Assembly: GCA_029250665.1 (NCBI GenBank)
Contig: JAQXEV010000008.1
Span: 1-43,001 of the forward strand
Origin: Candidatus Thalassarchaeaceae archaeon
GTDB lineage: Archaea > Thermoplasmatota > Poseidoniia > Poseidoniales > Thalassarchaeaceae
Length of the DNA: 43,001 nt
Direction of reading: 5' to 3'
The first letter of the stretch is position 1. The number at the start of each line of letters is the position of its first letter. Made by a program: the position numbers and the translations under genes. Below, one piece after another: positions 1 to 43,001 of this stretch. A model generated the notes under the pieces. That model did not search any database and had not been told where the DNA came from. It saw nothing but the letters and a program-made list of their open reading frames with translations.

Positions 1-1
1 C

Positions 2-508
2 CAACCTATGTTCTCCGCCTACGGGTATGAGTGGCATAGTGTTGAACAGGCTCTTCAGGCACTGAAGTTCCCCGAAGGATCCATCGGCAGAAAGCATATC
101 CTGAATTGCACCCCAGATGAAATGGAGGGAAGCGCTTCTTACGGCATGCGCGTGTGGATTTTGGGACAACGGAAGCCTCCGAATTTCTCAGATTGGGTGT
201 TGAGGAAGGGCTGGAATCTCGAGAAAGTTAAGGTCATTTACATTCTAAACCTGGCGAAGTACGCTTCAAATGAGTCATTCCAAAAAGACCTGGTGAATGT
301 CACGAATGGCCACCGCATTATTGGCAGATTGAGCACGAACTCTCATCGCCATGGTAAAAACTGGAAATTCTGGAATGAGAATACGCAGACGGCTATCAGG
401 AGCCTAATCATCAAAGGGGAGGACTTGCGTGTTGTCATTGCGAGCATCGGGGAAATGTCCGGAGCGGAAGTCGAGAAATTACTGATGGGTGTAAGCAATG
501 AAGACTAG
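2..508 (+). CDS. NADAR-family (YbiA/DUF1768-like) protein, 5' end cut off
   Basis: The reading frame is open to the window edge. The first in-frame ATG is at 8, but the protein probably starts upstream, because NADAR domains carry a strand (FSNFYP-type) before the part visible here. Counting from that ATG, residues 7-21 (YEWHSVEQALQALKF) match the family motif W-x-SVE-x-x-x-Q-x-x-KF. Residues 67-99 give the W...V...L..KY..N..F...L block, and WKFWNEN...LI near 119-134 matches the C-terminal block. NADAR proteins act on ADP-ribose or related N-glycosides; YbiA handles riboflavin-pathway intermediates and others remove ADP-ribose from guanine. The stop codon lies 11 bp inside the next gene, so the two are probably translated together. 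The exact substrate cannot be told from sequence. Confidence 0.7.
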   Translation, partial: QPMFSAYGYEWHSVEQALQALKFPEGSIGRKHILNCTPDEMEGSASYGMRVWILGQRKPPNFSDWVLRKGWNLEKVKVIYILNLAKYASNESFQKDLVNVTNGHRIIGRLSTNSHRHGKNWKFWNENTQTAIRSLIIKGEDLRVVIASIGEMSGAEVEKLLMGVSNED

Positions 509-1043
509 TGATAGCCATCCCATGTGGATAGCCGAGATAGACCTCGGGGGTAGGAAGTTGGGCCTGAGTATATGCCCTGGTAAATTCCAACCAAACGCCA
601 TGTCGGGCGCTTGGAACAGGTCCCTCGATAAGGATCTCGATAAGATAAAAAAACAAGGATATGATGTGGTAGTTTCATTGATCGAGGACCATGAATTCAA
701 AGAACTTCGAGTCACAAAATTACAAGAAGTTACAGAACGCTCCAAGATGCATTGGATTTGGGCACCGATTACGGATGGTGGAGTGCCCGAAGGGCGAGCA
801 TATGAAGGCCTAAACTCGGTAATCGATTTGCTGGAGAACAACCGGTCAGTCTTCGTTCACTGCAAAGGGGGGCTTGGCCGAGCGGGTACAGTGACAGCAT
901 GGGCAATCACCCATTTCGAAAGAACATCTGAATCTGCGATTAGCGAAGTCAGATCGGCCCGTAAGGGCGCTATCGAAAATTGGCAACAAGAAGAATGGGT
1001 CAAGAGAAATTCCGGATTGAGGATGCAAACTTCTCGTAGCTAA
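498..1043 (+). CDS. CDKN3-like dual-specificity / tyrosine phosphatase
   Basis: Protein of 181 residues with the cysteine phosphatase P-loop HCKGGLGRAG at 121-130 (nucleophile C122, phosphate-binding R128). The likely general acid is D93 in the PITDGGVP loop. The N-terminal region LGLSICPGK...WNRSLDKDLDKIKKQGYDVVVSL follows the pattern of the CDKN3-like (PF05706) branch. In bacteria this branch is often found beside ADP-ribosylglycohydrolases (family knowledge). It hydrolyses phosphoester bonds; the substrate is unknown. The start ATG at 498 overlaps the upstream NADAR gene, which points to a two-gene unit and possibly to stepwise processing of an ADP-ribose-type compound (inference). Confidence 0.8.
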   Translation: MKTSDSHPMWIAEIDLGGRKLGLSICPGKFQPNAMSGAWNRSLDKDLDKIKKQGYDVVVSLIEDHEFKELRVTKLQEVTERSKMHWIWAPITDGGVPEGRAYEGLNSVIDLLENNRSVFVHCKGGLGRAGTVTAWAITHFERTSESAISEVRSARKGAIENWQQEEWVKRNSGLRMQTSRS

Positions 1044-1072
1044 ATGCAACCTCAGTGAGATATTCAGCCCGC

Positions 1073-1089
1073 CGAAAACCCATATATGG
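1073..1089 (+). promoter_or_regulatory. BRE/TATA promoter of metK
   Basis: CGAAAAC followed by the palindromic TATA element CCATATATGG (1080-1089). Its centre is about 24 bp before the metK ATG at 1109. This is the spacing of an archaeal promoter whose transcript begins at the start codon, so a leaderless mRNA is expected. No riboswitch could fit. Confidence 0.7.
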
Positions 1090-1108
1090 CTGGACGGCCG
1101 GATGAACC

Positions 1109-2347
1109 ATGACTGCGCTCTTTACCTCTGAATCGGTGAGCGCAGGGCATCCTGACAAGGTCTGTGATGCAATCTCTGATGCGATTGTCGACGCGTGTCT
1201 AAACATTGATTCTAGCGCACGCGTCGCAGTCGAAACTCTGGTCAAAGGAATGAGCCACAAAGCGGTGATTATCCTCGCTGGAGAAGTCAGCCTCGATGGC
1301 GATGCTCCCGACTACGAAGCCATCGCTCGTGCTACAGCCGCTCGCATCGGCTACACCAATCACGCAATTGGTATGGATGCGACTTCGAGTGATTTGTGCG
1401 AAGTCCAAGTCAATGTGACGACGCAGGCTGCGAATATCGCCCAAGGCGTCGATGGGAACTCACTGGATGATGTTGGTGCCGGCGATCAGGGAATGATGTT
1501 CGGATACGCCTGCACTGAGACCGAGACAGGTGGGCAATTACACGGTCGCTACTTTCCTCTTCCAGCCGCTCTCGCTCAGCGTATCTGCCGCCGCCTCGAC
1601 ATGATAGTTGCAAGCGGCGAAATAGACTGGATTCGACCGGATGGAAAGAGTCAGGTAACAGTCGAATACGACGACGATGGAAACCCGTTGAGGGTACACA
1701 CCGTAGTCGTCGCAGTGCAGCATGATAATGCTCTGAAAGATCGCTTCGGAGGCGATGTTGAAGCCGAGCAGGCACACATTCGCGAGGTCATCAAGAGTGA
1801 GGTTGTGGAGCACGCGATTCCAGCCCACTGGATAGAGGGTGGCTACATTCTGCACGTCAATGGAACCGGCCGCTTCGCCGATCCTGGCGGACCTTACGCA
1901 GATGCAGGCATCACAGGTCGAAAAATCGTCGTCGATACCTATGGTGGGATGGCTCGACACGGCGGCGGGGCTTTCTCCGGCAAGGATCCTACCAAGGTCG
2001 ATCGCTCCGCCACTTACTACGCACGCTGGGCGGCCAAGCATGTTGTCGCATCGGGACTTGCCTCCCGCTGCGAGATTCAAGTCGCCTACGTCATCGGCGT
2101 GGCTGCTCCAGTCAGCTTGCGCGTCGAGACTTTCGGGACCGGCACAATCAGTGATGACGAATTGACCACACGCGTGGCCAACGTCTTCGACTTCCGACCA
2201 GCCGCCATCGTGCAGCAACTCAAACTCAACCGCCCACTATACTCAGCAACCGCCGCGGGCGGGCACTTCGGTCGCCCACCAACCGAGGCAGGGCACTTTG
2301 AATGGGAGCGCATCGATCAGTCTAGGCTCGATGCTCTCAACTCTTGA
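1109..2347 (+). CDS. metK: S-adenosylmethionine synthetase, bacterial/eukaryotic type
   Basis: Makes S-adenosylmethionine from methionine and ATP. Clear MetK signatures: FTSESVSAGHPDK at 5-17 (catalytic His14), GAGDQGMMFGYA at 123-134 (ATP-binding loop), DAGITGRKIVVDTYG at 265-279 and GGGAFSGKDPTKVDRS at 285-300. At 412 residues it is slightly longer than the usual ~385, with an acidic stretch (VTVEYDDDGNPLRVHTVVVAVQH) around 183-205 that replaces the usual strand-turn. Most Archaea use the very divergent archaeal MAT family, so this bacterial-type enzyme suggests gene transfer into the lineage. It has its own promoter; an ABC-F gene follows after 37 bp. Confidence 0.95.
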   Translation: MTALFTSESVSAGHPDKVCDAISDAIVDACLNIDSSARVAVETLVKGMSHKAVIILAGEVSLDGDAPDYEAIARATAARIGYTNHAIGMDATSSDLCEVQVNVTTQAANIAQGVDGNSLDDVGAGDQGMMFGYACTETETGGQLHGRYFPLPAALAQRICRRLDMIVASGEIDWIRPDGKSQVTVEYDDDGNPLRVHTVVVAVQHDNALKDRFGGDVEAEQAHIREVIKSEVVEHAIPAHWIEGGYILHVNGTGRFADPGGPYADAGITGRKIVVDTYGGMARHGGGAFSGKDPTKVDRSATYYARWAAKHVVASGLASRCEIQVAYVIGVAAPVSLRVETFGTGTISDDELTTRVANVFDFRPAAIVQQLKLNRPLYSATAAGGHFGRPPTEAGHFEWERIDQSRLDALNS

Positions 2348-2364
2348 CCGATGCACACATCAAG

Positions 2365-2380
2365 GGGCGGCAAGCCGCCC
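2365..2380. repeat. GC-rich hairpin between metK and the ABC-F gene
   Basis: Perfect inverted repeat GGGCGGC-AA-GCCGCCC (a 6-bp stem with a CAAG tetraloop if folded as RNA). It lies 18 bp after the metK stop and ends 4 bp before the next ATG. There is no T-tract, so it is not a classical terminator. It may halt or stabilise the metK mRNA or affect initiation of the next gene. Confidence 0.5.
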
Positions 2381-2384
2381 GACC

Positions 2385-4031
2385 ATGGCGCGCGAACTCA
2401 TTCGCATCGAGGATGTGCACCGCGCCTTCGGTCCAGTCAAGGTTCTAGACAGCGTTAATCTACGCATTGACGAAGGCGATCGCATCGGTGTAGTTGGCCA
2501 TAATGGCGCGGGTAAAACCACTCTGCTGCGAACTATTTCTGATCAGGATCAAGACATCGGAGACATCGTATTCGCCCCTGGCTTACGCCTCGCTTTCCTA
2601 ACACAAATTCGAGACATTGACGAGGGTGCAACTCTCGAACAAGAAATCAATCGGCGAGGCCGCCAATTTCAGGAACTTGAGGATGAGATAACTTCTCTCG
2701 AAGCTAGGATGGCCGAGCCTTCATTCTACGAGGGGGATTGGCAACCCGACATCGATCGTTACCAAGAATTGCAGTCGTTGATGGCTCGCAGTGGAGGCAC
2801 AAATGTCGCAAGTCATGCACAGGAGATTCTGCGCGCTCTCGACCTCGCTCATCACCCACTTGACATGCCTCTTGCCTCACTCTCTGGAGGTGAGCGAGCG
2901 AAAGTTGCCCTCGCGCGCCAACTCGTCGGCCTCTCTGAGATCGACGTATTCTTCCTTGACGAGCCGACTAACCACCTCGATCTCGCCACCCTCGATTGGC
3001 TCGAGACCTTCCTTACCACATTCGATGGCGCTCTCCTCCTAGTCAGTCACGACAGATATTTCCTCGACCGCGTTTGCAATGGCATTGTTGAGATTCAAGA
3101 CACCCGAGCGAAGGGTTACCCTGGAAACTACAGTTCGTACCTGCAGCAAAAGGAACTATTCCTCCAAACACTCGCTGACCGCATCAAAAAAACCCAAGCC
3201 GAAGTGAAACGCTTGACTGGGGCATTACAGTCGATGAAGCGCGCGAATAAATATGACAAATCAATCTCTCAGAAAAGATTCTTGCTCGCGCGTGCGCAGG
3301 GAGAATTACGTTGGTTGAAGTCCCTCAAACCGCGCGAACGCCGAGGACTGAATTTCAGATTGGAATCGACAGAGAAGAGCAGTCTTGAAGTCCTCGACTT
3401 CCACAAAGCATCCCTTACTTTCGATGGACTCAATCGCCCGATCATCAAGGGTCTTGAATTATCGGTTTCGAGAGCTCAAAAGATAGGTATCGTGGGACCG
3501 AATGGCGCAGGAAAAACCACTCTACTGCGCCTCATCCAAGGCGAAATTAAACTCGACGAAGGGACCATCGATGTCAAGCCGGGTGTTCAGATTGGATATT
3601 TCCATCAAGATCACCGTTCCCTCAACTTTGACATGACTCCTGTAGATCAGGTCCGCTTACTCAAACCGCGCATGGATTATGGAGACATCCGCTCCCTCCT
3701 TGGCCGCTTCCAATTCACCAGTGAAATGGTCGAAACTAAACTCTCGAAACTAAGTGGCGGCGAGAGGGCGCGAGTTGCTATGCTCCAACTCCTGCTTGAG
3801 GACAATAATCTGCTTCTACTCGACGAGCCGACGAACCATCTCGACACCGATGCCAAGGAGGCTCTAGAAGAGGCTCTCGAGGATTATGAGGGCAGCATAA
3901 TCACCGTCAGTCACGACAGATGGTTCCTCGACAGAATCTGTGACACCATCTGGGAATTACCTGGCGATGGCAGTCTATGGATTTGGCCGGGTAATTATTC
4001 GGATTACATTCGCCGAAAGCGCGGAGAATGA
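2385..4031 (+). CDS. ABC-F family ATPase (Uup/EttA-like)
   Basis: Soluble protein with two ABC ATPase domains and no membrane segment. Domain 1 has Walker A GHNGAGKTT (about 38-46), signature LSGGE (166-170) and LDEPTNHLD (191-199). Domain 2 has GPNGAGKTT (about 370-378), LSGGERARVAM (about 455) and LLLDEPTNHLD (about 476). The basic, helical linker between them (about 255-330) is the ABC-F P-site tRNA-interaction element. ABC-F proteins bind the ribosomal E-site and adjust translation. The start at 2385 (MARELIRIEDV) is preferred: it begins just before the first ABC strand and does not overlap metK, unlike the upstream in-frame start at 2298. A T-rich stretch follows the stop. Confidence 0.9.
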   Translation: MARELIRIEDVHRAFGPVKVLDSVNLRIDEGDRIGVVGHNGAGKTTLLRTISDQDQDIGDIVFAPGLRLAFLTQIRDIDEGATLEQEINRRGRQFQELEDEITSLEARMAEPSFYEGDWQPDIDRYQELQSLMARSGGTNVASHAQEILRALDLAHHPLDMPLASLSGGERAKVALARQLVGLSEIDVFFLDEPTNHLDLATLDWLETFLTTFDGALLLVSHDRYFLDRVCNGIVEIQDTRAKGYPGNYSSYLQQKELFLQTLADRIKKTQAEVKRLTGALQSMKRANKYDKSISQKRFLLARAQGELRWLKSLKPRERRGLNFRLESTEKSSLEVLDFHKASLTFDGLNRPIIKGLELSVSRAQKIGIVGPNGAGKTTLLRLIQGEIKLDEGTIDVKPGVQIGYFHQDHRSLNFDMTPVDQVRLLKPRMDYGDIRSLLGRFQFTSEMVETKLSKLSGGERARVAMLQLLLEDNNLLLLDEPTNHLDTDAKEALEEALEDYEGSIITVSHDRWFLDRICDTIWELPGDGSLWIWPGNYSDYIRRKRGE

Positions 4032-4050
4032 TGGTAGCCGAAATCCAGCA

Positions 4051-4066
4051 ATTTTCTCCAATTTTT
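4051..4066 (+). terminator. T-rich terminator after the ABC-F gene
   Basis: Two T-runs (ATTTT and ATTTTT) lie 20-35 bp after the ABC-F stop codon. Archaeal RNA polymerase commonly terminates at such oligo-T tracts. Two short inverted repeats follow in the same gap, GGACC/GGTCC at 4077-4091 and CCGAC-ATG-GTCGG at 4120-4132. Nothing else is recognisable before the next start. Confidence 0.45.
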
Positions 4067-4169
4067 CGCCTGATTCGGACCTGTCCGGTCCATCCTCTAT
4101 GGTAGAACAAACCTCTCGACCGACATGGTCGGAAGCCGAACCTCCACTTTGAGCGCCTTGAATACCAAA

Positions 4170-7100
4170 ATGAACAGCAGAATCGAAGTCGAGCGAGCCC
4201 AACTCGCATCAGCCCTCGTTTTACTCATGCTGGCTTCGCTCGCAGCACCCTCGTTGCTAGCAATTTCAACCGAATCAGATGAGTTGGTAGAACAGCCGAC
4301 GAGATTCCCTACGGCCAATGGAACGGTCGATGAGGGAGACGCTCAAACCCTTCTGAGCAATCTCAATGCTAACAATCCAATCGACGTCATGGGAGTGATG
4401 GATGATTCAAACCGCATCCACCTTGTTTGGATCGAAAATACCAGTACTCCGTTACTGCGCTACGCTCTAATTCAGATTTCATCGGGCGTAGACACCGTCT
4501 TGATTTCGACCACTCAGGTCGGTGACGCCAATGCTACTTCGCTTTCGAGCCCAGCGATGGTAATTGACTCACAAGGCCGGGTTCATCTCGTCTGGGCGAT
4601 TACCGACACCGACATCCTCTACACACTTCTCGACCCTTCCGAGGATGATCTCGACGGCTCAGCTGGAGATATCCAGAACATGACCATCGCTTCGCATACA
4701 GTCGCCGATGGAACTGGAACTCGCTCCTCGCCCGACATCGCTGTCGATTCGTACGACGCTGTTCACATTGTCTGGGTCGACACTTATGATCCGCAAGGCA
4801 TCTACTTTGGCAGCCCCCTAATCTACTACTGCATGCTCTCTGAGGACTCGAACAATGGCTTCCAGGTCCTCATCAACGCAACCCTCGTGACCCCGGCTCT
4901 GGGGCACCGAGGAAACCCAGCGGTTAGTATCGGCGCGAACAATACCGTCGTTATCGTCTGGGAAGATACCCGTGGTTCGATTGTTGAGTACGTCGGGCTG
5001 CTTGATTCGTCTGGTTCGATGACGACAGAATGGATCGATATGTGTGCTGTCTTCTATGGTGGTACGCTGACAACTGGCGAGAACTTCGCCGGTATCAAGC
5101 CAATGCTCGAGGCGGCAAATATCACCGTGCTCGAAACTCTATACACACTGAGTGGCAATATGGCCAATGCAAACTCTCACCAAAATTGCGCGAACGCGAT
5201 TACTACAGGTAACGATGGCTCCAACGGTCCGCGTGCGACCTCACTTGGTCAGAATACCAGCGATACCTCTGGTGGAATTAGGCCTCTAACCGAGGTTGTC
5301 TACAATGGTTCAGCCCTAAGCATCCCCTCGGATTGGGGCTACTATTCTGAGATGTGGGGCCCGGGCTCGACATGGGCCTGTGAGTCGTGGAGGGATGCCT
5401 CGGGCAGCGCTCCAGGTAACCCTCCAACCACGGTTGATCACGCATGGAATCCGAATGCGACCAAGCTAGTCATTCCAGTCTCAGACGAAGGCCCGTTCGG
5501 TGGTTCCCCTGCTCTCAACGCTGATGATTACCAGAGCATCAACGAGTCACACGCTGCCTGTCTACAGGCTGGTGTGATTCCTGTGCCGGTTGCTGGAACA
5601 CTTGTCTATGGCCCGAGCACAATCCACTACAATGACACTCATGTGCGCCACCACATGATGAGTCTCGCACATTGTCCTGACATGAGTCAAGTGGGTGTCC
5701 ACGCTCGGTCCTGCAATGGTACGACTGTGGAGAACACTAATGCAGGCGGAGAGATGTTCTACTATCCAACCGAGGAATTAACCCAATTCCACGGAGATTT
5801 CGAGAATACTTACATCACCACAAGTTGGACTCATTCGGGCGCAGCCAATTGGTTCGTTCAGGACTATAATCGAGTATTGGATGGCAATTATTCTGCTCAG
5901 GCAGGCGCAATTGGCCACAGCCAACACTCAACCCTTGAGTACGCTGGCGCGATGAATGCAGGAACGCTTTCGTTCAATTATTCCATCTCGAGCGAAGTGA
6001 ATTATGACTACCTACTCTTCTGCGTTGACAACCCAAGTTGTTCGACCAGTTCCTTCACCTCAGCCTGGTCTGGAGAGGGCAATGGCACATACACCGCAGC
6101 AGTCGCGCCTGGGTACCACACTTACACTTGGAAGTACGTCAAGGACGGCTCCGTTGAAAGCGGGAATGATACGGCTTGGATTGACGATGTGCAATTGCCA
6201 ATCGCTTCCTACACTGATGAAATGAATCAGATGGTTAGTGCGATCATCAATATCACCACAGGAAGTGGTGCAACCAACACCTTCCTCACTGTCCTCAACC
6301 CATACTCGATGCTTTCCAACCCACGCTCGACATGGTCTGTGGGAGATTCCGGACACACAATCGATGAGATTACGGGCCAATATCAGGAAGATATCGGTCC
6401 GGACACCGATTGGTATTGGCGCGAAGACGGTGGTGGCTGGGATACTCTTGGCCATCTTGTTTTGGTGAATGATACGCAGATTTCGAAGGGGCACGGATGG
6501 GCAGTGAATCCAGAAGTCAATGTCGATGAAGATGGTAATATCCACATCGTCTGGATCGATGGACGCAGCACTTTCCCGTCGAAGGAAGGACCGAGCCAAT
6601 TGCACTACATGCAACTCGATCCCGACCGTCAAGGAACCCTCGACGGCGAGCCGAATGGTCTCGTGCTCGAGGAAGTAATGACGGTGAAGGATACCGCGGT
6701 CCTGCAATCGAATCTAATCTGGGGAGCGAACCCACGAGTTGACTTCGACCGCGATGGCTCGATTCACATCACATGGTTCGAGACACAACAGGCGAAGGCT
6801 GGAGATGCTGGAGTCGTCGAGTTGCGTTGGACTCGAATCCAATCACCGGTTATGAACGGATTCGAAGAGCTGCCGTTGAACCGATATCTCACACAGGCAT
6901 ACAGTGTGGTCAACACACGTACCATCACAAGCAGCACACAGAATCTGATGGGAGTCTTCGGCAGCGAATTCGATGCGAGTGCTCAGCCTATCGTCAAATT
7001 CGCATGGCCGGAGCGCACTATCGCTTGGACTGCTAATGATTGTAATGAGGCTGATAGCCAAGCGAATAAGTGGGATGTCTGCAAGTGGGACGAGGACATG

Positions 7101-9005
7101 TATGACATGGCCCTCAACCTTCATCCTACCGAGTCTGGGCATGTTACCATGCAGCCTGGACAATCAGTTGAGGTGGCAATGAATCTTCGAGGAATCCAAA
7201 TCCCAGGCTCTGCTGATCCAGTGACGATTGAGGTCGCAGGTGCCCTAGATGATTGGGATATCACAGTGGGCTTCGGTGAGAATTACCAACCTACGACTAC
7301 AATCACAGAAGGTGGTAATGAAGAGGTATTCCTGCTTCTTCGAGCGCCCGATATTCGACTAGTCAATGACGACCAGTCATTCGATGTTCTCGTGACGGTT
7401 CAATCGACCACGGATGACTTCGCAAACGCCCAGCGTTCTGTGCGAGTCGATTTGGTGAATGAGAATGACTGGAACGACGACGATCAGGACGGCGTCGCCG
7501 ATGAGGATGATCAATGTCAATTCGGTGAAACCGATTGGTACTCGGGCACGATGACCGATTACGATGGTGACGGCTGCCAAGATGCCACGGAGGATCTCGA
7601 TGACGACAATGACGGTGTCGAGGATTTGCTGGATGAGTGCCCGACGGGTGCGATGAACGACGATCGTGTCGATGCTGATGGCGATGGTTGTGATGACCTG
7701 CTTGAGGACCTCGATAACGACGGAGATTTGGTGCCAAACCATCTCGATCAGTGTCCGAATGGAGCTCAGTACTGGACTACCTTCTCCACCGATCACGATG
7801 GTGACGGATGCCGTGACGCGGATGAGGATGATAACGACGATAACGATCCATACCTCGACATCGATGATAATTGCCCAACCGGAACCATTGGTTGGACAGG
7901 AGAGGCTTACGATCACGATTCAGACGGCTGTCAGGACTACGAGGAAGACCTCGATGACGATAATGACGGAGTCCTCGACCACGATGACTCATGCCCCTAC
8001 GGAATGCTCGATTGGACTTCGAATGAGGTCAATGATCACGATGGAGATGGATGCAATGACATCTACGAGGATGCTGATGTTGACGACGACGGCGTCCTTG
8101 ACGACAAGGACCTGTGCATTACCGGTAAGTTCGGTTGGGACTCAAGCCCGTTGACTGATTGGGATGGTGACGGTTGTCACGATTCAGAAGAGGACTTAGA
8201 CGATGATGGAGATGGATTCCTCGATGTTGAAGATTCATGCGTCCGCAGTATGTCTCCGCATATCGTTGACGCCGACTTCGATGGTTGTGATGACAGAAAT
8301 GAGGACACTGACCTTGACAATGACGGCATCGAATCCTCAGAGGATAATTGCGAGACCAACCCGAATCCGGGTTGGATTTCGGCCCTCAATTCAGATCGTG
8401 ACCGCGATGGATGCGCCGACGCAACTGAGGACCAGGATGATGATGGCGATGGCATACTCGATATCGACGATGCTTGCCCAGTTAGCAATCGTGTGACAAT
8501 AGACCACGATAGCGATGGATGTATGGACGAATTCGACTTGGATGACGATAACGATGGCGTTCCTGACACCCGCGACCAGTGTGCTCACGGAGCTATCGGT
8601 TGGACCTCTGCCAAGCAGACAGATATCGACAGTGATGGCTGCTGGGATTCAGTTGAGGACATGTCTCTACCGCGCGGAATAGTTGCTACAATCACTGACT
8701 CCCCAGTCTTGATGGCTGCTCTCGCTGGGCTTGCTCTAGTTGGAGTTGCGGGAGCAGCGATGCAGTCTCGCACCCGTGGTCGACGCCGTGACGAAGGTCG
8801 CGACGGAACCCGAGAAGTCATCGATTCGATGCGCGATGAGGAGGCGGTTTGGTCGGTTAAGACCGAGCCAATCGAGACTCCGAAGTCAGCCGAACTCACG
8901 ACGGGCGATCAATTCCAGAAGTTGGTCGAGACTGGCTATTCAACTGAGGTCGCCCGAGCAATCGTCGCCTCTGAAGAAGCACTGAGGAATCGCGTCGAGG
9001 AGTGA
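4170..9005 (+). CDS. Giant surface protein: propeller-like repeats, vWA-like region, ten Ca-binding DxDxDG/Cys repeats, C-terminal membrane anchor
   Basis: Protein of 1,612 residues starting at MNSRIEVERAQ, followed by a signal peptide (SALVLLMLASLAAPSLLA). Repeats of the type D-x-x-(G)-x-IH(L/I)VW(I/V)(E/D) appear around 80-270 and again around 780-870 (for example DEDGNIHIVWIDGR), as in beta-propeller or sialidase-like blades. Between them lie a vWA-like stretch near 430-480 (KLVIPVSDEGPFGG...CLQAGVIPVPVAG) and a lectin/MAM-like beta-sandwich near 545-680. Residues about 1100-1490 hold ten thrombospondin-3-like units of ~40 residues, each rich in DxDxDG and carrying a Cys pair (DxC...DGC). 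A membrane helix near 1505-1530 precedes a basic stop-transfer run and a short cytoplasmic tail. It is probably cell-surface anchored and Ca2+-stiffened, for binding or adhesion; no catalytic site was identified. Confidence 0.8.
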   Translation: MNSRIEVERAQLASALVLLMLASLAAPSLLAISTESDELVEQPTRFPTANGTVDEGDAQTLLSNLNANNPIDVMGVMDDSNRIHLVWIENTSTPLLRYALIQISSGVDTVLISTTQVGDANATSLSSPAMVIDSQGRVHLVWAITDTDILYTLLDPSEDDLDGSAGDIQNMTIASHTVADGTGTRSSPDIAVDSYDAVHIVWVDTYDPQGIYFGSPLIYYCMLSEDSNNGFQVLINATLVTPALGHRGNPAVSIGANNTVVIVWEDTRGSIVEYVGLLDSSGSMTTEWIDMCAVFYGGTLTTGENFAGIKPMLEAANITVLETLYTLSGNMANANSHQNCANAITTGNDGSNGPRATSLGQNTSDTSGGIRPLTEVVYNGSALSIPSDWGYYSEMWGPGSTWACESWRDASGSAPGNPPTTVDHAWNPNATKLVIPVSDEGPFGGSPALNADDYQSINESHAACLQAGVIPVPVAGTLVYGPSTIHYNDTHVRHHMMSLAHCPDMSQVGVHARSCNGTTVENTNAGGEMFYYPTEELTQFHGDFENTYITTSWTHSGAANWFVQDYNRVLDGNYSAQAGAIGHSQHSTLEYAGAMNAGTLSFNYSISSEVNYDYLLFCVDNPSCSTSSFTSAWSGEGNGTYTAAVAPGYHTYTWKYVKDGSVESGNDTAWIDDVQLPIASYTDEMNQMVSAIINITTGSGATNTFLTVLNPYSMLSNPRSTWSVGDSGHTIDEITGQYQEDIGPDTDWYWREDGGGWDTLGHLVLVNDTQISKGHGWAVNPEVNVDEDGNIHIVWIDGRSTFPSKEGPSQLHYMQLDPDRQGTLDGEPNGLVLEEVMTVKDTAVLQSNLIWGANPRVDFDRDGSIHITWFETQQAKAGDAGVVELRWTRIQSPVMNGFEELPLNRYLTQAYSVVNTRTITSSTQNLMGVFGSEFDASAQPIVKFAWPERTIAWTANDCNEADSQANKWDVCKWDEDMYDMALNLHPTESGHVTMQPGQSVEVAMNLRGIQIPGSADPVTIEVAGALDDWDITVGFGENYQPTTTITEGGNEEVFLLLRAPDIRLVNDDQSFDVLVTVQSTTDDFANAQRSVRVDLVNENDWNDDDQDGVADEDDQCQFGETDWYSGTMTDYDGDGCQDATEDLDDDNDGVEDLLDECPTGAMNDDRVDADGDGCDDLLEDLDNDGDLVPNHLDQCPNGAQYWTTFSTDHDGDGCRDADEDDNDDNDPYLDIDDNCPTGTIGWTGEAYDHDSDGCQDYEEDLDDDNDGVLDHDDSCPYGMLDWTSNEVNDHDGDGCNDIYEDADVDDDGVLDDKDLCITGKFGWDSSPLTDWDGDGCHDSEEDLDDDGDGFLDVEDSCVRSMSPHIVDADFDGCDDRNEDTDLDNDGIESSEDNCETNPNPGWISALNSDRDRDGCADATEDQDDDGDGILDIDDACPVSNRVTIDHDSDGCMDEFDLDDDNDGVPDTRDQCAHGAIGWTSAKQTDIDSDGCWDSVEDMSLPRGIVATITDSPVLMAALAGLALVGVAGAAMQSRTRGRRRDEGRDGTREVIDSMRDEEAVWSVKTEPIETPKSAELTTGDQFQKLVETGYSTEVARAIVASEEALRNRVEE

Positions 9006-9095
9006 ATCGCGATGAAGAGGGATGCGGGGGCGATTCGCCATCCGCGCCCTCTAGCAGCGCTTGAGCACCTTGAAAACAACCAGGGAGGTTGAGGG

Positions 9096-9764
9096 GTGCG
9101 AGGCAACCACATGAGAGCGGTCCGAGTCGAGTGCGCATACGCATCCCTCGAACACGATGCTCGAGCCCTCGCAGCCTTGCAGTGCATTTCCTGGGACTTC
9201 CGTTCGATGCTCGGAATGGTTGATGGAAACCTGCGCATTATGGTAGAGTGCATCACCATCGATGGAAATTGTCCTCCGCCAGGCACCCATGTTGGAGGAA
9301 TCCACCTCGTTGAGATTCTCGAGGAGTGGAATTCGGACATTCTCACTCACCATCTGGTCGTGATGGAATTCGCCGCCGATTTAGTAGGTCATTACTTCCA
9401 CGGAGGGGACCTCGCCATCATCGCAGGATCGAACTTCACGGCCAATGGCTTGGTTCTCCAAATCGCCGGCCGCCACGAGGCGATGGTCCGCTTCCTGAGA
9501 GATGTACGATCGAAGGTGCCTGTAGAACGAGTCACCTCAGCAAAAAGTTCGAAAGGTTTGGTCCAGAAAGGTCCGACCCTGCAGCAGCATAGAGTAGTTC
9601 GCCTCGCTCATGAGAAGGGTTGGTACGAGGTGCCCAAGCGCACCTCGATCAGGGACCTCGCAGAAAATCTCGGCCTCTCCAAATCGACTGTGTCTGAGCA
9701 ATTAGTCAAGGCCGAGGGGGAAATTGTCGCAAGTTTCCTCGATTCATCACTCGACTCAGAATGA
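9096..9764 (+). CDS. Bat-type (HTH-10) transcription regulator
   Basis: The C-terminal ~50 residues contain the bacterio-opsin-activator-type HTH: HEKGWYEVPKR(T)SIRDLAENLGLSKSTVSEQLVKAE (about 170-210), where the SKSTVSEQL helix is the recognition helix. The N-terminal 150 residues form an alpha/beta sensor-like domain common to archaeal HTH-10 proteins, without a recognisable ligand motif. The GTG at 9096 is chosen because GGAGGT sits 7 bp before it; the ATG at 9111 is the alternative and removes five residues. The gene stands alone, convergent with nreA, whose stop overlaps its last codons. Targets are unknown. Confidence 0.75.
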   Translation: MRGNHMRAVRVECAYASLEHDARALAALQCISWDFRSMLGMVDGNLRIMVECITIDGNCPPPGTHVGGIHLVEILEEWNSDILTHHLVVMEFAADLVGHYFHGGDLAIIAGSNFTANGLVLQIAGRHEAMVRFLRDVRSKVPVERVTSAKSSKGLVQKGPTLQQHRVVRLAHEKGWYEVPKRTSIRDLAENLGLSKSTVSEQLVKAEGEIVASFLDSSLDSE

Positions 9765-10982
9765 GTCGAGTCGAGTCTGTTGACCGCGCTTCACAAACCA
9801 AGAGTTTCGTAAATCATCTGACGCTGAGACGCGCGGTCCGACATAATCGACAGCCTCCTTCAGCGAATCGAATTGCTTCGGAGTCTGTTTCATTGCTTCC
9901 CGAACGGTTTCCCGAATCAGCCAGACTCCGACAGGAGCCCAGTAACCTTCACCAATGTCACGCCAAATCAAACAGGCACCTGAGCGTCCGACGGAGAGCA
10001 TATGTTCGAGGACGCCCAAGCGTGCAGCATAGTAAGCTCCAGTGACGCGGTCAGCGTATTTCGTCCGTGGTTTCATCTCTTCCCAATCCCCGAGTACTCC
10101 CCCGGAATCGCTCCACAGTGAGCCTTTGGTCCAGGCTTCGAGCATATGGAATGCCCATATTCCGGGTGTCAAGATTATGTGGAAGCGATTGTCGAGATAG
10201 GTCGCTTCGTAGACTGATACCTTGTCAATCGAGGGGAGATCCCTCACCTTGCGCCACAGTCGCTTTCCAAGCATATCGTCAGTAGCGGTAATGCTCCAGC
10301 GCGTCGGGACTAGCCGACGTGTTGACTCGCGCCCGAGAACACCTGAAGAGAGTAAGCGGGAGATATGTGCTTCGCCGATGGATGAGGCGCTCAATTCATC
10401 CATAGCATCAGTTGCCAGCAAGTCGGTTTCACTGGCAATGGAATCGACTTTGCGAGGTATGCTCGAATGCCCAACCACTTCGGCTCTCAGAACCTCGCCG
10501 GCCGGACCAAGAGGTGTACTCATACTGTCGAAAGTCGGCGAGCGCCCTATGCGAATCGGCCTTGCAAAATCCAGTTCAACATCGACCGAGCGTGCGGCCA
10601 TAGCGATTTCTTGAGTTGTCTCCAACATTTGACCCGGCCGCTGAGCCTCCTGCACTTTCATCCGCTGCCCACCAGTAATCAGATTGGCATGGCGGGCAGC
10701 AACCTCTTCGAGTGGGCGACCGAACAAATCAGCGGGATCGCCGGTCGCGCTCGGAGCAAATTCTGAATCATTCTCAGACAACCAACTGGCACTAGGGCCA
10801 GCCCGCACATCTGGGTAACCATAGCGACCAACGAACAGTTGCGGCGGGCTGGGCCCAACCATCTCAACTATCGAAGTTGGCTCAATCACAGGAAGCCGAT
10901 TTCGCACCTCTGCAAGTAGAGGGCAGGGGTTGATGCCGCACATCCCGCGTATGCCCCTGCACTCAAGACACTCTGGGAACAT
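9756..10982 (-). CDS. nreA: DNA repair protein NreA with C-terminal PIP motif
   Basis: Protein of 408 residues. The N-terminus has a zinc-binding-like motif CLECRGIRGMCGINPCP (Cys 5, 8, 15, 20), as in archaeal Nre proteins. The C-terminus is QTRLDSF (402-408), a PCNA-interacting PIP box, which is the hallmark of NreA. Middle regions (LFVGRYGYPDVRAGP, WRDIGEGYWAPVGVWLIRE) agree with the Nre N- and C-terminal domains. In Haloferax volcanii, Nre proteins take part in repair of mitomycin C damage (family knowledge). The biochemical activity is not known. It is divergent from the zinc-ribbon gene at 11100, with a palindrome in between, and lies close to the priL and DP2 replication genes. Confidence 0.9.
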   Translation of the reverse strand: MFPECLECRGIRGMCGINPCPLLAEVRNRLPVIEPTSIVEMVGPSPPQLFVGRYGYPDVRAGPSASWLSENDSEFAPSATGDPADLFGRPLEEVAARHANLITGGQRMKVQEAQRPGQMLETTQEIAMAARSVDVELDFARPIRIGRSPTFDSMSTPLGPAGEVLRAEVVGHSSIPRKVDSIASETDLLATDAMDELSASSIGEAHISRLLSSGVLGRESTRRLVPTRWSITATDDMLGKRLWRKVRDLPSIDKVSVYEATYLDNRFHIILTPGIWAFHMLEAWTKGSLWSDSGGVLGDWEEMKPRTKYADRVTGAYYAARLGVLEHMLSVGRSGACLIWRDIGEGYWAPVGVWLIRETVREAMKQTPKQFDSLKEAVDYVGPRVSASDDLRNSWFVKRGQQTRLDSF

Positions 10983-10990
10983 GCATACCG

Positions 10991-11010
10991 AGAGCGGAAT
11001 CGAACGCTCT
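10991..11010. promoter_or_regulatory. Palindrome between divergent nreA and zinc-ribbon gene
   Basis: Inverted repeat AGAGCG-(8 nt)-CGCTCT, 9 bp upstream of the nreA start codon, in the divergent gap 10983-11099. Its place would suit an operator for nreA. No matching repeat was seen elsewhere in the window. Confidence 0.3.
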
Positions 11011-11099
11011 TAGCGATACCCTATGTGCGAAGCCGAGATAGCGGGCATTCAAAGGGGTGGAAAGCCCCGCGTCATCTGAAGGAGCCGAGAGGGAGTGAG

Positions 11100-11534
11100 A
11101 TGAGCAAGATACCCGCAGTCAAACTCCAACAACTCATGGGTTTAGACGAATATGAGCTGACGCTCGCTATCGACCGAGTAGCAACTGAACTGGGTCTGAC
11201 TGCATCCGAAGTCCAGGCTGAACTAGAATCGGTCGAAGTGGGCTCCTCAGGTGGCAGAATTGAATCATCAATCGCACCCGAGGTCGCCAAAAACAACTCG
11301 ATATTTTCTCAAATCGAAGTCGAAGATCATGGTGAGGACTCCCCAACTTACGTAACGGACACCTCGAAATTTCGAGTCTCATACGACCCAAGTCACGAGG
11401 GAAAGAAGAGACAGAAACAGGTTTCACAAGCCATCGTCTGCAGCAATTGCTCGGCCCCACTAGGTATTCCTGATATTCGCCCAATCAAGGTCATCTGCCC
11501 ATCGTGTCAGATGGAGATGACCTACGAGCATTGA
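11100..11534 (+). CDS. Small protein with C-terminal zinc ribbon
   Basis: Protein of 144 residues. The N-terminal part (about 1-45) is helical and resembles small helix-turn-helix or UBA-like folds (LQQLMGLDEYELTLAIDRVATELGLTASEVQAELE). A polar linker follows, then a zinc ribbon CSNC-x16-CPSC in the last 34 residues. The start at 11100 is chosen over the longer frame from 11025 because GAGGGAG lies just before it and the extra residues are basic and unlike a domain. Function is unknown; a nucleic-acid or ribosome-associated role would be typical of this layout. It is divergent from nreA. Confidence 0.6.
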   Translation: MSKIPAVKLQQLMGLDEYELTLAIDRVATELGLTASEVQAELESVEVGSSGGRIESSIAPEVAKNNSIFSQIEVEDHGEDSPTYVTDTSKFRVSYDPSHEGKKRQKQVSQAIVCSNCSAPLGIPDIRPIKVICPSCQMEMTYEH

Positions 11535-11573
11535 ACCTCTTCTGGCTCGTCTCCGCCTGCTCAGAAATTCGAA

Positions 11574-12752
11574 TCAGATGCCCCAGTAGCGATTGCTACC
11601 GTCATCCTCTGCTTCAGCGGTCACGGACTCAATGGCAGTTCGCAGGAGATAGTAGAAAATGACTGCGAGGATAGGGAACATCCAGGTTTCATACACATTG
11701 CCAACGTCAATACTGTAGTCACCTCCGCCGAGTTCAGCCAGAGTTACCTCAATCACAGCCTTGGAGATTGCATAGATCACCGCACCAAGGCCAATCAAAA
11801 GCATACTCTGGCCAGTGAAAGAACCCTCCTTCCAGCGAAGCACACCCAACGATAATACGAATGAGAAAGCAGCGACTAGAATCCAAGTGAGAGCTTGGTC
11901 AATAGCGATAACCCAAACCGCAAAATTTCGATTGACTGAGTCTAATTCAAAGGTATCTATTCGGATGAATGCTTCGAGTACATATGCGTTTAATTCCGAG
12001 GTCGTGCCGTAGAAAACCGAGTAGAAAGTAAGAATTGAAAATAGCACAGAAACAATCGATGCTGTCCATAATAGTGATGACCATATTCCTCCACTAGCGC
12101 TTTCTCTCATATCTATCATCAAACGCTCGAGTTGATGCTCCCAACCCAATCCCTTGGCAAGAATCCAGATTCCGATGATCAACGGCATTGAACCGATGAG
12201 CACAGCGCCGTTGGGCAAAATCAATCCCAAACCGAAGATGATTAGGAAAAGTGCGACTGGAACCAACAATCTCGCTCGCCATCGAGGGTCTTCGATTGCC
12301 TTGGCGATGTAGTAGTAAGTGCTCTCGATTCCTTTCGATTGTCTGACGATGATCTTCTCGACGTGGTCAACCCTTACTCGTGAGGTGAGGATTGGAAGCG
12401 AGGCCTCATCGTCGGCACCATCGGTGATGAGGACAGCAGTATCTGGCTGAAATTCCTGAATTACCTCATCGAGTTGACTGGCGATGGCGCGGTCAGAGCG
12501 TGGTCCGACGCGGACATCGCCGGTGAGAATTGCAATCTCGACCTCATCGTCGCCCTCGGCGCGTTCAACGAGACGGTCGTGATGATGTAGCGCACCGAGA
12601 ATCGCATTCGTATCCGATTCCTCGGGGTCGGCGATACCAAGTCTGAGAGCTGCCGTGAGAGTGGCTTTACGGCCGATGACAGGACCTCTGATTCCTGCTT
12701 TGACCCCGAGATCATTGTCTCGGTCGATAGTGAGAACGAGTGTGCGCACCAT
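11574..12752 (-). CDS. DUF373 family membrane protein
   Basis: Protein of 392 residues. The N-terminal soluble domain (MVRTLVLTIDRDNDLG...RGPVIGR, about 1-145) is typical of archaeal DUF373 proteins: it has an acidic DRDNDLG motif and a later VLITDGADDE motif. Five to six membrane helices follow (about 155-375), for example LLVPVALFLIIFGLGLILPNG. The family is widespread in Archaea and its function is undefined. The start at 12752 agrees with the conserved MVRTLVL beginning; the frame continues upstream without support. It lies 41 bp after priL on the same strand, so the two may form an operon. Confidence 0.85.
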   Translation of the reverse strand: MVRTLVLTIDRDNDLGVKAGIRGPVIGRKATLTAALRLGIADPEESDTNAILGALHHHDRLVERAEGDDEVEIAILTGDVRVGPRSDRAIASQLDEVIQEFQPDTAVLITDGADDEASLPILTSRVRVDHVEKIIVRQSKGIESTYYYIAKAIEDPRWRARLLVPVALFLIIFGLGLILPNGAVLIGSMPLIIGIWILAKGLGWEHQLERLMIDMRESASGGIWSSLLWTASIVSVLFSILTFYSVFYGTTSELNAYVLEAFIRIDTFELDSVNRNFAVWVIAIDQALTWILVAAFSFVLSLGVLRWKEGSFTGQSMLLIGLGAVIYAISKAVIEVTLAELGGGDYSIDVGNVYETWMFPILAVIFYYLLRTAIESVTAEAEDDGSNRYWGI

Positions 12753-12793
12753 GTTCCAATCCCCTGCTACGGAGTGCAATGGGGTCTACTCCA

Positions 12794-13987
12794 TTATGAA
12801 GAATCGTCCGTCTCGCTCGATTCTGCCGCACCTTCGGTGCGTTCTGGCGGTTCGTCGGCGGCTCCATGGAGACTCTCTTCCTGATAGCGCCGACGCTGCT
12901 TCGCTCGCATATATTTGAGAGGATGAGTCATCCATTCCTGATCACACAAACGATCGTCTCCAGGACTCACAGGACAGCGAGCACCTGTCTTGAGAGATGA
13001 GCATCCGTGAGGTGTGTATTGATGCTCATAAACGTGGCCGACTTGGTATGAAGTGGTCTCCGCATTGTAGTCGGGGGCATTCTCGAAGAATGAGCACGTG
13101 ACTTCTGGTGTGTGCCTCATCGCCCTTGACATCGCAGCGAGAAAAAGCCGACCTGTGTGATTTACGTTGATACCTTGGGACAGTTCGGCAACGGCTGATT
13201 CGAAGCATGGCGGCCAGTCCTCGCGGACGGCCGCCGACATCGGCATCTCGGCCGTGACGCGTTCTGAGAGTAGGCCGAGGATGCGGTCGACCGGATCGCC
13301 GAAGAGTCCGGCGAATGCGTCATCCATTTTCTCCATCCTGTCGACACAATCCTCAGTCAGAGATTTACGGACGCGCTCCTTAAGCAGGCGCGCAGTCCGC
13401 TGTTGGCTGGTTTCTCCACTGGCGGAGTCCATCCGGACCCAGCCGGCTTTGACCGGGCGGTTGACCAAGCGCCAATAACTGCCCGTTATCTTTGGACAGA
13501 GTTCGAGAAAGTCGACCATCGGCACGTGATAGACAATCTCAGTTGTGCCGGGCATCGCCTCACTGCGAATGTCGGAAAGATATGTGCGGGCGATGATATC
13601 GAAATTGGACTGATCGATTCCGAAGAGCTGGTCGGCCCTGCTGGCTTCTCCCTCAACCCAGCGATTGAGCAGACGATCCTCGAAGGAGGCGCAGACCACT
13701 AGCATGGCGTGAAGGAATGAGAGAGCCTCAGTCATTCGCCCGACGTCGGAAGAGAGGTCGACAGTGGTGGCCGAATCGACTCCTTCCTTGTGGACGACGG
13801 ACTCGACGAGACGTAGACTGCCGCGGCGACGAATGTCCTCGAGCCATGGTTCCTCAATGAGTCCCTCGACGGTGATTCCGTTGCCGCTGAGTTGGCCGAG
13901 AATGTATTCACGGCTCTGCGGCAGGAAGGGGTAGCGCGCGAGCACAGACTCATCTTCGATGGCCGGAGGTGTGAGCGGCATCGGCAT
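12794..13987 (-). CDS. priL: DNA primase large subunit, Fe-S type
   Basis: Regulatory subunit of archaeal/eukaryotic primase, which partners PriS to make RNA primers. The N-terminal helical domain starts ESVLARYPFLPQSREYI, and VPMVDFLELCPKITGSYWRLVNRPVKAGWV matches PriL. The C-terminal Fe-S domain carries TCSFFENAPDYNAETTSYQVGHVY...YTPHGCSSLKTGARC...RLCDQEWMTHPLKYM, with the four expected Cys ligands (TC, GC, RC, LC). The last ~45 residues are a charged tail. ATG 13987 is chosen; ATG 13981 and a TTG at 14020 are alternatives. The partner PriS gene is not in this window. Divergent from mptE, with start codons only 67 bp apart. Confidence 0.93.
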   Translation of the reverse strand: MPMPLTPPAIEDESVLARYPFLPQSREYILGQLSGNGITVEGLIEEPWLEDIRRRGSLRLVESVVHKEGVDSATTVDLSSDVGRMTEALSFLHAMLVVCASFEDRLLNRWVEGEASRADQLFGIDQSNFDIIARTYLSDIRSEAMPGTTEIVYHVPMVDFLELCPKITGSYWRLVNRPVKAGWVRMDSASGETSQQRTARLLKERVRKSLTEDCVDRMEKMDDAFAGLFGDPVDRILGLLSERVTAEMPMSAAVREDWPPCFESAVAELSQGINVNHTGRLFLAAMSRAMRHTPEVTCSFFENAPDYNAETTSYQVGHVYEHQYTPHGCSSLKTGARCPVSPGDDRLCDQEWMTHPLKYMRAKQRRRYQEESLHGAADEPPERTEGAAESSETDDSS

Positions 13988-14054
13988 GGTGAGTGACAAT
14001 GTATCGAGAGGGTATTTCAAGACTCACCGAATCCTTCCACTGGAGAGTCCTTGG

Positions 14055-14813
14055 ATGCAGAGTAAGCCAACCGACCTCGCGCCCGTTGATATTCGCCTTC
14101 TGGAATTGCAAAATGAGGTGCGTGCGCACTTCGGTTGGGGCTTGACCGAGGATGTCGAGAGTGCACATTCACTTCTCTCTGAGGTCGAGTCTTGCGATGT
14201 CGAATCTTGGTCCCGCGCACGGCGAGTTCAGACGGTGGCTTCGCTGCACAGAAGGCTTGTTTTGCGTGAGACGGATGTTGCGATTCTCGGTGCAGCGATT
14301 ACTACTGACGAGGTTGAGGAAGTTCTTGCAGGCAATACTCTCCTGATTGCAGCCGACGGCTCGTGCGGCGTGCTCGACACTTTGCCAGATTCGATGGCCG
14401 AGCGAGCATGGTCGCGTTTGGTCTGTGTTGTGAGTGATGCCGATGGCGGCGAGGGAACAGTGGCTGCAGTAAAACGCGGAATTCCAATTATCCTTCACGC
14501 GCACGGCGACAATACAGCCGAGTGGTCTGAATTGCTCTCTTTATCCAGCGCTCGGCGAACCCCGCCACCAATCGTACTCACCCATCAGACGCCCGACTCC
14601 ATCGAGGGGATGCACAATCCGGGCGGATTCACCGATGGGGATCGAGCCGTTTGCTTCGCTCGCGCTCTGGGCGTCTCACGCGAGCGCATCAAATTGCTCG
14701 GCACACGCACCGACTTGGTCGGGGCCTGGTCGGGTGTGACAGACCCCGAGCGCAAGCTCGTCAAATTACAGTGGATGGCCAAGGTGCTGCAACATCTCGG
14801 ATTCCTCGTTTGA
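14055..14813 (+). CDS. mptE: 6-hydroxymethyl-7,8-dihydropterin pyrophosphokinase, archaeal MptE type
   Basis: Transfers diphosphate from ATP to 6-hydroxymethyl-dihydropterin in folate or methanopterin synthesis. The DUF115-type motifs are clear: TLLIAADGSCGVL, LVCVVSDADGGEG, IPIILHAHGDN and NPGGFTDGDRAVCFARALG, with a final GxxTD-like LLGTRTDLVG. The HAHGDN and FTDGDRA motifs are diagnostic of this family, which replaces bacterial FolK in Archaea. The start at 14055 (MQSKPTDLAPVDIRLLE) gives 252 residues, close to family length; the frame from 13959 would run over the priL start. It stands alone, with DP2 converging 51 bp downstream. Confidence 0.88.
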   Translation: MQSKPTDLAPVDIRLLELQNEVRAHFGWGLTEDVESAHSLLSEVESCDVESWSRARRVQTVASLHRRLVLRETDVAILGAAITTDEVEEVLAGNTLLIAADGSCGVLDTLPDSMAERAWSRLVCVVSDADGGEGTVAAVKRGIPIILHAHGDNTAEWSELLSLSSARRTPPPIVLTHQTPDSIEGMHNPGGFTDGDRAVCFARALGVSRERIKLLGTRTDLVGAWSGVTDPERKLVKLQWMAKVLQHLGFLV

Positions 14814-14864
14814 ACGCCGCATTTTCGCGTAAATCAAGCGACTAAGCCGCTATCATGATGCTTG

Positions 14865-17800
14865 TCAAAGGAAGTCGCCAAGCGTCATTACAGTGACTGT
14901 ATCGTCATTGAAAAGCGAGTCGACGCTGTCAGAAAGCCAGTCGACTCGTTGTTGTGTGTAAAGGTCGACACCGTAGTTTTCGATAACGTGTCGAGTGACT
15001 TTGATGTATTTTCTAACAGAACCTTCCGAGACGGTTAGGACGATATTTCCTCCACACATCGAGGACCCATCATCACGACCGTTCGACAATCCACCTTCAT
15101 TCTGTTTTCTTTGGATACATCTTCCCGCCAAAGGCATTCTTCGATATGATTCGCCGCAACGAACGCAGCGCACTTTCTGTCGAGTGAAGGCGACGAGGTT
15201 GCCACGCAGGTCAGGTAGGAAGTGAGACTCGATGACCTGACTGGCAACCCTTGAGACGTCAACAGGTCGGAGGAGACTTCCCAAAGCCAACTGCGCGTTC
15301 ATCTTGTCGACCATTGTTTCCAGCGTTTTGTAGGAAGAGTTGGCCGGACCTGCGTCGAGGGCACCGGAATCGTGTGTCCAGCCGTAGCCGCGCAGGTCGC
15401 CGATTGTGCCGAGGCGGTGCTCGACGATTTCAATCTGTGATTTGAGCTCAGCCGGGTGCGGTTGCTCGCGCGTGGCTTCGTAGAATGAGCGTGGATATTG
15501 CCACGAGCAGTCGACATTGAGGGCCTCCTTATCGATCTCGGAGGGGTTCAATCTCGTGGTCAGAACCAAGGGCGCGTCCATGCGACCTCCACGGTTGGCC
15601 GGAAGGATGGATTTGGAGAAATTCAGCAATCCGTCCATGAGCATCATGATACTATCTTCATCACCATCGCAGTTGCGACGTTTTGCGGCGTGGAAGAGTG
15701 GATGTGCGTAGCCGGCGGAGGCGTCAGTCCATCCGACAATACGGCAAAGCACTCCGCCGGAGGTATGCGGTGCGAGGCCGATTGCGAGATGGCCGACGAG
15801 GTCATCTGCTGACTCGATCTTGTAGAATGGGTCCATGCCGTAGAATCGGACGAGCAATTCATCGATGTAATCGCAAGTGGATTTCAGGTGGTCGATGGCG
15901 AGGGTTGATGGAATGAAATCTTGAGGGTAAAGTTCGAGGATTTGTTCATCGTTTACGAGTGGATTCCCGTCGACATCGTGGGTGTAGCCGAGATTTGTGA
16001 GGAGCTCCCACGAGGTGTTGATTTCTGAGGGTTTGAAGTGGGTGACGGGAACGTCAATCATGTCGTATCTAGCAGTGCCGTCCCTGAAGACTGAGATATT
16101 ATGACGGCCTCGCAATATGCCTTTTTCAAGTGGTTCTGGTGTCTGATGGTACGACATTAGCCCCTTCACCGCCTTGATGCGATCGGGGAGTCTGTCGAGC
16201 CCGAGTGCGCGGCGTTTGACTTCCATCAGAGCAGCTACTGGAATACTGGTCCTCTGTCCGAGTCGGCGAGGTCTTCTGTTGCCTCGTAGAGGTCTTGGCC
16301 TAGTTTTGCCACCGCACTCCTCGGCCACCGCTGGATCTGGTCTGTTATGGCAGCGCAGCATTGGAGATTCCATCCCACATTTTTTGCAGATACGCGGACC
16401 GGCCTCTACGCGCACTCTTCCTCTTGATGCTGCGTGACCGAGCAGACGCTGCGGGCCCCCATGATCACCGATTGGGAATAGCGAATGGACAAGCGGCTTC
16501 ATCTCGCGCCGGCTGGCTTTCTCCGGTCGACCCATCCTCGACCCGATGCGGCATGATACAGCGTCTTCCCACCTCAATTCGGAGAGGCGTCGGGCTAGCC
16601 ACAGTGAACGGTCGACCTCGTGGTCGTCGAGAAGATGGTGGGCTGCCATCAATTCCTTCGGGTTCGGCGAGCCGGGGTCGCTGATTTTTCCAGCCGCTTC
16701 GTCACCTGCTGCTTCTGTCTCTGCAATGCTCATCCCGCGTTGGCGAGCGGCAGTTTGCTCACGCACGCGTTCGACATTGCGCGCGTTTTCAATTTCGGTG
16801 AGGCGCGCATCCTCTGCACGAATGGTGTTCGTTGCTGTTCTGATGCGCGCCACTCGGTCGGTAACATGCGGAGAAGCTTCCGTTCTCTGGCGAAGTTTCG
16901 AATCATCGATTTCGAGCCCCAATCCCTCGATTAAAGGCTCCCAGTGCGAAGGGATGACGATATCGCCGCGCTTGTGATGATGCTGAATTCCGAGGACCAA
17001 TAGTGAGGATTTGACTACACCATGACTCTGAACCTCAGTCCACCGCGGCCAGACGCCGGTCGAGGGTACGTCAAGGCCTACATCCTCGAGGTGTTGGTCT
17101 GGAGTCCAGTCTTTGACGACGTCAGGGATCCGCAAGCCTCGCTTCTCAACTTTGGAGGATAGCAAGGCCTCAATCAAATGCGGAGCGAAAGAGAGTGGCA
17201 GGTCCGACCACCACGGGTTGAATGGCGGTGGTGGTGCGGTTCCGAAGGAGAGGCAGATGCTTCGTACCTGCTCCCAAGTCAAGTCGAGCGCGCGCAAGTA
17301 TCGATTCCAATCGCGGCGCCGACGAGCACGTTCGAGTGCAGGCTCGCCCCCTCGGCTGATGGCTCCGTTGAATGGTAAGCCAGGGGGCATATGTTCGCGA
17401 CTCAATCCTAAAATTCCCGCGAGCGCATCCACCTTCTGCGGCTGATCAAGCGTCTCTGCAAGGTCAGCAGCCCACCAATCTCGATTGTACGGTGAAGGGG
17501 CGAGCTTCTTGTTATTCTCAAGGAATTCACCGAACCCAACGAGCATCTCCCCACTATCCCACAGCGAAATGACACGGTCGCTCACGTCGCGCCATTCAGC
17601 GATCGTGTCGATGCGTTGGAAAGCACCATCATCAAGCAGAACAGATGGCCCTTCGATGTCTACCGAAGGAGTCACTGCAGCCGCTTTCCCTGGCCTTTCA
17701 GTCTTCATCTGAGTGCCTATTGCTAGAAAGGATCCCATCGCTTCCATCGAGACCGGATTAATTCCTGCAGCTGCCAAACCAGAGGCTCGGCTGCGCCCGT

Positions 17801-18833
17801 AGCGCAGCCGGAATGCGCCCGGCTCACACGGCTCACCAAAGACTGGGCGCCCAGCGATGACATCGTCGAGAAAACGGTCATTGCGCTTGATTAATCGGCG
17901 TTTGAAAGTTGACTCGGATTCATCGGATTTACCCTTTGAGGCGAAGTGTGCGATGAATTCCCAGCCTGGAATTTTCAACCTTTCAGTGTGCTTTTGTATC
18001 TTCGGCGCCTTGAGACAAAGACCCTCTCCAATGACCAACATCACGCCACCGCGGACCCTTGAGCCCTCGATATTGCGGACTTCTTTGTAGCCCGAGCACT
18101 CGATTTGTTCAGTCGGCTCGCCGTTTATCATCACAGGACAGGCGCGGACGATGATTTCGATCTCCTCGGGCGGCGGCTTGTACTGCATACCGGCTCGATA
18201 CAAGCCGAACTCCTCCTTGACGCGCTCTACTTCGGGCGTAGTGGGGATGTATCGGTTCAGCCCGAGTTCACGACGGACCATATCGCCAATCAGCACACCG
18301 AGAGCCTGCGCGGTCCCTCCCGCGGCACGGATTGGGCCACAGAATTCGATTGAGAGAAATTCGCTTCCATCCTCGTTGTTGAGAATCTTGACATTTCCGA
18401 TTCCTTCGAGTGGTGCTACCAGCACCGCCTCGGTCAGTACTGCAAGCCCCACGCGCAGACCAGTGTCTATCGAGCGACGGACATCTGCAGTCAGCGCGTG
18501 CATTCGCTTTGCGACCTCGACCGCAATCTGAATCGAAGCTGTCTCGCGGTCGACCCGACTCAACAACTTACGAAGGTCATCCTCGATTCGGAGTGGTTCC
18601 TGATCCGGCTCTGGTCGGAGATACTCTTCGAGTAATTTCTCGGTGCGGCTAGCAAGGTCTGCAGCACGAGGAATTTCAACAACGTCGGCAAAATCAAGAC
18701 CCTTTGAGCGAGCTTCACCGGCGATGCGGTAAGCCTCCTCGGTTCGCTCGTCAAGCCAGAGGCTGTATGACTCCATTTCGCCGGTAAGTCGAGCTTCATC
18801 GACCACCACCTCTGGACCATCTGCTCCGACCAT
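14865..18833 (-). CDS. polC: DNA polymerase D large subunit (DP2)
   Basis: Catalytic subunit of the archaeal D-family replicative polymerase, 1,322 residues. The start region (EEAYRIAGEARSKGLDFADVVEIPRAADLASRTE) matches other DP2 N-termini. The Asp-rich catalytic motif NCDGDEDSIMMLMDGLLNFSKSILPANRGG lies near 1050-1080 and is unbroken: no intein is present at this frequent insertion point. SCRIGSRMGRPEKASRREMKPLVHSLFPIG is the conserved block before a first zinc finger (CKKC...C...C, about 811-836). A second zinc region (CVRC...C...C, about 1219-1260) and a PIP-like end (MTLGDFL) complete the protein. The exonuclease subunit DP1 is not in the window. Confidence 0.95.
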   Translation of the reverse strand: MVGADGPEVVVDEARLTGEMESYSLWLDERTEEAYRIAGEARSKGLDFADVVEIPRAADLASRTEKLLEEYLRPEPDQEPLRIEDDLRKLLSRVDRETASIQIAVEVAKRMHALTADVRRSIDTGLRVGLAVLTEAVLVAPLEGIGNVKILNNEDGSEFLSIEFCGPIRAAGGTAQALGVLIGDMVRRELGLNRYIPTTPEVERVKEEFGLYRAGMQYKPPPEEIEIIVRACPVMINGEPTEQIECSGYKEVRNIEGSRVRGGVMLVIGEGLCLKAPKIQKHTERLKIPGWEFIAHFASKGKSDESESTFKRRLIKRNDRFLDDVIAGRPVFGEPCEPGAFRLRYGRSRASGLAAAGINPVSMEAMGSFLAIGTQMKTERPGKAAAVTPSVDIEGPSVLLDDGAFQRIDTIAEWRDVSDRVISLWDSGEMLVGFGEFLENNKKLAPSPYNRDWWAADLAETLDQPQKVDALAGILGLSREHMPPGLPFNGAISRGGEPALERARRRRDWNRYLRALDLTWEQVRSICLSFGTAPPPPFNPWWSDLPLSFAPHLIEALLSSKVEKRGLRIPDVVKDWTPDQHLEDVGLDVPSTGVWPRWTEVQSHGVVKSSLLVLGIQHHHKRGDIVIPSHWEPLIEGLGLEIDDSKLRQRTEASPHVTDRVARIRTATNTIRAEDARLTEIENARNVERVREQTAARQRGMSIAETEAAGDEAAGKISDPGSPNPKELMAAHHLLDDHEVDRSLWLARRLSELRWEDAVSCRIGSRMGRPEKASRREMKPLVHSLFPIGDHGGPQRLLGHAASRGRVRVEAGPRICKKCGMESPMLRCHNRPDPAVAEECGGKTRPRPLRGNRRPRRLGQRTSIPVAALMEVKRRALGLDRLPDRIKAVKGLMSYHQTPEPLEKGILRGRHNISVFRDGTARYDMIDVPVTHFKPSEINTSWELLTNLGYTHDVDGNPLVNDEQILELYPQDFIPSTLAIDHLKSTCDYIDELLVRFYGMDPFYKIESADDLVGHLAIGLAPHTSGGVLCRIVGWTDASAGYAHPLFHAAKRRNCDGDEDSIMMLMDGLLNFSKSILPANRGGRMDAPLVLTTRLNPSEIDKEALNVDCSWQYPRSFYEATREQPHPAELKSQIEIVEHRLGTIGDLRGYGWTHDSGALDAGPANSSYKTLETMVDKMNAQLALGSLLRPVDVSRVASQVIESHFLPDLRGNLVAFTRQKVRCVRCGESYRRMPLAGRCIQRKQNEGGLSNGRDDGSSMCGGNIVLTVSEGSVRKYIKVTRHVIENYGVDLYTQQRVDWLSDSVDSLFNDDTVTVMTLGDFL

Positions 18834-18973
18834 ATCTCATACGCTCCGTTGTTGGATATCCGACCACCGAACGCGGCCGTCCAAGAACATTCAGTGCCTT
18901 CCCGCTGCCTAAGCCCTCTCCTAGTGCGAACCTTCATCCGGTTCCCGCCGAGCCGAAATGGAAGGGAAGCGAC

Positions 18974-19558
18974 ATGTCGACCACGGTTACCGAAGCCAAG
19001 CAACGCCTCATCGAACGCGTTCGCGAGCTCGCCTACCTCCACTCTCCGGATGATTTGTTCACCCTCGCCAGTGGGCGACAAAGTCCACATTTCTTCGATA
19101 TGAAGCCAGTGATGATGGATCCCGAGTGTGCTCATTTGATTGGTGTATTGCTACATGCTGAGATTGCCACACTCGGCGGAATCGATGCCGTTGGTGGATT
19201 GGAACTGGGTGCGGTTCCACTCGCCGGCATCGCCATCGCAAAGGCAGGACGCGGCTCGAATCTTCGCGGCTTCATGGTGCGAAAGGAAGCCAAAGGCCGC
19301 GGCGGGCGTAAGACTGGAAACCCTCCCGGCATCGAGGGCTCGACTCTCAACTCAGGTGATCGAGTAGTATTGCTTGAGGACGTAACGACAACAGGCGGCT
19401 CTGCATTGAAGGCAGCTACAAGACTCTCCGAAATGGGCTGCGAAGTGGCTGCCTGTATCACGATTCTTGATCGGGAAGAGGGCGGCCAGGACGCCTTTGA
19501 ATCGGCCGGCATTACTCTGGTTCCGTTGATTGTTCGCTCCGACGTGACGGGTGAGTGA
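18974..19558 (+). CDS. pyrE: Orotate phosphoribosyltransferase
   Basis: Joins orotate and PRPP to give OMP in pyrimidine synthesis. The PRPP-binding loop is VVLLEDVTTTGGSAL (about 128-142). SGRQSPHFFDMKPVMMDPE near the N-terminus and the flexible catalytic loop VRKEAKGRGGRKTGNPPGIEG are as in PyrE. Its length of 194 residues is standard. The start ATG at 18974 has GAAGGGAAG before it. Its stop directly abuts the next start (TGA then ATG), so the two genes are co-translated. It is divergent from DP2 across a 140-bp gap in which nothing else is seen. Confidence 0.93.
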   Translation: MSTTVTEAKQRLIERVRELAYLHSPDDLFTLASGRQSPHFFDMKPVMMDPECAHLIGVLLHAEIATLGGIDAVGGLELGAVPLAGIAIAKAGRGSNLRGFMVRKEAKGRGGRKTGNPPGIEGSTLNSGDRVVLLEDVTTTGGSALKAATRLSEMGCEVAACITILDREEGGQDAFESAGITLVPLIVRSDVTGE

Positions 19559-19954
19559 ATGGACTCTCACGTTATCGATTCGAGCGAACCTTACCATCCC
19601 GAAAAGTTGGCTGAGAAGGAATATGTTGGCGCTGCTGCTTACTTCGAGCAGGATCTCCGCGCGGGGGTGATTCTTCGAGTCGAGGAATTTCCCGAGATGC
19701 GCAAGCCCTCTTACAAGATCGAGGTCGATTTTGGGCCGGTTATTGGGCGCAGGTGGAGTTCTGCGCAAATTACCAATTACGCGCGGTCTGACTTGGTTGG
19801 TCGGACAGTGGTTGGTGCACTCAACTTGGGTGACAAGACTCTGCCAACAGGTTTTGTCAGCCAATTCCTGGTTCTTGGTGCCCTTGATCCCGATGGAACG
19901 GTCCGATTGCTGGAATTGCCTGATGGCGTTCTACCCGGTTCTATGGTTGCCTAA
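19559..19954 (+). CDS. CsaA-like tRNA-binding-domain protein
   Basis: Single OB-fold tRNA-binding domain of the EMAPII/CsaA type, 131 residues. YFEQDLRAGVILRVEEFPEMRKPSYKIEVDFGPVIGRRWSSAQI, then LVGRTVVGALNLGDKTLPTGFVSQFLVLG, aligns with CsaA, including the RxGxI, KPSYK and SSAQI motifs. CsaA proteins bind tRNA or act as export-related chaperones, and stand-alone domains of this kind are common in Archaea. No methionyl-tRNA synthetase is attached. It starts immediately at the pyrE stop, so both come from one transcript. Confidence 0.8.
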   Translation: MDSHVIDSSEPYHPEKLAEKEYVGAAAYFEQDLRAGVILRVEEFPEMRKPSYKIEVDFGPVIGRRWSSAQITNYARSDLVGRTVVGALNLGDKTLPTGFVSQFLVLGALDPDGTVRLLELPDGVLPGSMVA

Positions 19955-20042
19955 TTGCCGACCTGCTCGACACCAAACTCCTCTCTAACATTCGGAGGTC
20001 AGCACCATCATGCTATTGAGCCGTGAGCGCTGGGGGTGAGTC

Positions 20043-20534
20043 ATGCCTACTGTAGTGAAGATGACGACGAGTGCAGGAGAGATCACAATAGGTCTCTACA
20101 CAGAAGATTGCCCCGAGACTACCGGTAACTTCCTCAAACTCGTGGATGAAGAATTCTACAACGGGCTTCACTTTCACCGTGTAATCAAGGACTTCATGAT
20201 TCAAGGCGGTTGTCCACATTCTCGTGACCCTGGAAACGGCAGAGCTGGAACCGGTGGGCCTGGTTGGAAAATTCCTTGCGAGCCATCCGCCTTGGCCAAG
20301 CGCCACGACCGCCCCGGACTGTTTTCGATGGCGAATGCGGGCCCGAACACAGGTGGATCTCAATTCTTCCTTACAACCATCCCAACGCCTTGGTTAGATG
20401 GTAACCATGCGGTGTTTGGAGAGGTAATTGAGGGAATGGAAGTGGTGTACAAGATTGAGAATTGCGATACTGCTCGTGGAGACCGCCCCTATGACCCTCA
20501 AAAAATCATCAAAGTTGAACGAATAAACGAATAA
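20043..20534 (+). CDS. Cyclophilin-type peptidyl-prolyl cis-trans isomerase
   Basis: Protein of 163 residues with the full cyclophilin core: FHRVIKDFMIQGGCP (catalytic Arg and Phe), SMANAGPNTGGSQFFLTT and WLDGNHAVFGEVIEGMEVV. It has no signal peptide and is therefore cytosolic. A GC-rich G-run (GCTGGGGGTGAG) stands before the ATG. It speeds proline isomerisation in protein folding. It follows the CsaA-like gene by 88 bp on the same strand, so it may be in the same unit or have its own promoter. Confidence 0.93.
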   Translation: MPTVVKMTTSAGEITIGLYTEDCPETTGNFLKLVDEEFYNGLHFHRVIKDFMIQGGCPHSRDPGNGRAGTGGPGWKIPCEPSALAKRHDRPGLFSMANAGPNTGGSQFFLTTIPTPWLDGNHAVFGEVIEGMEVVYKIENCDTARGDRPYDPQKIIKVERINE

Positions 20535-20553
20535 TCGTTGTATAGGCAGCCAA

Positions 20554-20581
20554 TAATTATCTTTATTAATAAGTAATTATC
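20554..20581 (+). promoter_or_regulatory. TATA promoter with palindrome and flanking direct repeats before the RHH-fumarase gene
   Basis: The AT-rich block contains TTTATTAATA (20562-20571), centred about 25 bp before the ATG at 20592, so a leaderless transcript is expected. The TATA element overlaps the perfect palindrome TTATTAATAA (20563-20572). It is flanked by two identical direct repeats TAATTATC at 20554-20561 and 20574-20581, 20 bp apart (two helical turns, so on one DNA face). Such short paired repeats are typical RHH operators, and the encoded protein starts with an RHH domain; autoregulation is an inference. Confidence 0.55.
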
Positions 20582-20591
20582 CGGCATAGAT

Positions 20592-22193
20592 ATGGCTAAA
20601 CACAGGGCGGGCGACCGGCGAATCATCAGTATTAGCATACCAGAAGACCTCGCAAAGAAGCTCGATAGGCGAGTAGGAAAGGGTCGTGGCCAGGGTAGGT
20701 CTGCGACGATTGCAAAAATGATTCAGAACAACCTCGAGACCGAGCAAACCGCGCCAATGACGCAACGAGCAAGCGAGTCCAGAGCAGCCTCGGGAGCAAT
20801 CGGGACTGTCCGTCTGGAAAAGGACACAATGGGCGAACTTGAAGTCCCAGCAGACCGCTATTTCGGAGCCCAAACCGCCCGCTCCCTGATTAATTTCGAC
20901 ATCGGAACCGATACCATGGATCCCTCAATAATCCGAGCCTTTGGTATTCTCAAACAGGCGTCTGCAGAAGTCAATGTTGACCTCGGGCAACTTGACCCAC
21001 AGATTGGAGCCCTCATATCATCCGCCTGCGACGAGGTAATCTCAGGAGCGTTAGACGATCATTTCCCACTGAGAGTCTGGCAAACCGGTTCGGGAACACA
21101 GACCAATATGAACTCCAACGAGGTCATTGCCAACAGAGCCATTGAGATGGCCGGCGGCGAACTCGGGAGCAAGTCGCCAGTCCACCCAAACGACCACGTC
21201 AATCGTGGCCAATCAAGCAATGATACATTCCCGACCGCGATGCACATCGCAGCTGCAGAAGAAATCCACAACCGACTCCTGCCAGCAATTCGCCTTCTGC
21301 ACAACGCGCTGGCGGCCAAAGCCGCCGAATTCGAGAACATCGTCAAGATCGGTCGCACCCATCTGATGGATGCCGTTCCGCTTACCCTCGGTCAGGAATT
21401 CAGTGGCTACACCTCGATGCTCGCTGCCGACCTCCGTCGCATAGAGGCTGCTTGGGATGATCTCCTCGAACTCGCACTAGGCGGAACTGCGGTTGGCACC
21501 GGTCTCAACACTCATTTTGAATTCGCAGACAAGGTCGCCGAACGCATCGCCGAGAAGATTGGATTACCATTCGTTTCGGCTGAAAATAAATTTGCCCAAC
21601 TCGCGGCACACGATGCAATAGTAGCCGCATCAGGCTCACTAAACACGCTCGCTGCGAGCCTGATGAAGATTGCCAATGACATCCGATGGATGGGTTCTGG
21701 ACCCCGCTGCGGATTCGGAGAATTGTCCCTTCCTGCCAACGAACCAGGGTCGAGTATCATGCCTGGCAAGGTCAATCCAACACAAGCCGAAGCCATGACG
21801 ATGGTCTGTTGTCAAGTGATTGGGAATCACACTGCAATCAGCATCGGCGGCAGCCAAGGCAACTTCGAACTCAACGTCTACAAGCCGATGATGATCTACA
21901 ATTTCCTCCACAGCACACGTCTCCTATCCGACGCATGCAGGGCATTTACTGACAAGTGCGTTAACGGACTTGAGGCCAACGAAGGTGTGATTGCATCGCA
22001 CCTCGAGAATAGTTTGATGTTAGTTACGGCGTTGAACAATCACATCGGTTACGACAACGCTGCAAAGATTGCTAAGCACGCGCATCTCAATGGTACTACT
22101 CTGCGTGAAGCAGCTCTCGAATTGGGCTTAGTCACCAATGATCAATTCGATCAATGGGTCAAACCCAGGGAAATGATTGGCCCGAAGCAGTGA
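20592..22193 (+). CDS. fumC: Class II fumarase with N-terminal ribbon-helix-helix domain
   Basis: Interconverts fumarate and malate in the TCA cycle. Residues from about 73 on are a full-length Fum[39 protein letters not shown], the catalytic-loop signature [15 protein letters not shown] (about 387-401) and [15 protein letters not shown]. The unusual part is residues 1-50: [41 protein letters not shown], a CopG/NikR-like ribbon-helix-helix (beta strand IISISIP, then two helices). A Ser/Ala-rich linker of ~20 residues joins them with no stop codon. An internal ATG at 20757, just before the linker, could give fumarase alone, but no ribosome-binding site is seen there. Normal FumC proteins begin at about residue 70 of this one. 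Confidence 0.92.
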
Positions 22194-22204
22194 ACCTAGT
22201 TGGG

Positions 22205-22224
22205 CGCAAATCTCCCGCTTTGCG
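22205..22224. terminator. Hairpin just after the fumarase stop
   Basis: Stem CGCAAA/TTTGCG with an 8-nt loop, 11 bp after the fumarase stop codon. It probably helps end or stabilise the fumarase mRNA. A second short palindrome, CGGAC-C-GTCCG, lies at 22247-22257. Confidence 0.35.
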
Positions 22225-22269
22225 AATGTGAGATTCGGCTTGCGCTCGGACCGTCCGAAACTGAGGTTA

Positions 22270-22288
22270 GCGGAGCGAATCGCTCCGC
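22270..22288. terminator. Nine-bp hairpin at the 3' side of the candidate RNA
   Basis: Perfect inverted repeat GCGGAGCGA-A-TCGCTCCGC, effectively a 7-bp GC-rich stem with a 5-nt loop. It is placed where the minus-strand candidate RNA would end and also lies between the convergent fumarase gene and that RNA. It could serve as a terminator for either or both. Confidence 0.45.
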
Positions 22289-22620
22289 AATGATTGATAA
22301 TCTGATGGAATGGGCCGCATCCGTACTTTTGGTACAAGGTGGGAGCAGCAGGGGTTCTGCACATGGGGGAGCATCCCCCCCGCTGACTCCGCAGGGTCCG
22401 GTTCGTCCCCGGCCCGAAGGCCGGTTTCTCCCCGGGTAGATGACTCGAGCGCTCCAAGGAGCTCTTCTGTCGTTTCCGCTTCCACCGGGATCGCTCCCCG
22501 TTTCTGCGTTTCCACTTCCCTCCCCGGCTCTCGCCGGTTCGTTCGTTGGAATGAGTGCCGGTCCTCCACGCGTCTCCGCGCTCTTGTTCCCGCCACGTTT
22601 CTCTCCGGTTTCTTTTCCCC

Positions 22621-22868
22621 TTCCTTGCGTCCAGTTCTTTTCCACCTTTGTTCCCCGTGGATCCGCCTCAGGTTCGTTTCGCCTTCCTTTCGTCCGGTTC
22701 TCTCCCCCTTCGCCGATGCACTCGCGGTCTGGTTGGCTGGCACGGTTGCGTTTTCCTCGCTTGCGCGTTGCGGTTGTGTTTTCCCCAGCTTTCCCCTCTG
22801 CTTCCTTCCCCTTTCTTGAGGTCAGTTCCCTTTCCTTGCGTCCAGTTCACTTTCCTTTCGTCCAGTTT
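22621..22868 (-). repeat. Four 17-nt direct repeats in the purine-rich core
   Basis: Copies at 22621-22637, 22684-22700, 22832-22848 and 22852-22868. On the minus strand they read (G/A)AAC(T/C)GGACG(C/A)AAGGAA, and the variable C/A base alternates between copies. Start-to-start spacings are 63, 148 and 20 bp, so the copies do not keep a reading frame; this argues against a repeated peptide. Spacing is too irregular and the unit too short for a CRISPR array. Confidence 0.6.
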
Positions 22869-23053
22869 TCTCCACTTCGGTTCGACCGCATCTCCCCTGA
22901 CCCAAGTGCCAGGTTCGATCGTCCCCGGATCCCTTGCGGTTTCCGGTTCTACCACCCCGAGTTCGGGGTTCGGTTCTGTGGCCCGCGGGTCGCGCCGGAG
23001 CGCGCCCCACACCACTCTCCCAGAGCGGCAACTTAGGTCTGTGCGGCAGTGGT

Positions 23054-23067
23054 GCATAAACCTTTCG
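23054..23067 (-). promoter_or_regulatory. BRE/TATA-like promoter of the candidate RNA
   Basis: On the minus strand the sequence CGAAAGG-TTTATGC matches an archaeal BRE followed by a TATA box. A start about 25 bp downstream falls near 23034. No protein start codon with a plausible ORF follows, which fits an RNA gene. Confidence 0.45.
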
Positions 23068-23085
23068 CCGAATGAGGCACTGTGG

Positions 23086-23121
23086 ACTGGAAATAGGGGT
23101 CTATGGGTGTTAATTTCCAGT
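23086..23121. terminator. Inverted repeat after the beta-propeller gene
   Basis: Perfect 9-bp arms ACTGGAAAT / ATTTCCAGT with an 18-nt spacer, 19 bp after the minus-strand stop codon at 23140 and just upstream of the candidate RNA promoter. It probably separates the two transcripts, or may be a protein-binding site for the RNA promoter. Confidence 0.4.
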
Positions 23122-23139
23122 GCGCTGCGAGATGTGGAA

Positions 23140-24201
23140 TCACCTGTTTCTTAACATCCTGAGGCGTGCTCTTAACTCCGAATTCCGGAAGTCTTCTGGA
23201 GTTGTTTCTTCATTGTCTGATAATCTACGGCCGACGACCTCGGATTCAATGAGGTAGACTCTTCCGAGGTCATCACCGAGCACCAGGGTGTTTTCCGAGG
23301 AATGCATCTGACGTACGCGGGCATCGATAGAGATCGTTCCAAATTGTAGAATCGTCATAGTAGGAGCGGAGCCGTTCCATGACGATGCCCACGCTGTAGG
23401 GCCGAGACTCGCAACCGCATCGATTGAGCCTGGTGCTGTCACCGTTGACTCAGAAGTTGCGATACTTCCATCATCGTGACCGGAAACCCATCCTGAATCA
23501 CTAGATGCCAAAGCGGTCACTAAGGATTCAATGGGGTTTTCACTGGATTCAACCGAACCAACTGAGCTAATCGTACCATCTGCATGCCCAAACAGGAAGC
23601 GACCGGACGAACCACAAGCCCCACAAGTCACTGGGCTCTCATTATCGAGTTCGAAATGCTCGGGCTTCTGTCCAGGTCCAATTCTCAAATAGCCACAACG
23701 AGGCCGGCCCAATCCAAGCAGAATACCTCCATCTGCGTGTAGGCCGACATGCCAAGGTCTCTCGGCGAAGACCCAGCGTTCCTGTTCATCACCACCAGCA
23801 TCGAATCGCCAAACGGTCGCTTCGACAAAATCTGCAACCTCCAATTCGTAGACTGATGAAGTCGCCCAGACAACCCCATCCAAAGCCTGGACGTAATCAC
23901 TGGCTCCTTCCAACTCGCGGCTCCACAGCAATTCACCGCCAGCCGCGTCGACCGAGTGTAGCGAAGCCGACGCGGTCGCATAGACGCGATCACCATCGAG
24001 CGCAAGATCCGACACAGGTCCATCGACCTGCAATCGCCAGCGCTCGCTTCCACTCACAGCATCGAAGCAAAGCAGCAAGCCATCGTGCGAGCCAGCGAGT
24101 AGCATATCACCAACGAGCCGGACTGCCGAGCAAGCGCTACCTAAGTCACGCACGAACGACGCAAGTCCCTCCAACGAGCGCTCAGACACGACCACGCTCA
24201 C
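23140..24201 (-). CDS. PQQ/WD40-like beta-propeller protein
   Basis: Protein of 353 residues made of repeated four-strand blades of the PQQ-like type, for example AVRLVGDMLLAGSHDGLLLCFDAVSGSERWRLQVDGPVSDLALDGDRVYATASASLHSVDAAGGELLWSREL, then FLFGHADGTISSVGS, GWVSGHDDGSIATSES and TLVLGDDLGRVYLIES. About six or seven blades can be counted. There is no signal peptide or membrane helix, so a cytosolic scaffold role is likely. The C-terminus is basic (LRARLRMLRNR). The start codon is GTG at 24201; an 11-bp palindrome (CCTAG-A-CTAGG, 24223-24233) lies upstream. It is on the same strand as the candidate RNA, 100 bp upstream of it. Partner and function are unknown. Confidence 0.7.
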   Translation of the reverse strand: MSVVVSERSLEGLASFVRDLGSACSAVRLVGDMLLAGSHDGLLLCFDAVSGSERWRLQVDGPVSDLALDGDRVYATASASLHSVDAAGGELLWSRELEGASDYVQALDGVVWATSSVYELEVADFVEATVWRFDAGGDEQERWVFAERPWHVGLHADGGILLGLGRPRCGYLRIGPGQKPEHFELDNESPVTCGACGSSGRFLFGHADGTISSVGSVESSENPIESLVTALASSDSGWVSGHDDGSIATSESTVTAPGSIDAVASLGPTAWASSWNGSAPTMTILQFGTISIDARVRQMHSSENTLVLGDDLGRVYLIESEVVGRRLSDNEETTPEDFRNSELRARLRMLRNR

Positions 24202-24259
24202 ACGCTCGTGCCTTTCGTAATTCCTAGACTAGGTGTTCTCTGTGATTCGGTAATTCAAT

Positions 24260-25762
24260 TCAGGCAGACACGCCGTAAAGTCGCTCGACCTTGTCTCGCA
24301 AGTAAGTCACGAAGGCATCAGGAGAGGGTGGCGAACCGGTCGCTTCCTCGATGAGAGCAGCCGGTTCGAGGATGCTTCCTCGCGCGTGCACGCGCGCGCG
24401 CATCCAACTCAAAAGATGTTCAAACTCACCTCGGCGCATCTGCTCATCATGCTCTGGCAAATCCTCTCTAGCAGCCGCCAGTAGTTGCGCCGAATACAGA
24501 TTCCCAAGTGTGTAGGTGGGGAAGTAACCGAAGGCGCCGAAGGACCAGTGAATGTCTTGAAGAACGCCCAAAGTGCGGTTTGGTGCCCTGATTCCAAGGA
24601 ATTCTTCGTACATATCATCCCAAACATCGGGCAGGCCATCGACCTCGATTTCGCCCGAGATCAAGCGCTTCTCAATCTCGTATCGAATCATGATGTGAAG
24701 GTTGTAAGTCGCCTCGTCAGACTCTGTTCTAATCAGACTCGGTCCAACTAGATTCACAGCCTGCCAAAGGCCATCCACGCTGACATCCGCCATCTGCTCA
24801 GGGAAATTCTCCTGCCATATCGGCAAAACCCATTCACAAAACTCTCGACTTCGACCGACCTGATTCTCCCACAGTCGGCTTTGACTCTCATGAACGCCGA
24901 GTCCAGCCGCCTTGCCGGCTGGCTGAAAATCGAGTTCTCGGGGTCGCCCCTGCTCGTAGGTACCGTGCCCAGTTTCGTGCATTGACCCGTATAGCGAGCC
25001 GAATGGGTCGTCTTCTGAGTAACGAGTTGTCCAGCGAACATCGTCTGGGTTTGGGCCACCGCAGAATGGGTGTGTTGATGCGTCGCGGCGGCCTGCTTGA
25101 AAGTCGAAGCCGATGGCTTCGGAGACAGCCTGTGAGAGTGCTTCCTGGCCGGCTTGACTCCATTTATTGTCTTCGACGAAGGCCATGTTTGGGTGCTTTC
25201 CTGATTCAACTACAGCCTTGATTAGAGGTGCTACATTGTCCCGCAGTCCAGCGAAAAGCGGGTCGAGACGGGCGACGCTCAGCCCAGATTCGTATAGGTC
25301 TAGCAGAGCGTCGTAACGCAATTCTTCATAGCCGAGATAGTCCGCCTTTTGACGGCACATCTCAATCATCTTCGCGAGGTCGTCTCGGAAGATCGAGAAA
25401 TCATCCTTGGATCGTGCTTCAGTCCAGGAAATTTGGCACTTTGACTGAAGCTTTGCCATTTCGCCGACGAACTCGGTCGGGAGTTTCGTCGCCTTATCGT
25501 AACTATCGCGCGCGAGGCGGATGTTTGCCGCTTCAACCTCATTGAGGTCATCGCGCGCTTCCAATTCATCGAGCAACTCCCCGATTCGCGGGTCAGTCAT
25601 TTTCTCATGACCGGTCTTCGAAATCCAGGAGAGTTGCTCGCCGCGAAGAGCAGCGGCCTTGGGAGGCATCATTACTTCCTGATCCCAACTGACTAGGCTT
25701 CCGATTTGGCTAATCAAATCCATACCTTTCATTCGCGCGAGGAGTTCCTCGTAGGCATCCAT
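24260..25762 (-). CDS. Carboxypeptidase Taq, M32 metallopeptidase
   Basis: Removes C-terminal amino acids from peptides; zinc-dependent and cytosolic. The HExxH motif is MHETGHGTYEQG (His about 261 and 265). Downstream HESQSRLWEN supplies the third ligand region, and IRYEIEKRLISGEI...GVLQDIHWSFGAFGYFPTYTLGNLYSAQL is the M32 C-terminal signature. Its 500 residues match family length. ATG 25762 (MDAYEELLARMKGM) is preferred over a GTG at 25786. It is divergent from the S15-type lipoprotein gene, so two peptidase genes share one upstream region; this suits growth on peptides. Confidence 0.93.
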   Translation of the reverse strand: MDAYEELLARMKGMDLISQIGSLVSWDQEVMMPPKAAALRGEQLSWISKTGHEKMTDPRIGELLDELEARDDLNEVEAANIRLARDSYDKATKLPTEFVGEMAKLQSKCQISWTEARSKDDFSIFRDDLAKMIEMCRQKADYLGYEELRYDALLDLYESGLSVARLDPLFAGLRDNVAPLIKAVVESGKHPNMAFVEDNKWSQAGQEALSQAVSEAIGFDFQAGRRDASTHPFCGGPNPDDVRWTTRYSEDDPFGSLYGSMHETGHGTYEQGRPRELDFQPAGKAAGLGVHESQSRLWENQVGRSREFCEWVLPIWQENFPEQMADVSVDGLWQAVNLVGPSLIRTESDEATYNLHIMIRYEIEKRLISGEIEVDGLPDVWDDMYEEFLGIRAPNRTLGVLQDIHWSFGAFGYFPTYTLGNLYSAQLLAAAREDLPEHDEQMRRGEFEHLLSWMRARVHARGSILEPAALIEEATGSPPSPDAFVTYLRDKVERLYGVSA

Positions 25763-25911
25763 AGGGTCGCGGAGCCACCTTCTCACATCAAACCCTTCGA
25801 TTTGGCCGGCTCCCCCCTCCTAAACGATAGGTAACTCCCTCAACATCGTGCATTTCAGTCTCAAACTATGGAGAATTAGATTTCACACCAAGCGTCAGAA
25901 CTCTCTTGAGT

Positions 25912-27756
25912 GTGTCAAGACGCGCGAAGCGCGTGTCTCGCACCACAACGAGCCTAGTTCTCGTGTTGCTTTTCGTAGCCCCGATGCTTTCGGGCTGCTT
26001 TGGCAGCGATGTCATTGGCGGCGGTTCTGACGATTCGGACCATTGGCTGCCGCCAGTCGAAGATCGCGCACATTTGACCTACGAGAACGGCGACGTATTC
26101 AGTCGCGTCTCAAACAATGGCAGTTACGGTATCGATACAGTGAGATCCATCTACGTCTCAGTCCCAGCCATCACTCTGACCGATGGTGGCGCTGGCGCAA
26201 CCGGAGGCGCAGAAGTCCATCTGGGACTCTGGCTGCCGCAAATCGAAGGTTGCGATTACGATGCGGCAGAACTTCCAGAAGAATGCAAAGTCCCCATCAT
26301 CGCCGAGATTGGCCCTTACTACAACGACGGCGATGTCGATGCATTGACTCCAGCTAATCGACTCGGCCGATTCCTCATTGAGAACTTCGTCCCACACGGA
26401 TTCGGAGTTGCTCAGGTCAGCGTCTTTGGTACAGGCAACTCCAACCATTGCATGGATCTCATGGGACTCGACGAGCAAGAAGGAATCCATGCGGCCGTCG
26501 AGTACCTCGGAACCGCACCCTTCTCCAACGGAGCTGTCGGCATCATCGGAAAATCCTACGATGGCTCTACACCTTGGGAGGCGGCAGCGATGGGATCTGA
26601 ATATCTCAAGACCATCGTGCCGATGTCCGGATTAATCGGCGTACAGGACCTCATGTGGCGCAATGGTAGCATGGAAGCCCGTGGTGCCATCATGCACAAC
26701 GGCGTGTACGGAAGCTTCGGCCTAGACGGTGATTCGGGAGACATCGAGAACGCCTGTGAGGGCTATGTTGAGGGTTACTATGCTGGGCCGCTTGCGTACG
26801 TCACTGGCGACAACCTCGCTTGGATGGGCTCGGATTATTGGCAGGAGCGACACTTCCTCACGCGCGCGATGGAGAACTACGCTGGTTCGGTCTACATCAT
26901 CCATGGACTGCAAGACTGGAATGTCGATCCCCACATGGCCTTCCCTGTCCATCGAATGATGCAAGACGCGGGCTTCGACGTCAAGGGACTCTACGGTCAG
27001 TGGGGTCACGATTACCCCGACCGCCTCAGTGGGCATCAGGGACTTTCCAGCGGTCGCGGTGGTGAAGCATTCCCATTCACTTTGCGCTGGGATTGGGCTG
27101 ACGACTTACTCGAGTGGTTCGATTTCTATCTCAAAGACGAGGGGCCACAACCCCGGCTGGTAGCTGAGGTTCAGGACAATATGGGCGGCTGGCGAGTCGA
27201 GGGAACTTATCCGCCAGCCGAGCAAGATTGGCTACGTTTTGGGATGGATGAGTGTTCTATTATTGGTGGCGGAGAGACGATTACTTCGTCTTCGAGCCTA
27301 CGCATAGAGTGTCCTTTCTTCGATGAAGATACGAGAATTGTCGGCACACCCACCTTCCATGTCGATGCGACCGTGTCGGCTTTCTCGACGAGCGGTCATC
27401 TGTTTGTTGAGATGGTTCAGGCGAGCACTGGAATGCATCTTGGGCACGCTGTGATGGATCTGAGATTCCACGCGGGTGGCAAGGATGGCGAGGTGCTCGG
27501 GCCAGGAGAGACGGTGAATGCTAAGATGGAATTCTTTGGCATGGATGTATTGATTCCTGCCGGTGATGGAATCCATTTGATTATCTCTCAGACTGGCGAG
27601 GACTACATTCCGAGCCCCGTTTCAATGCAACCTGTGACGGTTGGTGTTGGGGCGACGAGCATTCTCTCGTTATCGACGGTAGAGCGGGGCTGTGATGACT
27701 TGTTCATGCCGCCGATGATGACCGATCCATATCCTCAATGCGTTGTGGAGGAGTGA
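25912..27756 (+). CDS. Lipoprotein of the X-Pro dipeptidyl-peptidase / CocE (S15) hydrolase family
   Basis: Secreted alpha/beta-hydrolase attached to the membrane by lipid. The N-terminus has a basic start, a hydrophobic run and the lipobox LSGC (Cys near 29). The nucleophile Ser is in GIIGKSYDGST (about 214), the Asp in HGLQDWNVDPH (about 334) and the His in QWGHDYPDRLSG (about 364), in the S15 order. The C-terminal ~200 residues form the jelly-roll domain usual in this family (RIVGTPTFHVDATVSAFSTSGHLFVEMVQ). It is likely a peptidase or esterase acting outside the cell. The start is uncertain: TTG 25906, GTG 25912 and GTG 25933 are all in frame; GTG 25912 is given. The STAND gene follows after 4 bp. 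Confidence 0.85.
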   Translation: MSRRAKRVSRTTTSLVLVLLFVAPMLSGCFGSDVIGGGSDDSDHWLPPVEDRAHLTYENGDVFSRVSNNGSYGIDTVRSIYVSVPAITLTDGGAGATGGAEVHLGLWLPQIEGCDYDAAELPEECKVPIIAEIGPYYNDGDVDALTPANRLGRFLIENFVPHGFGVAQVSVFGTGNSNHCMDLMGLDEQEGIHAAVEYLGTAPFSNGAVGIIGKSYDGSTPWEAAAMGSEYLKTIVPMSGLIGVQDLMWRNGSMEARGAIMHNGVYGSFGLDGDSGDIENACEGYVEGYYAGPLAYVTGDNLAWMGSDYWQERHFLTRAMENYAGSVYIIHGLQDWNVDPHMAFPVHRMMQDAGFDVKGLYGQWGHDYPDRLSGHQGLSSGRGGEAFPFTLRWDWADDLLEWFDFYLKDEGPQPRLVAEVQDNMGGWRVEGTYPPAEQDWLRFGMDECSIIGGGETITSSSSLRIECPFFDEDTRIVGTPTFHVDATVSAFSTSGHLFVEMVQASTGMHLGHAVMDLRFHAGGKDGEVLGPGETVNAKMEFFGMDVLIPAGDGIHLIISQTGEDYIPSPVSMQPVTVGVGATSILSLSTVERGCDDLFMPPMMTDPYPQCVVEE

Positions 27757-27760
27757 ATCA

Positions 27761-29311
27761 ATGGCGCACCCTGTGAGCAAGGTGAACATCGCTGTTGCGG
27801 ATCGAATTCTCTTACATCTCTGGGAGCAGGATCACCAGGCTGATCACTATCTCGTAAACCGTGAAGTGACTCGGCCGGGAATTGCTGAGATTTGTGCGCT
27901 CCATCCTCCGAATGTCTCGCGTGCGATGCGTGATCTTGACTTCGATGGAATGGTTAGCGAACACACGCGTGTTATTCGCGGTGATGAAAGGCGGCAGAAG
28001 ACATGGCAGCTGACTGATGAGGGACGAGAACAAGTCACGCGTCGCTTACCTGAATTGCGTGAGACGAAGGTTTTGCTTCGCGAGCGTGACGGAAATCTTC
28101 TGGAAATTCGTGCGGATGAGGCTGGTGCTCGGCTTGAGACTGGTTTGACCTTGCTTCAGGTGCTTATGCACGCGCAGCACGAGGGTGTCCTGAACTTCGG
28201 CGACATTCGATTTGGTGCAATCGTGCGGGCTGAAAGTGAGGATAAGGCGCCCCCGGGATCGCTCAAATTACTGGCCGGAGCGCATTCAACATATCACACA
28301 AGGCCGCCGGAGACTCGAACTGTTCACGGGCGCGAAGAAGAGGTCGGAACTCTCGATGAATGGTTCTCGGGAGATGCCTCAATGGCGGTGATTTCTGGCA
28401 TCGCCGGTTGCGGAAAGACAACTCTGACTAGCCATTGGCTCACCCACACTTTGGAGACTCGTTCCGACCTTTCGGTGATGTACTATCCATGCCAACCGTG
28501 GGACACCACACTGGGTATTGCGACGAGCTTGCTCCACAGGCTCGAAATCAGTTCGGATGAAGATGGTCAGGACCCCTACGGAGTCCTCGACGCGCTCCCT
28601 CTCAAGCCGGGAGCAAGACTCGATATCGATCTATTGCGCCGTCGCTTGACTGCACATTTGGCCGATGAGGAGGGTAAGCGTGAGTCGCCAGGGGGTGAGA
28701 TCCTTGTCATCCTCGATGACGTTCACAATATCGCTGCCGATGGCGACTATCTCTTCGGAGCCTTACTTCAGGTCGCCGAATCGACCAGTATGCGTCTGCT
28801 TCTAATCTCTAGAACCAATCTCGCATTCTACGACCGACGCGATGTGCATACTCGCGGTCGCGTCGTCGAACTCCGACTCACCGGACTATCTCTCGAAGAG
28901 ATTGCAGCCTGGCTCGAATCTATCGAACTTCCTTCTGACGCGCCAGCTGAGGAGATTCATCGTGCTACAGGTGGCCATCCTCTTGCGGTGGAATTGCTCG
29001 AACTCTATGGAAAAACTCTGCACGATGATTGGTTACGCTTCCTTGACGAGGAGATTCTCGATGTTCTTCCAGCCGACCACAGAGAATTACTTGCTCTGCT
29101 CGCAGTCGCTGACCGACCAATTCCATGGGAGAATCTGGCAGCAGCCGCAGGATACGATGGAACGCCGCCAGAAGCCCTCGTCACCCGTGGTCTCATGCTA
29201 GAACTCGAGAGTGGTATGTGGCTGCATGAAGCGCTGCGCTCCCGTCTCTTGAGAGAAGTTGGAGCACCGCTCGAAGAGCGTGCTCGCAAACTCCGTGAAT
29301 CTCCCGATTAA
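27761..29311 (+). CDS. Winged-helix STAND (NB-ARC/AP-ATPase-like) NTPase
   Basis: Protein of 516 residues. An N-terminal winged helix (about 10-95: RPGIAEICALHPPNVSRAMRDLDFDGMVSEHTRVI...KTWQLTDEGRE) reads as a MarR/ArsR-like DNA-binding domain. A STAND NTPase follows: HGREEEVGTLDEWF, Walker A GIAGCGKTT (about 212-220), Walker B ILVILDDVHN (about 314-322), LLLISRTN (sensor) and the GxP motif TGGHPLAVELLELYG. A second winged helix and a short helical C-terminus come last, without TPR or WD repeats. STAND proteins are ligand-gated switches. Its ATG comes 4 bp after the stop of the S15 lipoprotein gene, with GGAGGAG before it, so the two form an operon. The signal it senses is unknown. Confidence 0.85.
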   Translation: MAHPVSKVNIAVADRILLHLWEQDHQADHYLVNREVTRPGIAEICALHPPNVSRAMRDLDFDGMVSEHTRVIRGDERRQKTWQLTDEGREQVTRRLPELRETKVLLRERDGNLLEIRADEAGARLETGLTLLQVLMHAQHEGVLNFGDIRFGAIVRAESEDKAPPGSLKLLAGAHSTYHTRPPETRTVHGREEEVGTLDEWFSGDASMAVISGIAGCGKTTLTSHWLTHTLETRSDLSVMYYPCQPWDTTLGIATSLLHRLEISSDEDGQDPYGVLDALPLKPGARLDIDLLRRRLTAHLADEEGKRESPGGEILVILDDVHNIAADGDYLFGALLQVAESTSMRLLLISRTNLAFYDRRDVHTRGRVVELRLTGLSLEEIAAWLESIELPSDAPAEEIHRATGGHPLAVELLELYGKTLHDDWLRFLDEEILDVLPADHRELLALLAVADRPIPWENLAAAAGYDGTPPEALVTRGLMLELESGMWLHEALRSRLLREVGAPLEERARKLRESPD

Positions 29312-29625
29312 CTCATGTGGCGGTTCAACCAGTGGTCGAACATCGGCTTAGGCATAGCACCAGTCTGCCGATCTACGAGCTCTCCGTTGTGGAATAGGAG
29401 AAGGGCTGGGATACCACGGATGCCGAACTGTCCAGCGGAAAGGGGGTTGACGTCAGTGTTGACCTTAGCTACGGTAACTTCGCGCTCCCCAGCGACCTGT
29501 TCGAGCATAGGCGCAATCATCTTGCACGGTCCGCACCAAGGGGCCCAGAAATCAACAATCACCCACTCATCACTCTTCGTCACAGCCTCGAAATCAGCAT
29601 CGCCAGCGTTAATCACTCTACCCAT
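29308..29625 (-). CDS. Thioredoxin
   Basis: Protein of 105 residues with the redox site WCGPC (W30, C31, C34), the cis-Pro in IRGIPALLLF and the conserved Asp25 in VDFWAPW. It reduces disulfides in the cytosol. The ATG at 29625 has GAGGAGATAG before it, a good ribosome-binding site. Its stop overlaps the end of the STAND gene by 4 bp (convergent). Thioredoxin reductase is not in this window. Confidence 0.95.
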   Translation of the reverse strand: MGRVINAGDADFEAVTKSDEWVIVDFWAPWCGPCKMIAPMLEQVAGEREVTVAKVNTDVNPLSAGQFGIRGIPALLLFHNGELVDRQTGAMPKPMFDHWLNRHMS

Positions 29626-29737
29626 TCTATCTCCTCAGGAATCCTTCGCTGCATCGGCGTCCTATGAATCCTATCACGAATGCTTGAGCCCAACTGTTGA
29701 GAACCTAATGCGCGTCGCAAGGTATGAGGGGGGCATT

Positions 29738-30418
29738 GTGGAGGTCGCACCGAGCATTCTGACAGCCGACTTCGCTCGGCTTGGCGAGACTCTCGAAGAG
29801 GCAGTCGAAGCCGGAATCAATTGGATTCACATGGATGTGATGGACGGCAATTGGGTCGTCAATAAGACGATCACATTCGGGCCAGCCCTGATTCGATCAG
29901 TGCGCGATCGGCTTGGCTCAGAGGTCTTCATCGACTGCCATCTGATGACTACTAATGCAGAGGATACTTGGTCGCAATACGTCGATGCGGGAGTTGATTT
30001 GGTAATCGCCCACATCGAAGCAGTTGATGATCCAGCCGCGCTAATCACTAATCTTCACGCGGCTGATTGCCAAGCTGGCTTAGTCCTCAATCCGGACACA
30101 CCCGCGGAGGCTATCTTGCCATACCTCGCAGACCTCGACCTAGTCCTCGTGATGTCCGTAATCCCAGGCAAGGGGGGCCAGTCATTCATGCCTGAGGTGG
30201 AAAACAAAACCCGCGCATTCCGCTCCGCCATCGATGCCCAAATCGCGGGCGGCGGCCGCCAAACCAAATTGATGATTGACGGTGGCATCAAAGACCACAA
30301 CTCAGCCATGGTCGCTGAATGGGGAATCGATGTAGCAGTTGTCGGTAGTGGTCTCATTAACGACCGTGGAACAATAGCTGAGAATTTGGCAGCAATAAAT
30401 TCAGCCCTTGACCATTGA
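29738..30418 (+). CDS. rpe: Ribulose-phosphate 3-epimerase
   Basis: Interconverts ribulose 5-phosphate and xylulose 5-phosphate in the non-oxidative pentose phosphate pathway. TIM-barrel motifs are complete: VAPSILTADFARLGE, WIHMDVMDGNWV, FIDCHLMT, LVIAHIEAV, LVMSVIPGKGGQSFMPEV, KLMIDGGIKDHN and VVGSGLIND. The start is taken as GTG 29738 (MEVAPSIL) because family members begin 3-6 residues before APSIL and GAGGGG lies just before it; ATG 29708 is possible and adds ten residues. The frame runs open further upstream, but that part is antisense to thioredoxin and not coding. Divergent from thioredoxin. Confidence 0.93.
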   Translation: MEVAPSILTADFARLGETLEEAVEAGINWIHMDVMDGNWVVNKTITFGPALIRSVRDRLGSEVFIDCHLMTTNAEDTWSQYVDAGVDLVIAHIEAVDDPAALITNLHAADCQAGLVLNPDTPAEAILPYLADLDLVLVMSVIPGKGGQSFMPEVENKTRAFRSAIDAQIAGGGRQTKLMIDGGIKDHNSAMVAEWGIDVAVVGSGLINDRGTIAENLAAINSALDH

Positions 30419-30475
30419 ATTCCGTCATTCATACACGCGCGAGCATTCAAATCACACCCACCCAACCCCCTCGTG

Positions 30476-30802
30476 ATGGTCACGGAACAGTGGATGGTTG
30501 GGGAAGTCCTGAAGGTAGTCCCCGACGCGACCGTGGAGGCGAAGGATTTGCACGGTAGCGGCGACCATTTCCACGTTCGAGTCATCTCCGAGAGCTACGA
30601 AGGAGTACGGCCGTTACAGCGACAACGCCCGATTCTGAGCCACTTCAAACATCATATGGCGCAGAACTTAGTCCACGCGCTTGACCTCAAGTGTATGACG
30701 CCAACTCAGGCACAGGAGTCGGGGGACACATCTTTTGACCCCCACGGCGGGGACGAGATGGAGTTCTTCGGAGTACACATCCGTAGAGCGGAAAAGGAGT
30801 GA
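30476..30802 (+). CDS. bolA: BolA family protein
   Basis: Small alpha/beta (KH-like) protein of 108 residues. GSGDHFHVRVISESYEGVRPLQRQRPILSHFKHHM...LVHALDLKCMTP matches the BolA core, with the His in GDHFHV available as an Fe-S ligand. A ~20-residue C-terminal extension (SFDPHGGDEMEFFGVHIRRAEKE) is longer than in typical BolA. It works with CGFS glutaredoxins to hold and pass on [2Fe-2S] clusters. The ATG at 30476 follows a GTG at 30473. The glutaredoxin gene starts 6 bp after the stop, giving a classic BolA-Grx unit. Rare in Archaea. Confidence 0.88.
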   Translation: MVTEQWMVGEVLKVVPDATVEAKDLHGSGDHFHVRVISESYEGVRPLQRQRPILSHFKHHMAQNLVHALDLKCMTPTQAQESGDTSFDPHGGDEMEFFGVHIRRAEKE

Positions 30803-30807
30803 AGAAA

Positions 30808-31155
30808 ATGACTTTTAATTGGACACCAGAAGAACTGCAACAAGTTGTTGAAGATAACCAAATTGTGATTTTTATGAAGGGTACGCCAGAGCAACCTCAG
30901 TGCGGATTCTCTGCAAGGGGAGCACAAGTCCTCAGCGCAATTACTGCTGAGCTAGGGATAGACACATTTGCTTGTGTCAATGTCCTCGCGGATCACAGGG
31001 CCAGACCCGCATTGAAGGAGTGGTCTGACTTCCCCACCATACCGCAGATTTTCATCAATGGAGAGTTGATTGGAGGTTCTGATCTTGCTCTTGAAATGTA
31101 TCAATCAGGCGAGTTAAAACAGATGGTCGCCGATGGCGACACAGCCTCTGAGTGA
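30808..31155 (+). CDS. Monothiol glutaredoxin (CGFS, Grx4/GrxD type)
   Basis: Protein of 115 residues with the CGFS active site (C32-S35) in MKGTPEQPQCGFSARG, the glutathione-binding TIPQIFINGELIGGSDLALEMYQSGEL block and the standard length of the family. It carries [2Fe-2S] clusters with glutathione or a related thiol and pairs with BolA. ATG 30808 is preferred over GTG 30799 because GGAGTGA lies about 8 bp upstream and GTG would overlap the bolA stop. How an archaeon supplies the thiol normally given by glutathione is an open question. The transporter gene follows after 9 bp. Confidence 0.93.
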   Translation: MTFNWTPEELQQVVEDNQIVIFMKGTPEQPQCGFSARGAQVLSAITAELGIDTFACVNVLADHRARPALKEWSDFPTIPQIFINGELIGGSDLALEMYQSGELKQMVADGDTASE

Positions 31156-31164
31156 GGCGATTAC

Positions 31165-32100
31165 ATGGCGACGGCCGAGGACCGTCGAACGATGTTGATA
31201 GCGCTGGCTGGAGCCACTGTGATCTCATTTGCCCCTCTTCTCTACATTCGCTCGGATACTACTCCACTGACCGGTGCTTTCTATCGCATGATGTACGCTT
31301 TACCTCTGCTTGGATTGTTGGCTTGGACATCGAGGCGCGAGGATGGACGCGACCCCCGCTCGCGCTGGATGGCTTTTGGTGCCGGCGTATTATTGGCGAT
31401 TGATTTCGCCGGCTACCACAGCGCAATCGATTACATCGGCAGTGGCATTGCGACGATGATTGGAAATTCGCAGGTCATCATTGTCACTTTGGTAAGTTGG
31501 TGGATACTTGGAGAGCGACCGAATCGCTACATTCTATTCGCTCTTCCAATGGTGATGTTTGGATTGGTTTTGATTTCCGGAATTTGGGACTCCGGAATTT
31601 GGGACGACGCTCCCTATGGTGATGACCCAGTCAAGGGCGTCATCGGAGGAATCGTAGCGGCCATATTCTATTCCTCCTTCTTGATTCTCTATCGCCAATC
31701 GAATCGAATCGGTGCGCCTGCATTCAACCCTCAATTCGATGCGACTGCTGGAGCCACTATCGGATTACTCGTTCTCGGTTCGATGCCTCTGTCAGGCGTC
31801 GGCATCGAGGCCATCGACCACACTATCACTTGGCCCGGACACGGCTGGTTGCTTCTGCTGGCCATCACCTGCCAAGTCGGCGGCTGGATCGCCATCACCT
31901 ATGCGCTTCCTCGACTACCAGCCGCACACACATCATTCGCAGTACTGCTCCAGCCTGTTTTGACCATTGTCTGGGGCGTCCTGCTGCTTTCCGAATCCCC
32001 CTCGATGCAGCAGTCCGCGGGTATGATCCTCATCTTCGCTGCAATCATCGCAGTGACCCTCTTCGGAGCTGCTGAAGATAGTGCTCAATCTACCGATTAA
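31165..32100 (+). CDS. EamA/DMT-family transporter
   Basis: Integral membrane protein of 311 residues with about ten hydrophobic helices in two EamA halves. The first half has FYRMMYALPLLGLLAW and GSGIATMIGNSQVIIVTLVSWWILGERPN, the second has YALPRLPAAHTSFAVLLQPVLTIVWGVLLLSESPS. These repeated P-x-x-(A/S)-x-x-W-x-x-L-x-E motifs identify the drug/metabolite transporter superfamily. The substrate cannot be deduced. A 15-bp tandem repeat around 31577-31604 encodes (S)GIWDSGIWDD, a small recent duplication in a loop. Ten bp after the glutaredoxin stop; a T-rich terminator follows. Confidence 0.85.
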   Translation: MATAEDRRTMLIALAGATVISFAPLLYIRSDTTPLTGAFYRMMYALPLLGLLAWTSRREDGRDPRSRWMAFGAGVLLAIDFAGYHSAIDYIGSGIATMIGNSQVIIVTLVSWWILGERPNRYILFALPMVMFGLVLISGIWDSGIWDDAPYGDDPVKGVIGGIVAAIFYSSFLILYRQSNRIGAPAFNPQFDATAGATIGLLVLGSMPLSGVGIEAIDHTITWPGHGWLLLLAITCQVGGWIAITYALPRLPAAHTSFAVLLQPVLTIVWGVLLLSESPSMQQSAGMILIFAAIIAVTLFGAAEDSAQSTD

Positions 32101-32130
32101 ATAGCCGACAGATTCTCCCGAATTGGCAGG

Positions 32131-32143
32131 ATTTTTTCTTCTC
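32131..32143 (+). terminator. T-rich terminator after the EamA gene
   Basis: ATTTTTTCTTCT begins 31 bp after the EamA stop and is preceded by a weak GCC/GGC stem. This fits archaeal oligo-T termination. Confidence 0.5.
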
Positions 32144-32345
32144 AATACGGCACGGATAGCCTACCGGCCGCATCCAATAGGTGTACAGGGCGAGAGACAC
32201 AGGCGAGGGGATGGGATGCACTCAGCGAGAACCTCAACGGCCCCGTACGACTGAGGCTTGGAGCCCGCGATTGATAATCGTTGTGCGAAAAGCCGCTCCA
32301 AGACCATAGAACGATACACTGAGCGCCTGTTAAGTTTCAGAAACC
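32144..32345. other. Convergent intergenic region with several nested inverted repeats
   Basis: The 289-bp gap between the EamA and map genes is long for this compact genome and has no credible ORF. It holds arms GCATCC/GGATGC enclosing GTGT/ACAC (about 32170-32218), CTCAG/CTGAG (about 32221-32255), 8-bp arms CTTGGAGC (32257-32264) / GCTCCAAG (32295-32302) enclosing the hairpin CGATT-GAT-AATCG (32268-32280), and GTTTC-A-GAAAC (32334-32344). A small structured RNA is possible, but no known family or promoter was recognised. Confidence 0.3.
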
Positions 32346-32389
32346 GCACCACGTCGGCGATTCTGCTATACGAAAGCCATCAGAGCGAA

Positions 32390-33403
32390 TCACTCGATGC
32401 TGAGCACTTCAGGCCCGCCCTCAGTTATCCAGACAGTATGCTCGAATTGACCAATCATTCCTCGATCTTCACAGCGCAGAGCAGCATAAGTTTCGAGGAA
32501 CCGAATAGAAATCAGTTTCTTCACAAGTGCATTCCACTTCTTTCGTAGTGTCTCTTCCTCTTCTCCTGGGAATGGCTTTTCGAGGAGCGGATATGCCCAG
32601 CGCTCAGCGAATGGCAAGGTGTGATAGCGCTCCTCGATATACCGTGCCATCGTCGCACCAAGCGGCTTCAATTTGCCCTTTGACATCGCCTTTCGAATGG
32701 TGATATCTCCTGTGACGCGAAAGATATTGCTCGAATGAGCAGGAGGGATATTCTCGACCATTCCGCTCTTTCCAGTTGTGTTGAATGGTTCGACCGCGTA
32801 GATGCTTCCAAGCTCGACTGAGCTCTTGAATCCGGGGCTTTCAGCCCCGCAAGCGTAGGATGGAATAGAGGTGCCAGCATGCAGATTCCATCGCTTCAAT
32901 TCATGTCCACAAAGATTGCGAATTGGTTCGAATCCAGCGTCGGTGTGTACTTGTTCCGCAGCCGCACCGACTTCATGCCAAGGTGTCCCGGGATGCATCT
33001 TTTCGATCGAAGCGTCCCTAGCCTCTCGTGCCGCCTTAATCTGATCAGTGTGATTTCCACCGTTCCCGACCTCGATTGTCATCGCGTTGTCGGCTAGAGC
33101 TCCAGTGATGTGCACACCGACATCGAGTTTGACGAGGTCGCCATCCTGGAAGACCATCTCCCCCTCGAATCCTTCAGGTGGATTCTGACGAGAATCCGTT
33201 GTGTAATGAGCGGCTATGTCGTTGACCGAGATAGTGACTGGGAAAGCAGGAGTCCCACCGTGTCGGCGAATGAAGCGTTCAGCAGAATCAATTACTTCAT
33301 CCCAAGCTTTGCCAGCGACGATCTCGCCTTTGATTCCTTCAAGCGTTCTTCGGGCTACATGCCCGGCGTCTCGCCACTGTTTGAGGTCCGATTCTTCCAC
33401 CAT
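32390..33403 (-). CDS. map: Methionine aminopeptidase, type II
   Basis: Removes the initiator Met from nascent proteins. Metal ligands of the pita-bread fold are visible: D in KLDVGVHITGALADNAMTIEV (two Asp), His in LCGHELKRWNLHAG, Glu in AVEPFNTTG and Glu in GQFEHTVWITEGGPEVLS. The helical insert between the His and the Glu-containing strands (RKAMSKGKLKPLGATMARYIEERYHTLPFAERW) marks the type II form of Archaea and eukaryotes. A GC palindrome (CGGGGCT-GAA-AGCCCCG in sense) at 32833-32849 codes for the GAESPG segment. The start ATG at 33403 lies 49 bp inside the upstream YrdC gene, so translation is coupled. Confidence 0.94.
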   Translation of the reverse strand: MVEESDLKQWRDAGHVARRTLEGIKGEIVAGKAWDEVIDSAERFIRRHGGTPAFPVTISVNDIAAHYTTDSRQNPPEGFEGEMVFQDGDLVKLDVGVHITGALADNAMTIEVGNGGNHTDQIKAAREARDASIEKMHPGTPWHEVGAAAEQVHTDAGFEPIRNLCGHELKRWNLHAGTSIPSYACGAESPGFKSSVELGSIYAVEPFNTTGKSGMVENIPPAHSSNIFRVTGDITIRKAMSKGKLKPLGATMARYIEERYHTLPFAERWAYPLLEKPFPGEEEETLRKKWNALVKKLISIRFLETYAALRCEDRGMIGQFEHTVWITEGGPEVLSIE

Positions 33404-33999
33404 GCGATAACCTCCTTAGCTGGAACAATTCCTTCTCTCAGCACCTCTATGCTTGCACAATCGGGTAAATCACAGACCGAATACCACGCTATCAACGTAC
33501 TGGGTGCCCCTCCGAGCGTTTCTCCAGCCACTAAAGCCACCTCATGGCCTGCTTTGCGCAGAGTTTCAGCCGCTGCTTCACAAGTCGCTGCAGGTGGTGT
33601 GCCGCTGATGTTGGCGGAGGTGGCAGTAAGTGGCCCACACGCTCGCAGCAGGGCTTTTGCGGTGGGATGAGCGACGACTCTGATGGCAATTTTGTTTGTA
33701 CCTAGGCGCGCGTCGAGAGGCTCCTTTGCGGGTAAAACGATGGTAAGGGAGCCCTCGGGAAATGAGGATAGAATCTCGGGAATTTCGTCGGTGAGCTCCA
33801 CGAGGTTTTCTGCCTGTTCAAGGTCGACCACACCGACGCTCACCGGCATTTCACTGGGGCGTTTTTTGACGTTGTATAGATTATCGAGAGCAGCTGGCGT
33901 TAGTATGCAACCGAGAGCCGGCTGTGTCGAAGTTGGATAGATAATGCAGCCACCAGCGGAGACCAGAGCGAGAGCACTGTCAGAAATCGCTTGCTCCAT
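33355..33999 (-). CDS. YrdC/Sua5 domain protein, likely threonylcarbamoyl-AMP synthase
   Basis: Makes threonylcarbamoyl-AMP for the tRNA t6A37 modification. Motifs: GGCIIYPTSTQPALGCILTPAALDNLYNVKKRP (nucleotide-binding entry, KxR), MPVSVGVV, GSLTIVLPAK, IAIRVVAHP and LTATSANISG. It has the YrdC domain but lacks the C-terminal Sua5 domain; 214 residues. ATG 33999 is preferred to GTG 34008. It overlaps map by 49 bp and is 9 bp from the RDD gene, so RDD protein, YrdC and Map probably share a transcript, possibly with the helicase. The partner Kae1 is not in the window. Confidence 0.88.
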   Translation of the reverse strand: MEQAISDSALALVSAGGCIIYPTSTQPALGCILTPAALDNLYNVKKRPSEMPVSVGVVDLEQAENLVELTDEIPEILSSFPEGSLTIVLPAKEPLDARLGTNKIAIRVVAHPTAKALLRACGPLTATSANISGTPPAATCEAAAETLRKAGHEVALVAGETLGGAPSTLIAWYSVCDLPDCASIEVLREGIVPAKEVIAWWKNRTSNSGETPGM

Positions 34000-34008
34000 T
34001 TTTCTCAC

Positions 34009-34584
34009 TCAGCGGATATGCTTGCGGTTCGCCGGCGGTAGGGAATCCTTGTGCGCCACGATCGAGCCGACATGTAGATCGATATTGGACTGGTGAGTGT
34101 GGCGCTGAGATATTCGTAGTAGTTCGCGGATTCCCTGAACGATGTTGAGGATTGGAATCAGGAAGACCAACTTGCGTGCAGCGCGCTTGTCCCACATCTC
34201 ACTGGTCATCTCCGAGCCGTCTTCGGCCAGTACTGCTATGCCGAACATGCGCTGACCTAGTGAGCGTGAAAGCCACAATCCAGTCCAGCGCCAGTAAAGC
34301 CAGTGGCTGACAAGTAGAATGGCGGCCATGGCGAGGGCGTGGTGGAAGGATGAGGAAGCCCAGAGTGTGAGGTTCCAAGCATTCATGATTTGCCAACGAG
34401 TTGCCACCATCAAGATGGTTGTGACGATGACTACATCGACGCTCAATGCAGCGGTTCTACGAACTCCAGATGCTAGAATTGTGCCTTCGGGAACAGGCCA
34501 GTGTCCACCCTCTTCTGCGCTCAATATCTGCTTTGCGAGAGTGCCGCCGCTCTGCAGTGAGATGGGTGAGTCGTGGTCAGCCAT
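34009..34584 (-). CDS. RDD family membrane protein
   Basis: Protein of 191 residues with about three membrane helices. The RDD signature region is GVRRTAALSVDVVIVTTILMV (here R-R...D), followed by HALAMAAILLVSHWLYWRWTGLWLSRSLGQRMFGIAVLAEDG, where SLGQRMFGIAV is the conserved second motif. The family is found in many prokaryotes; some members affect ion or sodium balance, but most have no known role. Start ATG 34584 (MADHDSPISLQ) is chosen; an upstream GTG/ATG would overlap the helicase end. Confidence 0.8.
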   Translation of the reverse strand: MADHDSPISLQSGGTLAKQILSAEEGGHWPVPEGTILASGVRRTAALSVDVVIVTTILMVATRWQIMNAWNLTLWASSSFHHALAMAAILLVSHWLYWRWTGLWLSRSLGQRMFGIAVLAEDGSEMTSEMWDKRAARKLVFLIPILNIVQGIRELLRISQRHTHQSNIDLHVGSIVAHKDSLPPANRKHIR

Positions 34585-34592
34585 GTGCTTCC

Positions 34593-36515
34593 TCAAGCCA
34601 TTCCGAGAATGTGCCACGCCTCAAGGTTACGACTGCGGATATGTGCCAGCCAGGCGCCCCAAGTCTCATCGTTGCGCAGAGTGTCTGGGTCGCCAATGAC
34701 GATGAGGCCACGCCGTGCTCTAGTTAGGGCGACATTGAGCCGCCGCGGGTCAGCGAGGAATCCGACATTTCCGTCGGGGTTCGAGCGCACGCAGGAGAAT
34801 ATGATGACCTCTTTCTCACGACCTTGGTAGCCGTCTACTGTGCGTACTTCAACGGCTTCGTTGCGCTCGGGAATGGCGTCACGAATGGCTCTGACCTGAC
34901 CCGCGTAGGGAGTGATTATGCCAATGTCTGAGTGTTGTAGTTCGCCCGCTTCAAGCAGGCCTTCGAGAATGCGGGCGACCCATCCGGCCTCGGCTGGATT
35001 TTCCTTTGAAGCGCCGTCGGGTGAGAGGAGTTCGCCGCCATTGACGGGAAGGAAGGCGATTGGCACCTCCCAATCATTCCAGAGAAGTCCTGCCGGATTG
35101 GGTCGCTCAGTGGCTTCAACTCCGTCAATGAGACGGCCATCGTAGAAGGTCTGGTTGGGAAATTGAGAGATGGCCGGGTGCATTCGGTACTGGGTGTTGA
35201 GGAGAATTGGTTCGATGCCCATGGCGACGAGTCGCTCGAATATAGAGCGGCGCAACCCGCCGTTTTCAGCACGCCGGCTGATTACTGTAGGTGGTAATTG
35301 CCGATGATCTCCGACTAGGACAATTTGCCTTGCTCCACGGACTAAGGGGACGAGGCTCGCAGGCTCAGTGGCCTGGGTTGCCTCGTCTAGGAGAACTCGA
35401 GAAAAGCGGCGTCCGTCAAGCAATCGGTGGCCGACGCCGATGCAGGTACAGCAGAGAACTTGTGCGCGTTCGAGAATATCGTCGCGCATCTGACGTTCGA
35501 TACGGCGAACCTCTTTCCAACCACGATTCAAATCACGGTGAGCCAACCCCTTCTCTTTGCCTTTCATTCCAGAGATGCGCCGCGCCAATTTCTCATTGAG
35601 TTCGAGGTGTTCCTCGAGATCACGGCGAAGTGGATGTCCTTCCATCTGCGCATCAACTGTGGCTTCGCGCAATGACTCGCGGACCTTAACCGGCTGTCCT
35701 AGCCTGACTGCACGAACTCCCAGACCGAGCAATCCCTCGAGCAGATTGTCTACTGCAACATTCGAATCAGCGACGGCGAGAATCGTTCCGACCTCTTGGC
35801 TAGCCCAAGATTGTAAGATGCGGACAGCAGTGTAGGTTTTGCCGGTCCCCGGCGGTCCTTGGATGAGTGTCAAGCGTTGATTTATTGCGGCCTCACAAGC
35901 AGTTGTTTGAGACTCATTCAGATCTTCCGGTCGGCTCGCAGGACGTCGATTAGCACCTCCGAGTTCTGGCCTTAACCCAGCGGTGCCTACAGGGTCATGG
36001 ACAGTTCCCAGAAGGAGGTCTCGAAGGGGTGCCCCTCCTTCCTCTTCAAAGAGTGAATTGAGGGCGTCTCGCATCCTATCGAATGCGACTTTATTCGCAG
36101 CACGATCCATCCTCCAGAATCCACTACGAAGACCGCTCGGCAACTCCGGCAGGACGATGCGAATTCGATTGCGCGAGCGGTCAGAAACAATCGCCTCGAT
36201 GGGCTTCTCACCGACAGGATCACCTCGGCTCAACATCACGATGTCACCCTGACGAAACCGATGCGAACCCATGTTGGCACGCCCATCGAGTTCCAGCTTG
36301 ACGATTCGCTGCCCGAATAACCAGCCATCTGGTCGAGCCCTCAAATCGAAAAGCGCAAGTCCGTGGGCAGCGAGTTTGGCCCGCGACCAATTCCGTAAAC
36401 GCTCCTCGGTCGCGTCTAATTCATCATCCAATTCCCATTGAATCAGCCGCATGTATGCTTCGTGATGATCCTGGCTGCGAGTGAACCTCGCTGGAAGCCC
36501 TCCATCCGAGTCCAC
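34593..36515 (-). CDS. Superfamily 1B helicase, UPF1/IGHMBP2-like
   Basis: ATP-driven DNA/RNA helicase of 640 residues. The N-terminus (LIQWELDDELDATEERLRNWSRAKLAAHGLALFDL) resembles the start of IGHMBP2-type proteins, followed by an OB-like domain. Motif Q/I: LNESQTTACEAAIN...LIQGPPGTGKTYTAV (about 222-235). Ia: AVADSNVAVDNLLEGL. II: VLLDEATQATEP (about 377). III: IVLVGDHRQLPP. IV: NTQYRMHPAISQFPN. V: VRTVDGYQGREKEVIIFSCVRSN. VI: RRLNVALTRARRGLIVIGD (about 592-609). The start codon is GTG 36515 with GGGTGGGG before it; ATG 36452 is an alternative that would cut the conserved helix. Nucleic-acid preference is unknown. Its stop is 9 bp from the RDD gene start. Confidence 0.9.
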   Translation of the reverse strand: MDSDGGLPARFTRSQDHHEAYMRLIQWELDDELDATEERLRNWSRAKLAAHGLALFDLRARPDGWLFGQRIVKLELDGRANMGSHRFRQGDIVMLSRGDPVGEKPIEAIVSDRSRNRIRIVLPELPSGLRSGFWRMDRAANKVAFDRMRDALNSLFEEEGGAPLRDLLLGTVHDPVGTAGLRPELGGANRRPASRPEDLNESQTTACEAAINQRLTLIQGPPGTGKTYTAVRILQSWASQEVGTILAVADSNVAVDNLLEGLLGLGVRAVRLGQPVKVRESLREATVDAQMEGHPLRRDLEEHLELNEKLARRISGMKGKEKGLAHRDLNRGWKEVRRIERQMRDDILERAQVLCCTCIGVGHRLLDGRRFSRVLLDEATQATEPASLVPLVRGARQIVLVGDHRQLPPTVISRRAENGGLRRSIFERLVAMGIEPILLNTQYRMHPAISQFPNQTFYDGRLIDGVEATERPNPAGLLWNDWEVPIAFLPVNGGELLSPDGASKENPAEAGWVARILEGLLEAGELQHSDIGIITPYAGQVRAIRDAIPERNEAVEVRTVDGYQGREKEVIIFSCVRSNPDGNVGFLADPRRLNVALTRARRGLIVIGDPDTLRNDETWGAWLAHIRSRNLEAWHILGMA

Positions 36516-36583
36516 ACCCCACCCTGGGCGGCCGGCGCTACATCACGCTTCGCCGAGTTGGAGAAAATACCGAGTCTGAAGTT

Positions 36584-36600
36584 CGCCGTTTACAACGGCG
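36584..36600. promoter_or_regulatory. Palindrome in the helicase / zinc-ribbon divergent region
   Basis: Perfect inverted repeat CGCCGTT-TAC-AACGGCG in the 140-bp gap between the divergent genes at 36515 (minus) and 36656 (plus). It lies about 70 bp from the former and 55 bp from the latter start. A shared operator is possible. No clear TATA box was found for either gene. Confidence 0.3.
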
Positions 36601-36655
36601 GGTGAGGGTTATACGCGGAACACGGCCGAACGCCCTCGTCTGTAGAGGTCGTATC

Positions 36656-38044
36656 ATGGTATTTGACAAGTTCAAGAACTGGCGTAAGGGTGCAGTCGGA
36701 CCGACTGTTGAGTGCCCCCTGTGTCAAACATTGAATCCTGAGGGTACGGTTGAGTGCTCCCAATGCATGTATCAATTGGGCAAGGCTGCATTTGAGCAGG
36801 TTGCCTCGATTGACGACCAAGAAGCAGGTACTCTTTTCGACGAACTGCTCGCCGATTTTGATGAGGATGAAGAAGAGGAGGTCATCGATTGGTCGAAGGG
36901 CACCTTCACCATGGATGATGTCACAATCGATGTCGAACAATACGGCAAGGACGACGGCATCAAAGTCAGTGGAAACCCAACTTTCGCGATGACTGTGGAT
37001 CATCCAGATCCTGACGAAGAAGACGAGGGAGACTACGAACTAACTGCGGCGGATGCTCCGGCCTTTGTAACCAAATTCGAGGTGCCGGAGAGCGAGCCTG
37101 AGCCGCTTGAAGAAGTTCCATCTCAGCAGATTGAACTCGTTCAACCGACTGCTGAGTCGGCGGAGGCCGTCGAGATTGTCGCCGCCGATGCGATTCCTGA
37201 TCGAAATGGAACTCTTTCCAATTCAAAGCAGGCAGCGATGAAGCCCACTCCGGCGGTTGAGGAATCGCCCGAAACAGAACCTGAAGTTGAGCCTGATCTG
37301 GAAACTGTCGAGGTGCAAGTTGAGGAAGAGTCCGAAGTTGAACCAGAGATGGTGGACGAGACACAGACCGAATCAACAGAAATTACCGAGAAATCATTAC
37401 TCTTGTTGAAGAAGGTCGAATTGGTAGATATGGCCGAGGCAGAAGGTCTCTCCACATCCGGAACCAAGGCCGAACTCGTTGCGAGAATAATCGCCGGCCC
37501 TCAGGAAATTGAGGAGGCGGCAGAGCCGGAGGAAGAACCTGCGCCAAAACCTGCTCCGCAACCTCCGATTGTGGTTCCTGCTGCACCGGCGGGAATGCCT
37601 CCACCTCCACCGCCGACCGTCGCCAAACGTGTCGATCCAATGGATGCAGCCTTCGATGGTGGAGCAAGTCCACCACGAATCCCGCGAATACCGAAAATTC
37701 CGACCATGCCGCACATCGCTCAGGCCAACGAGGCTCTGGATATGCCGACGAACAATGGGTTTTGGCCGTGGCCACAACAGGAAGAATGGCCGAATAGAGA
37801 AGTTGCTCTGAAGATTAAGGAAGCGATGGAGGCGGCCAAGCGCAAAAATGTGGCACAAGTGACAGTCCTTCTCGACGAGGTTGGCCCCCACTTGGGTGAC
37901 CGGACAAAATTGCTCTATCCAATTGGCGCGTTATTGCAGAGAGTTGGACGGGCTTCGGCCGTTGACCGGATGATTGCTGCAGCTGTCGAGGCCGAGCCCG
38001 ATGACAAACACGTGCAGACGGCGAAGGCCAAATTGCGGCCCTGA
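36656..38044 (+). CDS. Acidic protein with zinc ribbon, SAP domain and C-terminal helical repeat region
   Basis: Protein of 462 residues of unrecognised family but clear modules. The N-terminal zinc ribbon CPLC...CSQC uses C20, C23, C34 and C37. A long Glu/Asp-rich, low-complexity region (about 60-245) follows. Residues about 247-281 (LLLLKKVELVDMAEAEGLSTSGTKAELVARIIAG) form a SAP-type helix-extension-helix, usually DNA- or RNA-binding. A Pro-rich stretch (GMPPPPPPT) and a helical, TPR-like end (about 375-462) complete it. There is no signal peptide or membrane helix. The start at 36656 (MVFDKFKNWRK) is chosen as the last Met before the zinc ribbon. Possibly a chromatin- or ribosome-associated scaffold (inference). 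Confidence 0.6.
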   Translation: MVFDKFKNWRKGAVGPTVECPLCQTLNPEGTVECSQCMYQLGKAAFEQVASIDDQEAGTLFDELLADFDEDEEEEVIDWSKGTFTMDDVTIDVEQYGKDDGIKVSGNPTFAMTVDHPDPDEEDEGDYELTAADAPAFVTKFEVPESEPEPLEEVPSQQIELVQPTAESAEAVEIVAADAIPDRNGTLSNSKQAAMKPTPAVEESPETEPEVEPDLETVEVQVEEESEVEPEMVDETQTESTEITEKSLLLLKKVELVDMAEAEGLSTSGTKAELVARIIAGPQEIEEAAEPEEEPAPKPAPQPPIVVPAAPAGMPPPPPPTVAKRVDPMDAAFDGGASPPRIPRIPKIPTMPHIAQANEALDMPTNNGFWPWPQQEEWPNREVALKIKEAMEAAKRKNVAQVTVLLDEVGPHLGDRTKLLYPIGALLQRVGRASAVDRMIAAAVEAEPDDKHVQTAKAKLRP

Positions 38045-38138
38045 AATTGCTCGAATCCTGTTGATTCGTTTAGCCGCAGTCGTAATGCGGGTGCGCGCCA
38101 GCGCAGTCGATATGCAACGGCGCGCGACGACGACCATC

Positions 38139-38696
38139 ATGGTCGACGATGAGCTCGTAATGCGCCCGGCGAACACCACTTACATTCGTGATCTACTCGA
38201 GGCTTTCGAGGAGACTTGGCCTGAGGTTAGCAGGGCGATGCCGTGGATTCTCCCTGAGCATGATATCGAGCCACAGATAGCTGATTTTCTCGATGAAACC
38301 GAGCGCACTGGACGTGTTGGTCGAATGCATCACTGGGTATTAATTCGGCCGTGGGATGAAGCGGTCTTGGGCTTGCTTGGATTCGACCGCATCACTCGCT
38401 CGGCCGAGGCCGAGTGGAATCTCGGATATTGGGTCAGATCGTCTGAGCAGCGCAGGGGCTTGGCAGGCCGTGCAATCGAAGCCGCCCTGCGCTGGCTTGG
38501 CGACCTTGAGACGGTTGCTGTTGAACTCAAGGTCGACCCGAATAATGCGCCTGGAAAGAGAACCGTTGAGCGCACTGTGAGACAATGGGGAGGCAGTCGC
38601 TGCGTCTCGGGAGACTCGGCGATAACCGTCGCCGGAGTCCGAACTCCTCACGAGTGCCATCTCATCTCAATCGGTCCCGATACCGGCCCTCTATGA
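38139..38696 (+). CDS. GNAT family N-acetyltransferase (RimJ/RimL-like)
   Basis: About 185 residues. MRPANTTYIRDLLEAFEETWPEVSRAMPW is the RimJ/RimL-type N-terminus, AVLGLLGFDRITRSAEAEWNLGYWV the central strands, and RSSEQRRGLAGRAIEAALRWL the acetyl-CoA loop in R/Q-x-x-G-x-A form. VAVELKVDPNNAPGKRTVER is the family's N-x-x-S/G-x-x-V/A motif region. Transfers acetyl from acetyl-CoA to an amino group, possibly a protein N-terminus. The start is uncertain: ATG 38139, 38112 and 38084 are in frame; the first gives the family-like beginning. The stop codon lies within a hairpin (38684-38702). Confidence 0.75.
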   Translation: MVDDELVMRPANTTYIRDLLEAFEETWPEVSRAMPWILPEHDIEPQIADFLDETERTGRVGRMHHWVLIRPWDEAVLGLLGFDRITRSAEAEWNLGYWVRSSEQRRGLAGRAIEAALRWLGDLETVAVELKVDPNNAPGKRTVERTVRQWGGSRCVSGDSAITVAGVRTPHECHLISIGPDTGPL

Positions 38697-38702
38697 GGGC
38701 CG
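38684..38702. terminator. Hairpin containing the acetyltransferase stop codon
   Basis: Perfect 8-bp arms CGGCCCTC / GAGGGCCG with a TAT loop. The TGA stop (38694-38696) is formed by the loop and the start of the second arm. It probably terminates or protects the GNAT mRNA. Same geometry as the hairpin at 38744-38762. Confidence 0.5.
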
Positions 38703-38743
38703 TTCAAGACGCGACCATTCAAAACAGGCCGTAAGTTCGGCTG

Positions 38744-38762
38744 ACCTGCCCATAGGGCAGGT
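38744..38762. promoter_or_regulatory. Hairpin directly before the aceE start
   Basis: Perfect 8-bp arms ACCTGCCC / GGGCAGGT with an ATA loop, ending 7 bp before the ATG at 38770. In an mRNA with a leader it would mask the initiation region; as DNA it could be an operator. No good ribosome-binding site is visible between it and the start codon. Confidence 0.4.
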
Positions 38763-38769
38763 GACCGTG

Positions 38770-41424
38770 ATGTCGGTAAATCACAGGCAACGTCTTCCTG
38801 ACCTCGACCCGGAGGAGACAGACGAGTGGTTGGAAGCCCTTCGTTCGGTCGTCGATGCTCATGGAATCGAGCGAGCTCGTATGTTACTTCACGAGGTGAT
38901 GGCGGAGTCAATCGACCTCGATGTTGAGATCGCTCCAGTCGCCCAGACGCCTTACGTCAACACCATCTCTTGGGATCAACAAGCCCCTTACCCTGGAGAC
39001 TTAAAGACCGAGAGAGAAATCCAGAATTCGATCCTTTGGAACTCCGCAGTCATCGTCTCTGATGCCAATCGCCGCACCGACGGACTCGGCGGACACATCT
39101 CGACTTACGCTTCGTCAGCAACTCTCTACGAGGTCGGTTTCAATCACGTTTTCCGCGGTAAGGATAGCAATGGAATCGGCGACGCTCTCTACATTCAAGG
39201 TCATGGTAGTCCGGGTATTTACGCTCGAGCATTTATCGAGGGACGCCTTAGCAGAGAGCAATTGGCAAACTTCCGTCAGGAAGCCTTCGCAGACGGGCTC
39301 TCATCTTACCCACATCCTCGATTGATGTCCAAGTTTTGGGAGTATCCAACAGTCTCGATGGGGCTCGGCCCACTCTCTGCAGTGATGCACGCACGCTTCT
39401 GGAAGTACCTGCACAACCGTGGACTTGCAGACACCTCCGAATCCACAGTCTTCAGCTTCCTAGGCGATGGCGAGATGGATGAGCCAGAAGCAATCGCATC
39501 GATAGCCGTCGCCGGCCGTGAGAAACTCGACAATCTAATCACCATCGTCAATTGCAATCTGCAAAGGCTCGATGGCCCCGTTCGTGGAAATGCAAAGATT
39601 GTGCAAGAGCTTGAAGGGCTCTATCGCGGAGCCGGCTGGGACGTTTTCAAGGTTCTATGGGATTCGAATTGGGACCGGCTCCTTGCCCAAGACGTAACAG
39701 GAGCATTGCTCGCTCGCTTCGAATCGATTACTGATGGCGACTTCCAGCGCATGAGTATACTCGAACCAGCCGAATTTCGCGCAGAATTCTTCACCGGCAA
39801 CCCCGAACTGGATGCCCTCGGAGCATCTCTTACCGATGCTCAAATCGGCCAACTGCGCCGCGGCGGACACGACCCAATCAAGGTCTGGGCCGCCTACCAC
39901 GCAGCAAAACAATCCGATAAGCCAGCTGTAATCCTAGCACACACTGTCAAAGGCTGGGGCATCGACTCCTTCGCAGGAAGGAATACCACCCACCAGAAGA
40001 AGAAAATGAGTCTCGAAGACCTCACGCAATACCGTGACGACCTCGGCATCCCAATCCCTGATGAGAACCTCCAAGACGACCCCTTTCACCAATTTGAGGA
40101 GGACAGTGAAGCCCTAGCATACCTGCATGCTCGACGCGCTCAACTCGGAGGTTACCTGCCCGAGCGCAGAGCTCCACCGATCGAGCAAAACCTCCCAGGT
40201 GAGGAGACCTACTCCGCTTTCGACGAGGGCACTCCCGAAGGCCAGAAGGTCTCCACCACCATGGCCTTCGTTCGCCTTTTGAGAAATTTGATGAAATCAG
40301 AAATTGGCGAGCGAGTGGTGCCAATCATCCCAGACGAGGGGCGCACTTTCGGAATGGATCCGTTGTTCAGCGAGTTCGGAATCTACTCGTCTTCCGGTCA
40401 GAAATACACACCTGTTGACCACAAAATGCTGATGAATTACAAGGAATCGACAAGCGGTCAAATTCTCGAAGAAGGAATTTCAGAGGCCAACTCCATCGCA
40501 TCTTGGATAGCCAGTGCAACCTCATACGCTCACGCCGGAACGCCTACGCTTCCATTCTATGTGTTCTACTCGATGTTTGGATTCCAGCGGGTTAACGACC
40601 AGATTTGGCAGGCTGCTGACGCGCGCTCGCGTGGCTTCTTGATGGGCGCCACAGCTGGTCGAACCACTCTCAATGGCGAGGGATTGCAACATCAGGACGG
40701 TCACTCGCTGCTTCACGCCAGCACTGTTCCCTCTTGCCGTGCTTGGGATCCTGCCTATGCTTACGAATTGGCGACGATCATCGAGCATGGCATCGATGAG
40801 ATGTGGGGGCAGGGGCAGGATGTTTTCCATTACGTTATGCTGTATAATCAGAATGAGCAACAGCCGGCAAAGCCGGCTGGGATTGATGCGGATTTGATTC
40901 GCGGCGCTTATCGGATGAGTGAGGTCAGCGCCGGCGACGGCCCGATGGTTCGTTTGCTTGGCTCCGGACCTATTCTCTCACATGTACGAGAGGCGGCCGA
41001 GATACTATCTGGACGCGGTGTCAGGGCAGAAATCTGGTCTGTTCCTTCTTACGGCGAACTGCGCCGAGCCGGGCTTGCGGCCGAGCGAGCAACACGTCTC
41101 GACCCACAGAATCCGCAGAGTGCTTTCGTCACCGAGTGTTTCGGCGACGAGATGACGACGGTGGCCGCCTCAGACTACATCACAGCGGTCCCTGAAATGA
41201 TTCAGCGCTGGGTTGGCGGACGCTACGTCGTGCTTGGCACCGATGGTTATGGCCGCTCAGACACGCGAGATTCTCTACGCCGCTTCTTCGAGATTGATAC
41301 TGCGAGCATCGTTGTAGCAGCACTCTCAGCCCTTGAGCAGGACGGATCGCTGGATGTTGGGACGACTGCGGCTGCTGCCAAGGAACTCGGTGTAGCCAGC
41401 ACACGTTACGACAAGACTGAGTGA
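38770..41424 (+). CDS. aceE: Pyruvate dehydrogenase E1 component, homodimeric (AceE) type
   Basis: Thiamine-diphosphate enzyme that decarboxylates pyruvate and loads acetyl groups onto lipoyl-E2. Full-length protein of 884 residues. GGHISTYASSATLYEVGFNHVFRG and YIQGHGSPGIYARAF are AceE-specific, FLGDGEMDEPEAIASI...NLITIVNCNLQRLDG (about 230-270) is the ThDP-Mg motif, and IPDEGRTFGMDPLF, GEGLQHQDGHSL and GTDGYGRSDTRDSLRRFFEID are conserved C-terminal blocks. Archaea normally oxidise pyruvate by ferredoxin oxidoreductase, so this bacterial single-chain E1 suggests transfer. No E2 (lipoyl) or E3 gene is adjacent. ATG 38770 is preferred to GTG 38761. A palindrome (CAGCCGGC-AAA-GCCGGCTG, 40861-40879) lies within the gene. 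Confidence 0.95.
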   Translation: MSVNHRQRLPDLDPEETDEWLEALRSVVDAHGIERARMLLHEVMAESIDLDVEIAPVAQTPYVNTISWDQQAPYPGDLKTEREIQNSILWNSAVIVSDANRRTDGLGGHISTYASSATLYEVGFNHVFRGKDSNGIGDALYIQGHGSPGIYARAFIEGRLSREQLANFRQEAFADGLSSYPHPRLMSKFWEYPTVSMGLGPLSAVMHARFWKYLHNRGLADTSESTVFSFLGDGEMDEPEAIASIAVAGREKLDNLITIVNCNLQRLDGPVRGNAKIVQELEGLYRGAGWDVFKVLWDSNWDRLLAQDVTGALLARFESITDGDFQRMSILEPAEFRAEFFTGNPELDALGASLTDAQIGQLRRGGHDPIKVWAAYHAAKQSDKPAVILAHTVKGWGIDSFAGRNTTHQKKKMSLEDLTQYRDDLGIPIPDENLQDDPFHQFEEDSEALAYLHARRAQLGGYLPERRAPPIEQNLPGEETYSAFDEGTPEGQKVSTTMAFVRLLRNLMKSEIGERVVPIIPDEGRTFGMDPLFSEFGIYSSSGQKYTPVDHKMLMNYKESTSGQILEEGISEANSIASWIASATSYAHAGTPTLPFYVFYSMFGFQRVNDQIWQAADARSRGFLMGATAGRTTLNGEGLQHQDGHSLLHASTVPSCRAWDPAYAYELATIIEHGIDEMWGQGQDVFHYVMLYNQNEQQPAKPAGIDADLIRGAYRMSEVSAGDGPMVRLLGSGPILSHVREAAEILSGRGVRAEIWSVPSYGELRRAGLAAERATRLDPQNPQSAFVTECFGDEMTTVAASDYITAVPEMIQRWVGGRYVVLGTDGYGRSDTRDSLRRFFEIDTASIVVAALSALEQDGSLDVGTTAAAAKELGVASTRYDKTE

Positions 41425-41429
41425 TTGAA

Positions 41430-41522
41430 ATGGGCAAAATCATCAACACGTTCAGAGTCGCTTGGAGATTTTTCGCAGGCCTCGCGATGATTACAAAATT
41501 CGTCCGCCGCCTTCGAAAATGA
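41430..41522 (+). CDS. Possible 30-residue basic amphipathic protein
   Basis: A short ORF starts 5 bp after the aceE stop and reads MGKIINTFRVAWRFFAG..., ending in VRRLRK before TGA. Hydrophobic and Lys/Arg residues alternate as in an amphipathic, membrane-binding helix: about eight basic residues and no acidic ones. GAGTGATTGAA precedes the ATG, a modest initiation signal. The tight link to aceE and the coherent composition suggest translation. Chance cannot be excluded at this length. Confidence 0.4.
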   Translation: MGKIINTFRVAWRFFAGLAMITKFVRRLRK

Positions 41523-41543
41523 CGACAATCGAAATCGCTCTAC

Positions 41544-42239
41544 TCAGAGCATGTTCAGAGCGTAATTGTGCGCAAGCGCCTCACCAATCGTGACCCAATC
41601 TGGCGTAGAACCGTCGACCCAATCATATCGATGCCCAGGAATCAACCTCCAATTGGAATCAAGGTCGCGAAGAAGTCCCCGCGCGAATAGCAGAGAAGCG
41701 GTTTGAGCCGCGGGGTCGGAGCCGGGCAGGTCAACCCTGCCCGAACCTGCGGTAAACAGCAAATCGCCCGCATGATACACCCCATGACCGTGGAGTGTGC
41801 AGTGACCAGGCGCGTGGCCGGGGGAGTGTGAAACGGCGAGTGAGATGGTACCGGCTGACCATTCGACTGTCGAATTCGATTCGTGACTCCACTGATGCGT
41901 CAGCGAAATTCTTCCGAAGACGACACGCGCAAGCAGTGACTCGTTAATCGACTCAGAGTGCCCCCAAACCTCCACCTCTGGAACGAGCTCGAGCATCCGC
42001 GCAAATCCTGCAGTGTGGTCGCGGTGCGTGTGCGTGTAGAGTAAGTGAGTCGGGCGCAGGCCTTGTTGTTCAAGCGCCTCAACCCAGCGGTCGGAATCGA
42101 ATGGGTCGGTGATTGCGACGATTCCGTTTTCTCTATCGATCCAGGCTGTGTTCATGTTCATGTATGCGCCCATCTGGGTTACCCAGACTTCGATGCCGGC
42201 CTCATCGGTGCGTATGTCGAACTCTCCGTCGGCAAGCAT
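41544..42239 (-). CDS. Metallo-beta-lactamase-fold hydrolase (glyoxalase II-like)
   Basis: Protein of 231 residues with the dinuclear metal motif THTHRDHTAG (H70, H72, D74, H75), then His in SHSPGHAPGHCTLHG, Asp in YHAGDLLFTAGSGRVD and the last His in LIPGHRYDW. The short form of GDLLFxxGxGRxDLPGxD is as in glyoxalase II and persulfide dioxygenase relatives. It probably hydrolyses a thioester or acts on a glutathione-like conjugate; the sequence does not decide. ATG 42239 starts the N-terminal strand. Convergent with the aceE side, 37 bp below a 15-bp inverted repeat. Confidence 0.85.
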   Translation of the reverse strand: MLADGEFDIRTDEAGIEVWVTQMGAYMNMNTAWIDRENGIVAITDPFDSDRWVEALEQQGLRPTHLLYTHTHRDHTAGFARMLELVPEVEVWGHSESINESLLARVVFGRISLTHQWSHESNSTVEWSAGTISLAVSHSPGHAPGHCTLHGHGVYHAGDLLFTAGSGRVDLPGSDPAAQTASLLFARGLLRDLDSNWRLIPGHRYDWVDGSTPDWVTIGEALAHNYALNML

Positions 42240-42275
42240 TGAGGCTGGCGAGGGGCTTCTCCCGCATAGCGATGG

Positions 42276-42321
42276 CGATTACCCCTGATCGGAAGGGTAC
42301 CCATCAGATCAGGGGTAATCG
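42276..42321. repeat. Perfect 15-bp inverted repeat with nested palindrome
   Basis: Arms CGATTACCCCTGATC (42276-42290) and GATCAGGGGTAATCG (42307-42321) are fully complementary. The 16-bp spacer contains the 8-bp palindrome GGGTACCC (42295-42302). It sits 25 bp after the redoxin-lipoprotein gene's stop and 37 bp before the MBL gene's start (both minus strand). It may be a terminator, a cruciform-forming site or an operator for the MBL gene. Confidence 0.6.
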
Positions 42322-42345
42322 TATCGGCCCCCCATGCGATTGCCC

Positions 42346-42924
42346 TCAATTTTGATCCAAATCTTGGAGATACGCGTCGTATTGGACTTGGACGTCTTCT
42401 GCGACTATTGGTTCATTTATTCCAACCACCCAAGAGCGTGCTACTCCATCTAGATCAACGATTAGATATGATGGAAAACCGGGGATATCTTCTCTGTCAA
42501 ACGTCTCTTCGATGTAATCTCTGGTGGCTTGACCATGAAGAACTGAATGGCTGTTGTTACTATACTCAGACCAGTTCATTGCGTCTTCCTGAGATGCAAT
42601 CGTAGTCCCTTCTGCATTATCATTGAGAAGTTCAACAAAACTGACGGTGTACCTATCGTCGAGACCCTCCATTGATTGCAACAATTCCTCTGTCCGATTA
42701 GCTTCATCATTACATATACCGCACCAATCAGCAGCATTGAACAAAATCACTAACATCGTCCCTCGGAACTCAGAGAGGGTGACATTCTCACCGTGTTGGT
42801 TGGGTGCGGTTAAGTCCGGAATTGGATCAACAGTATCCAGTTCCTCTGAACTATCATCGCCAACGCAACCTGACAAAGGCGATAGAAGGATAAGTAGCAT
42901 CATCATTGGTGCTATGATACGCAT
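42346..42924 (-). CDS. Lipoprotein with thioredoxin-like (AhpC/TlpA-type) domain
   Basis: Secreted, lipid-anchored redox protein of 192 residues. The signal peptide ends in the lipobox LSGC (C20), and an acidic spacer follows. The redoxin domain starts IPDLTAPNQHGENVTLSEFRGTMLVILFNAADWCGIC, with the redox pair C68-C71 (CGIC) and the cis-Pro region DIPGFPSYLIVDLDGVARSWVVG. It is likely a disulfide reductant or oxidant for exported proteins. ATG 42924 is certain because the signal peptide begins there; an AT-rich TATA element lies about 23 bp upstream. Confidence 0.85.
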   Translation of the reverse strand: MRIIAPMMMLLILLSPLSGCVGDDSSEELDTVDPIPDLTAPNQHGENVTLSEFRGTMLVILFNAADWCGICNDEANRTEELLQSMEGLDDRYTVSFVELLNDNAEGTTIASQEDAMNWSEYSNNSHSVLHGQATRDYIEETFDREDIPGFPSYLIVDLDGVARSWVVGINEPIVAEDVQVQYDAYLQDLDQN

Positions 42925-42943
42925 TGATTGGTCGAAAAGGTAG

Positions 42944-42951
42944 AATATTAT
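42944..42951 (-). promoter_or_regulatory. TATA element before the redoxin lipoprotein
   Basis: On the minus strand ATAATATT is centred about 23 bp before the start codon at 42924. This spacing predicts a leaderless transcript, as at metK and the RHH-fumarase gene. The rest of the window to 43001 is AT-rich and shows no gene. Confidence 0.45.
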
Positions 42952-43001
42952 GAATCTAAGTACGGATTAAGTGTTTTATGAGTAAATTAATGGGTTTCTG
43001 C

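Follow-up and report, generated by a model that had tools for sequence, protein, structure and literature searches.

A previously undescribed structured RNA of about 700 nt at one chromosomal position across much of the order Poseidoniales

The window (the whole 43,001-nt stretch of DNA that was analysed, contig C38 of a 1.48-Mb archaeal genome) carries on its minus strand what comparison with related sequences identifies as a previously undescribed structured RNA of about 700 nt, representing a new family found at a constant chromosomal position in much of the order Poseidoniales. That a structured RNA gene exists here can be regarded as nearly certain. Named relatives at the same locus belong to Candidatus Thalassarchaeaceae (Marine Group IIb, MGIIb, order Poseidoniales), with single-cell genomes among them. 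The carriers are abundant marine archaea without, to our knowledge, a cultured member. Beyond the RNAs of the ribosome, RNase P and SRP there are very few large structured RNAs, and we know of no other of this size in archaea. An abundant group of marine planktonic archaea carries a large RNA of unknown job, the ends and helices of which are now defined.

The window alone could not decide the matter, since the single-sequence folding energy was ordinary on both strands, being no better than that of dinucleotide shuffles (z = -0.97 sense, -1.25 antisense). A structure alignment was made of 76 distinct full-length copies (646 columns kept), and the consensus structure was taken from the ribosum-scored whole alignment; a plain fold of the alignment of the 5' domain differed and was weaker. 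Covariation was assessed with a self-written test after R-scape, a G-test with average-product correction, against a null of alignments evolved on the FastTree tree with as many changes in each column as were observed. Covariation beyond this phylogenetic null was found for 32 of the 152 predicted pairs, and the seven highest-scoring of all 206,403 column pairs were, without exception, predicted pairs. Identical fold-and-test steps gave 0–1 significant pairs in six tree-simulated alignments and 0–3 in four column-shuffled ones. Structure and test share one alignment, so the exact counts are provisional; the controls were processed alike. The 3' hairpin, followed across the order, was 96.3% paired, with 8 of its 17 pairs changed on both sides, compared to 45–57% paired when the hairpin was slid by 1–3 columns as a control. 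The first-pass annotation had proposed a large new structured RNA on this strand, to be abandoned if the gap were not conserved in related genomes or if compensatory changes were absent. The proposal is borne out on both counts, as BLAST and covariance models recovered the gap in relatives and compensatory changes are present in the 76-copy alignment as well as in the order-wide hairpin. Large size and conserved, covarying secondary structure together satisfy one criterion of a large ornate trans-acting non-coding RNA. The fixed locus and the strong covariation indicate that selection keeps some specific function.

The strand cannot be read from covariation alone, as the antisense alignment also showed 26 significantly covarying pairs. 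The minus strand was instead assigned from the folding energy, the balance of G-U and A-C cells, the loops and the promoter. The RNAalifold consensus energy was -262.6 kcal/mol on the minus strand compared to -219.4 on the plus strand, and at Watson-Crick pairs 334 G-U cells stood against 176 A-C cells. There were 453 instances of four-base GNRA or UNCG loops in minus-strand orientation and none in plus-strand orientation; the strand-specific tetraloops noted at first reading are real. The archaeal BRE/TATA promoter described there was likewise recovered, with GAAAGGTTTAT at 23067-23057 on the minus strand. Among 104 distinct upstream sequences, 102 have the first T of TTTA precisely 29 nt ahead of the RNA's 5' core, TTGCCGCUCC, even though the spacer diverges, and this distance places the start of the window RNA at approximately 23031. 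Transcript data are lacking, but we consider it highly probable that the RNA has its own promoter. The interrupted palindrome upstream of it is recognisable in the sister family and has one further match in its own genome (G000:C72:2866-2892); it is a candidate activator site, or a candidate terminator of the upstream gene.

Table 1. Features of the RNA locus in window coordinates
Feature	Position	Strand	Remarks
Class II fumarase gene fumC	20592..22193	+	Downstream convergent neighbour; Pfam Lyase_1 and FumaraseC_C
Non-coding RNA, 694 nt	22338..23031	-	5' end ~23031, 3' end ~22338; conserved in 76 distinct full-length relatives
RNA boundaries			Start of 5' core set by TATA spacing; 3' end CTCCCACC conserved
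3' terminal hairpin GGAG-stem-CUCC, then CACC	22338..22393	-	16 bp, 96% paired
3' domain helix CCCGG/CCGG and UUCG hairpin	22398..22435	-	4 significant pairs; pair types GC/CG/UG/AU
Hairpin preceding 3' domain	22442..22471	-	2 significant pairs
GNRA (GCGA) hairpin and outer helix	22480..22508	-	3 significant pairs
GNRA (GAGA) hairpin and outer helix	22513..22548	-	3 significant pairs
GNRA (GAGA) hairpin GCGCG-GAGA-CGCGU and outer helix	22559..22592	-	4 significant pairs; inner stem 100% paired
Central repeat unit 4	22622..22634	-	
Central repeat unit 3	22685..22697	-	
Central repeat unit 2	22833..22845	-	
Central repeat unit 1, CUGGACGAAAGGA	22853..22865	-	GNRA mini-hairpin, GGA/GAA internal loop
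5' domain hairpin, CUUG loop	22891..22918	-	5 significant pairs, two stacked helices; loop UGUG in most relatives
5' domain GNRA (GCAA) hairpin	22925..22946	-	2 significant pairs, 96% paired
5' domain hairpin CCGAACCCC/GGGGUGG	22951..22974	-	Predicted helix, 83% paired
Second 5' helix, UNCG cap (UCCG here)	22985..23010	-	Conserved CCGCGGGCCACA strand; 2 significantly covarying pairs
5' terminal hairpin CCGCUCU-ggg-AGAGUGG	23011..23029	-	98% of cells paired; recognisable in both families
Archaeal BRE/TATA promoter CGAAAGGTTTATG	23055..23067	-	First T of TTTA at 23060
Interrupted palindrome TGGAAAT-N18-ATTTCC	23089..23119	.	Upstream of promoter; conserved in family alignment
PQQ/BamB-like beta-propeller protein, 353 aa	23140..24201	-	Upstream neighbour; Pfam PQQ_2 E=1e-15

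The conserved RNA is bounded as given in Table 1, which leaves the large minus-strand RNA of the first-pass annotation standing and corrects its 3' end from 22265 to 22338. The 9-bp hairpin once taken as its terminus (22270-22288) falls outside the RNA and is not kept in most relatives. The same positions, between the RNA and fumC, hold a perfect 8-bp palindrome, GCGGAGCG-aat-CGCTCCGC, which only near relatives keep and which is perhaps a terminator between the convergent genes. The 5' domain comprises a terminal hairpin (CCGCUCC/GGAGUGG), a UNCG-capped helix, the conserved strand CGCGGGCCACA and further hairpins, and contains many invariant unpaired nucleotides; throughout the relatives the 3' end is closed by a GCGGAG-stem-CUCCCA hairpin. 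The tetraloops of the window copy are UCCG, GCAA, CUUG, GAAA, GCAA, GAGA, GAGA, GCGA and UUCG. The purine-rich middle had been credited with little pairing potential, a view that has to be given up, as short hairpins with GNRA caps and internal loops of purines occur in it. Their motif, CY-GGA-C-GNRA-G-GAA-GG, is present in most of the 76 relatives, four times in the window copy and 0–6 times in others. It consists of a GNRA loop closed by a single pair and, next to it, a 3x3 internal loop of purines that is inferred to form tandem sheared G-A pairs. Members of two genera (g15 and g17) carry middle hairpins with UUCG loops instead, and in another (g3) a stretch of ~330 nt including the 3' hairpin is tandemly duplicated, with a self-match of 92–96% at an offset of 330–336 and two matches to the 3'-hairpin model in most genomes. 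Across the copies, the conserved 5' and 3' domains enclose an array of hairpins with GNRA or UUCG caps that has been elastic in evolution. The RNA measures about 1.25 kb at the g3 loci L082, L084, L086, L087, L089 and L096.

Relatives of the RNA, about 540–1300 nt long, were found in all 11 sampled genera of Ca. Thalassarchaeaceae and in three sister-family genera. BLAST with the gap sequence matched 53 of 97 relatives at a cut-off of E <= 0.1, a few of these being short chance matches; identity was about 76–82% over ~840 nt within the window's genus, while fragments at 66–87% identity were obtained from six other genera of the family (g5, g6, g8, g9, g10 and g11). R2, a covariance model built on the 5' domain, detected about 95 genomes with E-values from 1e-37 to 1e-16, and matched g3, g4, g7 and the sister family weakly. 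Most of these weakly matching loci also carry the 3' domain on the same strand, with a total span of 0.4–1.25 kb, and nearly all share the neighbouring genes (propeller homologue at ~30% identity, fumC at ~76%). Inspection of the fumC side revealed the RNA in g2, g4, g7, g15 and g17, and the covariance model of the 3' hairpin (R3) added g22 and most g15 genomes. In divergent genera both ends of the RNA co-occur on one strand in unchanged synteny. Binning artefacts are not the cause, since single-cell genomes (AG-... records) also yield copies. Two copies per MAG were seen in two cases (L005/L039 in G010; C34 and C42 in G044), and these probably reflect two strains rather than a true duplication, since the bins carry about 3% contamination.

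Outside Poseidoniales, no R3 match was obtained in a 390-genome sample of the phylum, and bacterial matches to the 5' DNA pattern (L104, L119 and L170) were dismissed as chance, the profile finding no 5' domain in them. A viral or phage origin found no support, as neither viral contigs (searched with the 5' pattern) nor phage records gave a match. Six genera of the sister family (g12, g13, g14, g16, g18 and g19) likewise showed no R3 match under filters strict enough that very divergent copies could have escaped. Missing from several genera, the RNA is therefore not essential to the order. It appears from these comparisons to be inherited vertically at one locus, and the simplest history that we can infer is presence in the ancestor of the order followed by loss in some Poseidoniaceae.

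None of the known RNA families accounts for the gap. Rfam gave no match in it at either gathering or permissive thresholds, and a cmscan search of the window and seven divergent relatives with all 4227 families, OLE, GOLLD and ROOL among them, matched none; H19_3, Six3os1_3 and eiav_FSE appeared by chance only. The Rfam check proposed at the outset thus produced no real match. ARAGORN found no tRNA or tmRNA in the window. RNase P-like words had been noticed in the gap and set aside, rightly, as they are coincidental: the RNase P model has no match there and the genome's own copy lies at G000:C90:7057-7348, with a full score of 242 bits. Similarly, the Archaea_SRP model is unmatched in the gap, and the genome's full-scoring SRP RNA is at C11:34486-34798. 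The prophage or phage context characteristic of GOLLD and ROOL is not met by this syntenic chromosomal locus without viral-contig or phage matches. No structured RNA of Poseidoniales or Marine Group II was found in openly available papers, subscription papers not being covered. The RNA is, as far as these models can tell, unrelated to any described family, and its working mode may resemble that of the bacterial ornate RNAs.

We consider it probable that this non-coding RNA, large, structured and stable, has a BRE/TATA promoter of its own from which it is transcribed, and that it works in trans, providing the RNA core of an RNP or an RNA-only particle; transcription, partners and biochemical activity have not been shown. 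If the RNA gene and its promoter are both accepted, there is good reason to favour a trans-acting scaffold or RNP, in the absence of transcript or functional data. What the sequences themselves establish is the gene, its strand, the promoter-to-start spacing, vertical inheritance, the conserved ends and the elastic tetraloop-hairpin middle. A scaffold role fits this architecture, in which an elastic series of similar hairpins lies between conserved ends, and it would be reminiscent of OLE, GOLLD and ROOL, RNAs without homology to this one. The 5' domain together with the 3' hairpin would form the functional core, probably bringing the ends together, and the array of GNRA/UUCG hairpins would provide a docking or packing surface through tetraloop contacts, proteins or self-assembly. 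Each hairpin could serve as a docking knob for a protein, an RNA receptor or another copy of the RNA, and such a role would explain why unit number and total length can vary.

The locus is syntenic, with a single place for the RNA between the beta-propeller gene and fumC. Of the 77 named loci, 67 include the fumarase gene, and most others are truncated close to the RNA. The fumarase itself seems to be fused at its start (20592-20740, plus strand) to a ribbon-helix-helix (CopG-type) DNA-binding domain, which would be odd for a fumarase; the match to Pfam RHH_1 (residues 12-40, E=7e-4) is just below the cut-off, and in the relatives L082 and L086 the match reaches into this stretch.

The beta-propeller gene adjoins the RNA in 71 of the 77 named loci, the remainder being mostly contig ends. 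This near-constant adjacency in the same orientation, with a median of 111 nt from the end of the gene to the start of the RNA, leaves room for reading the RNA as a long structured 3' UTR, a cis element controlling stability or termination of the propeller mRNA. So do two g7 loci (L091 and L092) that keep the propeller gene while the far side of the RNA, as far as it was examined, carries a different gene. We nevertheless find this reading unlikely, because the TATA element is fixed at 29 nt and conserved where the remaining spacer is not, which points to independent initiation, and because several sister-family (f2) genera hold the propeller gene without the RNA; in g13 and g16 (L187 and L195) it directly abuts fumC. 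Size and complexity, moreover, go well beyond known archaeal 3' UTR elements. The same persistence of the gene where the RNA is absent weakens the propeller protein as an obligate partner, and a partnership of the two remains possible, though unsupported. The propeller protein has a basic amphipathic tail (LRARLRMLRNR) at its end, and LRxLR-like endings occur in relatives, those from genera without the RNA included.

A ribozyme, or an RNA enzyme with a substrate not yet seen, would fit the size, the many invariant unpaired nucleotides of the 5' domain and a tetraloop-rich packing like that of large ribozymes. It seems rather improbable, however, as no catalytic RNA family was matched, no conserved catalytic motif was recognised and the middle tolerates large insertions and deletions. 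Regulation of fumC by antisense or convergent transcription reading into its 3' end was considered because the two genes converge and lie 27–107 nt apart in most loci. We hold this to be very unlikely: selection keeps base-paired structure and not complementarity, the conserved RNA stops short of fumC, and the sequence beyond the RNA in L091 and L092 carries an S15 peptidase homologue, with no fumC in what was examined.

The gap had been called gene-free, and no conserved protein was indeed found between fumC and the ORF at 23140-24201. Its seven ORFs have no Pfam match, and each of the five tested remained free of stop codons across >=80% of its length in at most 4 of the 76 relatives; the long plus-strand ORFs arise because the pyrimidine-rich strand has few stop codons. 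Neither an element acting at the level of DNA (an origin, a recombination site or a chromatin site) nor a degenerate protein gene can seriously be entertained. Purine/pyrimidine strand asymmetry (AT skew -0.68 in 22401-22800) and repeats would speak for such a reading, but base-pair changes that compensate each other, tolerance of G-U pairs and tetraloops confined to one strand are signatures of RNA, and no reading frame is conserved, the RNA lengths being spread over all three frames.

Among known systems, the archaeal RNase P and SRP RNAs are likewise large structured RNAs with many stable loops, but the Poseidoniales RNA matches neither model and both are encoded elsewhere in the genome. 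OLE RNA (ornate, large, extremophilic) of Gram-positive bacteria is about 600 nt long and has an intricate conserved secondary structure and a function that is not settled (PMC9723947). Large size, such a structure and an unsettled function are common to both RNAs. The Poseidoniales RNA differs in being archaeal, in showing no sequence or covariance-model match to OLE, and in its independent promoter and position between the propeller gene and fumC, with no OapA or OapC genes seen adjoining. GOLLD and ROOL are bacterial and phage RNAs that form RNA-only nanocages. They assemble into homo-oligomers through kissing loops and A-minor contacts, and homo-oligomers are formed by OLE as well (PMC12286853). 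Like GOLLD and ROOL, the Poseidoniales RNA is large and ornate with variable parts, and its many tetraloops could imitate their contacts, whereas it shares no homology with them and is vertically inherited at a single chromosomal locus without phage or viral copies. A tentative suggestion, which we would not yet favour, is that the giant ornate RNAs have here their first counterpart in archaea, one chromosomally fixed, using its tetraloop-hairpin array to build a multimeric RNA particle or a dedicated RNP, and with a modular middle lengthened or shortened by duplication of hairpin units or, in one genus, of a ~330-nt module bringing a second 3' hairpin.
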